From Gammaproteobacteria bacterium (lineage in GTDB: Bacteria; Pseudomonadota; Gammaproteobacteria; Nitrosococcales; Methylophagaceae), in assembly GCA_029248745.1 (NCBI GenBank), contig JAQWIT010000003.1:186001-250000 (forward strand): 64,000 nucleotides of DNA, written 5' to 3'. Positions 1 through 64,000 of this stretch are shown here, piece after piece; position 1 is the first letter of the stretch; every line of letters begins with the position of its first letter. The notes beneath the pieces are model-generated. The model searched no databases and was not told the origin of the DNA. It saw nothing but the letters and a program-made list of their open reading frames with translations. The position numbers and the translations under genes are program-made.

Positions 1-290
1 ATGAGTTAATGGCTAAATTTGAGAGAACACCAGCTGGTTTTTTTGAACAGAAATGGATTAAGTTATCAGCCCACAATTGACCACTCATCAATCATTTTTT
101 TCACTATTCGCACTGAGCTATCGAACAGCACCAATGCAATCACAATCCAGTCGAAAGGATACGGAAAGTACTCGAAAAAAAGGCTAATGAGGTTGTTAGT
201 AGTAATGTAACGAGTAAGGCAGCAATCCAATCAATTTTAATCGTTATCTCCTCAGGAATCACAGAGCAGATACAAGGGTAAAAAACGTAC
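1..290. other. Left edge without a recognised gene
   Basis: This stretch before the rpoH terminator is AT-rich. It holds only short open frames, for example a plus-strand frame of 63 codons from position 19 and a 23-codon frame from position 10. Neither has a clear ribosome binding site or a recognisable family. A decayed gene cannot be excluded, but nothing here supports a call. Confidence 0.4.
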
Positions 291-292
291 AC

Positions 293-322
293 AAAAAAGC
301 CCGCATAGGGCGGGCTTTTTAT
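293..322 (-). terminator. Rho-independent terminator of rpoH
   Basis: The arms GCCCGC (299-304) and GCGGGC (310-315) enclose a 5-base loop and are flanked by A and T runs on both sides. The structure can therefore work in both directions. On the minus strand it lies about 30 bases past the rpoH stop codon. Confidence 0.85.
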
Positions 323-350
323 TTAGCGAAAGTGATCTAAAAACAAAGCT

Positions 351-1211
351 TTAGGCCATTAAGTGTTTTAATTTTTTAAGTGCATTATTTTCAATTTGGC
401 GAATACGTTCAGCCGAGACTTGGTAATGGTCTGCCAATGTATGCAAAGTGGCCTTACCTTCATCATTTAGCCAACGCTGACGTAGGATATCTTGGCTACG
501 CTCATCTAATGTGGCTAAGGCATTGCTCAATTTTGTTTCTTGAAAGTCTTTATGATCAACGTTTTCGACGTGAACAGAAGGGTCGGTATTTTCTGGTCCT
601 GTCAGGTAAGCAGCAGGTGAAAACGTATTATCTTCATCATCGACATCAACAGGCAAATCAAATGAGGCATCTGGTTGCGCCAAACGACGTTCCATATCCA
701 TTACATTATCGGGTGTGACGCCGAGGTCTTCTGCGACTGCTTCAACTTCTTCTTGGTTTAACCAACCCAAGCGTTTTTTTGCACTGCGTAAATTGAAAAA
801 TAATTTCCGCTGCGCTTTCGTTGTCGCAATTTTTACAATACGCCAGTTTTTAATGACATATTCATGGATTTCAGCACGGACCCAATGGACAGCAAAGGAA
901 ACCAAGCGAACACCTTTGGTCGGGTCAAAGCGTTTAACCGCTTTCATCAAGCCGATATTACCCTCTTGCATTAAATCAGAGACAGGTAAACCGTAAGCGC
1001 TATAGCCTCTGGCAATACGGGCGACAAAGCGTAAGTGTGAAAGGACAAGGCGTTGTGCAGCCTCAACGTCGCCATCTTGTTGGAGACGTGTTGCTAAATC
1101 ATATTCTTCTTTAGCCGTTAAAACAGGAATGTTATGGACTAGATTCGTATAAGAATCAATACTTCCTATTGGGGCTAAGGCAAGTTCATAAGGTGTTGCA
1201 GCTGTTGCCAT
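351..1211 (-). CDS. rpoH: RNA polymerase sigma-32 (heat-shock) factor RpoH
   Basis: This is the alternative sigma factor that directs core RNA polymerase to heat-shock promoters. The 286-residue product is of normal length. It has the sigma region 2 core (around residues 55-115, including GLPVSDLMQEGNIGLMK), the RpoH-box QRKLFFNLR at 134-142 that separates RpoH from RpoD and RpoS, and a C-terminal region 4 helix-turn-helix at about 256-283. The ATG start has a GGAAGG ribosome binding site just upstream on the minus strand. It lies downstream of ftsYEX on the same strand, the classical gammaproteobacterial order, but a 97-base gap leaves room for its own promoters. Identification is firm. Confidence 0.97.
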   Translation of the reverse strand: MATAATPYELALAPIGSIDSYTNLVHNIPVLTAKEEYDLATRLQQDGDVEAAQRLVLSHLRFVARIARGYSAYGLPVSDLMQEGNIGLMKAVKRFDPTKGVRLVSFAVHWVRAEIHEYVIKNWRIVKIATTKAQRKLFFNLRSAKKRLGWLNQEEVEAVAEDLGVTPDNVMDMERRLAQPDASFDLPVDVDDEDNTFSPAAYLTGPENTDPSVHVENVDHKDFQETKLSNALATLDERSQDILRQRWLNDEGKATLHTLADHYQVSAERIRQIENNALKKLKHLMA

Positions 1212-1308
1212 TAGTGACCTTCCAAAAAATTATTCTCTAATAATAACATGAAGCTATCGATTTAATCACTATCTTAAGTACATAAAAATGGGAGTAAAGT
1301 TCCAATTT

Positions 1309-2265
1309 TCAAGGGCAAGGCTTTATTGAATCAGGCTCAATGGCACGTAAATGCCGGCCGACGGCCAACCAAGCACCTAGAATACCTAAGAATATCCCGG
1401 TAAGAGGCAAGTAAAGTAGCAATAAGCCTGTGAACCATTGTAAATGGAATTCACTGCCATATAGACTCGCCAAATGGTAAACAGGTTCACTCAACATGCT
1501 TAATACGACGAGTAAGGTGCTCCACGCAAAGAAACCACCCAAAATGCCATACCAAAAACCGGTATAGAGGAAAGGGCGCCTTATAAAACGATTAGTTGCG
1601 CCTACCAATTTCATAACCTTGATTTCAGATTGGCGGTTAATAATCGCTAAGCGAATGGTATTGCCGATCACTAATAGCACACTCAAAGATAGCAGTATCC
1701 CGAGTAGGCCAATCCCGCGTTCTAATAATTGGTTAATACTGCGTAGACGTTTTAGCCAAGCCATGTCTAATTGGGCTTGTTCAACTTCAGGCAAGGCGGA
1801 TAAGTCGCGTAGTAGAAATTGAATATCTTCGTCTGACGTTGTACTTTCGGTGGGAACCAATGTCATAACGGCAGGAAGCGGATTATCAGGAAGACTATCC
1901 AACAGACTGCCTAAACCCGATAACTCTCGAAACTCAATAAGAGATTGGTCAGCGTTTTGGTAATGTACTTCTTTGACAGTTGGCCAGTCTCGTATCTTGG
2001 TTTTTAGCTGTTTGGCTTCCTTTTCAGAAACGTCTTGTTTTAAAAACAAGCTGATTTGACTGGCATCATCCCAATTGCTACTCACATGAGTGACATTCTG
2101 TAATAGCACGAATAAACCAGCGGGCAGTGCCAAAGCAATACCAATCACAGCCATAGTCATAAAGCTAGAGAAAGGTTGCCGCCAGAGGCGACCTAAGCTA
2201 AATAACATCACCTGCAAGTGACGAAGTAGATAACTTTTTAGGCTAAAGGAAAACCACTTCTTCAT
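1309..2265 (-). CDS. ftsX: Cell-division ABC transporter membrane subunit FtsX
   Basis: FtsX is the membrane partner of the ATPase FtsE. In the divisome the complex transmits ATP hydrolysis across the inner membrane to activate periplasmic peptidoglycan hydrolases. The 318-residue protein has the expected build: a basic cytoplasmic N-terminus, a first membrane helix (about 37-60), a periplasmic domain of roughly 120 residues, then three further membrane helices (about 188-210, 235-258 and 280-303). The start codon overlaps the end of ftsE by 4 bases, so translation is probably coupled. Nothing is missing relative to the family. Confidence 0.95.
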   Translation of the reverse strand: MKKWFSFSLKSYLLRHLQVMLFSLGRLWRQPFSSFMTMAVIGIALALPAGLFVLLQNVTHVSSNWDDASQISLFLKQDVSEKEAKQLKTKIRDWPTVKEVHYQNADQSLIEFRELSGLGSLLDSLPDNPLPAVMTLVPTESTTSDEDIQFLLRDLSALPEVEQAQLDMAWLKRLRSINQLLERGIGLLGILLSLSVLLVIGNTIRLAIINRQSEIKVMKLVGATNRFIRRPFLYTGFWYGILGGFFAWSTLLVVLSMLSEPVYHLASLYGSEFHLQWFTGLLLLYLPLTGIFLGILGAWLAVGRHLRAIEPDSIKPCP

Positions 2266-2930
2266 AACACTGCATACTCTGGTGCTAAGCGGCCAGCTTC
2301 TAATACGATTTGGCGGTGAGGCATGGCAATAACGAGCTCTAAATCATGGGTCGCGATAAAGACCGTTACACCTACCTGGTTAAACTGTTCGAACAGTTGC
2401 ATAATGTCCCGTGATAAATCGGGGTCAAGGTTACCGGTGGGTTCATCAGCCAATAAAATTGGCGGACGACTGACCACGGCACGGGCAATGCCGACGCGCT
2501 GTTGTTCACCACCTGATAAGGCAATCGGTAACTGTCTTTCTTTACTGAGTAGGCCAACTTTATCTAATGACGCACGAACACGCCGGCCGATTTCTCGGTG
2601 ACTTTCTCCAGCGATAACCAAAGGCAAAGCCACGTTATCAAACACCGTACGGTCATGTAATAAATTGTGATCTTGGAATACCAAACCAATTTGGCGTCGA
2701 TAAAAGGGAATCTTACCTTTTTTGAGTCGACTTAAATTTTGGCCATTCACAAAAACTTGGCCATGGGTGCTGCGCTCAATTAATGCGATGAGTTTCAGTA
2801 AAGTACTTTTACCCGCACCAGAGTGACCGGTCAAAAAGGCCATCTCACCTTGTTGTAATTCAAAGCTGAGTCCTGATAACGCCTCATGCCGGTTGGTATA
2901 GCGTTTATAGACATCGGTAAATTGAATCAT
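2262..2930 (-). CDS. ftsE: Cell-division ATP-binding protein FtsE
   Basis: FtsE is the ABC ATPase of the FtsEX divisome complex. The 222-residue protein shows Walker A GHSGAGKST (35-43), the signature LSGGEQQR (138-145) and Walker B ILLADEP (158-164) followed by TGNLD, with the switch histidine in ATHD near the C-terminus. It sits between ftsY, 12 bases upstream, and ftsX, overlapping by 4 bases, on the minus strand. This is the conserved ftsYEX operon. All catalytic motifs are intact. Confidence 0.97.
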   Translation of the reverse strand: MIQFTDVYKRYTNRHEALSGLSFELQQGEMAFLTGHSGAGKSTLLKLIALIERSTHGQVFVNGQNLSRLKKGKIPFYRRQIGLVFQDHNLLHDRTVFDNVALPLVIAGESHREIGRRVRASLDKVGLLSKERQLPIALSGGEQQRVGIARAVVSRPPILLADEPTGNLDPDLSRDIMQLFEQFNQVGVTVFIATHDLELVIAMPHRQIVLEAGRLAPEYAVL

Positions 2931-2942
2931 GTGTCGGGGCCT

Positions 2943-3989
2943 TTACTCTTCACGGCCTAATAAGGCATCAACAAATTCCGTTCCATCAAAGGGACGGAGA
3001 TCATCAATGGCTTCACCAACGCCAATGTAGCGAATCGGCAGCCCGAGTTTTTTAGCAAGCGCAAAAATAATACCACCCTTAGCAGTACCATCGAGTTTGG
3101 TTAGCGTGATACCTGAGACATCAACGATTTGTTGAAATTGTGTGGCTTGATTCAAAGCATTTTGGCCTGTGCCAGCATCAAGTACGAGCATCACTTCATG
3201 TGGTGCATTGATATCAAGTTTACCCATAACCCTTTTTACTTTTCTCAATTCTTCCATCAAGTTATCTTGGGTATGTAAACGGCCTGCAGTGTCGGCGATA
3301 AGGATATCTACATTCCGCGCTTTGGCAGCTTGCAGACCATCAAAAATTACAGACGCAGAATCAGCACCACTCTGTTGAGCAATGACCGGAATATCATTAC
3401 GCTTCCCCCAAACCTGCAATTGCTCTACGGCAGCAGCACGGAAAGTGTCTCCTGCGGCCAACATGACACTTTTGCCTTCATTTTGGAATTGTTTCGCTAA
3501 CTTACCAATGGTGGTGGTTTTACCCACGCCATTAATGCCCACCATCAAAATAACAAACGGCATATCTTGTTGTGGAATAACCAGTGGCTTTTGACTCGGT
3601 GCTAATAATGCCACCATATCATCACGCAATGCTTCGAATAACATGTCACTGTCATTGAGTTGGTTACGTGCAAGGCGTTGCGTTAGGTTATCGATCAGTG
3701 TTTGGGTCGCATCAATGCCCAAATCAGCACTCAATAACTGGGTTTCAAGTTCTTCTAATAAATCATCATCAATGGTTTTTTTGCCTAAAATTAAAGACGA
3801 AAAACCACTGGTTAATTTAGAGCTACTTCTGCTTAGCCGTTGCTTTAATCGGCCAAACAGACTATTTTTCTCATCAGCAGACGCGTTAATCGTAGCATCC
3901 TGAGAGGATGGTTCTAAATCATTAGACGAGACGTCATCAGCAGATGATTTATCGGCTTGTTTGTCTTTTTTTCTTAGGAAACTAAACAT
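2943..3989 (-). CDS. ftsY: Signal recognition particle receptor FtsY
   Basis: FtsY is the SRP receptor GTPase that docks ribosome-nascent-chain/SRP complexes at the inner membrane. The 348 residues comprise a short charged A domain (1-45, rich in Lys, Asp and Ser, and shorter than the E. coli one), the N helical bundle (about 50-130) and the G domain. The G domain carries G1 GINGVGKTTT (151-160), the DTAGR motif at about 230 and TKLDGTAKGG near 298. It is the first gene of the minus-strand ftsYEX cluster and starts only 57 bases from the divergent peptidase gene. Its promoter must therefore lie in, or overlap, that short gap. Confidence 0.97.
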   Translation of the reverse strand: MFSFLRKKDKQADKSSADDVSSNDLEPSSQDATINASADEKNSLFGRLKQRLSRSSSKLTSGFSSLILGKKTIDDDLLEELETQLLSADLGIDATQTLIDNLTQRLARNQLNDSDMLFEALRDDMVALLAPSQKPLVIPQQDMPFVILMVGINGVGKTTTIGKLAKQFQNEGKSVMLAAGDTFRAAAVEQLQVWGKRNDIPVIAQQSGADSASVIFDGLQAAKARNVDILIADTAGRLHTQDNLMEELRKVKRVMGKLDINAPHEVMLVLDAGTGQNALNQATQFQQIVDVSGITLTKLDGTAKGGIIFALAKKLGLPIRYIGVGEAIDDLRPFDGTEFVDALLGREE

Positions 3990-4046
3990 AATGTGTTCTT
4001 GTCGTTACACTGCAACACCTTATTTTATCATGTCATGGAAATATAA

Positions 4047-5420
4047 ATGCAGATGCTTAAAAAAATAACGTTAGCGTGCGGCTTGCTCATCACATTGCCA
4101 AGCCTTGTGTTAGCAGATGTTAAAGAATATCAATTTGATAATGGCCTAAAACTGATTGTTAAACCGGATCACCGCGCACCCGTTGCGGTGACTCAGGTTT
4201 GGTATAAAGTCGGTTCAAGTTACGAGTATAACGGGATTACCGGGATCTCACATCAACTCGAACATATGATGTTCAAAGGCACTGAAAATCTTGGGCCAAA
4301 TGAGTTTTCCAAAATTATCGCGGCGAATGGCGGACGTGAAAATGCGTTTACAGGTCGTGATTACACCGCTTATTTTCAAACCATGGAAGCCGATAGAGTT
4401 GAAGTCAGTTTTCGTCTCGAAGCCGAGCGCATGCGTAAATTGGTACTTGATGAAGCCGAATTATTAAAAGAGCGTGAAGTGGTAGCTGAAGAAAGACGCT
4501 TACGGACAGAAGATAGCCCGACCGCAATGACACGCGAGACATTTAATGCAACGGCATTTATGAACAGTCCATATCACCACCCTATTGTGGGCTGGATGAG
4601 TGATATTAACAATTATGAAGTTGATGATTTAGAGCAGTGGTATCAAAAATGGTATGCGCCTAATAACGCAACGATTGTGGTGGCAGGAGATGTTGAACCT
4701 GAAGCAATCTATAAATTAGCACAGCAATTCTTTGGACACCTTAAACCTGAAGAGGTTGAAGTGGTAAAACCACAAGTGGAAGTACCTCAACGTGGTAAAC
4801 GAACAGTCGAAGTGCAGTTACCCGCTGAATTACCCTATCTGATGATGGGATGGAAAGTCCCCGTCGTTAAAACGGCTAAAAAAGCGTGGGAACCCTATGC
4901 ATTAGAAGTGTTAGCGGGTGTGTTAGATGGCGGGGATAGCGCACGATTTACCCGCGATTTAGTGCGTGGCGATGAAATAGCCACCAGCGTGGGTGTGGGC
5001 TATAACGCTTTTTCACGGCTTGATGATCTATTCCTTGTCGCGGGTGCACCGACCAAAGCACGTGATGTAGCGGCTTTGCAGCAAGCAGTTATTAAACAGA
5101 TTGAACAACTACAAGCAGAACCTGTGACTGAGCAAGAATTACAACGCATCAAAACACAAGTCGTTGCTGGGGCTGTGTATGAAAGAGATAGCCTCTTTTA
5201 TCAAGCGATGCAGATTGGCATGCTTGAGACCATAGGTTTGGATTGGCGCTTAAGCGACCAATATGTTGAGAATATTCAGGCGGTAACAGCAGAGCAAATA
5301 CAGGCTGTGGCCAATAAGTATTTTGTAGACACAACGCTGACAGTGGCAGAACTAGTACCGCTACCGTTAGACCAGAAATCACGTAATAGAGGCATCATAG
5401 GAGGCAGACATGGCCAATAG
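4047..5420 (+). CDS. M16 zinc peptidase, catalytic partner
   Basis: This is a periplasmic or envelope M16-family (pitrilysin/processing-peptidase-like) metalloprotease of 457 residues. An N-terminal signal peptide with cleavage near LVLA-DV is visible at about 1-24. The inverted zinc motif HxxEH is HQLEH at 69-73, and the third zinc ligand is Glu149 in the AEERR context, with the spacing expected for M16. It overlaps the next gene, a related protein without the zinc motif, by 11 bases. The two probably form a catalytic/non-catalytic heterodimer, as in known bacterial M16B pairs. A start two codons downstream (MLKK) is equally possible. The physiological substrate is unknown. Confidence 0.9.
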   Translation: MQMLKKITLACGLLITLPSLVLADVKEYQFDNGLKLIVKPDHRAPVAVTQVWYKVGSSYEYNGITGISHQLEHMMFKGTENLGPNEFSKIIAANGGRENAFTGRDYTAYFQTMEADRVEVSFRLEAERMRKLVLDEAELLKEREVVAEERRLRTEDSPTAMTRETFNATAFMNSPYHHPIVGWMSDINNYEVDDLEQWYQKWYAPNNATIVVAGDVEPEAIYKLAQQFFGHLKPEEVEVVKPQVEVPQRGKRTVEVQLPAELPYLMMGWKVPVVKTAKKAWEPYALEVLAGVLDGGDSARFTRDLVRGDEIATSVGVGYNAFSRLDDLFLVAGAPTKARDVAALQQAVIKQIEQLQAEPVTEQELQRIKTQVVAGAVYERDSLFYQAMQIGMLETIGLDWRLSDQYVENIQAVTAEQIQAVANKYFVDTTLTVAELVPLPLDQKSRNRGIIGGRHGQ

Positions 5421-6697
5421 AATTATCCTTGGCTTAGTAGGGCTCTTTTTGACCTTAACTGCTTATGCAGGGCCACAAATTGAACAATGGAAAACCGAAA
5501 AAGGCGCACGTGTTTACTATGTGTCAGCGCCTGAATTACCGATGATCGACGTTAAAATTGTCTTTGATGCGGGTTCAGCACAGGATAAAGATCTACCTGG
5601 TACAGCCTTACTGACCAACGCGATGTTAGCAGAGGGTGCTGGCGGGCAAACAGCGGATCAGATTTCAGCAGCATTCGAAGATGTCGGTGCCAATTTTGGT
5701 AATGCCTCTCAGCGAGATATGGCGACATTGAGTTTGCGTAGCTTAACGGCTGAACCTGCGCTATCAAACGCATTGAATGCCCTCAATCTAGTATTGACGC
5801 AACCTGAGTTCCCTCAAGCGGCATTTGAACGCTTGCAAAAGCAAGTTCTTCTTGGACTACAGGCAGAGAATCAGTCGCCTCGTGCACTAAGTGTTCGGGC
5901 ATTCTATGCCAACGTTTTTGGTGAGCATCCTTATGCCAATATGCCGATTGGTCAGGCCGAAGTGGTTGAGCAACTAAACGTTAAGACGTTGAAAAAGTTT
6001 TATCAGCAATACTATGTCGCTCGCAATGCAACGGTAGTAATCGTTGGCGCAATTGATAAAGCGCAAGCAAAATCCATTACAGAGCAGTTAATGGCAGATT
6101 TGCCAGAAGGTGAGATAGCCGATCCATTGAATCAAGTATCCGCTCTAACCGAAGCCAAACAGATACAGATAGAACATCCTTCCCAACAAACGCATATTTT
6201 AATGGGCCAGCCGGGTATAAGCCGAGGTGACCCAGATTATTTCCCGCTCTATGTGGGTAATCATATTCTTGGTGGTAGTGGTTTAGTATCACAGCTTAGT
6301 AATGAGGTACGTGAGAAACGGGGATTATCGTATAGTACCTATAGTTATTTCAGACCGATGCACCAACAAGGACCTTATCAATTTGGTCTACAAACCAGAA
6401 ATGACCAAACAAAAGAAGCTTTAGAAGTGATGCAAGCTACCTTAAGGGCCTTCATTGTTAATGGCCCGACCAGTGAAGAACTAACAGCCGCGAAACAAAA
6501 TATTACCGGTGGCTTTGCTTTGCGTATCGATAGCAATAGCAAAATTGCTGATTATTTGGCGATGATCGGCTTTTACGGTTTACCACTTACTTATCTCGAT
6601 ACCTTTAAAGACAAGGTGATGGCAGTGACAGCCGTTGATATAAAGTCAGCTTACGAACATCGCGTTCATCCCGATAAGATGGTCACGATCATGGTCG

Positions 6698-6714
<17 letters not shown>
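5410..6714 (+). CDS. M16 peptidase-like protein lacking the zinc motif
   Basis: This is a 434-residue exported paralogue of the preceding peptidase, with a signal peptide (about 1-20, ending AYA-GP). Where the catalytic subunit has HxxEH, this protein reads GTALLTNAML, so it cannot bind zinc in the usual way. The C-terminal half keeps the Arg/Tyr substrate-binding signature region (NEVREKRGLSYSTYSY) typical of non-catalytic M16B subunits. It is translationally coupled to both neighbours, overlapping the first peptidase by 11 bases and rsmD by 17. The likely role is a structural and substrate-binding partner. This is inference from family architecture. Confidence 0.88.
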
Positions 6715-7763
<1,049 letters not shown>

Positions 7764-7830
7764 AAGGTTAATCATATCCATTCAATGGGATTAACGCTAG
7801 AATAAGCGTTATAAAGAAGTTTTGGAGTAA

Positions 7831-8088
<258 letters not shown>

Positions 8089-8220
8089 CATAGTAAAATT
8101 AGTCTGCGGTCTTCATCGGTAATTTCTGTGGCATTAAAAGGCTAGAACAAATAGAAGCTTCAGCAGAATGCCAAAAAAATCATGATGCTTTTTAATCACG
8201 TCTAATTTGGCTACGACGAC

Positions 8221-8590
8221 TAGTTGGCTAGTGATCTTTTTCAAAACCATGTTGTTCAAATCTTTCGACTGATTCGCCGTACAAAGCTAAAACATCATCT
8301 GCAGTAACGGCGCAAACGTGAGTACCTTCTAATTCTTGTTCATTGAGTTTAGACATGGCAGCAGTAGATTGCTCAACATTGGCGTCGGCTGCTATTTTGT
8401 TGGACATGCTGCACTGACATCGTGGTAAACAGTATCAATACGATTGATAATGTCGTGGATTTACTCTAGTTGTTCTCGTGAATGGTCAGTATTTTTAACC
8501 GTTTTTTTTGTTTTTTTTATGCTGACATTCATAGCATCAACAACGCGGTTAGTCCCTGATTGCAGTGCTTGTATCATCTGACCAACCTCA
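8221..8590 (-). pseudogene. Remnant of a methyl-accepting chemotaxis protein signalling domain
   Basis: Read on the minus strand from 8590, the frame gives QMIQALQSGTNRVVDAMN, then a Lys/Thr-rich helix, an in-frame TAA, and HDIINRIDTVYHDVS. After a frameshift it continues NKIAADANVEQSTAAMSKLN. This follows the C-terminal methylation-helix pattern of chemoreceptors (IQxLQSGTxxAV, then the repeated EEQS-like segment). The N-terminal sensor, membrane segments and signalling tip are missing. At least two nonsense codons and one frameshift show it is dead. It sits in a 485-base gap between the ferredoxin and a small membrane protein. Confidence 0.7.
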
Positions 8591-8861
8591 CAGGCACAGA
8601 AATATCGAGAGATAAGCCAATGTGATCAGTATGTTTGAATGGTTTAAAGGGGGAAGAGGGACCATTATCAAAATCATTTATTGATTGCCTAAATGGGCTT
8701 ATGAAGAGTCGATACAAGGCAACCGCAAATAGGGTGATTAAGAGGAAATCTTCGGCAAGTCGAGAAAAGGATGAAGCGGAAAGCAGTGAGACTAAAAATA
8801 GTTCTGAAACAATACTAAGAATAAACAAAGCCAGAATGACTATTCCGAACGTTTTTTGCAT
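8574..8861 (-). CDS. Hypothetical small membrane protein
   Basis: This is an unrecognised frame of about 95 residues beginning MQKTFGIVILALF. Two hydrophobic segments are visible (about residues 4-28 and 36-56), followed by a polar tail. I chose the ATG at 8861 because a GGAG site lies about 10 bases upstream on the minus strand. A longer TTG-initiated version to 8945 would add a third hydrophobic stretch. Its 3' end runs into the chemoreceptor remnant in another frame, so the last 15-20 residues may be read-through of a rearranged junction. No function can be given. It could itself be part of the decayed region. Confidence 0.35.
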   Translation of the reverse strand: MQKTFGIVILALFILSIVSELFLVSLLSASSFSRLAEDFLLITLFAVALYRLFISPFRQSINDFDNGPSSPFKPFKHTDHIGLSLDISVPVRLVR

Positions 8862-9055
8862 ATTGATATAACTCCATCGATATCCAGTGGTATAAAAGCC
8901 TAGTCCACTAAAAAGCAGACAGAGGTATATAGATGTTATCGACAATAAAAGAAAAAGATATAGTCGTAATTTAGCTTATATAAAAATTAACAGGCCTTGA
9001 GCATTTAACTTTGCTAAAGTAATGTCCACCATAATCTATGTTAGGAATATGCAAT

Positions 9056-9604
9056 ATGAAAATGTCATTAGCCGTGTTAACGCTAGTTAATGTCTTGTTC
9101 TCTGGTTTAACGATGGCACATCCTGAAGCATTAGAAATGCATAAAGCTGAATATAAACAAAAATGGCAGGCTTTAGTCCAAGGCATTGAAAATAGATCGG
9201 ATTTGTCTTTCACACAAAAACTTACGGTATATGAACAAGAAGTAGCTAAATTAAAGAAACAATATCAAGAAGAACGAGTTGAAGAATATAACAGCAACGA
9301 AGTCACCATCACTGTTGACCATCAATGCAAAGGCAGACCAGCTGGCAGTACCAGAAATTGTGGGGTTCGATGTGCCGAGCGACCTGATGAAGACATGTTC
9401 ACTAAAGCAGAGTGGGTAACTTTCTCTGGTGATTACATGGATGAAGTCGTTAATGAAGAAAAAGCCTGCTTCAAATTAGAAGCAAAAGGCAATGTGAAAA
9501 AAGAAGGTAGTGTCAGTGCTGTGTTTAAATACCGAACAAATTACTTGGGCTATATTACAGCGGATGATGCAGATGCCTTATTTAATAGCTTCTTAACAGA
9601 ATAA
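9056..9604 (+). CDS. Hypothetical secreted protein with cysteine-rich middle
   Basis: I do not recognise the family. The start at 9056 is preferred over 9038 because an AGGA site lies at a normal distance upstream of it. It then gives a clean signal peptide, with a hydrophobic core ending GLTMA-HPEA. The mature part begins with a charged helix (about residues 20-80, rich in Lys, Glu and Gln and possibly coiled-coil). A short segment with closely spaced cysteines follows (CKGRPAGSTRNCGVRC), then a mixed beta-like C-terminus with one more cysteine. The four cysteines could form two periplasmic disulfides. It stands alone, flanked by the decayed region and the peroxiredoxin gene. Confidence 0.7.
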   Translation: MKMSLAVLTLVNVLFSGLTMAHPEALEMHKAEYKQKWQALVQGIENRSDLSFTQKLTVYEQEVAKLKKQYQEERVEEYNSNEVTITVDHQCKGRPAGSTRNCGVRCAERPDEDMFTKAEWVTFSGDYMDEVVNEEKACFKLEAKGNVKKEGSVSAVFKYRTNYLGYITADDADALFNSFLTE

Positions 9605-9698
9605 AAAGATGAAGAGAATAGAATAATCGGATTTTGCGATTATATAGAGTGATTATTCCCATCGTATAACAGCTATTTTTGCATTAAACTGACAGAAT

Positions 9699-9737
9699 GC
9701 ATTGATTAAGAATCAATGCGATTATGTGCAATATAAT
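9699..9737 (+). promoter_or_regulatory. Peroxiredoxin promoter with inverted repeat
   Basis: A perfect 9-base inverted repeat (GCATTGATT, AAG, AATCAATGC; 9699-9719) lies just upstream of a consensus TATAAT (9732-9737). It covers the expected -35 region. That position suits an operator for a repressor or activator of the peroxiredoxin gene. The regulator is not identified. Confidence 0.45.
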
Positions 9738-9775
9738 TTTAATGATGAACATGACAATTTTCGAGGGATATAACG

Positions 9776-10408
9776 ATGGCACTACGTATAGGTGATACAG
9801 CTCCAAACTTTACAATTGCAACAACAAACGGTGAGATTAATTTCCATGATTGGGCAAAAGGCAAGTGGGTCTTTTTCTTCAGTCATCCAGCTGATTACAC
9901 ACCTGTTTGTACAACAGAAATGGGAAGAACAGCCCAATTAGCGCCTGAGTTTGAAGCGCGTAATTGTGCACCGCTTGGCTTATCTACAGATACGGTTGAA
10001 GAGCACCTAGGCTGGATTGAAGATGTGAATGGAACACAAAATACATCGCTCACATTCCCTATCGTTGCTGATGCTGATAAAAGAATTGCAGAACTTTACG
10101 GTATGATTCACCCATCAGAAAGTAACAACGCAGCGATACGTTCTATTTTCATTATTGATCCAGAACAAAAGATTCGTCTAACGATGACTTACCCAATGGC
10201 GGTGGGTCGTAACTTTGATGAAATTCTACGTGTGATTGATGCGCTTCAAATTGGTGACAAACACGGTATTGCGACACCAGTAAACTGGCGTCCAGGTGAA
10301 AAAGTCATCATCCCACCAACAGTGAATAATGCAGATGCATCTGCTAAATTCCCACAAGGGTTTGATGAAATTCTGCCATACCTACGTTATGTAGACGTGT
10401 CTAAATAA
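9776..10408 (+). CDS. 1-Cys peroxiredoxin (Prx6-type)
   Basis: This is a thiol peroxidase that reduces peroxides through a single peroxidatic cysteine. The 210-residue protein has the active-site motif PADYTPVC, with Cys45, Thr42 and Pro38. The Prx6/AhpC-TSA fold is followed by the long C-terminal domain (NWRPGEKVIIPP, about residues 168-210) that distinguishes the Prx6 subfamily from typical 2-Cys enzymes. The only other cysteine is Cys64, which is not at a usual resolving position. It is a single-gene unit between its own promoter region and a strong terminator. The reductant (glutathione or another thiol) cannot be read from the sequence. Confidence 0.93.
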   Translation: MALRIGDTAPNFTIATTNGEINFHDWAKGKWVFFFSHPADYTPVCTTEMGRTAQLAPEFEARNCAPLGLSTDTVEEHLGWIEDVNGTQNTSLTFPIVADADKRIAELYGMIHPSESNNAAIRSIFIIDPEQKIRLTMTYPMAVGRNFDEILRVIDALQIGDKHGIATPVNWRPGEKVIIPPTVNNADASAKFPQGFDEILPYLRYVDVSK

Positions 10409-10431
10409 CAAAAAGCTAGTAGAAAAATAGG

Positions 10432-10464
10432 GGGCCAAATACCATTCGGTATTTGGCCCTTTTT
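10432..10464 (+). terminator. Terminator of the peroxiredoxin gene
   Basis: A perfect 12-base-pair stem, GGGCCAAATACC with GGTATTTGGCCC around an ATTC loop, is followed by five T residues. It lies 23 bases after the peroxiredoxin stop codon. Confidence 0.95.
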
Positions 10465-10534
10465 GTTCTATAAGTGTAGTGTAAAACGATCATAATTCAA
10501 TGAAATAGGTCAGTAACTTCGATCATTTTATGAT

Positions 10535-11380
10535 CTACGGCTTCTGAGTCCGTTGAATGGGTTGCTGTTCTAACACGGCATGAAGTCTGTCTAACTTAGC
10601 ATTCACCTCCGAGATTTCGGCTTTGATCGAAAGCACTTCCTCAGCTTCAGTATCATCGCGTTCCTGTTCATACTGGTTTTGCTCACGTTGCATCACATCC
10701 AACACCACACCAATCATCATATTGAGAAAGACAAACGCTGTGAGAAAGATAAATGTCAGATAAAAAATCCAGCTTAATGGATAGACTTCCATCGTCTCGT
10801 ACATCACATCTGTCCAATCTTCAAGCGTCGACACACGGAATAAGGTCAGCATCGCAATAGAAATATTAGACCATAATATTGGGTTAATATTTTCAAACAT
10901 AAAGCTGCCAATGGCGGCATAAATATAGAAGATAATAAACATTAATAAGGCGATATAACCCATTCTTGGCAACGCTTTTAACAATGAGTTAATCAAGATA
11001 CGAAGCTCAGGAATGACCGATACCAAGCGTAATACACGAAAGATACGTAACAAGCGAGCGAGCAATACGGTTTCATTACCATCAATAGGAATTAAGCTCG
11101 CGACGACGATGACAAAATCGAAAACGTTCCAGCCTTTCTTAAAGAAATCTAAGGTTCTGGGCTCAGAGATAAGCTTGATAGTGACCTCGAACAAAAAGAA
11201 CAAAGTAATAAACCAATCAAGCCCTTGGATCAGGGCATCAGTTGTCGAGGAAACTTCATATGTTTTAGCGCCAGTTATCAAAGCTGAAAAAACAATAATA
11301 AAGATAACCGTAAACTCAAATAGCTTATTGCTATGTAACTCAAATAACTGATTTTGAAGGCGTTGTATAGCGTTGGACAT
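10535..11380 (-). CDS. Bacterial voltage-gated sodium/calcium-type channel (BacNav family)
   Basis: This is a single-domain, six-helix voltage-gated cation channel expected to form homotetramers in the inner membrane. The ATG at 11380 is preferred over a TTG 15 bases upstream; numbering here is from that TTG. S1-S3 lie at about 24-105. S4 carries arginines at every third position (114, 117, 120, 123). S5 is at about 145-168, the pore at about 178-196 and S6 at 210-235. The filter reads TLEDWTD (190-196), where well-studied sodium channels have TLESWSM or TLESWAS. A heptad-like C-terminal coiled coil (about 250-277) is also typical. Ion selectivity is open because of the two extra aspartates. 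Confidence 0.88.
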   Translation of the reverse strand: MSNAIQRLQNQLFELHSNKLFEFTVIFIIVFSALITGAKTYEVSSTTDALIQGLDWFITLFFLFEVTIKLISEPRTLDFFKKGWNVFDFVIVVASLIPIDGNETVLLARLLRIFRVLRLVSVIPELRILINSLLKALPRMGYIALLMFIIFYIYAAIGSFMFENINPILWSNISIAMLTLFRVSTLEDWTDVMYETMEVYPLSWIFYLTFIFLTAFVFLNMMIGVVLDVMQREQNQYEQERDDTEAEEVLSIKAEISEVNAKLDRLHAVLEQQPIQRTQKP

Positions 11381-11567
11381 AAGAAGGGTAACCAAGGTGA
11401 GTAAGCTTGGCCGAAAGATACCATGCCTAGTTGAAATATCAATATATTGAAAAGTAACAGCGATTAAAATGAAAGTTTAGGGCAATAAAGTTGTTCTTTA
11501 TAAGATGTAGAAACGGGAATACCGACTACTCTGCTAACTGAGTAATGGTTTTAATACAAAGTCTTCC

Positions 11568-11583
11568 TACTCTCGATAGAGTA
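11568..11583. promoter_or_regulatory. Palindrome in the DsrE-like gene upstream region
   Basis: The 16-base perfect inverted repeat TACTCTCGATAGAGTA lies 85 bases before the DsrE-like gene, in a 273-base gap between the divergent channel and DsrE-like genes. It may be an operator. There is no other support. Confidence 0.3.
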
Positions 11584-11668
11584 TGCCATTTTGATCTTTC
11601 CGTCTATTGCCTATCAGTATTCAGAGGTTTACTTTTTTCTTCTTTGAAAATCTGACATAGTAATACTT

Positions 11669-12103
11669 ATGAAAAAATATTTACTAAAAATAGCAACACT
11701 ACTACTATTACCATCCTTTTTGGTAGCAACTGCCTATGCACAAGAGAATACTGCCAATAAACTCGTTATCCAAGTTAGCACTGACGATGTTATAACTCAA
11801 AAAATAGCATTGAATAACGCAGTAAATCTACAAAAGCTCTATGGTTTAGATAATATAGTGATTGAAATTGTCGCTTATGGGCCGGGTCTACAATTATTAA
11901 CTGAAAACAGTGTTATGGCGAGTCGGGTAGAAAGTCTCGCGATGCAAGAGATTACTTTTAGCGCTTGTGAAAACACCATGGAGGACCAACACAAACGAAC
12001 AGGGAAAATGCCTGTTTTATTGGATGGCGTAGGGACAGTCAATGCTGGCGTAGCACACATTATGGAATTACAGCAGCACGGCTATGCTTATATTAGGCCA
12101 TAA
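11669..12103 (+). CDS. Secreted DsrE/DsrF-like family protein
   Basis: This is an exported protein of 144 residues. The signal peptide is clear (MKKYLLKIATLLLLPSFL, cleavage near AYA-QE). The mature domain resembles the small DsrE/DsrF-like sulfur-relay fold: an early KLVIQVSTDD strand, a VNLQKLYG helix, then IVIEIVAYGPGLQLL and a later AGVAHIMELQQHGYAYIRP end. A single cysteine (in FSACENTM) occupies the region where DsrE-type proteins carry their active thiol. No partner sulfur-relay genes adjoin it, and the next gene is a broken permease. Family membership is likely, the function unknown. Confidence 0.7.
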   Translation: MKKYLLKIATLLLLPSFLVATAYAQENTANKLVIQVSTDDVITQKIALNNAVNLQKLYGLDNIVIEIVAYGPGLQLLTENSVMASRVESLAMQEITFSACENTMEDQHKRTGKMPVLLDGVGTVNAGVAHIMELQQHGYAYIRP

Positions 12104-12153
12104 ACCTCTGAGTATTTTTTCGCTGGCAAATGAGTTGCAACGGTGGTAGTCGG

Positions 12154-12852
12154 ATGAGTAATGACAGATTCAGCTTCATCTCTAAAGCGGACACTTTCCT
12201 ACTGGCAAGTCAAGCTTTTGGTATTGGTACCATTTTAGGTGCGGGTATTTATGTGCTTATTGGTGAGGTGGCAGCTGTAGCAGGATCATGGACACCGGCA
12301 TCATTTATCATTGCTGCTGTGCTGGCGGCTTAGACCGGACTATCATTTGCTGAATTATCAAGCCGCTTTCCAGTTAGTGCCGGAGAGGCAGTTTATGTGG
12401 AACAAGCCTTTAATATTAAAGGGCTATCCATTACCATCGCTTTAGCTGTTGTGCTGACAGGTATTGTATCGAGCGCAACGCTTGTGAACGGCTTTGCAGG
12501 TTATTTCCGCGAATTTGTCAGTGCGCCGGATGTTGTAGTGATAACGTTGGTTTGCATCACGCTTGGCATTGTGGCAATTTGGGGTATTGCGGAATCCGTT
12601 AATGTAGCTGTAGCGATTACCTTAACAGAACTTTTGGGTTTGATAGCGGTGGTGATTGTTGCCTTACCCGCCGCGACAAATAATGAAATTGTGACAGCAG
12701 AGTCTCAAGCATTGCAGCATCCTGTTTTTTATTTTGGGATTTTGTCTGGTGCGGGAATTGAGTTTTATGCCTTTATCGGCTTCGAAGACATGGTGAATGT
12801 TGCTGAAGAGGTCAAAAATGTACGACACGTATTACGACAAAGAAAAATTTAA
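12154..12852 (+). pseudogene. Broken APC-family amino acid permease
   Basis: The reading frame begins like an APC permease (SFISKADTFLLASQAFGIGT, then GAGIYVLIGEV). It is interrupted by an in-frame TAG at 12331-12333, right after AAVLAA, where homologues continue directly into TGLSFAELSSRFP. It then runs openly through membrane segments 3-6 to EEVKNVRHVL and stops at about 230 codons. Full-length members have about 430 or more residues and twelve segments, so the distal half is gone. The break adjoins an opposing cytochrome b561 remnant, suggesting that a deletion fused two unrelated genes. An upstream ATG at 12130 is also possible. Confidence 0.85.
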
Positions 12853-13003
12853 TCACACCAAAAGATTTATGAATTGGGTATAGGAACATCACCTCATATT
12901 ATTCCATGAATATACCGATAGACATCAATGTGATGATGGTAAGGCCAATCAACCAGTGCAGTGCAACAGTTAAAGGAGAAAGCTTATTCTGTGAATCAGG
13001 CAC
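12853..13003 (-). pseudogene. N-terminal remnant of a cytochrome b561
   Basis: Minus-strand translation from a GTG at 13003 gives MPDSQNKLSPLTVALHWLIG, then LTIITLMSIGIFME, an in-frame TAA (12899-12901), YEVMFLYPIHKSFGV. This is the N-terminus of a di-haem cytochrome b561 (COG3038 type): KLSPLTxALHW, with the haem-ligand histidine, a first membrane helix, and the conserved LHKSxGV. The remaining helices are missing. The frame runs into the inverted end of the permease remnant near 12850. It is clearly dead, with one nonsense codon and loss of about two thirds of the gene. Confidence 0.75.
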
Positions 13004-13146
13004 AATGGATACATCCTTTAAATTGGTTCTTACACTTAATAAGAACACATTTATTATGTGGTTATTTCGAGTGATGTTTTAGGAGCTCAAGTGTAATTAC
13101 GGCTATTAAGCTTTAAGCAAACCCTTGCTTGCGGTATCCTTATTAG

Positions 13147-15633
<2,487 letters not shown>

Positions 15634-15648
15634 TGTAAGGATCACCTC

Positions 15649-16143
15649 ATGAAACGTGTTGTATCAAACAGTATTATTGCTGTGTTATTCCTATCCTTAA
15701 TGGGCTGTGGTTTTCATTTGCGTGGTGCAGCAGACTTATCAGATAGCTTAAAAACGATGCGGATTGAAGGCATCGGCTTACAACACGATATTGGTTTGTA
15801 TTTAAAACGTGGTTTGATCAGTAATGGTATTAATGTGGTTGATGGTGAAACTAACGATGCAACGGTATTAAAGATCCTAGAGAACAAGTTTGATCGCCGT
15901 GTTTTATCGTTGGGTTCGAATGCAAAAGTGAACGAATACGAACTCCATAGCAAAATTACGTTTATGGTGTTGGCAGATGATGGCAGCGTAATAGCAGAAC
16001 AACAGCAAGTACAAGCACAACATGATTATCAGTTTGACGAAGATGAAGTACTCGGTCGTGAGTCAGAAGAGGACTTATTGCGAGAACAAATGAATAAGCA
16101 GCTGGTACAAAGTGTTCTTCGTCGCTTGTCCTTTATAAAATAA
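15649..16143 (+). CDS. lptE: LPS-assembly lipoprotein LptE
   Basis: LptE is the outer-membrane lipoprotein that plugs the LptD barrel and helps insert lipopolysaccharide. The 164-residue protein has a lipoprotein signal with lipobox LMGC (cysteine 20) followed by GFHLRGA, the conserved LptE start. The mature part has the expected two-helix, beta-sheet pattern. Position between leuS and holA is the classical location and strongly supports the call. Confidence 0.95.
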   Translation: MKRVVSNSIIAVLFLSLMGCGFHLRGAADLSDSLKTMRIEGIGLQHDIGLYLKRGLISNGINVVDGETNDATVLKILENKFDRRVLSLGSNAKVNEYELHSKITFMVLADDGSVIAEQQQVQAQHDYQFDEDEVLGRESEEDLLREQMNKQLVQSVLRRLSFIK

Positions 16144-16153
16144 AGCTTTAACG

Positions 16154-17203
16154 ATGCGTGTTAATGCTGAGCAATTGGCAGCACAATTACAAAAAGCGCT
16201 ATTACCGGTTTATCTGATCTTTGGCGATGAGCAAATGCTGGTGGAAGAAAGCGCCGATCTTGTACGTCAATATGCCAGACAATTAGGGGCCAATGAGCGC
16301 CAAGTTTGGCACGTAGAAGGCCGTTTTGATTGGTCACAAATTCAGTGGCAAGAGCAAACAATGTCATTGTTTGATAGCCAACGATTATTGGAAATACGTT
16401 TACCCTCAGGTTCGCCTGGTAAAGACGGCGGAGAAGCATTACGACGTTTCGTTGATAACCCACCGCAAGATACGACCTTATTGATCATCAGCGGTAAAAT
16501 AGATAATCGCTCACAAAAGAGAAAATGGTTTACGGAACTTGATAAGATCGGTATCACAACACCTATCTGGCCGGTCGATATTACGTATCTACCACGCTGG
16601 ATAAGCCAACGACTAAAGCAGCATAAATTAACGGCCAGTACATCTGTTGCCGCCCTAATTGCTGAACGTGTTGAAGGTAATTTATTTGCCGCAGCACAAG
16701 AAATTGAAAAGCTGGTTTTGCTTTGTCCGGATGGACAAGTAACCGAAGAGATTGTGTTAGCCTCGGTTGCCGACAATGCCCGTTTTCAAGCTTTTGGCTT
16801 AATGGATACCGTATTTAAGGGCGAAGCAGCCAAGGTGCCGAGAATGATTAGCCAACTAAGAGCTGAAGGCAATAATATCTTAGCGATTTTCTCTGCGGTA
16901 TCATGGTCATTACATCGTATGGTGGATATGGCTTCTGAATTGAGCCAAGGTGCTAATGTAGAACAGGTTTTCAAAGCGCAGAAACCACCTATTTGGGATA
17001 AAGAAAAACCCATCATGCGGCAGGCTTTAGCAAGGCATGAAGCCAGTCGCTGGCAGCAATTTTTACAACAAATGGCGCAGATTGATCAGGCTGCAAAAGG
17101 CAGTTTGCCAGTGTGCCCATGGACATTATTAGAGACATTGTGTTTAAACGTAGCAGGCGTTAATTGCCATAGCGAACATCAGGGGAAAGGCATTGGAAAT
17201 TGA
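16154..17203 (+). CDS. holA: DNA polymerase III delta subunit
   Basis: HolA is the clamp-loader subunit that opens the sliding clamp. The 349-residue protein has the delta-subunit N-terminal region ([18 protein letters not shown]), a degenerate AAA+ domain without a functional Walker A, and the C-terminal collar domain. It starts 10 bases after lptE and overlaps the TTG start of proA by 11 bases, so it belongs to the leuS-lptE-holA unit. Confidence 0.95.
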
Positions 17204-18449
17204 ACAATACATGCAAGCATTAGGCGGGCAGGCTAGGGCAGCCAGTCGACGACTGTCTCGTGCGAGCACCGCTGATAAGGACCAAGCATTGATGACAATT
17301 GCACAAGAGATTCGTACTCAGGCTAAAGTACTAAAATCTGAAAATACCTTGGATTTAGCTAATGGCAAGGAGAAAGGTTTAGATGCAGCATTGTTAGATC
17401 GATTAGAGCTGACAGACAGCCGTATTGAAGCAATGGCAGAAGGTCTAGAACAAATTGCTAATCTGCCCGATCCTATCGGAGAAATTAGCAATATGAGGTA
17501 TTTGCCATCAGGTATTCAATTAGGACAAATGCGCGTGCCTTTAGGTGTGATAGGGATTATTTATGAATCTCGGCCAAATGTAACGGCGGATGCAGCGGGT
17601 CTTTGCCTAAAATCAGGCAATGCAACGATTTTGCGTGGGGGGAGTGAAGCGATTCACTCTAATCAAGCCATCGCACAATGTATTCAAAGTGGCTTAAAAC
17701 AAACCGATTTGCCAGTGGAAGCAATACAAGTGGTCGAAACAACTGATCGAGCAGCTGTGGGTGAATTAATCACGATGTCAGATTACGTCGATGTGATTGT
17801 GCCACGAGGAGGCAAAAGTTTAATCGAGCGTATCAGTAAAGATGCTAGGGTCCCTGTGATTAAGCACTTAGATGGTATTTGTCATGTATATATAGATGCT
17901 AAGGCTGATTTAGCGATGGCAGAAGAGATTGCGTTTAATGCTAAATGTCATCGCTATGGTGTTTGCAACGCGATGGAAACGCTACTGGTTGATAGCTGCG
18001 TGGCAGGTGATATCTTGCCAAGGCTAGCTTCACGTTATCAAGCAGAATCAGTTGAACTAAGGGGCTGTGAACGTACTCAAGCCATTCTGACAGGGATCAG
18101 CACAGCGACAGATGAAGATTGGGATACCGAATACCTTGCACCTATTTTATCAATACGGATTGTTGATGGTGTGGATCAAGCGATGGACCATATTCATCAG
18201 CACAGCTCAGCACATACCGAAACGATAGTAACTGAAGATCAAGCGGTAGCACGTCGTTTCTTGGCAGAAGTCGATTCAAGTTCCGTGATGGTCAATGCAT
18301 CAACGCGTTTCGCTGATGGGTTTGAATATGGTTTAGGGGCGGAAATTGGTATTTCGACTGATAAACTTCACGCCCGTGGTCCAGTTGGTTTGGATGGTTT
18401 GACATCACAGAAATGGATTGTATTAGGGACGGGACAAGTCCGCACTTAA
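17193..18449 (+). CDS. proA: Gamma-glutamyl phosphate reductase
   Basis: ProA reduces gamma-glutamyl phosphate to glutamate semialdehyde with NADPH in proline synthesis. The 418-residue aldehyde-dehydrogenase-fold protein has the catalytic cysteine region [18 protein letters not shown] and the dinucleotide region [20 protein letters not shown]. The TTG at 17193 is favoured over the ATG at 17211 because the strong AGGGGAAAGG site (17181-17190) is placed correctly for the TTG only. The start lies inside holA. proB is not nearby. The following nadD completes the common proA-nadD pair. Confidence 0.95.
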
Positions 18450-18479
18450 TAGAGCAAGGCAATGGGATAGGGCAAGGCA

Positions 18480-19115
18480 ATGGGTATGACAAAGGCCGTC
18501 GGCATTTTAGGTGGGACATTTGATCCGGTTCATAATGGACATCTAAGATCAGCGTTGGAATGTTTGCAACAGTTTGATTTCGATCATGTTCGCCTAATAC
18601 CCAGTGCAAGACCACCCCATAGAACACAACCTCAAGCAACGCCTGAACAGCGGATGATGATGTTGCATTTGGCGATTAAGAATAGCCAGCAATTTATTGT
18701 CGATGACCGAGAATTAAAGCGTGAAGGAGCGTCATATACGATTGATACGCTCAAGTCGTTGAAGGCTGAATTCCCAGAAACTGCGTTATATTTGATTTTG
18801 GGTACGGATGCCTTAAATCTCTTATTAACTTGGCATCAATGGCAGCAATTACTTGATTTCTGCCATATTATTGTGATGCAAAGAGCAGGGGCACCGTTGA
18901 CGTTATCTGATGAAATGACATCGTGGTATCAGGCCCATTTGGCCAAGCCAGAAGATAAATCATTATTGGCCGGTAGCGTGTGGCCTGTGACACTAACGCA
19001 GCTTACCATTTCAGCAACGACTATTCGGTCTGATGTTACTCTAGGGCAACCCCCAACATTTTTAACCCCTGATCCCGTCGTTAGTTTTATCGAACAACTA
19101 AAGCTATATCAATAG
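18480..19115 (+). CDS. nadD: Nicotinate-mononucleotide adenylyltransferase
   Basis: NadD makes nicotinic acid adenine dinucleotide from NaMN and ATP in NAD synthesis. The 211-residue protein shows the nucleotidyltransferase motif GGTFDPVHNGHLR near the N-terminus and the ISATTIR signature toward the C-terminus. Two in-frame ATGs, at 18480 and 18486, are equally possible; an imperfect 18-base duplication covers this start. Neighbours are proA upstream and dinB downstream. The usual partner rsfS comes two genes later. Confidence 0.95.
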   Translation: MGMTKAVGILGGTFDPVHNGHLRSALECLQQFDFDHVRLIPSARPPHRTQPQATPEQRMMMLHLAIKNSQQFIVDDRELKREGASYTIDTLKSLKAEFPETALYLILGTDALNLLLTWHQWQQLLDFCHIIVMQRAGAPLTLSDEMTSWYQAHLAKPEDKSLLAGSVWPVTLTQLTISATTIRSDVTLGQPPTFLTPDPVVSFIEQLKLYQ

Positions 19116-19135
19116 ATTAGATCAGACTTAAGATC

Positions 19136-20239
19136 ATGACTGGCATTGAGCTCCCACAACGCAAAATCATACATGTGGATATGGATGCCTTTTTTGCTTC
19201 GGTCGAACAGCGAGATCAATCTAAATATCGAGGCAAGCCTTTAATTGTAGGCGGAAAGCCACAAGAGCGTGGTGTCGTCGCAGCATGTAGTTATGAAGCC
19301 AGAAAGTTTGGTATCCACTCTGCGATGCCCTGCTCGACAGCACATCGCCTCTGCCCAGATGCTATTTTTGTCCCCCATCGCTTTGATGTATATCGAGAAG
19401 TATCGGAACAGATTCGTACGATCTTCTGGCGTTATGCATCTGAGGTAGAACCATTATCATTGGATGAAGCCTATCTAGATGTCACAGGATCAGCGTATTT
19501 TAATGGTTCGGCGACCTATATTGCTCAAGCGATCAAACAAACTATTTTGGCAGAAACACATTTAACTGCTTCCGCAGGTGTGTCTTATAACAAGTTCTTG
19601 GCCAAAATTGCATCGGATATGGATAAACCAAATGGTCTGTATGTCATAAAACCTGAACAAGGTTTAGCCTTCGTATCCGAACTCGCTATCGGGAAGTTTC
19701 ATGGCATAGGACCAGCGACAGAAGCGAAGATGAAAGAAATTGGCATTGAGACGGGTGATGATTTAAGTCAATGGACAGAAGCTGATTTAACAGCGAGGTT
19801 TGGGAAATCAGGGTACTATTTTTATCACATTGCACGTGGAATCGATGATAGACCGGTACAGAGTAACCGCCATCGAAAATCAGTAGGAAAAGAGACCACA
19901 TTTCAGCAAGATATCCATTCAATTATGGAATTAAAAGGACATATAAAGAGCTTGGCACAGCAGGTTTGGGCACAACTACAACGGCTAAAATACACCGCTC
20001 GAACACTGACTTTAAAGGTGAAATATGCCAATTTTCAACAAGTAACCCGCTCCATTACCCAAGAAGAGGGCTTAAGCATCGATAATATAAATGCCTTGCT
20101 TCCTGAATTATTAACAAAAACAGAAGCCGGTGAGCTCCCAGTACGTCTAGTGGGCGTTTCCGTGAGTGGGTTTGAACAGCCCGTTGTAAAAATAAAGCAA
20201 AGCCAACAGCTAGATCTTGGCCTAAATGATGTTTTTTAA
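19136..20239 (+). CDS. dinB: DNA polymerase IV (translesion)
   Basis: DinB is the Y-family polymerase that copies past damaged bases at the cost of fidelity. The 367-residue enzyme has the catalytic aspartate motif HVDMDAFFASVE at about 13-24, SLDEAYLDV at about 107, the little-finger domain and a C-terminal clamp-binding peptide QQLDLGL. No LexA-type box was recognised in the 20-base gap after nadD, so it may be read from the upstream operon. It is inserted between nadD and the rsfS group, where E. coli has no such gene. Confidence 0.96.
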   Translation: MTGIELPQRKIIHVDMDAFFASVEQRDQSKYRGKPLIVGGKPQERGVVAACSYEARKFGIHSAMPCSTAHRLCPDAIFVPHRFDVYREVSEQIRTIFWRYASEVEPLSLDEAYLDVTGSAYFNGSATYIAQAIKQTILAETHLTASAGVSYNKFLAKIASDMDKPNGLYVIKPEQGLAFVSELAIGKFHGIGPATEAKMKEIGIETGDDLSQWTEADLTARFGKSGYYFYHIARGIDDRPVQSNRHRKSVGKETTFQQDIHSIMELKGHIKSLAQQVWAQLQRLKYTARTLTLKVKYANFQQVTRSITQEEGLSIDNINALLPELLTKTEAGELPVRLVGVSVSGFEQPVVKIKQSQQLDLGLNDVF

Positions 20240-20273
20240 TTATTTTTTTAATGACATATGACAAGGTCTAAAA

Positions 20274-21113
20274 ATGATCGATGATCTATTTTTTATTATT
20301 TCAAAATTAGTTTGGGGCATATTAAGCCCAACCAATCTCCTCGTTTTATTGATGGCTTTAGGAACATTTTTTTTAATGCAAGGTGCAATTACTGCTGCTA
20401 AACGAATATTGATACCAACAGCATTAATTGCATTATTGGCCACGGTTTATCCAGTAGGAGATCTGGTCATTTACCCTTTAGAAAGTCGGTTTTCAAAACC
20501 TGAACTATTGCCTGAACAGATAGATGGCATTATTGTCTTGGGAGGAGGTGAGCAGCTTAAAGCTTCTGTGAGTTGGCAAAGTGCGGAGCTAGGTGAGGGT
20601 GGTGATCGTTACATTGGCACGGCGGTACTCGCTAAGCATTATCCAGAGGCCCCGGTTATTTTTTCAGGTGGCAATAATTTTTTGCGTTTACAGGGGATAG
20701 GTGCTGAAGGCAATATAGCCCAAACATTGCTAACAGCCGTGGGGACAGAACCTTCTCGGCTTATCATCGAATCAAAATCTCGTAATACCAATGAAAACTT
20801 CATATTTATAAGAACTTTATTACCAGAAGCCATGGGTACATATCTATTGGTTACATCAGCGTTTCATATGCCAAGAGCAATGGGTATCGCGAGTCAGCAA
20901 AGGCTAAAGGTTATTGCATACCCCGTCGATTATCGGAGTAACCAACCTGAATTGCGCCAATGGAGTTTCAATTTACATGAACACTTAGAAGTGTTAGAAC
21001 CTGCTTGGCGTGAGTGGGTCGGTTTAACGGTCTATTATTTAACAGGGAAAACAGATCAATGGTTTCCTGCCCCCAAAAAAGTAGGAACGATACAAAAATC
21101 ACAAGCAAATTAA
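20274..21113 (+). CDS. DUF218/YdcF-ElyC-like envelope protein
   Basis: This is a 279-residue inner-membrane protein. It has two N-terminal membrane helices (about 15-38 and 42-62) followed by a DUF218 domain. That domain contains the characteristic IIVLGGG strand-loop near residue 84, YIGTAVLAKHYPEAPVIFSGG, and the TSAFHMPRA motif near 200. ElyC of E. coli, with the same architecture, affects cell-wall synthesis and polyprenyl-carrier metabolism. Whether this protein does the same is inference. It lies 34 bases after dinB and just before rsfS. Confidence 0.85.
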   Translation: MIDDLFFIISKLVWGILSPTNLLVLLMALGTFFLMQGAITAAKRILIPTALIALLATVYPVGDLVIYPLESRFSKPELLPEQIDGIIVLGGGEQLKASVSWQSAELGEGGDRYIGTAVLAKHYPEAPVIFSGGNNFLRLQGIGAEGNIAQTLLTAVGTEPSRLIIESKSRNTNENFIFIRTLLPEAMGTYLLVTSAFHMPRAMGIASQQRLKVIAYPVDYRSNQPELRQWSFNLHEHLEVLEPAWREWVGLTVYYLTGKTDQWFPAPKKVGTIQKSQAN

Positions 21114-21157
21114 ATGTTAATGATAAACTAGTCCACTAGTTAATAACGGAGCGCCCA

Positions 21158-21517
21158 ATGCAGGCCAATGAATTGAAGCTACTAGTGATTGATGCACTAG
21201 AAGATATTAAAGCAGAAGATATACAAGTACTTGATGTTACAGAAATGACTGACGTGACGGATTTGATGATTATTGCCACAGGTAAATCCACACGCCAAGT
21301 GAAAGCCCTTGCCAATGCCGTCAGTCAACAAGCTAAGGCTGCTGGGCAACAGCCGCTGGGTGTTGAAGGCGAAGAAGTTGGGGAGTGGGCCTTAGTCGAT
21401 TTAGGCGATGTTATTGTCCATATCATGACACCACATACACGCTCTACATATAATTTAGAAAAGCTTTGGCAAGTGCCAGATGACATGCAGCAACAGGTCT
21501 CGGCCGAAGAAGAATGA
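21158..21517 (+). CDS. rsfS: Ribosomal silencing factor RsfS
   Basis: RsfS binds ribosomal protein L14 and blocks subunit joining during starvation. The 119-residue protein shows the DUF143 pattern: DVTEMTDVTDLMIIATGKSTRQVKALA, then GEEVGEWALVDLGDVIVHIM and the C-terminal YNLEKLW. It overlaps rlmH by 4 bases, the near-universal rsfS-rlmH pair. Confidence 0.96.
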   Translation: MQANELKLLVIDALEDIKAEDIQVLDVTEMTDVTDLMIIATGKSTRQVKALANAVSQQAKAAGQQPLGVEGEEVGEWALVDLGDVIVHIMTPHTRSTYNLEKLWQVPDDMQQQVSAEEE

Positions 21518-21984
21518 AATTAAATCTGTTGGCCGTAGGCAATAAGATGTCCGCATGGGTCAATGATGGCTATCAAGAATATGCCAAACGTTTCCCGAAA
21601 GATTGTCAGCTAACGTTACAAGAAATTAGCCCGGCTAAACGCGGTAAAAGTGGTAGTCCAACGCAATGGATGCAAGAAGAGGGTAAACGGATACTGAGTG
21701 CCATTCCTCGAGATCATCACGTGGTCTCGTTAGAAGTCGAAGGTAAGCCATGGAGTACCGAGCAGTTAGCCCAGCAAATGCAAAGCTGGTTAACAGATGG
21801 CCGAGATGTGTCATTACTTGTTGGTGGCCCGGATGGGTTAGCGCAGCAATGCCGTGAACGGGCCGATCAAAAATGGTCTTTGTCAGCTTTAACGTTACCG
21901 CACCCGATTGTCAGAGTGGTATTAGCCGAACAGCTCTATAGAGCTTGGACCGTTTTACAAAACCACCCCTATCATCGCGCATGA
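21514..21984 (+). CDS. rlmH: 23S rRNA (pseudouridine1915-N3)-methyltransferase RlmH
   Basis: RlmH methylates pseudouridine 1915 in helix 69 of 23S rRNA on assembled 70S ribosomes. The 156-residue SPOUT-fold protein carries the SAM-binding knot region LLVGGPDGL and the C-terminal ALTLPHPIVRVVLAEQLYRAW with final YHRA. It overlaps rsfS (ATGA type) and the next gene, maf, by 4 bases each, so the three are translationally coupled. Confidence 0.97.
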   Translation: MKLNLLAVGNKMSAWVNDGYQEYAKRFPKDCQLTLQEISPAKRGKSGSPTQWMQEEGKRILSAIPRDHHVVSLEVEGKPWSTEQLAQQMQSWLTDGRDVSLLVGGPDGLAQQCRERADQKWSLSALTLPHPIVRVVLAEQLYRAWTVLQNHPYHRA

Positions 21985-22571
21985 ATTTTCCTAAAGTGTA
22001 TCTCGCTTCAGATTCGCCGCGACGCAGTGAATTGCTGACCCAAATAGGCGTGAGCTTCGACAAATTGTCCATGGGCGTGGATGAAACGCGTTTAGAAAAT
22101 GAGTATCCCTTAGCCTATGTAAAACGCATAGCACAAGCAAAAGCGCAAGCAGGTTGGAATAGTTTGGCCGAGGGGGAACAGCGTCTTGTCATTGGGGCAG
22201 ATACCGCTGTAGTGATTGGGCAAGATGTATTAGGTAAACCAAAGAATCAGGTCGAAGCTAAAACCATGATACAACGACTATCAGATAGCCAGCATGAGGT
22301 ATTGACAGCAGTTTGTCTGCGAGATGAAGTCCAGTTCCGTACGAAAGTCAGCCATAATAAAGTGACTTTCGGAGCGATGACAGAGGCTGAAATAGATTGG
22401 TATATTGCTACAGGTGAAGGAACAGATAAAGCTGGTTCATATGCTGTACAGGGCCTGGCGGCCTTATTTATTAAACAGATTGTGGGTAGTTATTCTGGCA
22501 TTATGGGCTTACCATTAAGGGAAACAATGGAACTATTGACCGAGGTTGGATCTAATCCACATGAGCAGTGA
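21981..22571 (+). CDS. maf: Maf-family nucleoside-triphosphate pyrophosphatase
   Basis: Maf/YhdE-type enzymes hydrolyse non-canonical or methylated NTPs such as dTTP or m5UTP to monophosphates. The frame is open further upstream. The ATG at 21981 overlaps the rlmH stop and places the conserved YLASDSPRRSELL at residues 6-18, which decides the start. The product has about 196 residues, with the VIGADTAVVIGQDVLGKP motif and GSYAVQGLAALFIKQIVGSYSGIMGLPL toward the C-terminus. It is coupled to rng, which starts 11 bases before its end. Confidence 0.94.
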   Translation: MNFPKVYLASDSPRRSELLTQIGVSFDKLSMGVDETRLENEYPLAYVKRIAQAKAQAGWNSLAEGEQRLVIGADTAVVIGQDVLGKPKNQVEAKTMIQRLSDSQHEVLTAVCLRDEVQFRTKVSHNKVTFGAMTEAEIDWYIATGEGTDKAGSYAVQGLAALFIKQIVGSYSGIMGLPLRETMELLTEVGSNPHEQ

Positions 22572-24027
22572 AATTCTAATTAATGTGACGCCGAGTGAGA
22601 CACGTGCTGTTGTAGTGGATAATGGTGTCTTACAAGAAGTTTTCATAGAAAGGACTGAATATCGAGGCTTAGTCGGGAATATCTATAAGGGTAAAGTCTG
22701 TCGCGTATTACCCGGCATGCAAGCAGCTTTTGTGGAGATTGGTCTCGTAAGAGCAGCATTTTTACATGCGTCGGATATCTCGATTCCAATTGGACAAACG
22801 GGTGATTTACAAGAAATCGAGGTCCCGCCGATATCGACTCTGTTAAGAGAAGGACAAGAAATTGTCGTTCAAGTCATCAAAGACCCAATGGGTACAAAAG
22901 GGGCCAGATTAACCACACAACTTTCAGTTTCATCACGTTATTTGGTTTATATGCCCGACACGCAAGGAGTGGGTGTTTCATTAAAAATTGAAGATGAACC
23001 CGAGCGAGACAGGTTAAAAAACACCTTAATTTCACAACTGGAATCTGAAGCTGGTGGTTATATATTAAGGACAGCTGCAGAAGGTGTGACGGAAATAGAG
23101 TTACTTTCTGACTTACAGTTTTTACATCGACTTTGGGCAAAATTAGTGGATCGTAAAGCGACGCTACAATGTGGTGTTCCATTATATGAAGATCTACCTT
23201 TAGCACTCAGGTCATTAAGGGATTTATTTTCTCCTGAAATAGAAAAAATTCGCATTGACTCTAAAGAAACCTATGATAAAGCAATAAAATTTGCCGAAGG
23301 CTTCATGCCAGAGTGTGCATCCAGAATAGAGCATTACAAAGAAGGCGCACCCTTATTTGATTTATTTAGTGTTGAACAAGAAATTCAAAAAGCATTAGAA
23401 AGGAAGGTACTTTTAAAGTCGGGTGGTTACCTGATTTTTGATCAAACAGAGGCGATGACAACGGTTGATGTCAATACAGGTGGTTTTGTAGGCCATAAAA
23501 ATTTGGAAGAAACTATTTTCAAGACGAATCTTGAAGCCGCTAAAGCAATAGCCAGGCAGTTAAGAGTACGAAATTTAGGTGGCATTATTATTCTCGACTT
23601 TATTGATATGGAAGAAGTTGAACATCGCAATCAGGTATTAGAAACACTAGAAAAAGTGATGATGACAGATCGCGCAAGACATAATATCTGCGGTGTATCT
23701 GAATTAGGTTTAGTGGAAATGACACGAAAACGAAGCCGTGAAAGTTTAGGTCATGTGATGTGTGAACCCTGTCCGACCTGCGAGGGTAAAGGCTATACTA
23801 AAAGTATCGAAACCGTCTGTTACGAGATTTTTCGAGAAATTTTACGCGAAGCGAAACAATACGAAACCAGTCAATTCCTGGTTTTGGCTTCACAAGATGT
23901 TATTGACAGACTTAATGATGAAGATTCGACCTATATCGCTGAATTAGAACAATTCATAGGGAAGCCAATTGCTTTCCAGCCCGAATTTCAATACGGTCGA
24001 GAACAATTTAATGTTGTATTAATATAG
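22561..24027 (+). CDS. rng: Ribonuclease G
   Basis: RNase G is the endoribonuclease that matures the 16S rRNA 5' end and cuts some mRNAs. I start at the ATG at 22561, giving MSSEILINVTPSETRAVV, which matches the family N-terminus at about 488 residues. The upstream TTG at 22546 adds five unlikely residues. An S1 domain is visible at about 37-120. The DNase I-like catalytic part has the metal-binding aspartate segments TVDVNTGGF and IILDFIDM. The zinc-link CEPCPTCEGKG lies near residue 405. The C-terminal scaffold of RNase E is absent, which excludes Rne. Confidence 0.95.
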   Translation: MSSEILINVTPSETRAVVVDNGVLQEVFIERTEYRGLVGNIYKGKVCRVLPGMQAAFVEIGLVRAAFLHASDISIPIGQTGDLQEIEVPPISTLLREGQEIVVQVIKDPMGTKGARLTTQLSVSSRYLVYMPDTQGVGVSLKIEDEPERDRLKNTLISQLESEAGGYILRTAAEGVTEIELLSDLQFLHRLWAKLVDRKATLQCGVPLYEDLPLALRSLRDLFSPEIEKIRIDSKETYDKAIKFAEGFMPECASRIEHYKEGAPLFDLFSVEQEIQKALERKVLLKSGGYLIFDQTEAMTTVDVNTGGFVGHKNLEETIFKTNLEAAKAIARQLRVRNLGGIIILDFIDMEEVEHRNQVLETLEKVMMTDRARHNICGVSELGLVEMTRKRSRESLGHVMCEPCPTCEGKGYTKSIETVCYEIFREILREAKQYETSQFLVLASQDVIDRLNDEDSTYIAELEQFIGKPIAFQPEFQYGREQFNVVLI

Positions 24028-24081
24028 GGTTCACATGGAAAGGACTAAACTAAGTAACCTTGGGTTTCTGGTTATCAAGCG

Positions 24082-27000
24082 ATGATAATATCAGCACAGC
24101 AACACGGGATGGTTAAACCGTTTTACGTCATTGTATTGGTGGTGTTATTGTCACTTTCTGCTGGTTTTTATTGGCTTTCAGGCATCATTAATCAACACCA
24201 AGAGCAGATAGCGTATTGGGTCAGTGAAAAATTAGGCCATCAAGTTGAGATACATCAAGCTAAATTGACATGGGTTAATCTAGCACCGAAATTAGAGCTA
24301 GATATGGTGAAAGTGCTAGCTGAAGATGATGTGACGCAATTATTGACCGTAGATAAGTTATATCTCGACCTCGATCTATACGACAGCGTACGTTACACAG
24401 AATTAAGATTGGACGACATCACCTTGATGGGGTTGAGAATTGGTGTCGTACGTGACCAATTCGGTCGAATTGCATTGAAAGGGTTAAATCAGCAAGGGGA
24501 TTCAACGCCTTTATTTGCAGAATTATTAGTGCGTTCTAATGCACTAAATAGCGTTCATTTAAGAAATATCACGGTTGATTTTACAGATCAACAAAAAACT
24601 GTTTTAACCGGCCGCTATCAGATCGATAACGCACTGATTCAACATCAACTTAATAAGTGGCAAGCGAATGGCCTAGTCCAAGTACCAGCATCATTAGGCG
24701 AGAGCATCGAATTTAAGGCCAATTGGTTATTGAATGAACAAGCACCTGAGAGAACAACCTGGCAATGGACAGTGGCAGCCAATGAGGTTCAACTTGCACC
24801 ATTACAAAACGATCTGATTTTCCAGAGTGTGAAAGTCAAGCAGGGTCGGGTTAACGCAGTGATGACAGGTAAAGGTATTGGGTCGCGTTTGAATACATCA
24901 CAACTGACACTTGATTTGAATCAGGGCCAATTGACTAGCGAGCATGAACCGTATGGGCTACAAAAACCATCCGTTATTATAGATCAACTAACGGCTCGAC
25001 TTGATTGGCAGCAGCATAAGACGGGTTGGACATTGAAAGTCGATGAACTACAACTGGATATGAATGATAATGCTTGGCCAATATCATCATTTAAAATAGT
25101 CAATCAAGATGAGCAGTTAGAAGTGATTGGGGATTTTCTAAGAATAGAAGATATCATTACTATTTTGAGTTTATCGGTGCATTTACCCGAACAAATAATA
25201 GGACAAAAGCCACAAGGGGAGTTACAAAATTATGAATTTGTATTTGAACCTAAAGCGGGTCTTAATATTGCTCGCTTTCAGTTGATTGATGGTGAATTAT
25301 CAGCTTGGAAAGAATATCCAGGTATTGATAATCTCAATGTTAAAATCACATTCGAAGATCAGAGAGCCGAGATTAAGCTGGCTAGCCAAAAAGTGACTGT
25401 CTCGCCAGCGGCTTGGCTAAAAGCACCGCTTTTTTTTGATGAGATTAGTGGTGAAGTAGCGATACAGTTGCAACCAGATTTAGATAGTTGGCAGCTAGAG
25501 AGTAAGCGTCTTAATATTAATAATGCAGATTTAGACTTGTTTTTAGATGGTGAAATTGTCAAAACCGCACAAGGCGAACTGATTAATGATATTGCCTTAA
25601 CGCTGAGCGATGTCGAAGCCGCACGCTGGAAAGCGTACATACCAGAAAAGATTTTAAGTACAAATTTTAAGAACTGGTCAAAAAATGCTTTTTTAGCCGG
25701 TAAGATCAAACAAGGCCGAATTTATTTAAAAGGCGACTCATCTGCTTTTCCTTATGAAAATGAGCAAGATAAAGCGCGTGGAGAGTTTAAGCTAGATTTG
25801 GCCGTAGAAGGACTGCAATTACACTATGCCGATAAGTGGCCGGATTTATTCGGTGTAAGTGGTAGCATCACAGGACAAGGCAATAACTTACACATTGAAA
25901 GCCAACAAGGCGCGATCGCTGGTTTTTCCTTTAAAGACGTCGTTGTTGACATTGAAAAACTGATCGAAGATGAGCCGATCTTAACAATTGATGGGCAATT
26001 GGCTGGGACAACACAAAAAGCGCTCAATTTTTTGCGTAATAGCCCATTAAATCAACGTTTTGGGTCAGTGGCTAGGGCCGTTTTAGCCAAAGGAAACAGT
26101 AATATCAAATTAGGCTTAAAGGTGCCTCTAGCTGATCCCGACAATACAGATGTAGCAGGACATGTCAGTTTCTTGGGCAGCCATATTTATAAAAGAACAA
26201 TCCCTAAATTGGCGGCCACAAAAATCACAGGACGCCTTAATTTCAACAATGATGGCGTCATATCAGATAAGTTGACTGGGCAGTTCTTAGGGCAATCCGT
26301 GAAAGTAGATGTGGCTCCTCAAAACGATGCGACAGTTATCAAGGCCAATAGTGTGCTATCAAGCCCTCGACTACGACAAACTTGGCCCAATCAAGTCCCT
26401 GATTTTATTCGAGGTTCAACGCCATACGAGTTGGCAGTAATAGTATCGGAGCGGGGTATAGGTAATTTTTATACCGATGTGACATTAACGTCAGATTTGA
26501 AGGGATTGTCGATCGCTTTACCTGAACCGTTTCAAAAGCGTGAGGATCAAAGTGAAAACCTCAAAATAGTATTTAATCAGAGTGCGCAAAACCCGAGTTA
26601 CAACATGACCTATGCTGATAATGTCGACCTAGTCATGACAATGAATGGCGTGAAAAATACCAATAATGTCGCTATCACCTTACCTGAATTAAACGTCGAT
26701 CAATGGGTAGTCTGGGCAGGACAGCAAGAGACAGAAGGAAAATCATCATTATCAGAATTGGCGACAGTGACGCTGAAAACGGAAAAACTCATTGGCTCCG
26801 GCCAACAATTTTCTGCTTTCAATGCGACAGCCCACAGACTAGCTAAGCGTTGGCAGATAGAAATGGCAAGTCCCGACATGATTGGTTCAGTCACGGTTCC
26901 GCAAAAACCTTCGAATACTGACAAAATACGGATTGATTTAGACAAGCTTTCGCTAGTATTACCAAAAAAAAGTAATAAAACGGAGACTAAGCGATCGGCA

Positions 27001-27846
27001 TTATGGCCGGCTATGGCAATTAATATTGCTGACTTATTCTTGTCAGATAAAGCATTAGGTAACTTTAAGTTAACGGCCAGCACACAAGGAAATAGCTGGG
27101 TGATAGAGCAGGGTCATTTGCGGTCACAGGTATATCAAGCACGCATAACAGAAGGACGTTGGTCAAGATCTCCTGAAGGCGATAAGACAGTAGTAGCGAT
27201 TCAAGCAGAAAGTAACGATTTTGCTGGTTTATTAGAACGTTTCGGCTATCAACCATCAATTGAAGCACAAGAATCTAAACTAGATATTGCACTTTCTTGG
27301 CCTGATGAACCATTGGCTTTTTCAGAGAAAATGATGGCGGGGTCAGTTGGGTTTAAACTGAAAAAGGGTAAACTCAATGAAATAGAGCCCGGCGCGTCAG
27401 GTCGTGTATTTGGTTTAATGAGTATAGCTGCAGTTCCACGACGATTGGCCCTAGATTTCAATGAGTTATTTGGTAAAGGGCTAAATTACAAGTCGATTCG
27501 AGGTGTTTTTTCTGTGGCGAAAGGCATGGCAACAACAAACCGATTTAAATTGAAAAGCGAAGCTGCTGAAATTGAAATTAATGGGCCTATCGATATTGTT
27601 AATCAACGCTATGACCAAACTGTTAAGATAACGCCGAATGTATCATCGACCTTGCCATTAGCCGGTGCTGTTGCGGGCGGTCCAATTGGTTTAGGTGTGG
27701 GTACAGCGATACTATTAGCCGACAAACTAGCGGGGAATTTGTTTGATAAAGATATCTTGAATGTTGTCAGTTATAACTATACATTGTCCGGCCCTTGGCA
27801 AAACCCAGACTTGCAAACCGCAGGTATCACCTTCCCTAAGCAATAA
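24082..27846 (+). CDS. yhdP: YhdP-like AsmA-family intermembrane lipid transport protein
   Basis: This large 1254-residue protein has one N-terminal membrane helix (about 11-34) followed by a very long beta-rich periplasmic region of the AsmA/TIGR02099 type. The C-terminal portion carries the conserved segment near GKGLNYKSIRGVFSVAKGMA, ending with a Gly-rich hydrophobic stretch (LAGAVAGGPIGLGVGTAILL). YhdP, TamB and YdbH are redundant bridges that move phospholipid toward the outer membrane in E. coli. It lies between rng and tldD as in E. coli. The ATG at 24082 is the first good start in frame. A 17-codon frame just upstream overlaps it but looks like leader sequence. Confidence 0.9.
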   Translation: MIISAQQHGMVKPFYVIVLVVLLSLSAGFYWLSGIINQHQEQIAYWVSEKLGHQVEIHQAKLTWVNLAPKLELDMVKVLAEDDVTQLLTVDKLYLDLDLYDSVRYTELRLDDITLMGLRIGVVRDQFGRIALKGLNQQGDSTPLFAELLVRSNALNSVHLRNITVDFTDQQKTVLTGRYQIDNALIQHQLNKWQANGLVQVPASLGESIEFKANWLLNEQAPERTTWQWTVAANEVQLAPLQNDLIFQSVKVKQGRVNAVMTGKGIGSRLNTSQLTLDLNQGQLTSEHEPYGLQKPSVIIDQLTARLDWQQHKTGWTLKVDELQLDMNDNAWPISSFKIVNQDEQLEVIGDFLRIEDIITILSLSVHLPEQIIGQKPQGELQNYEFVFEPKAGLNIARFQLIDGELSAWKEYPGIDNLNVKITFEDQRAEIKLASQKVTVSPAAWLKAPLFFDEISGEVAIQLQPDLDSWQLESKRLNINNADLDLFLDGEIVKTAQGELINDIALTLSDVEAARWKAYIPEKILSTNFKNWSKNAFLAGKIKQGRIYLKGDSSAFPYENEQDKARGEFKLDLAVEGLQLHYADKWPDLFGVSGSITGQGNNLHIESQQGAIAGFSFKDVVVDIEKLIEDEPILTIDGQLAGTTQKALNFLRNSPLNQRFGSVARAVLAKGNSNIKLGLKVPLADPDNTDVAGHVSFLGSHIYKRTIPKLAATKITGRLNFNNDGVISDKLTGQFLGQSVKVDVAPQNDATVIKANSVLSSPRLRQTWPNQVPDFIRGSTPYELAVIVSERGIGNFYTDVTLTSDLKGLSIALPEPFQKREDQSENLKIVFNQSAQNPSYNMTYADNVDLVMTMNGVKNTNNVAITLPELNVDQWVVWAGQQETEGKSSLSELATVTLKTEKLIGSGQQFSAFNATAHRLAKRWQIEMASPDMIGSVTVPQKPSNTDKIRIDLDKLSLVLPKKSNKTETKRSALWPAMAINIADLFLSDKALGNFKLTASTQGNSWVIEQGHLRSQVYQARITEGRWSRSPEGDKTVVAIQAESNDFAGLLERFGYQPSIEAQESKLDIALSWPDEPLAFSEKMMAGSVGFKLKKGKLNEIEPGASGRVFGLMSIAAVPRRLALDFNELFGKGLNYKSIRGVFSVAKGMATTNRFKLKSEAAEIEINGPIDIVNQRYDQTVKITPNVSSTLPLAGAVAGGPIGLGVGTAILLADKLAGNLFDKDILNVVSYNYTLSGPWQNPDLQTAGITFPKQ

Positions 27847-27914
27847 TCACAAGAGTTTCGACCCTAATTCTGGTATTATCTTACGCCTCTTTGATGTTTA
27901 TTTAAGATTAATTC

Positions 27915-29354
27915 ATGACCGACTCTTACCAGCAAGTGGCTCAGCAACTCCTTGTTCCTACGGGCTTAACAGAAGCCGATATGGAAGCAGCTTTAGCGAT
28001 ATCGATGGGTAAGGGTGTTGATTATGCTGATTTATATTTCCAACAGTCTCGACAAGAAAACTGGGTGCTGGAAGATGGCATTATCAAGGATGGTGGTTAT
28101 CACATTGAACAGGGTGTTGGCGTTAGAGCATGTAGTGGTGAAAAAACAGGGTTTGCCTATTCAGATGACTTAATTCTACCGGCCTTAAATAGTGCTGCGA
28201 AAGCTGCACGTGCTATTTCCCGCCAGGGCGAATCACATTCAGTGCAAGCATGGAAAAAGACACAAGTAGCCCATTTCTATGGCAGTGAAGATCCCTTAGC
28301 CAGCCTATCCGTAGAACAAAAATTAACGTTATTGCAAACAGCCGACCAAGTGGCAAGAGCAGCTGATCCAAAAGTGATACAAGTCAGTGCGAGTCTTGTT
28401 GGGGAATTAGATACGATATTGATAGCTGCTAGTGATGGTACTTTAGCGACCGATATCAGACCACTGATTAGAATGAGTGTCAGTGTCATTGTTGAATCAA
28501 ATGGCCGTCGAGAACGGGGCAATGCTGGTGGTGGAAGACGTCTTGATTACTGTTATTTTCAAGATAATGATATGGCCAGCGATTATGCTAGAGAAGCGGT
28601 AAGGCAGGCTCTCGTTAACCTTGAAGCCATTGATACCCCAGCAGGTAATATGACCGTAGTATTAGCATCGGGCTGGCCGGGTGTTTTATTGCATGAAGCT
28701 GTAGGTCATGGCTTAGAAGGTGACTTTAATCGCAAAGGCAGTTCTGCATTCTCAGGCAGAATGGGGGAAATGGTGGCTTCACCATTATGTACCGTTGTTG
28801 ACGATGGCACTTTACAAGATCGTCGAGGCTCATTAACTGTCGATGATGAGGGTGTACCGACTGAAAATACGACCTTGATTGAAAACGGCAAGTTAACGGG
28901 CTACATGCAAGATAAACAAAATGCCCGATTGATGGGGACAAAAAGTACAGGCAATGGCCGTCGTGAGTCATACGCACATTTACCGATGCCAAGAATGACA
29001 AATACCTACATGCTACCGGGTCAGCATAAACCTGAAGAAGTGATTTCCTCCGTTAAAAATGGCATTTATGCTGTTAACTTTGGTGGTGGTCAAGTGGATA
29101 TCACATCGGGCAAGTTCGTATTTTCAAGCAGCGAAGCGTATCTCATCGAGAATGGCGAAGTGACACAACCCGTCAAAGGGGCAACGTTGATTGGTAATGG
29201 GCCTGAGGTTATGGGCCGGATCAGCATGGTTGCAGACGATCTCGAATTAGATACTGGTGTAGGTAACTGCGGTAAAGAAGGTCAGAGTGTGCCTGTCGGC
29301 GTAGGTCAACCCACTTTGAAAATTGAAGGGCTGACAGTGGGTGGGACAGCATAA
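27915..29354 (+). CDS. tldD: Metalloprotease TldD
   Basis: TldD pairs with TldE (PmbA) to form a zinc protease that degrades small peptides and processes the microcin B17 precursor and CcdA. The 479-residue protein carries the HExxxH zinc site in [11 protein letters not shown] (260-270), with a further conserved segment near the C-terminus (VSVMADD-like, here [22 protein letters not shown]). It follows yhdP as in many gammaproteobacteria. The partner pmbA is not in this window. Confidence 0.96.
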
Positions 29355-30406
29355 TGGCACAACAACACAAAGCAATCGCATTAATCTCGGGTGGCTTGGA
29401 TTCAATGCTCGCCGTGCGAGTATTACAAGAGCAAGGCATCGAAGTTGAAGGTATTAACTTTTATACCGGTTTTTGTGTAGAAGGACATACCCATGCGATT
29501 CGAAATCAAGATAAAGAAAAGCAAAAGCGAAACAACGCACTTTGGGTAGCGGAACAATTGGGCATCAAATTACATATTGTTGATGTAATTCAGGAATATA
29601 AAGACGTATTGTTGAACCCCAAGCATGGCTATGGCGCCAATATAAATCCCTGCCTTGATTGCAAAATTTTCATGGTGAATAAAGCGGTGCGCTGGATAAA
29701 AGACAATCACAAGGACGGTTTTGATTTTATTATCACTGGTGAAGTGATTGGTCAAAGACCCATGTCGCAACGTAAACAAACCATGCCGATCGTCGCAGAA
29801 GAGTCAGGTGCAGATGATATTTTACTTAGACCCCTGTGTGCGAAAAATTTACCTGAGAGTAGGCCTGAAATTGAAGGATGGGTAGATAGAGAAAAACTAC
29901 ATGATTTTAGTGGTCGCAGTAGAAAACCACAAATGGCATTGGCTGAAAAATATGGGTTCACAGATTATGCCTCACCTGCGGGCGGCTGTTGTTTTCTAAC
30001 GGATAAAAAGTATTCGGATAAATTAGTCGATTTATGGGAGGGTCGGGGCAGCCGTCAGTATGAAATAGACGATATTATGCTGCTCAAAGTCGGTCGACAT
30101 CTTAGACCAAAAGGCAGCTATAAATTGATCATTGCCCGGGATGCAGGTGAAAGCCAATATTTAGAGGGCTACCGTAAGCAATATTCTTCAATCCAAGCGA
30201 TTAGTCATAATGGGCCGTTAGCACTCATCGATGGTGATATTGCTGATGAAGATAGGACGCATGCCGCCAGCATCGTCGCGCGTTACGGACAAGGCAGAGA
30301 TGAATATGAAGTTGAAATGACATTGACCATACCGGGTGAAACTGTGGAGACACTGAAAATTACGCCTCTATCGACAGAGCAAGTGCTTGAGGAGTGGCAT
30401 GTATGA
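29354..30406 (+). CDS. PP-loop ATPase, predicted tRNA thiolation enzyme (ThiI/MnmA-like)
   Basis: This 350-residue protein has an N-terminal ATP-pyrophosphatase domain with the PP-loop SGGLDS (12-17), a CxxC-type pair in NPCLDCK (Cys100, Cys103) and a GGCC segment (212-213). A C-terminal domain of about 110 residues follows that resembles the predicted RNA-binding module (NFACT-R-like) fused to such enzymes. PP-loop enzymes of this group adenylate a tRNA base before sulfur insertion, but no member of this exact type is assigned here from experiment. It starts on the tldD stop and overlaps the TusA-like gene by 4 bases, strongly suggesting a sulfur donor-acceptor pair. Confidence 0.75.
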   Translation: MAQQHKAIALISGGLDSMLAVRVLQEQGIEVEGINFYTGFCVEGHTHAIRNQDKEKQKRNNALWVAEQLGIKLHIVDVIQEYKDVLLNPKHGYGANINPCLDCKIFMVNKAVRWIKDNHKDGFDFIITGEVIGQRPMSQRKQTMPIVAEESGADDILLRPLCAKNLPESRPEIEGWVDREKLHDFSGRSRKPQMALAEKYGFTDYASPAGGCCFLTDKKYSDKLVDLWEGRGSRQYEIDDIMLLKVGRHLRPKGSYKLIIARDAGESQYLEGYRKQYSSIQAISHNGPLALIDGDIADEDRTHAASIVARYGQGRDEYEVEMTLTIPGETVETLKITPLSTEQVLEEWHV

Positions 30407-30630
30407 GTCGCCATGAATTAGATGTCAGGCGGATGTTGTGTCCCATGCCAGTGATAAAAACACAAAATAAAATTAAGGAACTGGTTGTTGGTGATATATT
30501 AGACGTCATTTGTACCGATCCAGGTGCGTTGAGTGATATACCCACATGGTCGAGAATCAATGGCCACGAGGTAGTTGAAACAGCAGAAAAAGAGGGTGAA
30601 ATCATTATTACCCTCGAAGTAAAAACATAG
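30403..30630 (+). CDS. TusA-family sulfur-carrier protein
   Basis: This is a small sulfurtransferase of 75 residues. The TusA/SirA signature is present as LDVRRMLCPMPVIKTQNKI, with the persulfide-carrying cysteine at residue 13 in CPMP. The short beta-alpha fold then ends in EIIITLEVKT. The ATG at 30403 overlaps the stop of the PP-loop gene (ATGA). Coupling implies it delivers sulfur to that enzyme, by analogy with TusA feeding MnmA through TusBCD-E. It is not the canonical stand-alone tusA, whose neighbours differ. Confidence 0.85.
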   Translation: MSRHELDVRRMLCPMPVIKTQNKIKELVVGDILDVICTDPGALSDIPTWSRINGHEVVETAEKEGEIIITLEVKT

Positions 30631-30658
30631 GTCAAAATGGTGCAAACCGCTTTTGATG

Positions 30659-30673
30659 GCACCATAATGGTGC
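30659..30673. promoter_or_regulatory. NtrC-binding site upstream of glnA
   Basis: GCACCATAATGGTGC is a perfect palindrome (one central base) that fits the NtrC consensus GCAC-N7-GTGC. A second half-site (TGGTGCA, 30638-30644) lies just upstream. The distance to the sigma-54 promoter (about 55-90 bases) suits activation through DNA looping. Confidence 0.85.
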
Positions 30674-30725
30674 ATTTTAGGGGGTGGTGGGTTGTTAACT
30701 ATCTGATTTATATAGATGATAAAGT

Positions 30726-30741
30726 TGGCTTATTTTATGCT
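30726..30741 (+). promoter_or_regulatory. Sigma-54 promoter of glnA
   Basis: The TTGGC element with GG at 30727-30728 and TGCT with GC at 30739-30740 are separated by exactly 10 bases, the fixed geometry of -24/-12 promoters. It lies about 67 bases before the glnA ATG and downstream of the NtrC sites. Confidence 0.75.
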
Positions 30742-30807
30742 GTTGTGGCTTAGGATGAGTATTTATCTCACAACTCACAGTAATTTTTAAAATTGGAGAA
30801 AAGTTTA

Positions 30808-32217
30808 ATGTCTGTCGAAAAAGTGCTTCAAATGATTAAAGATGAGGAAGTCAGCTTCGTTGACTTCCGTTTCACTGATTCTCGCGGTAAAGAGCAACAT
30901 GTATCTTACACTGCGCATACTATTGATGAAGATACTTTCACTGAAGGTAATATGTTCGATGGTTCGTCAGTAGCAGGTTGGAAAGGAATTAATGAGTCTG
31001 ACATGATTCTAATGCCAGATCCTGAAACAGCGGTGATGGACCCATTTATGGATGACAACACTTTAATCATCACATGTGATGTTATCGAACCTGCAACAAT
31101 GCAAGGTTACGAGCGTGACCCTCGCAGTGTGGCACATCGTGCTGAAGCCCATATGCAATCGACAGGTATTGGTGATGCAGCTTATTTCGGCCCTGAAAAT
31201 GAGTTTTTCGTGTTGGATGATGTCCGTTGGGGTAGTGATATTTCGGGATCGTTCTACAAAGTAGATTCAGATGAGTCTTCATGGAACACCGAAAAAGTCT
31301 TTGCTGACGGTAACAAAGGTCATCGCCCGAGTGTTAAAGGGGGTTACTTCCCAGTGCCACCAGTTGATTCACTACAAGATGTCCGTTCGGCGATGTGTTT
31401 AACGCTCGAAGAAATGGGTCAATCAACAGAAGTACATCATCACGAAGTAGCTACAGCTGGCCAATGTGAAATTGGCTCTAAGTTCAACACGCTTGTGAAA
31501 AAAGCGGATGAAGTACAGCAATTAAAATACATTATTCATAATGTTGCACATGCTTATGGCAAAACGGCGACTTTCATGCCTAAGCCATTAGTGGGTGATA
31601 ACGGTAATGGTATGCATGTCCATATGTCTATATTTAAAGATGGTGAAAATCTATTCTCAGGTAATAAATATGGCGGTTTATCTGAAACAGCACTTTACTA
31701 CATCGGAGGTGTTATCAAGCATGCTAAAGCATTGAATGCGTTCACTAATGCTTCAACAAACAGCTACAAGCGTCTAGTACCTGGTTTTGAAGCACCAATT
31801 ATGCTGGCATACTCAGCACGTAACCGTAGTGCGTCAATTCGTATTCCTTTTGTAAACAATACGAAAGGTCGTCGTATTGAGGTACGTTTCCCTGATTCAA
31901 CAGCGAATCCTTACTTAGCATTCTCAGCATTATTAATGGCTGGCATTGATGGTATCAAAAACAAAATTCATCCTGGCGATGCAATGGATAAAGATTTATA
32001 TGACTTACCACCTGAAGAAGAAGCAGCGATCCCACAAGTTTGTCATTCTCTAGATCAAGCACTAGAAGCGTTAGATCAAGATCGTGACTTCTTAAAAGAA
32101 GGCGGCGTATTTACTGATGACATGATCGATGGCTACATTGAATTGAAAATGGAAGAAGTGACACGTATGCGTATGGAAACGCATCCTGCTGAATTTGATA
32201 TGTACTACAGCGTATAA
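30808..32217 (+). CDS. glnA: Glutamine synthetase, type I
   Basis: GlnA condenses glutamate and ammonia with ATP and is the main ammonium-assimilating enzyme; it forms dodecamers. The ATG at 30808 follows a GGAG site and gives 469 residues. Conserved segments include [12 protein letters not shown], the metal/glutamate site [21 protein letters not shown], and the adenylylation site. The target tyrosine in DLYDLPPEE is codon 398, that is residue 397 after Met removal as in E. coli. Expression is evidently NtrC- and sigma-54-dependent, and the enzyme is probably adenylylated by GlnE. Confidence 0.98.
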
Positions 32218-32244
32218 ATGTTTAGCAGTCAAACAAGCATAATG

Positions 32245-32273
32245 AAATGCCTCCGAAAGGGGGCATTTTTTTG
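32245..32273 (+). terminator. Terminator after glnA
   Basis: ATGCCTCC pairs with GGGGGCAT (one G-T pair) around a GAAA tetraloop, followed by seven T residues. It lies about 30 bases past the glnA stop. Confidence 0.92.
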
Positions 32274-32319
32274 TTTGTTAGTCTCGGACAAGTCAATAAG
32301 CTGGCCTATGATTCAGGGC

Positions 32320-32905
32320 ATGAAATTTCGCCTAATAGTCTTATTTTTGTTGCCATTGTCTGTACAAGCCAATGATATCTATCGTTCTGTCGATAGAGAG
32401 GGTAACGTTGACGAGCCGGATACGAAAGCTGAATTAATTGAGCTGGAAGAACTAACGAACTACGAAGCAGCACCTCTGCCAATTTTGCCTATTGAAAATT
32501 CGGCACCACCTGAAGAAGCTGCTGCATAGGATGTTAAAAAATCCAAGTATAAAATCAGCATCACCTCACCTCACCTCACCTGAACAGAACCAGAACATTT
32601 GGGCTGGTGGTGGTATTTTAACGGCCACAGTCCATGTTCAGCCAGAACTTAATAGTCAAAGAGCAGATAACGTACAGTTTAGGCTTGATGGCAAAAAAGT
32701 AGATGAGGCACAGACAGGTCTCAGCTACACGTTCGATAACCTCGATCGCGATAGTCATATTTTGGCGTTATCGGTTGTGGATAAGTAAGGTAAGGTGTTA
32801 ATAACCAGTAAATCAGTTTTATTCCATGTACATCGAAAATCTACCGCAAAAAATAGACAGCCAGCTCAGCCTCAAGCCATCGCCACTATCATACGTGGCA
32901 ACTAG
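32320..32905 (+). pseudogene. Disrupted DUF4124-domain secreted protein
   Basis: The gene starts MKFRLIVLFLLPLSVQA-NDIYRSVD, a signal peptide followed by the DUF4124 motif (IYRSVDREGNV). It is broken three times. A TAG at 32527-32529 follows EEAAA. A frameshift lies at a tandem TCACC repeat (four copies, 32561-32580), after which the C-terminal domain continues in another frame (NQNIWAGGGILTATVHVQPE to SHILALSVVDK). A TAA follows at 32786-32788, after which the frame still reads GKVLITSKSVLFHV to 32905. With two repeat copies the two halves would join in frame (SITSPEQNQN). Such a gene often sits between glnA and ntrB. It is inactive here. Confidence 0.75.
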
Positions 32906-32940
32906 TTAATTCTTCGTTAGATATTTCTATGCCTTTTATT

Positions 32941-32955
32941 GCACCATTGTGGTGC
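32941..32955. promoter_or_regulatory. NtrC-binding site upstream of ntrB
   Basis: GCACCATTGTGGTGC fits the same GCACC-N5-GGTGC pattern as the glnA site. It lies about 200 bases before ntrB. In enteric bacteria an NtrC site at the ntrB promoter serves autoregulation. A weak GG-N10-GC match lies close downstream (around 32965-32981), but no convincing sigma-54 promoter was found. Confidence 0.75.
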
Positions 32956-33151
32956 GTTAAGAAGTGGAATAGAATAGGCTAAGTGCATCACGTCGAGAGT
33001 TTGCACAGTTCTTACGCACATCTTCGAATTTTAAATATATGTTTTTAAAGTAAATATAATTTATATCGCGGCAAAGTAATAAATTGGAGCATTTATTGCT
33101 GTTGTTAGTAAATAGGACTATTAAAGTTGCTAAGGGGTTAGCTGAAAGCTT

Positions 33152-34201
33152 ATGAGCGAGTCGTTGCACCAAAATATTATTGAGCATTTAGCCAGTGCCA
33201 TTGTCATCTTGGATGAAAGTTGCAAAGTAAAATTCATTAATGCTTCTGCTGAAGTACTGTTTGATATTAGTTTGCGCCAAGCTGAGCTGATTCCATTTCA
33301 AAGCATATTACCGGGTGAAGAAAACTTGTTTGTCGGTTTAACTAAGGTTCAGCAAACGGGACAAGAACTCATCAAGCGTGAGATGAAAATATATATTCCA
33401 TCAACAGGTGAAGTCGTTGTGGATTGCGTCATTAAGCCATTGGAGATCAAGGATAGCAGACAATCTGTTTTATTAGAGTTCTTTCAGTTAGATAGTAAAA
33501 ACCGCATTAGCCGCGATGAAAGTTTACATGCACAGCAGCAAGTAGTACGTGGCTTAGCCCATGAAATTAAAAACCCTTTAGGTGGTTTACGTGGTGCAGC
33601 GCAGTTATTAGAGCGGCAACTCGATTCAAATGAGTTAAAAGAATATACCAGCATCATCATTAGTGAAGCCGATCGCCTACAGAATCTAATGGCCAGCATG
33701 CTCGTGCCCCATCAGCAAACTGAAAAGACACAGGTCAACATTCACGAAGTTTTGCAGCGCGTTCGCCAATTGGTGAACGCTGAAGTCGATGAGCGACTAG
33801 TTTTCAAAGCTGACTATGACCCCAGTATTCCTGAGTTAGAAGTCGATTTCGATCAACTTGTCCAAGTGTTTTTAAACTTAGTGCGTAATGCTGTACAAGC
33901 GATAAATGGCGTAGGAAAAATCATCCTTAAAACCCGAATTAAACGCCATGAAACTATCGATGATACGCGTTATCGACTCGCGGCAGGCATAGATATTATT
34001 GATGATGGGAAGGGGATCCCTCCATCATTACAGGAAAGTATGTTTTATCCTTTGGTGACAGGACGACCTGAAGGAACGGGTTTAGGACTTTATATTTGTC
34101 AGAGCCTAGTGAATAGAAATCAAGGGGCAATTTCATGTGCCAGTCAACCAGGCCGTACGGTATTTTCAGTCATTTTCCCGTTGGAGCAAGTCAGTGAATA
34201 A
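33152..34201 (+). CDS. ntrB: Nitrogen-regulation sensor kinase NtrB
   Basis: NtrB is the cytoplasmic histidine kinase/phosphatase that, with PII, sets NtrC phosphorylation according to nitrogen status. The 349-residue protein has an N-terminal PAS domain (about 1-115), the phospho-acceptor histidine 137 in GLAHEIKNPLGG, the N box (NLVRNAVQA), and G boxes (DDGKGIPP and GTGLGLYI). The start is an ATG at 33152. The stop overlaps the ntrC GTG by 8 bases. An NtrC site upstream implies autoregulation. Confidence 0.96.
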   Translation: MSESLHQNIIEHLASAIVILDESCKVKFINASAEVLFDISLRQAELIPFQSILPGEENLFVGLTKVQQTGQELIKREMKIYIPSTGEVVVDCVIKPLEIKDSRQSVLLEFFQLDSKNRISRDESLHAQQQVVRGLAHEIKNPLGGLRGAAQLLERQLDSNELKEYTSIIISEADRLQNLMASMLVPHQQTEKTQVNIHEVLQRVRQLVNAEVDERLVFKADYDPSIPELEVDFDQLVQVFLNLVRNAVQAINGVGKIILKTRIKRHETIDDTRYRLAAGIDIIDDGKGIPPSLQESMFYPLVTGRPEGTGLGLYICQSLVNRNQGAISCASQPGRTVFSVIFPLEQVSE

Positions 34202-35588
34202 ATCAAATGTATGGATTGTAGATGATGATCGCTCTATCCGTTGGGTACTCGAGAAATCTTTAGAAGCAGACGGTGTTGTTGTTCGTGCATTTGAAGATGG
34301 TAATAGTGTCCTGAATGAATTAGAAAAAAGTTGTCCTGATGTTTTAGTCAGTGATATTCGTATGCCAGGGATTGATGGTTTGCAATTAATGGCTGAAATT
34401 AAGCAAATCGCACCGAATTTGCCAATCATCATTATGACGGCCTATTCAGATTTGGACAGTGCTGTATCGGTTTATGAGGGTGGGGCTTTTGAGTACCTTC
34501 CTAAACCGTTTGATGTTGATGAAGCTGTCGACTTAGTTCAACGTGCCATAGTACATCACCAAGAAAATCCACCAGTTGATGAAGAACCAATTGATATCGG
34601 GACAGAGATTATTGGTGAAGCACCAGCGATGCAAGAAGTTTTTCGGGCGATCGGTCGACTATCACGTTCTAACATCACAGTCTTAATTAACGGTGAATCA
34701 GGGACGGGTAAAGAACTGATTGCCAATGCATTACACAAACACAGCCCTAGAGCATCAGACCCATTTATCGCCTTGAATATGGCAGCGATTCCAAAAGAAT
34801 TAATGGAATCAGAACTTTTTGGACATGAAAAAGGGGCTTTCACAGGAGCCCATGCCGCACGAAAAGGACGCTTTGAGCAAGCCGATGGTGGGACGTTATT
34901 CCTCGATGAAATTGGTGATATGCCGTTGGATTTACAAACCCGACTATTAAGAGTCCTTTCTGATGGTGAATTCTTCAGAGTAGGGGGGCATAGCTCTGTT
35001 AAATGTGATGTCAGAATCGTAGCGGCTACACACCAAAACTTAGAACAATTAGTCGAACGTGGTGACTTTCGTGAAGATTTGTTCCATCGACTTAATGTTA
35101 TCCGTATTCAAAGTCCGGCTTTACGTGACCGAAGGGAAGATATTCCAGCCCTAGCCAATTATTTTTTAAACAAAGCGAGTAATGAATTAGCTGTTCAAAT
35201 AAAAAACCTATCGCCGAATGTCGAAACTTATTTAAGCCAATTGCCATGGCCTGGTAATGTCAGACAGTTAGAAAATACCTGCCGTTGGTTAACGGTTATG
35301 TCACCTGCAGCCACTGTAGAAATGGATGATTTACCGAATGAACTCACGACAGAAGTTATGGGAGAGCAAGCAGGTACAGGCCAATGGCAAAATCTATTCA
35401 AACAATGGGTGGCTCAAAAAGCATTGACAGGGCAAGAAGGGGCACTATCGGAAGTGGTATCAGAAGTAGAACAGCTTTTAATGGAAATTGCTTTAGAAAA
35501 AACAGCAGGCAAGCGACAAGAAGCGGCGAAATTATTAGGCTGGGGTCGTAATACCCTCACTAGAAAGTTGAAAGGCACGGAGAAATAG
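34194..35588 (+). CDS. ntrC: Nitrogen-regulation response regulator NtrC
   Basis: NtrC is the sigma-54-dependent activator of nitrogen genes. The GTG at 34194 is chosen because it gives MNKSNVWIVDDD, the usual receiver start, and overlaps the ntrB stop. The product has 464 residues: a receiver with phospho-acceptor Asp54 (VSDIRMPG), an AAA+ domain with GESGTGKE and the sigma-54-contacting GAFTGA loop (in HEKGAFTGAHAARKG), and a C-terminal Fis-like helix-turn-helix (QEAAKLLGWGRNTLTRKLK). Its likely sites are seen upstream of glnA and ntrB in this window. Confidence 0.97.
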   Translation: MNKSNVWIVDDDRSIRWVLEKSLEADGVVVRAFEDGNSVLNELEKSCPDVLVSDIRMPGIDGLQLMAEIKQIAPNLPIIIMTAYSDLDSAVSVYEGGAFEYLPKPFDVDEAVDLVQRAIVHHQENPPVDEEPIDIGTEIIGEAPAMQEVFRAIGRLSRSNITVLINGESGTGKELIANALHKHSPRASDPFIALNMAAIPKELMESELFGHEKGAFTGAHAARKGRFEQADGGTLFLDEIGDMPLDLQTRLLRVLSDGEFFRVGGHSSVKCDVRIVAATHQNLEQLVERGDFREDLFHRLNVIRIQSPALRDRREDIPALANYFLNKASNELAVQIKNLSPNVETYLSQLPWPGNVRQLENTCRWLTVMSPAATVEMDDLPNELTTEVMGEQAGTGQWQNLFKQWVAQKALTGQEGALSEVVSEVEQLLMEIALEKTAGKRQEAAKLLGWGRNTLTRKLKGTEK

Positions 35589-35589
35589 C

Positions 35590-35618
35590 TTGCAGGCCTA
35601 GCGCTAGCACAGTATAAT
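35590..35618 (+). promoter_or_regulatory. Promoter of the initiator tRNA gene
   Basis: A -35 TTGCAG (35590-35595) and a consensus -10 TATAAT (35613-35618) are separated by 17 bases and end 16 bases before the tRNA. This is a near-consensus sigma-70 promoter. Confidence 0.85.
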
Positions 35619-35634
35619 TCATCACCTAATCAGT

Positions 35635-35711
<77 letters not shown>

Positions 35712-35723
35712 AGATATTAAAAA

Positions 35724-35758
35724 GCCTATATAAATTAACAGTTTATATAGGCCTTTTT
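35724..35758 (+). terminator. Terminator of the tRNA-fMet gene
   Basis: GCCTATATAAA pairs perfectly with TTTATATAGGC over a 7-base loop, followed by CTTTTT. It lies 12 bases after the tRNA. Confidence 0.9.
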
Positions 35759-35835
35759 GCGTTTAGGGATAAAGATTTCTATGGCGACTATTTCTCAAGC
35801 CTATTTTTTAGAAATAGGTAGATAAGCAATGCATT

Positions 35836-35863
35836 AAGAGGGACGCAAACAGCTGCGCCCCTT
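35836..35863 (-). terminator. Possible terminator of the ArsR-metallothionein unit
   Basis: On the minus strand GGGGCGCA can pair with TGCGTCCC (one G-T pair) over a 6-base loop, followed by a short TCTT. The stem is good but the T tract is weak. It lies about 25 bases past the small peptide gene. Confidence 0.5.
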
Positions 35864-35890
35864 AAAAGTTTAGTTTAAAGCACATCCTTG

Positions 35891-35983
35891 CTAACAACAG
35901 CACTTACTGTTACAACATTTACACGTTTTATCTTGGCAGCATTTAGAATTTTTACAGTCACATTTACATTTTTGTGTCGTCAT
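35891..35983 (-). CDS. 30-residue cysteine-rich metallothionein-like peptide
   Basis: This is a tiny gene of 30 codons. The product starts MTTQKCKCDCKN and ends NSKCCC. It has 11 cysteines (6, 8, 10, 15, 16, 21, 23, 24, 28, 29, 30) with lysine, serine and aspartate between them and no hydrophobic or aromatic residues. The CxCxC, CC, CxCC and CCC spacing is typical of metal-thiolate cluster peptides. A GGAGAG ribosome binding site lies about 8 bases before the ATG. The start is 27 bases downstream of an ArsR/SmtB-type repressor on the same strand, so it is probably its target. It is shorter than SmtA-type bacterial metallothioneins (about 55 residues). A cytosolic metal buffer for Cu(I), Zn, Cd or As is the likely role; the metal is unknown. 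Confidence 0.8.
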   Translation of the reverse strand: MTTQKCKCDCKNSKCCQDKTCKCCNSKCCC

Positions 35984-36010
35984 ATTAGCTCTCCAATGGT
36001 TAGTAATGAG

Positions 36011-36310
36011 TTAAAGGCTTGTTTCAATTTTAGTGGCTAACGCTCTGAGTTGATTTACAACATTAGCCCTATCTAGGCTGTAAGTCCTTTCTCGACCTTT
36101 TTTATCCAACTTCAAAATGCCTGCCTGAGCGAGCGTTTTTAGGTGCCTAGATACGACTGAAGCATCGACACTACAACAGTCGCATAAACACATAGCATTC
36201 TGTGGTTGCGGACATTCACATAGCCTGTAAACCAAAGAGAGTCGATTAAACTCGCCAAGTGCTTTAAGAAGATCTGCTGTGTCTTGTATCTCTGTTTGCT
36301 TCATAACCAT
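36011..36310 (-). CDS. ArsR/SmtB-family metal-responsive repressor
   Basis: This is a winged-helix repressor of 99 residues; a start at the second ATG (36304) gives 97. The DNA-recognition helix is visible (CSVDASVVSRHLKTLAQAGIL), followed by the wing (LDKKGRERTYSL). A dense cysteine set precedes and enters the recognition region: CEC near residue 31, then CLCDCC around 41-46. This extends the CVC-type metal site of CadC/ArsR proteins. Soft-metal sensing (As, Cd, Pb, Cu) is likely. It is the first gene of a two-gene unit with the metallothionein-like peptide, and an operator lies directly upstream. Confidence 0.88.
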   Translation of the reverse strand: MVMKQTEIQDTADLLKALGEFNRLSLVYRLCECPQPQNAMCLCDCCSVDASVVSRHLKTLAQAGILKLDKKGRERTYSLDRANVVNQLRALATKIETSL

Positions 36311-36339
36311 ATATTTGCATTATTGCGCAAATATGTCAA
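36311..36339 (-). promoter_or_regulatory. Operator-promoter of the ArsR-metallothionein unit
   Basis: ATATTTGC (36311-36318) and GCAAATAT (36327-36334) form an inverted repeat around 8 bases. On the minus strand a perfect -35 TTGACA (36334-36339) is followed after 17 bases by AAATAT as -10 (36311-36316). The repeat fills the spacer, the usual place for ArsR/SmtB repressor sites. Transcription would start close to the repressor start codon. Confidence 0.7.
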
Positions 36340-36400
36340 AAGCAGGGAAATCTTAGCTTAAGTTAATAAGGAATAGAGGGAAATAAAGAATAAAGAGAGA

Positions 36401-36435
36401 AGTAAAACAAAAAGGGCAGTCATATAAGACTGCCC
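36401..36435 (-). terminator. Terminator of the lipoprotein gene
   Basis: GGGCAGTC pairs with GACTGCCC over a 6-base loop (36414-36435). On the minus strand a T-rich tract follows. It lies 33 bases after the lipoprotein stop codon. Confidence 0.88.
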
Positions 36436-36467
36436 CATGTGCTAAGTAATACAAGTTTGTATTGGAA

Positions 36468-37274
36468 TTACATGCCCAAAGCTAGTAGCTCTACTCTAGC
36501 AGCGGTGCCGTATATTTCGTCAGCAGTGGTATCCAACGTTGCTGGTGGAATGAGTGACGGCCATAGAGGCATAATGTTTTCGATTAGGGCATCTGCCTTT
36601 GACTTTATTTCACTATCATCTAATTGCGAAATAACGACACGGGCAGTTTTGGTAAAGCCTAATGCATCTTGATATTCATGGGCATTTTCCATTTTGCCTT
36701 CAACCACGGCGATAGCATATTCTTCACCAGCAACACGTAGTAAATCGGCGGCGAGTTTTAATCTTTCTGCTGCTGATTGTGTTTGTTCACTGACCGCCTG
36801 CTCGTTTAGAGTGATAGCTGAGATTAAGTGTTGGTAAGCTTGATCAACGGCTTCATGGCCTTGATCTTGATTAACGGCATTGGCCAATCCGGCAAGTTCA
36901 TCTGCAAAGCCAGCAGTACCGCGTGCTTCGAAAGCAGGAATCATTGTGGCATAAAGCTCACTTTCTGGATGTTTCATATGCGTTTTGGCATGTTCGAGTT
37001 GACCATCCATGTAGAGTTGATGGCCCACATAGAGGTGACCGCGCACTAAACCCAGTTGTGCAAGATAGGGTCGATCATCCGTCGCTAAATTAACTTCCTT
37101 TGCGCTACCTTCTCCCTCTCCTTCACCCTCGCCAGAGTGAGCCGAACTGGTCGCATGCACCGCAGTAGGATTAGCCACATGATCTGGATCATTGTCTGGG
37201 TTACAGCCGGTCATTGTTGAGCTTGCCAGTGTGGCAGCCCCTATGCTTAGCCAAAGTTTGTTGCGCTTGTACAT
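36468..37274 (-). CDS. Putative iron-linked lipoprotein with GEG repeat linker
   Basis: I do not recognise an assigned function. The 268-residue protein has a basic start and a signal sequence ending STMTGC (cysteine 24), a slightly unusual lipobox. A low-complexity linker follows, containing GEGEGEGEG (48-56). The mature domain is helical and rich in His, Glu and Ala. It opens with GLVRGHLYVGHQLYMDGQ and HAKTHMKHPESELY, whose spaced histidines and acidic residues could bind metal. A GGAG site precedes the ATG. It is divergent from a PiuC-type hydroxylase across a 109-base gap with a Fur-like box. This suggests expression under iron limitation, but it is inference from position. Confidence 0.7.
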   Translation of the reverse strand: MYKRNKLWLSIGAATLASSTMTGCNPDNDPDHVANPTAVHATSSAHSGEGEGEGEGSAKEVNLATDDRPYLAQLGLVRGHLYVGHQLYMDGQLEHAKTHMKHPESELYATMIPAFEARGTAGFADELAGLANAVNQDQGHEAVDQAYQHLISAITLNEQAVSEQTQSAAERLKLAADLLRVAGEEYAIAVVEGKMENAHEYQDALGFTKTARVVISQLDDSEIKSKADALIENIMPLWPSLIPPATLDTTADEIYGTAARVELLALGM

Positions 37275-37356
37275 GAATGTTTCTCCGTAAGCTTAATTTC
37301 AATGTAGTCTAGTCAAACAACAGGATTACCGTTAAATTGAACGGGTTTTAACTAAA

Positions 37357-37376
37357 CTTAATAATCATTCTCATTT
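37357..37376. promoter_or_regulatory. Fur-box-like sequence
   Basis: AATAATCATTCTCATTT matches the AT-rich core of the Fur consensus (AATCATTxTC arm well conserved, the other arm weaker). It lies 8 bases before the hydroxylase ATG and about 83 bases from the divergent lipoprotein start. It could control one or both genes. Confidence 0.6.
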
Positions 37377-37383
37377 AAGAATT

Positions 37384-38046
37384 ATGGCAATTTTCATTGA
37401 AAACGTGTTGGATGTCTACAGTCAAGGCGCGATAAATGCCGTTTTGACGGATCTAGATCATTTCATAGACGGTAAAAAAACAGCTGGTAGAAGCGCGCAA
37501 CAAGTTAAAAATAATCTGCAAGCAGACAAAAACTGCTCAGAAATTAAGGGTGCAACTAAATTAATAGAACAAGCTTTATTGTCTCATCCTGATTTTATTA
37601 ATGCGGCGCAGCCACAGAAACTCGCTAAAGTAATGTTAAGTCGCTATGAAGAGGGAATGGAATATGGGCCACATATTGATGATGCCGTAATTGAGGACAC
37701 ACGAACCGATTTATCGTTTACTTTATTTTTATCTGATCCTGACAGTTACCAAGGGGGAGAGTTGGTCATTCAGCAACCAGACGGTGCAGAAAGTATAAAA
37801 TTAGCCAAAGGTTCGGTGTATGTATATCCGACCAAATACGTACACTATGTTGCTCCTGTGACGGAAGGTGTTCGCTTTGCTGCCATTGGCTGGGTTCAAA
37901 GCCATGTTCGTTTGGAAGAACATCGTCAAATCCTATTAAACGTGGCGGTTTTGCTAAAACAATTACCCGATGTCACTGAAAACAGAGCTATACGTTTGCA
38001 ATTACTGCAGATACAGAGTCAACTGCAGCGTCTTTGGTATGATTGA
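37384..38046 (+). CDS. PiuC/YbiX-type Fe(II)/2-oxoglutarate hydroxylase
   Basis: This is a 220-residue PKHD-type dioxygenase. The iron ligands are His97 and Asp99 (YGPHIDD) and a distal histidine at 154 (YVHYVAP). Arg164 is positioned to hold 2-oxoglutarate. PiuC/YbiX homologues accompany TonB-dependent siderophore receptors and are Fur-regulated; the substrate is unknown. No receptor gene adjoins here. The partner gene is the divergent lipoprotein. The Fur-like box just upstream fits iron-starvation control. Confidence 0.9.
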   Translation: MAIFIENVLDVYSQGAINAVLTDLDHFIDGKKTAGRSAQQVKNNLQADKNCSEIKGATKLIEQALLSHPDFINAAQPQKLAKVMLSRYEEGMEYGPHIDDAVIEDTRTDLSFTLFLSDPDSYQGGELVIQQPDGAESIKLAKGSVYVYPTKYVHYVAPVTEGVRFAAIGWVQSHVRLEEHRQILLNVAVLLKQLPDVTENRAIRLQLLQIQSQLQRLWYD

Positions 38047-38197
38047 AAGACTCTGGAAATGACTGATTTAACAGTTGATAACACGCTATAATTAAGTATA
38101 ATAGCTCTAACAAAGCGGGCTCCCTCATTAAGAAAGTAACGCGTCTTAAATAATATCAGAGACAAATGGTGTTTCTAATGGAGTAAAATAAGAATAG

Positions 38198-38260
38198 AAC
38201 CCCAGTATGGGGTTTTTGTTTTTATGGGGAGTTGAATTGGGCCGTTGGCCCTTTTTTTTT
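38198..38260 (+). terminator. Two tandem hairpins in the rimP leader
   Basis: AACCCCAGTATGGGGTT followed by TTTG, and then GGGCC-GTT-GGCCC followed by nine T residues, form two terminator-like hairpins directly before rimP. The second ends within a few bases of the ribosome binding site. They may attenuate transcription into the rimP-nusA-infB operon. A TATAAT (38087-38092) upstream is a likely -10 element. Confidence 0.7.
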
Positions 38261-38268
38261 AGGTGATT

Positions 38269-38715
38269 ATGGCTGTAAGCGATCAAATTGAAGCATTAGT
38301 AGAAGCGCCGATAGAGTCTCTCGGTTATATGCTCGTGGGTATTGAGTATATAAAGAACGGCAAAGAATCGATTTTGCGTATCTACATTGACTCTGACCAA
38401 GGGATTTCAATTGAGGATTGCGAGCGTGTCAGTCACCAAGCTAGTGGGATATTAGAAGTTGAGGATCCGATTAGCACAGCTTATTCATTAGAGGTTTCAT
38501 CACCAGGTTTTGACAGGCCCTTATTTAAACAAAGAGATTTTGAACGCTTTGTAGGTTCAGAAGCAAAAGTAGCAATGAAATTACCAGTTCAAGGCCGCCG
38601 TAATTTTAGGGGGCAGTTACAAGGTTTTAGTGACGGTAATATCTTGATAGAAGTAGACGGGGAATCGTACGACTTACCATTAACAAAGCTCGCTAAAGCG
38701 AGACTCATCGCTTAA
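38269..38715 (+). CDS. rimP: Ribosome maturation factor RimP
   Basis: RimP assists 30S subunit assembly. The product is 148 residues from the ATG at 38269, preceded by AGG at suitable distance; a GTG two codons upstream is possible. It has the family's two domains, with the central IYIDSDQGISIEDCERVSHQ segment and the YSLEVSSPGFDRPL motif, plus a small SH3-like C-terminal domain. It is first in the rimP-nusA-infB-rbfA-truB-rpsO-pnp operon. Confidence 0.95.
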   Translation: MAVSDQIEALVEAPIESLGYMLVGIEYIKNGKESILRIYIDSDQGISIEDCERVSHQASGILEVEDPISTAYSLEVSSPGFDRPLFKQRDFERFVGSEAKVAMKLPVQGRRNFRGQLQGFSDGNILIEVDGESYDLPLTKLAKARLIA

Positions 38716-38790
38716 AAAAAGTTATTATTAACGGTTAAGAAAAATAGACAAACGGGTTAAGGGCTGCCTGATAAAGCCATTGAGGTTGAA

Positions 38791-40305
38791 ATGAACAATA
38801 AAGAAATTTTGCTAGTTGTAGACGCTGTCTCAAATGAAAAAGGAGTCAGCAAAGAGGTTATTTTCGGTGCGATTGAAGCAGCACTTGCGATGGCAACATG
38901 TAAAAAACATGACATTGAATTAGATGCGCACGTTGAAATTGACCGTGAAACTGGTGATTACGAAACATTTCGTCAATGGTTAGTCGTTGAGGATAGCGAT
39001 GAAGTATTAGAGCAACCTGAGGCGCAATTGACACTATCGCAAGCGCAAGAAAAACAAAGCGATATCGAAGTGGGTGCTTATATTCATGAGCCGATGAATT
39101 CTGTTGAGTTTGGCCGCATTGCAGCGCAGACAGCGAAACAAGTCATTGTTCAAAAAGTACGTGAAGCTGAACGCGCACAAGTGGTCGAGCAATATCAAGA
39201 AAAACTTGGCCAAATGATTGGCGGGACGGTTAAGCGTGTAGAGCGCGGTAATGTCACGTTAGATTTGGGCGGTAATGCTGAAGCATTGATTCCCCGTGAA
39301 GAGATGGTGCCGAGAGAAAGTTTCCGAAGTGGTGACCGCGTACGAGGCTATTTAAAAGAAATTCGTCCAGATGGTCGTGGTCCGCAACTGATTGTTAGCC
39401 GTGTTGCACCAGAATTGCTGATCGAATTATTCAAACTTGAAGTGCCTGAAATCAGTGATGGTCTTATTGAAATTAAAGGCGCAGCACGTGATCCAGGCCT
39501 ACGGGCGAAAATTGCTGTTCAAGCCATGGAGCCAAGAATTGATCCTGTTGGTGCTTGTGTCGGTATGCGTGGTTCACGTGTGCAAGCAGTAACGAATGAA
39601 TTAGCTGGTGAGCGAGTTGATATCATCACGTGGGACGAAGACCCTGCACGGTTTGCTATTAATGCGCTGGCGCCAGCTGAAGCTCTATCTATAGTTGTTG
39701 ATGAAGAAGCTCACAGCATGGATATTGCCGTTGATGACGAGCAATTATCACAAGCTATCGGGCGTGGCGGTCAGAATGTGCGTTTGGCGAGCCAGTTATC
39801 AGGTTGGGACTTAAACATCATGTCGGCGTCTGATGCCGATCAAAAAGCAGAGACAGAAATCAGTGCTTTAATTGAAGTCTTTATGAAGCAACTTGATGTT
39901 GATGAAGATGTGGCATTGATTCTGGCACAGGAAGGTTTTTCTGGTTTAGAAGAAATCGCCTACGTGCCTGAGCAAGAAATGTTAGATATCGAAGAGTTTG
40001 ATGCTGACATTGTTGCTGAACTACGTTCCAGAGCACGTGATGTCTTACTCACAAAAGCAATTGCAAATGAAGAACAGTTAGAAATGGCCGAGCCAGCTCA
40101 AGACTTACTCGATATGGAAGGAATTACAGAAGAGCTCGCTAAATTATTGGCAAGTAAAGGCATTGCTACGATGGATGAGTTAGCTGAACAATCTGTCGAT
40201 GAGTTAACAGAAATTGACAGCATCGATGAAGAACAGGCTGCAACACTCATCATGAAAGCACGAGAATCATGGTTTACAGACGAACAAACTGAAGCAGGGG
40301 AATAA
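38791..40305 (+). CDS. nusA: Transcription termination/antitermination factor NusA
   Basis: NusA binds RNA polymerase and controls pausing, termination and antitermination. The 504-residue protein has the N-terminal polymerase-binding domain (1-125), an S1 domain (about 135-200), two KH domains ([19 protein letters not shown] and [19 protein letters not shown]), and two acidic C-terminal helix-hairpin-helix repeats (about 365-490). The latter are typical of gammaproteobacterial NusA. It ends 5 bases before infB. Confidence 0.97.
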
Positions 40306-40310
40306 GCAAT

Positions 40311-43109
40311 ATGAGCGATATGAAGGTGAAAGACCTCGCTGCGACAGTAGGCGTAGAGCCAGAACGACTGGTTGAGCAACTCAATGAAGCGGGCATAAAA
40401 GTAGCTAAGCCAACGGATGAGATTACCGAAGATCAAAAGCAAACATTATTGATGTTTTTGCAAAACCGTCACGGTACATCAGGCGAGGGAGAAGCGAAAG
40501 CGACAAAAAAAATCACACTGAAGCGTAAATCAGTCAGTGAGATTAAATTAGGTGGCGCTTCTCGTACAGGTGGTCGTAGTGTCAGTGTCGAAGTCAGAAA
40601 AAAACGCACATACGTCAAACGTAGTGAAACGGAAGAAGCACAGTCTGCAGCAGAGCTTCTGAAGCAGAAAGAAGCCGAAGAACAAGCAGTTGCACAAAAA
40701 GCGGCTGAAGAAGCGAAACAACAACAAGAAGAAGCAGAACACAAAGAAAAACAACAGCTTGAAATTCAACAGCAGCTAGATGCAGAAGAATCAGCAAAAG
40801 AAGCAGCCATTATTGAAGCTGCGGTAGAAGCTGAAAAAGAAGCGGCTGAAGAAGCAAGGCTAGCGGCTGAAGAAGAGAAAAAAGCGCTTGCGGCTGAAGC
40901 CAAAGCGCCAAAGAAAAAGACGACGCAGAAAATAAGTGCGTCAGAAGTAGCTCATCAAAAACTAGAAGAAGCCGATGCCAAACGCCGTGCTGCTAACTTA
41001 GCTCGTGTTGAAGCTGAACGTGCATTAAAAGAACGTAAAAAAGCGCGTGAAGAAGAAGCAGCGTTAGAGAAGGAAAGAGCCAAGGCTAAAGCAGAAGCAG
41101 ATCAAAAGGCCAAAGAACAAAAAGAAGCACGCGCTAAAGCAAAAGAAGCGAAAGGACCGGATGCACCAGCAAAAGAAAAATCAGGTCGTAAAGGTCAGCG
41201 TTATAACAAAGATAGTGATAAAGAGCGGCGTGAATTGCATGTTCAAGATGGTAAAGGCGGTCGCCGTAAGAAAAAGAAAGGCGTTAACCAACAACGTGCC
41301 ACGACTGTTATTGAGACCTCATCAGAACATGGTTTCTCAATGCCAACGACCCCGGTTGTACATGAAGTGAGCGTACCCGATACGATCAGTGTAGCTGATT
41401 TAGCGCAGCGTATGTCTGTTAAAGCGGGCGAAGTGATCAAGGCCTTGATGGGTTTAGGTACCATGGCGACAATCAATCAGGTTTTAGAACAAGATACTGC
41501 TGTGATCATCATTGAAGAAATGGGTCATATTGCTAAGCCAGTTCAAGAAAACGAAATTGAATTGTCATTGCAAGTCAGTGAAGCAGACGCTGGAGACGGT
41601 GTGGCAAGAGCGCCGGTCGTCACCGTAATGGGGCATGTTGATCATGGTAAAACCTCACTATTGGATTACATCCGTCGTACTAAAGTGACATCAGGCGAAG
41701 CAGGCGGGATTACCCAACATATCGGTGCTTATAAAGTAGAAACGAGTCGTGGCGAGATAACTTTCTTGGATACGCCAGGGCATGCGGCATTTACCGAAAT
41801 GCGTTCGCGTGGTGCACAAGTAACAGATATCGTTATTCTTGCTGTCGCTGCTGATGATAGTGTGATGCCTCAGACGATTGAAGCGGTTCAACATTCAAAA
41901 GCTGCGGATGCGACATTGATTGTTGCAATGAATAAAATGGATAAGGAAGCAGCTAACCCTGATAAAGTAAAACAAGAATTAGCAAACCATGAAGTTATTC
42001 CGGAAGATTGGGGCGGTGATGTTCAGTTTATTCCTGTTTCAGCCTTAACCGGCTTGGGTATTGATGATTTATTAGACGCGATTTCCTTGCAAGCTGAAGT
42101 AATGGAGTTAACAGCGCCTGAAGAAGGACCGTCTAAAGGGACAGTAATTGAGTCACGACTAGATAAAGGCCGCGGTGTTGTTGTAACAGTATTAGTTCAA
42201 AGCGGTACCTTGAAAAAAGGTGATATCGTTGTTGTGGGTCAAGAATACGGTCGTGTCCGTGCTATGTTCAATGACCGCGGCGATAGCTTATCAAGTGCAG
42301 GGGCATCAACACCGGTCGAGTTATTAGGTCTATCTGGCACACCAGCTGCGGGTGATGAGCTACAAGTGGCTCCAGATGAAAGAAAAGCACGTGAGATCGC
42401 TCAATTCCGTCAAACAAAAGCACGTGAAACCAAGATGGCACAGCAACAAGCAGCTAAATTGGATGAAATGTTTAATAAGATGGAAACAGGCGATGTGAAA
42501 ACATTGAATGTTGTCGTCAAAGCCGATGTCCACGGTAGTGCTGAAGCCGTTAGCCAAGGCTTAATAAAGCTATCGACCGATCAAGTTAAAGTGAGCATCG
42601 TGGCTTCTGGCGTGGGGGGTATTAATGAAACCGACGCACAATTAGCAGCAGCATCTGATGCGATACTGATTGGTTTCAATGTCCGAGCTGATAATACAGC
42701 CCGTAAAGTCATTGCAGAAAAAGGTTTAGACGTACAATACTTTAGTATTATTTACGACCTGATCGATGTCGTGACACAAGCCATGACAGGCATGCTTGAA
42801 CCTGTTTACAAAGACGAAATCATTGGTCTTGCTCGTGTCGATGAAGTATTTAGTTCGCCTAAATTTGGTGATATTGCCGGTTGTCTTGTTACGGAAGGAA
42901 CAGTCAAACGCACAAACCCAATTCGTGTCTTACGCGACAATGTGGTGATTTACGAAGGTGAACTAGAATCATTACGTCGTTTTAAAGATGACGTAAATGA
43001 AGTTCAGTCTGGTGTTGAATGTGGTATTGGTGTGAAGAATTACAAAGATGTTAAGCCAGGAGACCAAATTGAAGTCTTCGAGCGTGTCTTGATGAAAGCA
43101 ACATTATAA
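40311..43109 (+). CDS. infB: Translation initiation factor IF-2
   Basis: IF-2 is the GTPase that brings initiator fMet-tRNA to the 30S subunit and promotes subunit joining. The 932-residue protein has an N-terminal domain, a long Lys/Glu/Ala-rich helical region (about 95-330, clearly low complexity), then a G domain with GHVDHGKT near residue 440, DTPGHAAF and NKMDK, and the C-terminal domains. Its partner initiator tRNA gene lies 4.6 kb upstream. The gene's stop overlaps the rbfA ATG by one base. Confidence 0.98.
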
Positions 43110-43480
43110 TGGCACAAGAGTTTAGTCGGACCAGCCGAATTGGTGAAGTCATTATGCGTGAATTGGCGCAGATGATTCAGCAAGAAGTCTCAGATCCACG
43201 TGTTGGCATGGTGACCGTGTCACATGTGGATATCACATCAGATTTAAAATATGCCAAAGTCTATGTCACAAGATTAAATGGTGTCGAATCGGATCAAGAT
43301 ATTGATGAGTGTATCACCGGCTTAACCAATGCGGCAGGGTTTCTAAAGCGCGGGATTGCAAAGCGTGTTGAAATTAGAACGATCCCTGAATTACGTTTTC
43401 ATTATGATAAGTCATTAGAACATGGCTTCCATATGGATGAATTGATAGCCAAAGCCAATAAAGATCTTTCTAACGACTAA
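43109..43480 (+). CDS. rbfA: Ribosome-binding factor A
   Basis: RbfA is a 30S maturation factor that works on the 5' end of 16S rRNA, important in cold. The 123-residue KH-fold protein has RIGEVIMRELAQMIQQEVSDPRV near the start and ELRFHYDKSLEHG near the end, as in the family. The ATG overlaps the last base of infB. Confidence 0.96.
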   Translation: MAQEFSRTSRIGEVIMRELAQMIQQEVSDPRVGMVTVSHVDITSDLKYAKVYVTRLNGVESDQDIDECITGLTNAAGFLKRGIAKRVEIRTIPELRFHYDKSLEHGFHMDELIAKANKDLSND

Positions 43481-43486
43481 AACAAA

Positions 43487-44413
43487 ATGGGGCGTCGGAA
43501 TAAGAAAGGTCGGAATATCACCGGCATTATCGTGATTGATAAACCCAATGGCCGGAGTTCAAATAATGTCCTTCAGCAAGTCAAACGGCTTTTCGATGCA
43601 AAAAAAGCTGGCCATACTGGCAGCTTAGATCCTTTAGCCACAGGTGTGTTACCAATTTGCCTGGGCGAAGCAACTAAATTATCTGCCTATTTACTCGATG
43701 GCGATAAACGTTACCACGTCACTTGCCAATTGGGCGTGATAACCGATACTGGTGATGCAGATGGTGAAGTACTTGAACAACTATCAATCCCCAATCTTAC
43801 TCAGCAGCAGTTACGTGACGTTATAGAGCAGTTCAGGGGTAAACAAGGTCAAGTCCCACCGATGTACTCTGCTTTAAAGCACAAAGGTCAACCACTTTAT
43901 AACCTAGCACGGCAAGGAATTGAAGTAGAGAGAAAATCACGAGAAGTTACTATTTACGATATTGAATTAATCTCTTTTACCGCAGATAGTTTCACCCTTG
44001 ATGTAAGTTGCAGTAAAGGGACTTATATTAGGACATTGGTAGGAGATATTAGCCATGTACTAGGGACCGGTGGGCATGTCACAATGCTACGCAGAATGGA
44101 ATCAGCAGGTTATGAAATAACAAAAGCCATTTCAATAGAGCAATTAGAGACCATCGCTGAGCAGGGAATAGCTGTGCTAGATAAACAGCTATTACCATCA
44201 GAAGAGGCATTGCCTGATTGGCCAAGCATAACAATAGATGATCAGCAGATATCCGCTTTGAGACATGGACAAACGATACAGGTATTAGATTACTATAAAA
44301 GCGCAAAAATTCGTTTATTTGATCAACAAAATACCTTTTTAGGCTTAGGGGAAATGACTGAAACGGGCACTGTATCACCAAAGCGCGTTTTTGTTGTCGA
44401 TGAAACGTCGTAA
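43487..44413 (+). CDS. truB: tRNA pseudouridine55 synthase TruB
   Basis: TruB makes pseudouridine 55 in the T loop of elongator tRNAs. The 308-residue protein carries the catalytic aspartate 48 in GHTGSLDPLATGVLPI, the same numbering as E. coli, the YSALKHKGQPLY segment and the RTLVGDI motif. The C-terminal small domain is present. It starts 6 bases after rbfA. Confidence 0.97.
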   Translation: MGRRNKKGRNITGIIVIDKPNGRSSNNVLQQVKRLFDAKKAGHTGSLDPLATGVLPICLGEATKLSAYLLDGDKRYHVTCQLGVITDTGDADGEVLEQLSIPNLTQQQLRDVIEQFRGKQGQVPPMYSALKHKGQPLYNLARQGIEVERKSREVTIYDIELISFTADSFTLDVSCSKGTYIRTLVGDISHVLGTGGHVTMLRRMESAGYEITKAISIEQLETIAEQGIAVLDKQLLPSEEALPDWPSITIDDQQISALRHGQTIQVLDYYKSAKIRLFDQQNTFLGLGEMTETGTVSPKRVFVVDETS

Positions 44414-44544
44414 AATCCTTGTCTATAGAATAGAAACTCGGTAGAATTTAACGCTTTAATCGGTTGGATGCTTTGGTCTGAAATGGCTGAGGTAATCCAG
44501 AATTTAGCTAGTAGGATTAACCTACAGAAAAGTTGGAGTTATTA

Positions 44545-44814
44545 ATGTCATTATCACTAGAACAAACAAAAGAAGTTATTGAGAAATATAAACGTTCTGA
44601 AACAGATACCGGTTCTGCAGAAGTACAAATTGCTTTACTAACCGCACGTATCACGAATTTATCAGAACATTTCAACAATAATTCACATGATCATCATTCA
44701 CGGCAAGGTCTATTAAAAATGGTCAGTGGCCGTCGTAAAATGCTGGACTACTTGAAAAAGAAAGACATCACACGTTACCGTGATTTGATCGCAAGCTTAG
44801 GTTTACGTCGCTAA
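44545..44814 (+). CDS. rpsO: 30S ribosomal protein S15
   Basis: S15 is a primary 16S rRNA-binding protein. The product has 89 residues from the ATG at 44545, which gives [15 protein letters not shown]; an upstream TTG would add four residues. Conserved [11 protein letters not shown] and [22 protein letters not shown] are present. The 131-base leader after truB could hold the S15 autoregulatory structure. A terminator follows, before pnp. Confidence 0.98.
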
Positions 44815-44888
44815 GTTTTGCTAAACGTGAAGTGTGTAAATCAACAAGGCTTGTGCCCGCAAAGTGACGGTACAGGTTTAAGTATTTA

Positions 44889-44928
44889 AAAAATGCCCCT
44901 GAGACCCATTGTTTCAGGGGCATTTTTG
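44889..44928 (+). terminator. Terminator between rpsO and pnp
   Basis: TGCCCCTGA pairs with TCAGGGGCA over an 11-base loop, extended by A and T runs on each side. It is leaky in related bacteria, where pnp is partly co-transcribed with rpsO. Confidence 0.92.
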
Positions 44929-44992
44929 TTAGAAATTTGAATACGACGGAATAGGCCGTTCGTATCATCAGTCAGAATAAAGGAAAGAAACA

Positions 44993-47086
44993 GTGAATTC
45001 AGTAAAAAAGACAGTTCAATACGGTGAACATAGTCTCAGTCTAGAAACAGGCAAAATTGCACGCCAAGCCGGTGGTGCTGTTATCGCTAGTCTAGGTGAA
45101 ACATCTGTCATGGTGACAGTGGTTGGTAAAAAATCAGTCCAACCTGGCCAAGACTTTTTTCCTTTAACCGTTAATTACCAAGAAAGAACGTATGCTGCGG
45201 GTAAAATCCCCGGTGGTTTCTTTAAACGTGAAGGTCGTCCAAGTGAGAAAGAAACATTAACCTCACGTTTAATCGATCGCCCATTACGTCCGTTATTTCC
45301 AAAAGGTTTTTTAAACGAAGTTCAAGTCATTGCAACAGTGGTTGCACTTGATCCAGCTATCGACCCAGATATTCCTGCCATGATCGGCGCTTCAGCAGCA
45401 TTAGCTGTTTCAGGCATTCCATTCAATGGCCCCATCGCAGGCGCTCGCGTAGGTTACATAGATGGTAACTACGTTTTAAACCCAAGCAAAGTACAACTTG
45501 CTGAAAGTCAATTAGAATTAGTGGTTGCCGGTACAGATTCAGCCGTATTAATGGTTGAATCAGAAGCATCTGAGTTACCTGAAGAAGTCATGTTGGGTTC
45601 GGTTATGTTCGGTCACGAACAATTACAAACTGCTATCCGACTTGTGAATGACTTAAAAGCGGAAGTGGGTAAAGAAGCATGGGATTGGACAGCACCAGAA
45701 AAGGATCCTGCTATCTACGATACCGTTAAAGCCAATGCCTATGCTGGTATTGAAAATGCTTACACCATGAGCGACAAAATGGAACGCCAAGATGCATTAG
45801 CCGCTATTCGTGATGCAGCTGTCGAAGCATTAGCGGGTGAAGAATCAGAAATGTCAGCTGATGATGTGAAAGGTGCTTTCTCTAAACTAGAAAAAGAATT
45901 AGTACGCGGTCGTATCATCTCAGGCGAAAAACGTATCGATGGTCGTGATACAGCAACCGTACGCCAAGTCACTGTTGAAACAACTGTCTTACCAAGGGTT
46001 CATGGTTCAGCTTTATTCACACGTGGTGAAACACAAGCGGTTGTCGTCGCAACACTAGGTGCAGAACGCGATGCTCAAACAATTGATGCAGTTGAAGGTG
46101 AATACCGTGACCGTTTCATGTTGCATTACAACTTCCCTCCATTCTGTGTGGGTGAAACTGGTTTTGTTGGTTCACCAAAACGTCGTGAAATCGGCCATGG
46201 TAAGTTAGCAAAACGTGGTATCCAAGCAGTGATGCCTACTGCTGAAGAATTCCCATATGTTGTTCGTGTTGTGTCTGAAATTACAGAATCAAACGGTTCA
46301 AGCTCTATGGCTTCTGTTTGTGGTACAAGTTTGGCGTTAATGGATGCCGGTGTACCGATTAAATCACCTGTTGCAGGTATAGCGATGGGCTTAATCAAAG
46401 AAGACAACGGTTATGCTGTTTTAACAGATATTTTAGGTGATGAAGATCACCTTGGTGATATGGACTTTAAAGTGGCGGGTACCGATAAAGGTATTACAGC
46501 ACTTCAGATGGATATCAAAATTGAAGGTATCAATGAAGAAATCATGCGTACTGCATTAGCACAAGCGCGCGATGGTCGTTTAACTATTCTTGAAACAATG
46601 AATGCGAATATTGCAACTCATCGTCAAGAAATGTCTGAGTTCGCACCACGCATTATCACAATCAAGATTAATACAGATAAGATTCGTGACGTGATTGGTA
46701 AGGGCGGTGCAACTATCCGTGCTTTAACAGAAGAAACAGGCGCTACCATCGATATTCAAGATGACGGTACAGTGATGATTTTCTCTTCTGATAATAATGC
46801 GGGTCAAGATGCGTTACATCGTATTGAACAAATCACTGCAGAAGTCGAAGTAGGTAAAATTTACCAAGGTACTGTTGCTAAATTGATGGACTTCGGTGCA
46901 TTTGTCACGATTTTGCCAGGTAAAGATGGTCTGGTTCATATTTCACAAATTTCAGATGAGCGCGTTGAAAACATCAGCGACAAATTATCTGAAGGTGATA
47001 GCATCAAAGTGAAAGTATTAGAAGTTGATCGTCAAGGTCGTATTCGTTTAAGTATGAAAGCAGTTAATGAAGATGGCGAAGGCTAA
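44993..47086 (+). CDS. pnp: Polynucleotide phosphorylase
   Basis: PNPase is the 3'-5' phosphorolytic exoribonuclease and part of the degradosome. It starts with GTG ([15 protein letters not shown]) after an AAGGA site. The 697-residue protein has two RNase PH domains ([14 protein letters not shown] near 80 and the second with the conserved FGGGVAG-like region here VAGIAMGLI), a KH domain ([21 protein letters not shown] at about 560) and an S1 domain ([22 protein letters not shown] at about 622). It is followed by a strong terminator, which ends the operon. Confidence 0.98.
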
Positions 47087-47105
47087 ACCTAAGTTAAGAA
47101 AAATG

Positions 47106-47133
47106 AAAAGCCCCGAACTATCGGGGCTTTTTT
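47106..47133 (+). terminator. Terminator after pnp
   Basis: AAAAGCCCCGA pairs with TCGGGGCTTTT over an ACTA loop, followed by further T residues. Confidence 0.95.
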
Positions 47134-47285
47134 ATGCCTAAAAGTTAGTGATTATTTGCATAGTCAGTATTAGGTTCTTATCTTAACTGACTGAAATAAA
47201 AAATTTAAATAAAATCTGCTTCACTTTTATGCCAATGTCGACAATAATGGCGTTCTAACTATACAAAGAATTTAAAGGGCAGCAA

Positions 47286-47576
47286 TTGGATTTCGCAAAA
47301 ATTTTTATCATTCTATTAATCTTGATTGTCGTGTTCTGTCTATTCAGAGCGCTATATCATATGGTGAGTTCTAAAGGTCAGAAACAGGCTGATGGTGTTG
47401 CGAATTTCTTAACATTAAGGGTCATGTTTTCTGCTGCTTTGATCGGGTTTCTTGTCTTAGCCAATTATAACGGTTGGATAGAATTTCATGGTCCATACCA
47501 AGACCCAAGATTAGAACACAAACACCAGCTTGAAAAAAATCAAGCACAAGAAAAAGCACAAACAGCAGTTGAATAA
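47286..47576 (+). CDS. DUF2909-like small membrane protein
   Basis: This 96-residue protein begins with a TTG, preceded by AAAGGGC about 6 bases away; no ATG is available before the first membrane helix. It has two hydrophobic helices (about 5-25 and 48-64) joined by a short basic loop, and the LTLRVMFSAALIGFLVLANYNGWI segment matches the pattern of the DUF2909 (twin transmembrane) family. A polar Gln/Lys/Glu-rich tail follows. The function of the family is unknown. It precedes the photolyase gene by 35 bases and may be co-transcribed with it. Confidence 0.7.
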   Translation: MDFAKIFIILLILIVVFCLFRALYHMVSSKGQKQADGVANFLTLRVMFSAALIGFLVLANYNGWIEFHGPYQDPRLEHKHQLEKNQAQEKAQTAVE

Positions 47577-47611
47577 TATAAATTAATGATAAATCCAAAG
47601 AGCTTGTAACC

Positions 47612-49021
47612 GTGAATCTCATTTGGTTTCGTCAGGATCTACGCATAAAAGACAATCATGCATTAATTGAAGCAGCGAAGCAGGGTGACATATTACCCAT
47701 CTATATCCTTGATGATAACAACGCCGGCGAGAATAAATTGGGCGCGGCTAGTCGAGTTTGGTTACATCATGCATTACATGATTTAAATCAAAGCCTGGAC
47801 GGTCATTTGCAATGTTACCAAGGTCAGCCCACTACTATTTTGCAACAACTCTGTCAGGACAAGGCGATCACAACTGTCTACTGGAACCGGTGTTATGAAC
47901 CTTGGCGTATTGACAGAGATAAGAAAATTAAACAAACCTTGTTAAATCAGGGTATCAGCGTAAAAAGCTTCAATGCCAGCTTATTGTGGGAACCTTGGCA
48001 AACGCTAAAAAAAGACAATACCCCATATAAAGTTTTCACACCTTTTTACCGCCGTGGTTGTTTAAATGCCATTGAGCCGAGAATACCGTCTGAAGAGCCG
48101 AAACAACTGACTTTTATTGATAATAAACAACATAAGAAGGCAATAGAGAATCTAAACTTATTACCAAAAACATGCTGGCATACAAAAATAGAACAACAAT
48201 GGGATATTTCGCAAAAAGGTGCAGAAAATGCCCTAATTACTTTCTTTGAACAAGGTGTTCAAGCTTATAAAGCAGGGCGAAACTTTCCTGGGCAACAAAA
48301 TACATCGAGATTGTCACCTTATCTACATTTCGGCCAAATCTCACCAAATCAAGTTTGGTATCAGAGCTATAACCGTGAGCAAACAGGCGATCTAGATACG
48401 TTTCGAAGTGAACTTGGCTGGCGAGAATTTTCATACAGTTTGCTCTATCATTTTCCACAATTACCAATACAAAACTTACAAGTCAAATTTGACCGTTTTC
48501 CTTGGCAGTGGGGTGGGGATAAATTGACCGCATGGCAGCAAGGAAAAACAGGTTACCCTATCATTGATGCTGGCATGAGAGAGTTATGGCAGACTGGCTT
48601 TATGCATAATCGTGTTCGCATGATTGTCGGCTCATTCTTAGTTAAAAATTTATTACTACATTGGCAGCAAGGTGAAGCTTGGTTCTGGGATTGCCTGGTT
48701 GATGCGGATCTTGCTAGCAATAGTGCAAGCTGGCAATGGATAGCAGGCTGCGGTGCGGATGCAGCGCCGTATTTCAGAATCTTTAACCCAGTTACGCAAG
48801 GTGAAAAGTTTGATAAAGAAGGGGAATATACACGGCGGTATGTCCCTGAGTTAAAGGAATTACCTGATAAGTATTTGTTTAAACCTTGGGAAGCGCCTGA
48901 AGCGGTTTTAGAACAAGCGGGTATTAAATTAGGCGAGTCATACCCAATGCCAATTGTAGATTTGAGAGAATCTAGGGAACAAGCACTCGAAGCCTTTAAA
49001 ACACTAAAGGCAATACAATAA
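47612..49021 (+). CDS. phrB: Deoxyribodipyrimidine photolyase
   Basis: This is a light-driven flavoenzyme that repairs cyclobutane pyrimidine dimers. The GTG start gives MNLIWFRQDLRIKDNHAL, the class I photolyase N-terminus, and the total is 469 residues, the normal size. The FAD-binding C-terminal domain is intact: GRNFPGQQNTSRLSPYLHFGQ, then MRELWQTGFMHNRVRM, DADLASNSASWQWIAGCGAD and the YFRIFNPVTQGEKFD block. The last block is typical of CPD photolyase rather than Cry-DASH. No light regulator is nearby. Confidence 0.94.
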   Translation: MNLIWFRQDLRIKDNHALIEAAKQGDILPIYILDDNNAGENKLGAASRVWLHHALHDLNQSLDGHLQCYQGQPTTILQQLCQDKAITTVYWNRCYEPWRIDRDKKIKQTLLNQGISVKSFNASLLWEPWQTLKKDNTPYKVFTPFYRRGCLNAIEPRIPSEEPKQLTFIDNKQHKKAIENLNLLPKTCWHTKIEQQWDISQKGAENALITFFEQGVQAYKAGRNFPGQQNTSRLSPYLHFGQISPNQVWYQSYNREQTGDLDTFRSELGWREFSYSLLYHFPQLPIQNLQVKFDRFPWQWGGDKLTAWQQGKTGYPIIDAGMRELWQTGFMHNRVRMIVGSFLVKNLLLHWQQGEAWFWDCLVDADLASNSASWQWIAGCGADAAPYFRIFNPVTQGEKFDKEGEYTRRYVPELKELPDKYLFKPWEAPEAVLEQAGIKLGESYPMPIVDLRESREQALEAFKTLKAIQ

Positions 49022-49194
49022 ATGTTTAGGATGAGTACAGGAGTTTTGATGGCATTCAAATGCAAACTGGCTTGCAAAAAAAGATGATTAAAGTGATGCT
49101 GATAGGTATGAAGCCATCGAGCTTTCAGATGGGGCGTCCAGGTGTGTACAGCTGAGACTATCTCTGATTATTGATTCTAACAAAAAATTGACCG

Positions 49195-50823
49195 CTATTC
49201 CCACTCTGGTGCTAATGAAGCCGATGCCAGAGGATGAACAGTGATGCGATTAATCTTCATCATTTCAGGATTCATTAAAAACCGGATCAGAATAAAATAC
49301 ATGTCTAGATCAAAACACTCAGTTTCTTCATAGACTGTATTTTTTTGAAAATAAGGTTCATTCAGCGTTAGACCTTTTAAGATTTGATATCCTCGGTCAA
49401 AAAGTTCATCAATGGACTTGAGTTTACTGACATACACCCAATCTTTAATCAGATGAAAGTGGCTGACTGATTCATTGTCCTTTTCTTCAAGCAAAATGGC
49501 ATCCGGCCAAGGCCATATTTTTTGTTGATAGTCCTCAAGGGCATCTTCAAGTCGTTTGTTGTATGCTTCTGGTGGTTCTTGATGACAACACGCACCACCA
49601 CACTTTTTAAGCTGATAACGAAAACACGCTTTACCATCATCAACGTTTTTACCCTCAAGGCCAATCAAGCGAAAACAGAGTTGATGGGCATCACAGAGTG
49701 CTTTGAGTTTGTTCTGGACTTGCCGGAAACTGCGAAACAAACCAAAGTGATTATCTATATCGATAGCGCCGAGTTCTTGTTGTTTTATCACAGGGATCGC
49801 ATAGCCTGATTCATTCGTTTCAATAACTAATCTATACAGGTTTTTAACTTTACGAAGTCTATGATTGAACAACGGCTTTAACTTCTTAATCTCTTGGCTT
49901 TCTAAGAGCTGTGCACTAAAATCACTGGCAGTTGTTTCGTAGCTGATATCGGCTATCAGCGCACTCATTTTAAGGTCTTTATGGTTTTTATAATCCTGTG
50001 AAAAGTGATTAAGCACGCGGTTTCTGATATTGACGCTTTTACCGACATACAGTAGTTTGCCTTTAGCATCGTAGAAGTAATATACACCGGGCATTTTTGG
50101 TAACTCATCAATGACTTTTGACGAGAGCTGGGTTGGGAGTGTAGAGCGTTCCATGATGTCATCGCACACACAAGCAATATCGTGGTCGCTAAATAGCTTC
50201 GAAGATTGCAGGAAAAAATCATAAATGACTTTGGCATCATCAAAAGCACGATGGCGGTTATCAATGCGAAAACCAAAACGTTTGATGATATTGTCTAGAC
50301 CATGACGTTTAAATTGTGGATATAGCGCACGACTGAATTTCACAGAACACAGGGGTTTCGCACTATAGCTCATACCTATACGGGAAAATTCATTTTTGAT
50401 GAAACCATAGTCGAAGCGGGCATTGTGAGCGGTAAACACTCGACCATTCAACTTTGATAGCAACACATCAGCAATATCTTTAAATCGCGGCGCATGGCGT
50501 AAATCATTTGGCGCGATACCCGTCAATTGTTGAATGTTGGGAGGTAAGTGTTGCTCCGGATTGATAATGCTTTCCCATGTATCTGTAATTTCACCGTTCT
50601 CAACGACAATGAGACCGATTTCGATGATACGGTGATAAGTGGGTTTTCCTCCTGTGGTCTCGCAATCAATTAACACCAACTTGTCTGGCATTCCCTCTGA
50701 CAACTTCGTTGGATGTTTGTCATCTAAATCAAAGGCAATTTGGTCAGTTTCTTGTATATCAATATTGTAGGACATAATGTTTAGGCTCATGGGTATGGCT
50801 AAAGTTTCCCCAATGATGAACAT
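49195..50823 (-). CDS. DnaQ-type 3'-5' exonuclease fused to a GIY-YIG (Cho-like) nuclease
   Basis: This is a two-domain nuclease of up to 542 residues. The DEDDh exonuclease spans about 48-210: motif I LVLIDCETTGG with Asp53 and Glu55, HNARFDYGF, and HRAFDDAKV with the general-base His and Asp196. The GIY-YIG endonuclease spans about 240-330 (GVYYFYD..KLLYVGKS, Arg269, then the later glutamate region). The family Cys cluster follows (CFRYQLKKCGGACC). The GIY-YIG part resembles Cho/UvrC-N, which makes the 3' incision in nucleotide excision repair. The true start may be one of several internal Mets (12, 17 or 45). It is monocistronic. Confidence 0.88.
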   Translation of the reverse strand: MFIIGETLAIPMSLNIMSYNIDIQETDQIAFDLDDKHPTKLSEGMPDKLVLIDCETTGGKPTYHRIIEIGLIVVENGEITDTWESIINPEQHLPPNIQQLTGIAPNDLRHAPRFKDIADVLLSKLNGRVFTAHNARFDYGFIKNEFSRIGMSYSAKPLCSVKFSRALYPQFKRHGLDNIIKRFGFRIDNRHRAFDDAKVIYDFFLQSSKLFSDHDIACVCDDIMERSTLPTQLSSKVIDELPKMPGVYYFYDAKGKLLYVGKSVNIRNRVLNHFSQDYKNHKDLKMSALIADISYETTASDFSAQLLESQEIKKLKPLFNHRLRKVKNLYRLVIETNESGYAIPVIKQQELGAIDIDNHFGLFRSFRQVQNKLKALCDAHQLCFRLIGLEGKNVDDGKACFRYQLKKCGGACCHQEPPEAYNKRLEDALEDYQQKIWPWPDAILLEEKDNESVSHFHLIKDWVYVSKLKSIDELFDRGYQILKGLTLNEPYFQKNTVYEETECFDLDMYFILIRFLMNPEMMKINRITVHPLASASLAPEWE

Positions 50824-51175
50824 TTTTACCAGTGGAATATCAGATCATTTTGGTGATGATTTTGACGATGCCATAAAAACTTTAGAAGAAAATTCTAGCT
50901 GTTGACACAACTCCTTTTCAGACTATGCTGAGGAATAACCACAGAGACTAGTGAAGTGATGGAGCGTATAGCTTTTTATAGTGATTACGAAAAAATGTGG
51001 CGTCAAGCGGTGTTATATTTACTGCTGAGGACGGTTACCAAAAAGTACGTGAATTCTGGAGCCATTAAGGTAAATGTCTACTTTATCACTTATATAAGTA
51101 TAATAAGTGGCTTTTATTCGCAAATAATTTGCGCAAGTCCTATTGATATAAATAGGTGGAAATTAGAGGTTTTCA

Positions 51176-52756
51176 GTGCCGAGTCAAGATTTTATTCAAC
51201 AAATTCAGAAGCGTAGAACGTTTGCGATTATCTCGCATCCTGATGCTGGTAAAACAACGATTACAGAAAAACTATTGTTATTTGGTGGTGCCATTCAAAT
51301 GGCCGGGAGTGTTAAGTCGCGTAAAACCGACCGGCATGCGACGTCAGATTGGATGGAGATGGAAAAAGAGCGGGGAATCTCAGTCACGTCATCTGTGATG
51401 CAATTTCCTTATAAAGATCGCATTGTCAATCTACTTGATACACCAGGTCATGCTGATTTCTCAGAAGATACTTATCGTACTTTAACAGCTGTTGATTCAG
51501 CCTTAATGGTCATTGATAGTGCAAAAGGTGTTGAAGAGAGAACCATCAAGTTAATGGAAGTCTGTCGACTGCGTGATACGCCTATTTTAACCTTTGTTAA
51601 TAAGCTAGACAGGGAAGGGCGCGACCCGATCGACGTCTTGGATGAAATTGAAGATATTCTGAATATCCAATGTACGCCGATCACTTGGCCAATAGGAATG
51701 GGTAAAAATTTCAAAGGGATCTTTCATCTATTAAAAGACAGTGTGCACCTGTTCGAACCGCACAGCAGTGAAGTAGGGGAAGTGGTCGAAGGTATAAATA
51801 ACCCACGTTTAGATGAGTTGTTTGGTGACCTAGCAGTAGAGTTGCGTGAAGAAATCGAATTAGTCCGTGGTGCTAGCCATGAATTTGATTTAGAAAAGTT
51901 TTTAACTGGAGAATTATCGCCTGCCTTTTTTGGTAGTGCGATGAACAATTTCGGTATAACAGAGTTGATGGATTCTTTTGTCGAATACGCGCCGATGCCA
52001 CAACAGCGCGAAACTAAAACGCGTGTTGTCGAAACGAACGAAGTGCCATTCAGTGGCTTTGTTTTTAAAATCCAAGCCAATATGGACCCTAAACACCGAG
52101 ATCGGGTGGCTTTTTTGCGTGTCTGTTCGGGTCAATACAGGAAAGGGATGAAGTTAAGACAAACGAGAACAGGCAAAGATGTGACGATTGCCAATGCTGT
52201 GACCTTTATGGCGGCTGAGCGTGAACAAGCACAAGATGCCTGGCCAGGCGATATTTTAGGTTTACACAACCATGGCACCATCCAAATTGGCGATAGTTTC
52301 ACGGAAGGTGAAGATATTCAATTTACGGGTATTCCCTATTTCGCACCTGAATTATTTCGTCGCGTAAGATTGAAAGATCCCCTAAAGACCAAAGCACTAT
52401 TAAAAGGTTTACAACAATTAAGTGAAGAAGGGGCAACCCAATTATTCCGACCTTTGGATAACAATGACTTAATTTTAGGTGCGGTCGGCGTTTTGCAGTT
52501 TGATGTGGTCGTTCATCGCCTAAAAGGCGAATACAATGTTGATTGTGCTTATGAACCTGTTCAAGTGTATACCGCAAGATGGGTTTATTGTGATGATGAT
52601 AAGATCTTAGAAGAATTCAAGAAAAAAGCTTCCCTGAATTTGGCCTTAGATGGGGCTGGTGGCCTTACCTATATCGCGACAACACGGGTTAATCTCGATC
52701 TCACAATGGAACGTTGGCCAGATATTGAGTTTAAATCGACTCGTGAACATACTTAG
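51176..52756 (+). CDS. prfC: Peptide chain release factor RF3
   Basis: RF3 is the GTPase that removes RF1/RF2 from the ribosome after termination. The GTG at 51176 has an AGAGG site 6 bases upstream and gives [20 protein letters not shown], the standard start. The product is 526 residues, with G1 SHPDAGKTT, the DTPGHADF motif, NKLDR and the RF3-specific C-terminal domains ([21 protein letters not shown]). The length is within the family's range. Confidence 0.97.
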
Positions 52757-52832
52757 TGCATATGAGACGATCTTAGCGCGTTATCTAGATTAGAATATGA
52801 TGAACAATGCTGTTTAATTGATAGGCTAAACT

Positions 52833-53286
52833 ATGAAAGTCAGATCGGTGACTAAAAATAAAGGTAAACCACTGATCACATTATGCCCGGGTGATACGCT
52901 TGATAAAGCGGTGACTTTGATGATGAATCATCGTATTGGATCAGTGTTAATAGTCGATCCTGATATGCTAACAGGGGTACTATCAGAACGGGATTTATAC
53001 GCGTCTTACATCAAGGGCTTGATCACTCCTTAGCCAATATCACAGTCAATGATGCGATGACACCAACCCCGATCATCTGTTATGCGGATGAAAGCTTAGA
53101 ACGCGTCATGACAAAGATGGTTGACAATAATATCCGTCATTTACCTGTCGTTTATAAAGATGAGTTGGAAGGGATGCTATCTATTACGGATATTGTTGAA
53201 GAGTTATTGAAAAAAGCCAAGTTCGAGAATAAATTACTGAAAACTATATTCAGAACTGGCCAGAAGAAATGGAAATGGAACAATAA
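52833..53286 (+). pseudogene. CBS-domain protein, frameshifted twice
   Basis: The intended product is a two-CBS-domain protein of about 151 residues. The first frame gives the N-terminal CBS unit (GSVLIVDPDMLTGVLSERDLYASYIKGL) and then stops at 53033. Adding one base to the GGG run at 53015-53017 continues it as DHSLANITVNDAMTP into the second unit (IRHLPVVYKDELEGMLSITDIVEELL). Another single base missing in the AAAA run at 53240-53243 shifts the end; correcting it yields NYIQNWPEEMEMEQ and a stop at 53286, an end typical of the family. Either the gene has decayed recently or both gaps are sequencing errors. CBS proteins of this type bind adenine nucleotides; the target is unknown. Confidence 0.8.
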
Positions 53287-53337
53287 GTTGTGAGGCTCTT
53301 AGGCGCTTTCTAAGGCGCTGTCATACTCAATTTTAAG

Positions 53338-53583
53338 CTAGTTTTCGGTGGCAAATTCGATAAGAAACTCGAGTAGCATCTCATCATCTTGTTCGAGCGA
53401 TGTTTCAACAACACATTTAATACCATTGATAGAAGTAAGAGAAACACAAGGATGAAAAGTAATACGTCGATTTTTGTCGTAACTGGCAACAGCACCGCAT
53501 AAACGTTCGGCCCAATCACTAGGACGAAATATACGCCCATCTTGTGTGAGTCCGTAGAGAATAACTTTGCTTGGTGCTGACAT
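53338..53583 (-). CDS. DUF3579-domain protein
   Basis: This is an 81-residue protein beginning MSAPSKVILYGLTQDGRIFRPSDWAERLCG, which matches the DUF3579 pattern (YGxTxDGxxFRPSDWAERLCG). It ends with a short helical region (DEMLLEFLIEFATEN). The function of the family is not known. It is transcribed opposite to its neighbours, convergent with the CBS gene and divergent from ileS. Confidence 0.85.
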   Translation of the reverse strand: MSAPSKVILYGLTQDGRIFRPSDWAERLCGAVASYDKNRRITFHPCVSLTSINGIKCVVETSLEQDDEMLLEFLIEFATEN

Positions 53584-53824
53584 CTTGCTTTCTCAAAGCA
53601 AATAGCCAGAAACTAAAGATACTTTACGGTATTTTTTAAGATGTGATCTGTAGTGATACAATTATTTTTTATAAGGATAGATGAGGGACTAAAATGCAGT
53701 CGAAATAACGTTAGAATGGAACGAGATAAAAAAGATTGGCTGAAAACGCCATTCAGTGATTTTGATCAACTATAAAAGCCCGTATAATGTTGTGTTTCTT
53801 TAACCAAGCGCAATGGGATCATTT

Positions 53825-56626
53825 GTGGCCGATTACAAACATACCTTAAACCTGCCAGCAACCAAGTTTCCAATGAAAGCGGGCTTGCCTAATCGCGAAC
53901 CACTGATGCTAAAGCGTTGGCAAGAGATTGACATATATCAAAAAATGCGAAACAAGGCGCAAGGCCGCCCTGAGTTTATTCTGCATGATGGCCCCCCTTA
54001 TGCCAATGGCGATATTCATATCGGACATGCGGTTAATAAAATTCTTAAAGACATTATCTTAAAATCGAAAACCTTATCGGGCTTTGGCACACCTTATGTG
54101 CCAGGTTGGGATTGCCATGGTTTACCGATTGAACTCAATGTCGAAAAAAAAGTGGGTAAACCAGGCGTTAAAGTGTCAGCCAGCGAATTTAGAAAAGCTT
54201 GCCGCACTTATGCTCAAAAACAAGTCGATGGCCAAAGAGAAGACTTTAGACGTTTAGGTATCCAAGCAGAATGGGATAACCCATACCTAACAATGGATTT
54301 CAGCTTCGAAGCCGATATCATCAGAATCTTGGGCGATATTGTCAAACAAGGTCATCTACACAAAGGTGTTAAGCCAGTTCATTGGTGTATTGACTGTGGC
54401 TCAGCATTGGCAGAGGCCGAAGTCGAGTATGAAGATAAAATGTCGCCAGCCATTGATGTACGTTTTAAATTCATCGATATAACAGCATTTGAACATGCAA
54501 CAAGTTTGTCATGTCAAGGTGATATTAGTGTTCCTATTTGGACAACAACACCATGGACATTACCGGCTAACCAAGCGGTTTCCATACATCCCGAGTTTGA
54601 TTATGTACTTGTCCAATCAGCAGATGAATGTTTAGTGCTAGCTGAGGATTTATATGAGTCGGCACTGGAGCGCTATGGAATAGAAGCAACCATCGTCGGT
54701 CGCTTTAAAGGAGCAGTTTTAGAAAATCTGCAGCTACAACATCCATTCTATGACAGACAAGTGCCTGTCATCTTAGGAGAACACGTCACAGCTGAAGCGG
54801 GAACGGGCGCCGTCCACACTGCGCCAGGCCATGGCCAAGATGATTTTGTTGTGGGCATAAAATATCAACTGGAAGTGAACAACCCAGTGGGTGGTAATGG
54901 CATTTTTTTGCCGGGTACTGAATTATTTGAAGGCGAGTCTGTCTTCAAAGCAAATCCACATGTCATTAAAGTGCTAAAAGAGAGAGGCGCTTTGTTATGC
55001 CATCAGGATATTATGCATAGCTATCCACATTGCTGGCGCCACAAGACGCCGGTTATTTTCCGTGCAACGCCTCAATGGTTCATTAGCATGGACCAAAATG
55101 GTTTACGCAAAGCAGCAGAAAAAGCGATTAATGATACAACGTGGATGCCAGATTGGGGTCAAAAGCGCATAAAAAGCATGGTTGAAGGACGACCAGATTG
55201 GTGTATCTCTCGCCAACGTACTTGGGGTGTGCCGATTCCATTATTTGTACATCAACAAACGGGTGAATTGCATCCTGATACACAAGATTTAATTGAACAG
55301 GTTGCTGTATTGGTCGAACAACAAGGCATTGATGCTTGGTTTGAAATGGAACCGAGTGAATTATTAGGCGATCAAGCAGCTGAATATGAAAAAGTGTCTG
55401 ATACCTTAGACGTTTGGTTTGACTCAGGTGTTTCGCATGCCTGTGTTTTAGAGCGCCGTGATTATCTTAACAGACCGGCTGATCTCTATTTAGAAGGCAG
55501 TGACCAACACCGTGGCTGGTTCCAATCATCGTTGTTAACATCGGTTGCCTCAACGGGTATTGCGCCATATAAAGCTGTGTTAACACATGGCTTTACAGTG
55601 GATGCGGACGGCAAAAAAATGTCCAAATCACTTGGCAATACGGTCTCACCGCAAAAAGTGGTTAAAAACTTGGGTGCTGATATCATTCGCTTATGGGTCT
55701 CTTCATCTGATTACAGTGCAGAAATGAGTGTTTCAGATGAAATTCTCAAACGAACAGCAGATTCTTATCGTCGTATTCGTAATACCGCACGTTATTTATT
55801 ATCGAATTTATCAGACTTTAATCCAGAAACAGACAGTGTTGCGATGGAAGATATGTTAGCACTCGATCAATGGGCGATTGATCGTACTTATCATTTTCAA
55901 CAAGATATTCTTGCAGCTTATGATAGTTATCAGTTCCATGTGATTTATCAGAAAATACATAACTTCTGTGCCAATGAAATGGGTAGTTTATATTTAGATA
56001 TCACCAAAGATCGCCAATATACAATGCAAGAAAACAGCCTTGGCCGTCGTTCAACACAAACGGCCATGTACCATATTTTAGAAGCGCTGACACGCTGGAT
56101 GGCACCAATTCTCAGTTTCACTGCTGATGAGTTATGGGAATATTTGCCGGGCGAACGCAATGAATCAGTGTTGCTAAATGAGTGGCACCAGGGTTTGAAA
56201 CCTTTGCCGGCAGATGCTGAATTTGATGTCGCGTTCTGGGATAAAATATTTGCAGTCCGTGATGCAGCCTCTAAAAAATTAGAAGCATTACGTAATGTTG
56301 GCAAGATAAAGGGTGGATTGACGGCAGAAGTCACTTTATATGCTGATGAAGCCGTGATGGCATTGCTAGATAAGGTTAAGAGTGAGCTGAAATTCATCTT
56401 AATCACATCTAAAGTGACTGTATTGGGACTAGGTGATAAAGCAGCTGATGTGGAGATGTGTGATGTAGATGGCTTAGCTATTCTGGCGGTGCCTACGGAG
56501 CATGCCCGTTGTGATCGTTGCTGGCATCAAACTGAAGATGTTGGACAAGATGAAACGCATCCAGAATTATGTGGTCGCTGTATCGAGAATGTCGATGGTG
56601 AAGGAGAACAACGTCACTACGCATAG
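53825..56626 (+). CDS. ileS: Isoleucyl-tRNA synthetase
   Basis: This class I synthetase charges tRNA-Ile. The GTG at 53825 is preferred because it gives [17 protein letters not shown] like the family and has GGGA upstream; an ATG at 53813 adds four residues. The product is about 933 residues, with HIGH (in [13 protein letters not shown]), KMSKS ([10 protein letters not shown]), the CP1 editing domain, and the C-terminal zinc finger ([11 protein letters not shown], then CGRC). It is followed after 12 bases by lspA, the classical pair. Confidence 0.96.
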
Positions 56627-56638
56627 TGACGATGTATT

Positions 56639-57112
56639 ATGTTGAAATATCTCACAATCTCGGCTGCTATTATAGGATTAGATCAGGTCACTAAGTGGCT
56701 AATGGTCTCCTGGTTGGCGCTGTATGAGACGGTTGCTATCATGCCGTATTTCAATTTGACGATGGCCCATAATCATGGTGCAGCGTTTAGCTTTTTGGCT
56801 CAAGCGGGTGGTTGGCAGCGTTGGTTTTTCACCGTCTTGGCATTGGTGATTAGTACCGTACTAGTCGTCTGGTTAGCAAAACTCAAACCAGAGGCAAAAT
56901 TAGAAGCTATTTCACTCAGCCTCGTTATAGGTGGTGCAATTGGGAATGTGATCGATCGTATTTATTATGGCTATGTGATCGACTTTCTAGATATCTATAT
57001 TGGCAGTAGTCACTGGCCTGCCTTCAATGTCGCCGATTCTGCCATTTGTATCGGTGCGGTGTTGTTAATCATAGATAGCATCAAGTCAGAGCCAGAGTCA
57101 CAAACCTCATGA
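56639..57112 (+). CDS. lspA: Lipoprotein signal peptidase
   Basis: LspA is the inner-membrane aspartyl protease that cleaves prolipoproteins before the lipidated cysteine. The 157-residue protein has four membrane helices and the two catalytic aspartate blocks (GNVIDRIYYGYVIDF and FNVADSAICIG). The stop overlaps the hisC ATG by 4 bases, so ileS, lspA and hisC may form one transcript. Confidence 0.97.
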   Translation: MLKYLTISAAIIGLDQVTKWLMVSWLALYETVAIMPYFNLTMAHNHGAAFSFLAQAGGWQRWFFTVLALVISTVLVVWLAKLKPEAKLEAISLSLVIGGAIGNVIDRIYYGYVIDFLDIYIGSSHWPAFNVADSAICIGAVLLIIDSIKSEPESQTS

Positions 57113-58206
57113 ATGCTTGCGACCAAGCATTACCGAATATCACTGCTTTAAAACCGTACCAACCCGGTAAACCGATAGAAGAGTTAGAACGTGAATTAGG
57201 GTTGAGTAATATTATCAAATTGACTTCGAATGAGAACCCATTGGGTCCATCTAAGTCAGCCTTGAATGCAATAGTACAGGCATCTAAAGAATTAACCCGT
57301 TACCCAGACGGTAATGGTTTTAGCCTAAAAGCGGCATTAGCCAAACATGTACAATTAACATCGGACCAAATCACGCTGGGAAATGGCTCGAATGATGTAC
57401 TTGAATTATTAGCGCGTACTTTCGTCTCGTCCAATGATGAAGTGATTTTTTCGCAATATGCGTTTGCAGTTTATCCACTAGTGACGCAAGCTATCGGGGC
57501 TAAAGCCGTAATTGCACCTGCCAGTGACTTTGGTCATGATTTGGATGCGATGACGACTTTAATCAGCGAGAAAACCAAGCTGATTTTTATTGCCAACCCA
57601 AATAACCCAACGGGTACTGCCTTAGCACCGAAGCAGGTAGAGACATTTTTAAAGCAAGTGCCAGAGTCAGTGATTGTGGTGTTAGACGAAGCTTACGTGG
57701 AATATACAACGCAGCAATTTAATACGGTTGCTTGGTTAGCAGGCTATCCCAATTTAGTCATTACCAGAACATTTTCGAAAGCTTATGGCTTAGCCGCATT
57801 ACGGGTGGGTTATAGTTTATCCTCTCCAGAGATCGCAGACTGTTTGAACCGTATTAGACAACCGTTTAATGTTAATAGCCTAGCATTAGTTGCAGCAGTA
57901 GCAGCTTTGGCAGACAAAGATTATGTTGAACAAAGTAGACAATTGAATGAGGCGGGTTTGAAGCAGTATGTAACAGGTTTTGAACAACTAGGCCTTACTT
58001 ACATTCCTTCAAAAGGCAATTTCATCACGGTTGATGTTAAGCGTAATGCCGACTCTATTTATCAGTCATTATTGCAACAAGGTGTGATTGTTCGGCCAAT
58101 AGCAAATTATGGCTTGCCACAACATTTGCGTATCAGTGTTGGTTTGGGAGAAGAAAATCAGCGTTGTCTTGATGCTTTGGCTATCGCCTTGGAGCAGGAG
58201 TTATGA
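57109..58206 (+). CDS. hisC: Histidinol-phosphate aminotransferase (HisC-type)
   Basis: This is a PLP enzyme of 365 residues. The PLP lysine is in TRTFSKAYGLAALRVGY and the substrate/cofactor region in NPNNPTGTAL. HisC converts imidazole acetol phosphate to histidinol phosphate. In this position, between lspA and tyrA-aroA, paralogues often also transaminate phenylpyruvate and 4-hydroxyphenylpyruvate, so an aromatic role is plausible. No other his genes lie in the window. It overlaps tyrA by 4 bases. Confidence 0.9.
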   Translation: MNACDQALPNITALKPYQPGKPIEELERELGLSNIIKLTSNENPLGPSKSALNAIVQASKELTRYPDGNGFSLKAALAKHVQLTSDQITLGNGSNDVLELLARTFVSSNDEVIFSQYAFAVYPLVTQAIGAKAVIAPASDFGHDLDAMTTLISEKTKLIFIANPNNPTGTALAPKQVETFLKQVPESVIVVLDEAYVEYTTQQFNTVAWLAGYPNLVITRTFSKAYGLAALRVGYSLSSPEIADCLNRIRQPFNVNSLALVAAVAALADKDYVEQSRQLNEAGLKQYVTGFEQLGLTYIPSKGNFITVDVKRNADSIYQSLLQQGVIVRPIANYGLPQHLRISVGLGEENQRCLDALAIALEQEL

Positions 58207-59087
58207 TTAATCGCTTAGCGATCATTGGTATTGGTTTGATCGGTGGTTCATTATCACTGGCTTTAAAACAAGCGGGTCAAGTCAAACACGTTGTGGGTTA
58301 TGCCAGAAATGAAGCCACACGAGAACGAGCGTTATCTTTAGGTATTATAGATACTGCCGCTGCGTCGATAGAAGCGGCTGTGGCAGAAGCCGATGTGATC
58401 TTGTTAGCTGTACCCATGGGGGCAATGGCATCAGTGTTAGCCGAAATGGCACCCCATTTGACGGATAACATGATCATCACTGATGCTGGAAGCACCAAGG
58501 CTGGTGTGGCGAAAGCGGCAAGTGACATATTAGGTAATAGTATCAGTCAATTTGTACCGGGGCATCCGATAGCTGGAACGGAAAAGAGTGGTCCTTCAGC
58601 GGCGTTCGCGACACTTTACCAAGATCATAAAGTGATCTTGACGCCGATGAAGCAAACAAATGTTAGCGCAGTCGAAACCATTAAAACGATGTGGCAACAA
58701 ACGGGGGCAGAAGTCTCTGAAATGACGGTAGAACACCATGACTTAATATTGGCCGCAACAAGTCATATACCGCATCTCTTGTCATTTAATTTAGTCGGAT
58801 TATTAGCACAAAACGAAGATGTCGATGAAGTGCTACGTTATGCTGCTGGTGGGTTTAGAGATTTTTCTCGAATTGCATCTAGCAACCCCGTTATGTGGCG
58901 GGATATATGTTTAAGTAATCACGATGCGATACTGACGTTATTGCAGCAATATCAACAGCAGCTAACAGAAATAGGACAAGCGATACAGGAACAAGATGGC
59001 GATTATTTAATGACGTTGTTCCAAAGTGCAAAAACAGCACGTGATACACGGTTTGAAATACCGAAAGTAACTAATGGTAAGAAGTAA
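58203..59087 (+). CDS. tyrA: Prephenate/arogenate dehydrogenase
   Basis: TyrA oxidatively decarboxylates prephenate (or arogenate) in tyrosine synthesis. The 294-residue protein has the NAD site IGIGLIGGSLSLALKQ at 7-22 and the TyrA core GHPIAGTEKSGPSAA with the catalytic histidine region, then SHIPHLLSFNLV. It is the monofunctional type without a chorismate mutase domain. The ACT domain is absent, and feedback by tyrosine would therefore be weak or direct. It is coupled to hisC. Confidence 0.93.
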   Translation: MINRLAIIGIGLIGGSLSLALKQAGQVKHVVGYARNEATRERALSLGIIDTAAASIEAAVAEADVILLAVPMGAMASVLAEMAPHLTDNMIITDAGSTKAGVAKAASDILGNSISQFVPGHPIAGTEKSGPSAAFATLYQDHKVILTPMKQTNVSAVETIKTMWQQTGAEVSEMTVEHHDLILAATSHIPHLLSFNLVGLLAQNEDVDEVLRYAAGGFRDFSRIASSNPVMWRDICLSNHDAILTLLQQYQQQLTEIGQAIQEQDGDYLMTLFQSAKTARDTRFEIPKVTNGKK

Positions 59088-59145
59088 GTAGAGCATAATA
59101 AAAAATAATCAAATGGATTTGATATTAAGTGGAGTTTAAAACAGC

Positions 59146-60465
59146 GTGAGTGGACAACAACAAAAACAATATATCGTTCAACCAGGCGGCAAGCTAACCG
59201 GTGAATGTCGCGTGCCAGGAGATAAATCTATTTCTCACCGTTCAATTATACTGGGTGCTATTGCGGAAGGTACAACTAATATCACCGGCTTTTTGGAAGG
59301 CGAAGATGCGTTAGCAACGTTGGCTGCTTTTAGGAAAATGGGTGTTGAAATAGAAGGGCCAGAACAAGGCCGTGTAACAGTACATGGTGTCGGTATGAAT
59401 GGGTTAACATTACCTGAAGACGCCATAGATTTAGGTAATTCTGGGACATCAATTCGCTTGCTATGTGGTTTGTTAGCAGGGCAAAAGTTCAATACCGTTT
59501 TGAAAGGGGATAACTCGCTGGCGAAAAGACCGATGGGGAGAGTCATTGATCCATTAGCTAAGATGGGTGCGGTGATTGGTAGCAATGAAGGAAAATTGCC
59601 ACTACATGTTCAAGGTGGCAATAACTTGTATGCCATTTCTTATGAATTGCCTATGGCCAGTGCGCAAGTGAAATCATGCTTATTACTGGCAGGCATGTAT
59701 GCCAAGGGTAAAACGACGATTGTCGAACCGGCGCCAACGCGAGATCATTCTGAACGAATGTTGGCGGGTATGTCCTATCCCATTGAAGTTGAAGGAAATA
59801 AAATCACCATCGAAGGGGAAGGCAAACTAATGGCAACGGATATTGATGTTCCTGCTGATATTTCCTCTGCAACCTTCTTTATGGTGGGTGCTGCGATAGC
59901 ACCGGGTTCTGATATGACATTATGTCATGTGGGTGTTAATTCAACACGTATTGGTGTGATTAATATTTTAAAAATGATGGGTGCAGATATTACGCTGAGT
60001 AATGAAACAGTGACGGGCGGAGAACCGGTTGCTGATATTCAGGTCCGTTATGCACCGCTCAAAGGGATTAATATTCCTGTTGATCAGGTCCCATTAGCCA
60101 TTGATGAGTTTCCAGCATTGTTTATTGCCGCAGCCTGTGCTGAAGGACAAACTATCTTAACTGGCGCTAAGGAACTGCGTGTAAAAGAAAGCGATCGAAT
60201 TCAAGCAATGGCCGCTGGTCTAGTGATATTAGGCATTGACGCACAAGCGACGGATGATGGCATGATTATCGAAGGAGGGATCATGGGTTCCGGTGAAGTT
60301 GATAGTCTCGGCGATCACCGTATTGCGATGGCTTTTGCCATTGCAGGTTTGCAAGCTGGGGGGACCATCGTAATCAAAGACAGTGCCAATGTTACTACGT
60401 CATTTCCCAAATTTGTGGAATTGGCAACAGCAGCGGGCTTGGTATTGGATGAAATAGATGGCTGA
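59146..60465 (+). CDS. aroA: EPSP synthase (3-phosphoshikimate 1-carboxyvinyltransferase), class II-like
   Basis: AroA joins PEP and shikimate 3-phosphate in the shikimate pathway. GTG start, 439 residues. The motifs [19 protein letters not shown] and RDHSE are those described for class II EPSP synthases, in contrast to class I enzymes of E. coli. The PEP-site loop reads [11 protein letters not shown], so the glycine equivalent to E. coli Gly96 is kept. The domain order is intact, with the conserved end MAFAIAGL. It ends 8 bases inside cmk. Confidence 0.95.
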
Positions 60466-61126
60466 TATTCCGGTATTGACGATTGATGGCCCGAGCGGTT
60501 CAGGGAAAGGAACCGTCGCACAACGGATGGCAAAAGAACTCGGTTGGCATTATTTAGACAGCGGGGCGATATATCGTGTACTGGCTCAAGCGGCGCTGAA
60601 ACATCAATTGAACCTAACAGATGAGCTTGGCATAGCCAAGCTAGCACAACAACTTGATGTTACGTTTATTGTCCAAGACGACGCATTGATTGTGTTGCTT
60701 GAGGGGCACGATGTCAGTACTCAAATCCGCTCAGAACAAGCTGGTAATGCAGCATCAAAAGTCGCAGCATTACCGCAAGTACGGGCTGCACTATTACAAC
60801 GCCAATATGCTTTTAGACAAGCGCCGGGCTTGGTCACAGATGGGCGAGATATGGGTACCGTGGTGTTTCCAGATGCACCCTATAAAATATTTTTGAATGC
60901 CAGTGCCGAAGAGCGTGCAAAAAGAAGACATAAGCAGTTGAAAGAAAAAGGAATTGAGAGTAACCTAGCCGGTCTTGTTGCAGAAATTTCCGAGCGAGAC
61001 CAACGAGATCGACAACGAACAGTCGCGCCATTAAGGCCAGCTGACGATGCGATTGAATTGGACTCTACCAGTTTGGGAATTGATGACGTATTTCATCGTG
61101 TCAGGGCAATATGCACTGATAGATAA
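60458..61126 (+). CDS. cmk: Cytidylate kinase
   Basis: Cmk phosphorylates CMP and dCMP. The 222-residue protein has the P-loop GPSGSGKGT at 11-19, [12 protein letters not shown], the [13 protein letters not shown] motif and the LID region [18 protein letters not shown] with its conserved arginines. It lies between aroA, overlapping it, and rpsA. The cmk-rpsA pairing is universal in gammaproteobacteria. Confidence 0.97.
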
Positions 61127-61136
61127 TTTTTAGGTG

Positions 61137-61230
61137 CTTACTTTCAGACTAAATTGGAAGTAAGTTTTTTTAACTTCCTACTTCAAGTAGGACTTTTAGG
61201 GCGATTCTGCTACTTGAGTAGAATCAAGGG
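61137..61230 (+). promoter_or_regulatory. Structured leader of rpsA
   Basis: Three hairpins follow one another before the rpsA ribosome binding site. The first is CTTACTT/AAGTAAG (61137-61164) with a seven-T tail, terminator-like. The second is the near-perfect CCTACTTCAAGTAGG (61177-61191). The third is GATTCT/AGAATC (61203-61225), ending at the AAGGG site. S1 represses its own synthesis through leader hairpins in E. coli, so this is probably the equivalent structure. Confidence 0.6.
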
Positions 61231-61238
61231 TAACAATA

Positions 61239-62915
61239 ATGAGCGAAAGCTTTGCTGAACTCTTTGAAGAGAGTCTAAATTCCACACCAATGCAAACAGG
61301 TAAGATCGTATCTGGCATGGTTATCAGTGTCGGTTCCGATGTAGTCATGGTTAATGCTGGTTTAAAATCAGAAGGTGCCATACCTGTTGAAGAATTCCAA
61401 AATGAAAAAGGTGAAGTCACCGTTGTAGTGGGTGATATTGTCGATGTTGCATTAGAAACATTAGAAGATGGTTTTGGTGCGACACAATTATCACGTGAAA
61501 AAGCCAAAGCGGCAGAAGCATGGATCAAACTTGAACATGCCTTTGAAGCTAATGAAACTGTTACGGGTATAATGACAGGTAAAGTAAAAGGCGGTTTCAC
61601 TGTTGAATTGGAAAATGTACGTGCATTCTTACCAGGTTCATTGGTTGATGTTCGCCCAATTCGTGATACATCACATTTGGAAGGCAAAGAACTTGAGTTT
61701 AAACTGATCAAATTGGATCGTCCTCGTAACAACATCGTCGTTTCTCGCCGTGCCATCATGGAAGCAGAAAACAGTGTTGAACGTGATGCACTTCTAGAAG
61801 AGTTAGAAGAAGGCAAGAATGTCAAAGGTGTGGTTAAAAACTTGACTGACTACGGTGCATTCGTTGACCTAGGGGGTATCGATGGTTTATTACACATCAC
61901 AGATATGGCATGGAAACGTGTTAAACACCCGTCAGAAGTTGTTGCGATTGGTGATGAAATTGAAGTACAAGTACTTAAATTTGATAAAGAACGTGAACGT
62001 GTATCGCTTGGCCTGAAACAAATGGGCGACGATCCTTGGAAAGACATTGCAAACCGATACCCGAACAGCAGCCGCATCCAAGGTAAAGTCACGAACATTG
62101 CAGACTACGGTTGCTTTGTTGAAATTGAAGATGGTGTTGAAGGTCTTGTTCATATGTCTGAAATGGACTGGACAAACAAAAATGTACATCCATCCAAATT
62201 AGTACAATTAGGCGATGAAGTGCCTGTGATGGTATTGGATATTGATGCAGAACGCCGTCGTATTTCATTGGGTATGAAGCAATGTCAATCTAACCCTTGG
62301 GAAGAGTTTGCGATGACGCATAACAAGGGTGACAAAGTATCTGGTTCGATTAAATCAATCACTGATTTCGGTATCTTCATCGGACTAGATGGCGGCATTG
62401 ATGGCTTGATTCACCTTTCTGATATCACTTGGGAAGAAGAAAACGAAGAAGTCGTACGTGACTATAAAAAAGGTGATGAGTTAGAAGCTGTTGTATTAGC
62501 GATTGATCCAGAACGTGAGCGTATTTCTTTAGGAGTCAAACAATTACAAGATGACCCATTCTCTGAGTATATGTCTGAAAATCCACGTGGCAGTATCGTA
62601 ACAGGTAAAGTCACAGAAGTTGATGCACGCGGTGCAACAGTTGAATTATCAGACGGTGTTGAAGGTTACATTCGTGTTGCTGACATTTCACGTGAACGGA
62701 CTGAGGATGCAAGTAAAGTATTATCAGTTGGTGATGAAGTTGAAGCGAAGTTTACAGGTATGTCTCGTAAAGACCGGGCACTTACGTTATCTATTAAAGC
62801 GAAAGATTCACAAGATGAAACTGAAGCATTGAAAGAGTACTCAAATGTCTCGGCAAGCAATAACACTACTTTAGGTGATTTGTTAAAAGAACAAATGGAT
62901 CAAAAAGAGAGTTAA
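61239..62915 (+). CDS. rpsA: 30S ribosomal protein S1
   Basis: S1 is the mRNA-binding protein of the 30S subunit needed to start translation of structured mRNAs. The 558-residue protein has six S1 repeats; the first is the diverged ribosome-binding one (about 20-90), the others carry the regular GxVxxxxxxGxFVxL pattern (for example [20 protein letters not shown] near 196). It has its own structured leader and a strong terminator, so it forms a separate unit from cmk. Confidence 0.98.
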
Positions 62916-62921
62916 GCTAAG

Positions 62922-62957
62922 AAAAGGAGCATCTGAGTGATTAGATGCTCCTTTTAT
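62922..62957 (+). terminator. Terminator after rpsA
   Basis: AAAAGGAGCATCT pairs perfectly with AGATGCTCCTTTT over an 8-base loop. It lies 7 bases after the stop codon. Confidence 0.93.
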
Positions 62958-63032
62958 CTTAAGAAATTTGAAATAAAGCAGTGAATATAGAATCGGGGCA
63001 AAGCCTTGTCGCGGTTTTAAGGAATGCAAAAT

Positions 63033-63323
63033 ATGACAAAATCAGATCTAATTGAAATACTGTCCGAAAGACAATCATTATTGAACTACCGTGATGTCGA
63101 ACTAGCAGTAAAATTGATTCTAGAACAAATGAGTGAAAACTTATCTAACGGTGACCGTATCGAAATCCGTGGTTTTGGAAGTTTTACACTTCATCATCGT
63201 CCAGCCCGCGTAGGCCGAAACCCGAAAAGCGGTGAGTCAGTAACATTAGATGAAAAATACGTACCTCACTTTAAGCCAGGTAAAGAATTACGCGACCGAG
63301 TGAATAACGCGGCAGGCTTTTAA
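63033..63323 (+). CDS. ihfB: Integration host factor beta subunit
   Basis: IhfB pairs with IhfA to bend DNA at specific sites. The ATG at 63033 is chosen over 63024 because AAGGA is at the right distance and it gives MTKSDLIE, the family start. The 96-residue product has the DNA-binding arm with the intercalating proline region [10 protein letters not shown] and the end [17 protein letters not shown] is also the usual partner for NtrC activation at sigma-54 promoters such as glnA here. Downstream of rpsA is its standard place. Confidence 0.97.
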
Positions 63324-63331
63324 AAAGTGTT

Positions 63332-63718
63332 ATGAAATTCAGTCAAGAAGATCCGACTGATGCCCAGTTAGTAAAATCTTATGACGATCACGCGGTTGTC
63401 ATACAAACTGGAACAAGCACTGAGCTAACCACGTTATGTCAGCCATTCATATTGACAGCTGAAAAATGTGATTTACATACGCAGTTAAATCCTATCGCAA
63501 ACTTAGCCGAAGACGATATTGCCTACTTCAAATCTCATGACATTGAAATCATCATTTTAGGGCAAACGGATGTAACCAGAATCTCACCCCAAATTATTGT
63601 TCAATTGGCAAAACAAGCGATCGGTTTGGAACAAATGCCAATCGGTGCCGCTTGTAGAACATACAACTTACTCGTTTCAGAAGGGCGTCGTGTTGCCCTG
63701 TATATCGATTTCAGTTAG
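63332..63718 (+). CDS. Mth938-like (DUF498) domain protein
   Basis: This 128-residue protein is of the Mth938/DUF498 (NDUFAF3-like) fold family. The pattern is clear: IIILGQTDVTRISPQIIVQLAKQAIGLEQMPIGAACRTYNLLVSEGRRVALYI, with the single cysteine in GAACRTYN. The bacterial function is not established; eukaryotic relatives help assemble respiratory complex I. It starts 9 bases after ihfB and is likely co-transcribed. Confidence 0.88.
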   Translation: MKFSQEDPTDAQLVKSYDDHAVVIQTGTSTELTTLCQPFILTAEKCDLHTQLNPIANLAEDDIAYFKSHDIEIIILGQTDVTRISPQIIVQLAKQAIGLEQMPIGAACRTYNLLVSEGRRVALYIDFS

Positions 63719-64000
63719 TCGATCCTGACTCCTCTTCGCAAACTGTCATTACAGCGGTTTGTATCACAGATAAAATAGTTTAATTTTTAATTTAATTACC
63801 AGTCATAACTTATTGAATAATCTTTGTTCATCAATACATACATACAATTTGAATATTATCTCTATTGACGCATTACTGCGCAAAGTGGAAAATACCACAC
63901 AAAATGAATGGTTAATAAATTAAGACAATAGTGAGTATTTACAAACAGATTGTTGTCTTAGGATGAAAGCTGGAGTGAAACACGCTAGCTATAAAGTCTT
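63719..64000. other. AT-rich intergenic end of window
   Basis: No coding frame with support was seen in these 282 bases. A TTGACG near 63865 could be a -35 element for a gene beyond the right edge, but no matching -10 is convincing. Confidence 0.4.

Follow-up and report, generated by a model that had tools for sequence, protein, structure and literature searches.

The arsR–peptide gene pair and its relatives

The window, meaning the whole 64-kb stretch of DNA analysed, carries on its minus strand an arsR gene followed by a gene for a short Cys-rich peptide, with the following features from the promoter onwards.

36334..36339, minus strand: -35 hexamer TTGACA, recognised by its sequence ahead of the operator
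36311..36334, minus strand: operator ATATTTGCGCAATAATGCAAATAT, an imperfect palindrome overlapping the promoter, conserved upstream of 42/42 arsR genes
36311..36316, minus strand: proposed -10 hexamer AAATAT, conserved in position, 17 nt from the -35 hexamer and 6 nt before the arsR ATG
36011..36304, minus strand: arsR gene, 97 aa; an alternative upstream ATG at 36310 gives 99 aa (ORF 36011-36310)
35989..35994, minus strand: Shine-Dalgarno sequence GGAGAG of the peptide gene, recognised by sequence, 5 nt ahead of the ATG
35891..35983, minus strand: Cys11 peptide gene, metallothionein-like, 30 aa, ATG start, 41 homologues aligned

Conserved starts in relatives and the position of the promoter indicate that the second ATG (36304) is the real start of arsR. 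The 93-nt peptide ORF starts 27 nt downstream of the arsR end and translates as MTTQKCKCDCKNSKCCQDKTCKCCNSKCCC, with 11 Cys among its 30 residues (37%). An earlier interpretation made from the letters alone (the sequence-only reading) had described this ORF, its good ribosome binding site and the 27-base gap correctly in every detail. Elsewhere within the 64-kb window no similar Cys-rich ORF was detected, and no Pfam or NCBIfam model, metallothionein models included, matched the peptide in the 41 members searched. A PDB profile search of the peptide returned weak matches to disulfide-rich peptides alone (E above 1), which were discarded.

Approximately 85,000 species genomes were scanned with a DNA pattern encoding the ArsR signature CxCxCCxx[D/N]x4[S]RHLxxL alone, yielding 43 stretches, of which 41 were true relatives and two (L059 and L077) were chance matches to the pattern and were dropped. 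The related ArsRs were 60–78% identical to that of the window (40 aligned), and a Cys-rich peptide of 29–45 residues was encoded directly downstream of arsR in all 41. Because the ArsR-only pattern ignored the peptide, this co-occurrence represents an independent test, passed without exception. A peptide-profile search of the 41 relatives' genomes gave one match per genome, always at arsR.

The operator consensus ATATTTGCrCAAATATGCAAATAT was found upstream of 42/42 arsR genes with at most 8 mismatches of 24, compared to 0.24% of shuffles, a comparison that somewhat favours the scored sequences, which come from distant phyla, since the consensus was built from them. The operator spans the -35 to -10 interval and ends 5–8 nt before the arsR start in 34/42 loci. 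No second operator within 3 mismatches was found in the window's own genome, and the regulon is therefore probably just the arsR–peptide unit. The arsR promoter was not listed by a sigma-70 consensus scan, consistent with AAATAT being a weak -10. A Shine-Dalgarno core preceded 39/42 peptide genes compared with 1/42 arsR genes, and the short distance from operator to ATG suggests that the arsR transcript is leaderless. A leaderless arsR would accord with the rarity of its Shine-Dalgarno core, such that little repressor and much peptide may be made.

Across the window and its relatives, the exact CxCxC-x4-CC-x4-CxCC-x3-CCC spacing was kept in 32 of the 42 peptides, and the Cys count was exactly 11 in 40 and 10 in two (L042 and L061). 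In L046 and L076 a canonical Cys is lost and an extra one near the N-terminus restores the total of 11. It thus seems to be the number of thiolates in the peptide that is constrained, as would be expected if a cluster of set stoichiometry forms. Both TGT and TGC were freely used at the invariant C-terminal Cys columns, and dN/dS was approximately 0.12–0.44 for close pairs within one gammaproteobacterial group, each value being noisy over 30 codons; judged from these codon comparisons, selection on the peptide is purifying. The sequence-only reading had put forward an ArsR-controlled micro-metallothionein, to be checked by homologous frames beside orthologous ArsR genes, by premature stops, by dN/dS and by the spacing of the two genes. 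Its proposal gains support at the sequence level from the homologous frames at 41/41 loci, none with a premature stop, and from dN/dS values well below 1; the spacing was not conserved, ranging from -26 to +56 nt with overlap in 20/42. A peptide of 30 residues is below usual gene-calling lengths, and the lack of any matching family model would also be expected were the ORF spurious and ArsR autoregulating alone. We give that explanation almost no chance: 41/41 co-occurrence, 11 Cys in 40/42 and purifying selection argue that the ORF did not arise by chance, and with synonymous change of Cys codons and a Shine-Dalgarno core in 39/42 the spurious reading is already refuted on sequence grounds.

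Distribution and acquisition of the cassette

Relatives were detected in at least seven phyla (Pseudomonadota, Myxococcota, Bdellovibrionota, Planctomycetota, Calditrichota, Nitrospinota and Candidatus Hydrogenedentota). The carriers are approximately 40 scattered bacteria, mostly marine, and most of the relatives' genomes are MAGs. Closer to the window, the peptide had no relative in 56 other genomes sampled from the window's taxonomic family, 28 of which are congeners, a separate search of 59 relatives returned no close ArsR relative, and among 369 class and 398 phylum genomes sampled, the own genome alone matched at E 0.001. The earlier suggestion that relatives may be widely missed holds in that they extend across many phyla; it falls short in that the cassette is rare, with no E 0.001 match in ~765 other class and phylum genome scans. 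For the sole cyanobacterial case, L053 (Cf. Phormidesmis sp. LEGE 11477), the contig may be a contaminant, as its coverage is low and the sister of this ArsR belongs to a Hydrogenovibrio MAG.

Several weaker candidates were rejected. A congener peptide match (L041) fell by chance inside a histidine kinase gene, and one in G363 (E 0.009) fell in a region without a matching small ORF and was left uncounted. Against plasmids, tblastn of the peptide gave no match, and ArsR retrieved only Gram-positive CadC-like proteins of ~35% identity. The ArsRs of class relatives were generic, at most 43% identical and without the peptide. In viral contigs the ArsR pattern matched short chance frames, and TGY-repeat low-complexity frames were among the matches listed for the peptide pattern. 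One class relative's ArsR (L003:435-758) is extended in frame at its C-terminus by a tail that ends in Cys-rich sequence (...MTEHCCQGGACEVTESSCASC).

The surroundings of the pair in the window delimit the acquired segment as follows.

35753..36412, no strand: approximate extent of the acquired cassette, between two terminators
35724-35752, strand not given: tRNA-Met terminator, from a terminator scan
36413-36436, strand not given: terminator of the next gene, from a terminator scan
35635-35711, strand not given: tRNA-Met, directly adjoining the acquired cassette

In the congener G012 (locus L089), which has the same NtrC, tRNA-Met and next gene, ~230 bp of unrelated sequence stands against ~770 bp in the window. 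This locus is an empty site and a direct sign of cassette mobility. In the ArsR tree, well-supported branches bring together members of different phyla, such as Calditrichota and Planctomycetota, a mixing that MAG binning errors may inflate. Beyond the cassette, the window holds a divergent gene pair (36468-37274 and 37384-38046), one member encoding a lipoprotein-like product that contains a run of GEGEGEGEG and the other what we take to be a putative PKHD-type (PiuC-like) oxygenase; between them, aataatcattctcatt (37360-37375) resembles a Fur box and is a candidate for one.

Sensor segment, neighbouring genes and the probable metal

Membership of the window ArsR in the ArsR/SmtB family was indicated by Pfam HTH_5 (23.6 bits, cut-off 22), its NF033788 score (53.5 bits) being just under the cut-off of 55, and profile searches matched CadC, CzrA, SmtB and NmtR. 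The CEC and CLCDCC clusters pointed out beforehand are present, with Cys29, 39, 41, 43 and 44 found in 42/42 members and Cys31 in 40/42. No conserved His of the SmtB/CzrA-type alpha5 zinc sensor occurs in the C-terminal helix of the 42 members, and of the CadC-type alpha3N site the CxC (Cys39, 41) is present but the N-terminal Cys pair is not, no Cys occurring ahead of residue 29. Lacking both the alpha5 His site and the N-terminal Cys pair, this ArsR falls within ArsR/SmtB and outside the SmtB and CadC sensor types. The CxCxxC of E. coli-type As(III) ArsRs (Cys39, 41, 44) is found in 42/42, yet despite this spacing we would not class the protein as an As(III) sensor on its sequence. In an alignment to CadC, the surroundings of alpha3 show an insertion of four residues and a deletion of three. 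An AlphaFold model of ArsR (pLDDT 83, and 65–72 over the Cys segment; TM only ~0.4–0.55 when superposed on solved ArsRs, a poor fit) has no helix at residues 29–47, with low confidence there, a hint that this segment may be non-helical without metal. The metalloid-binding region of another ArsR undergoes an As(III)-induced disorder-to-order change (PMC11212059), which shows that a segment of this kind can serve as a switch.

Among 111 neighbouring proteins, cobW was the most frequent Pfam family (n = 7) and the zinc metallochaperone ZigA the most frequent NCBIfam model. Seven of the 41 genomes (L045, L049, L060, L066, L073, L075 and L081) had a COG0523 (CobW_C) gene no more than 3 kb from the peptide, compared to 0.07 expected (P ~6e-13), based on 44 COG0523 genes in 154 Mb and counted by genome; counted on four independent tree branches alone (at least four present), the enrichment gave P ~8e-7. 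Two neighbouring COG0523 proteins exceeded the ZigA NCBIfam cut-off and a third was incomplete as read, and those of L049 and L075 scored better as other COG0523 types. Neighbours in L060 included a FUR-family gene (3240-3680) and phosphoribosyl-AMP cyclohydrolase (HisI), and those in L078 a FUR-family gene (5094-5471), a short CobW and MerC. Both FUR-family genes are possibly Zur, with no NCBIfam model above E 1e-30 assigning them. Two loci have a threonyl-tRNA synthetase gene, which may be thrS2, the paralogue of Zur type; at one (L058:2598-4595) it is convergent with the peptide gene and at most ~30 nt away, and at the other (L063:3380-5299) it is adjacent to it. Known members of the Zur regulon include COG0523, hisI2 and thrS2 (PMC6103462). 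Zinc is thus favoured for the cassette by the COG0523/ZigA enrichment and the FUR-family, HisI and thrS neighbours, neighbours of zinc type being present at a minority of loci and none in the window itself, and the cassette would most likely handle excess zinc or similar soft metals.

Some properties stand against an autoregulated zinc-buffering cassette, namely the Cys39-x-Cys41-x2-Cys44 spacing of E. coli-type As(III) sensors, an ArsR without His for the alpha5 zinc site and the weak predicted -10. The two genes could instead form a soft-metal detoxification pair, with Cu(I), As(III) or Hg(II)/Cd(II) in place of zinc as signal and cargo. Such a pair would fit a sensor whose ligands are thiolate only and spaced as in E. 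coli ArsR, the Cd/Pb sensor CadC as the best-annotated solved relative, the lack of His in 38/42 peptides, unlike cyanobacterial zinc metallothioneins, and a MerC-family gene nearby at three loci. However, no arsenic or copper gene family is among the most frequent families of the 111 neighbours, which CobW/COG0523 leads with ZigA as top model, and an arsenic/copper operon was rejected for this reason; with the seven COG0523 genomes observed against 0.07 expected, we regard a cargo other than zinc as unlikely.

Sensors of the BigR, SqrR and RexT type use two or three Cys at other positions. Some ArsR proteins do use Cys to sense persulfide or peroxide, and BigR, SqrR and RexT were also returned by the profile and fold searches, so that the peptide might be conceived as a redox or sulfane-sulfur buffer under a thiol-redox sensor. 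The six clustered ArsR Cys are nearly invariant, however, the peptide Cys are held at 11 and the neighbours are metal genes, which leaves a redox role very improbable.

Proposed operation and relation to known systems

Taken together, arsR and the peptide gene quite probably constitute a two-gene autoregulated metal-buffering cassette, a metallothionein under the control of ArsR. An ArsR dimer bound to the promoter-overlapping palindrome would block arsR and the downstream peptide gene. Thiophilic metal in excess (most likely Zn(II); Cd(II) is a probable non-physiological inducer) would bind the Cys29–Cys44 segment, predicted to occupy the usual place of helix alpha3 of the helix-turn-helix, and the DNA would be released. 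Transcription would begin on the start codon of arsR or immediately beside it, giving leaderless, low-yield translation of the repressor, and the peptide would be translated from its strong ribosome-binding site. The peptide would then fold around a metal–thiolate cluster of its 11 Cys and buffer the metal, with four divalent ions per peptide predicted by count in the mammalian alpha domain, until free metal falls and the repressor shuts the unit down.

SmtB–SmtA (Synechococcus) and AzuR–NmtA (Anabaena; PMC8790569) are known pairs of ArsR/SmtB repressor and metallothionein. Together with BxmR–BmtA, these systems have in common with the cassette both this pairing of genes and a promoter-overlapping palindrome, and zinc-responsive logic of the SmtB–SmtA type is likely the one in the cassette too. 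In contrast to SmtB–SmtA, the cassette genes are co-directional as an operon and the repressor lacks SmtB's alpha5 His site. SmtA-type peptides have ~55 aa, use His ligands and fold like a zinc finger (PMC10612145), whereas the cassette peptide has ~30 aa, is nearly free of His and aromatics, and has neither a match to the SmtA/bacterial metallothionein models nor the features of a His-containing zinc-finger fold. The 42 peptides are nonetheless small and Cys-rich (35% Cys) with few or no aromatics (Phe and Trp absent, Tyr in two), as metallothioneins in general are.

CadC was among the best profile matches of the cassette ArsR and its top fold match, and with CadC and E. coli-type ArsR it has in common a winged helix and a CxC metal motif in the helix-turn-helix. 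It differs from CadC in its ~32% identity, the lack of an N-terminal Cys pair, a remodelled alpha2–alpha3 region and six clustered Cys, and from CadC and E. coli-type ArsR loci in that the cassette has no pump or arsenic genes.

The mammalian metallothionein alpha domain is Zn4Cys11 (PMC10243857). As in that domain, with its 11 Cys in ~31 residues, the cassette peptide contains little beyond Cys other than Lys, Ser and acidic residues, and 40/42 members match the count of 11 Cys exactly over ~30 residues. The order of Cys is different and the cassette peptide is free-standing rather than a domain, and we would treat the match as an analogy, with no homology claimed. Mycobacterial MymT and the 25-residue copper metallothioneins of fungi are also very short Cys-rich metal-binding peptides; their spacing and regulation are other than those of the cassette peptide, and the fungal peptides have fewer Cys.

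Searches of family libraries and of open-access papers yielded no description of the peptide family, of this ArsR subfamily or of the operon layout. The cassette is apparently undescribed, the underlying repressor–metallothionein principle being already known. We lean towards a fuller account in which undescribed free-standing Cys11 metallothioneins, each with a repressor of a dedicated ArsR subfamily whose six-Cys segment replaces alpha3, are carried on a horizontally spreading, zinc-tied cassette of ~half a kb in at least seven phyla, with a leaderless repressor and a strong peptide start. If true, this would add a second architecture to repressor–metallothionein pairs, so far mainly cyanobacterial, and would provide a natural minimal Cys11 peptide in which cluster chemistry is directly testable. 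It would also represent a metal buffer that is too short for standard gene calling, yet identifiable via its regulator. Halioglobus pacificus KCTC 23430 and Alteromonas sp. 5E99-2 appear to be carriers in culture, and the function of the cassette is therefore open to direct testing.
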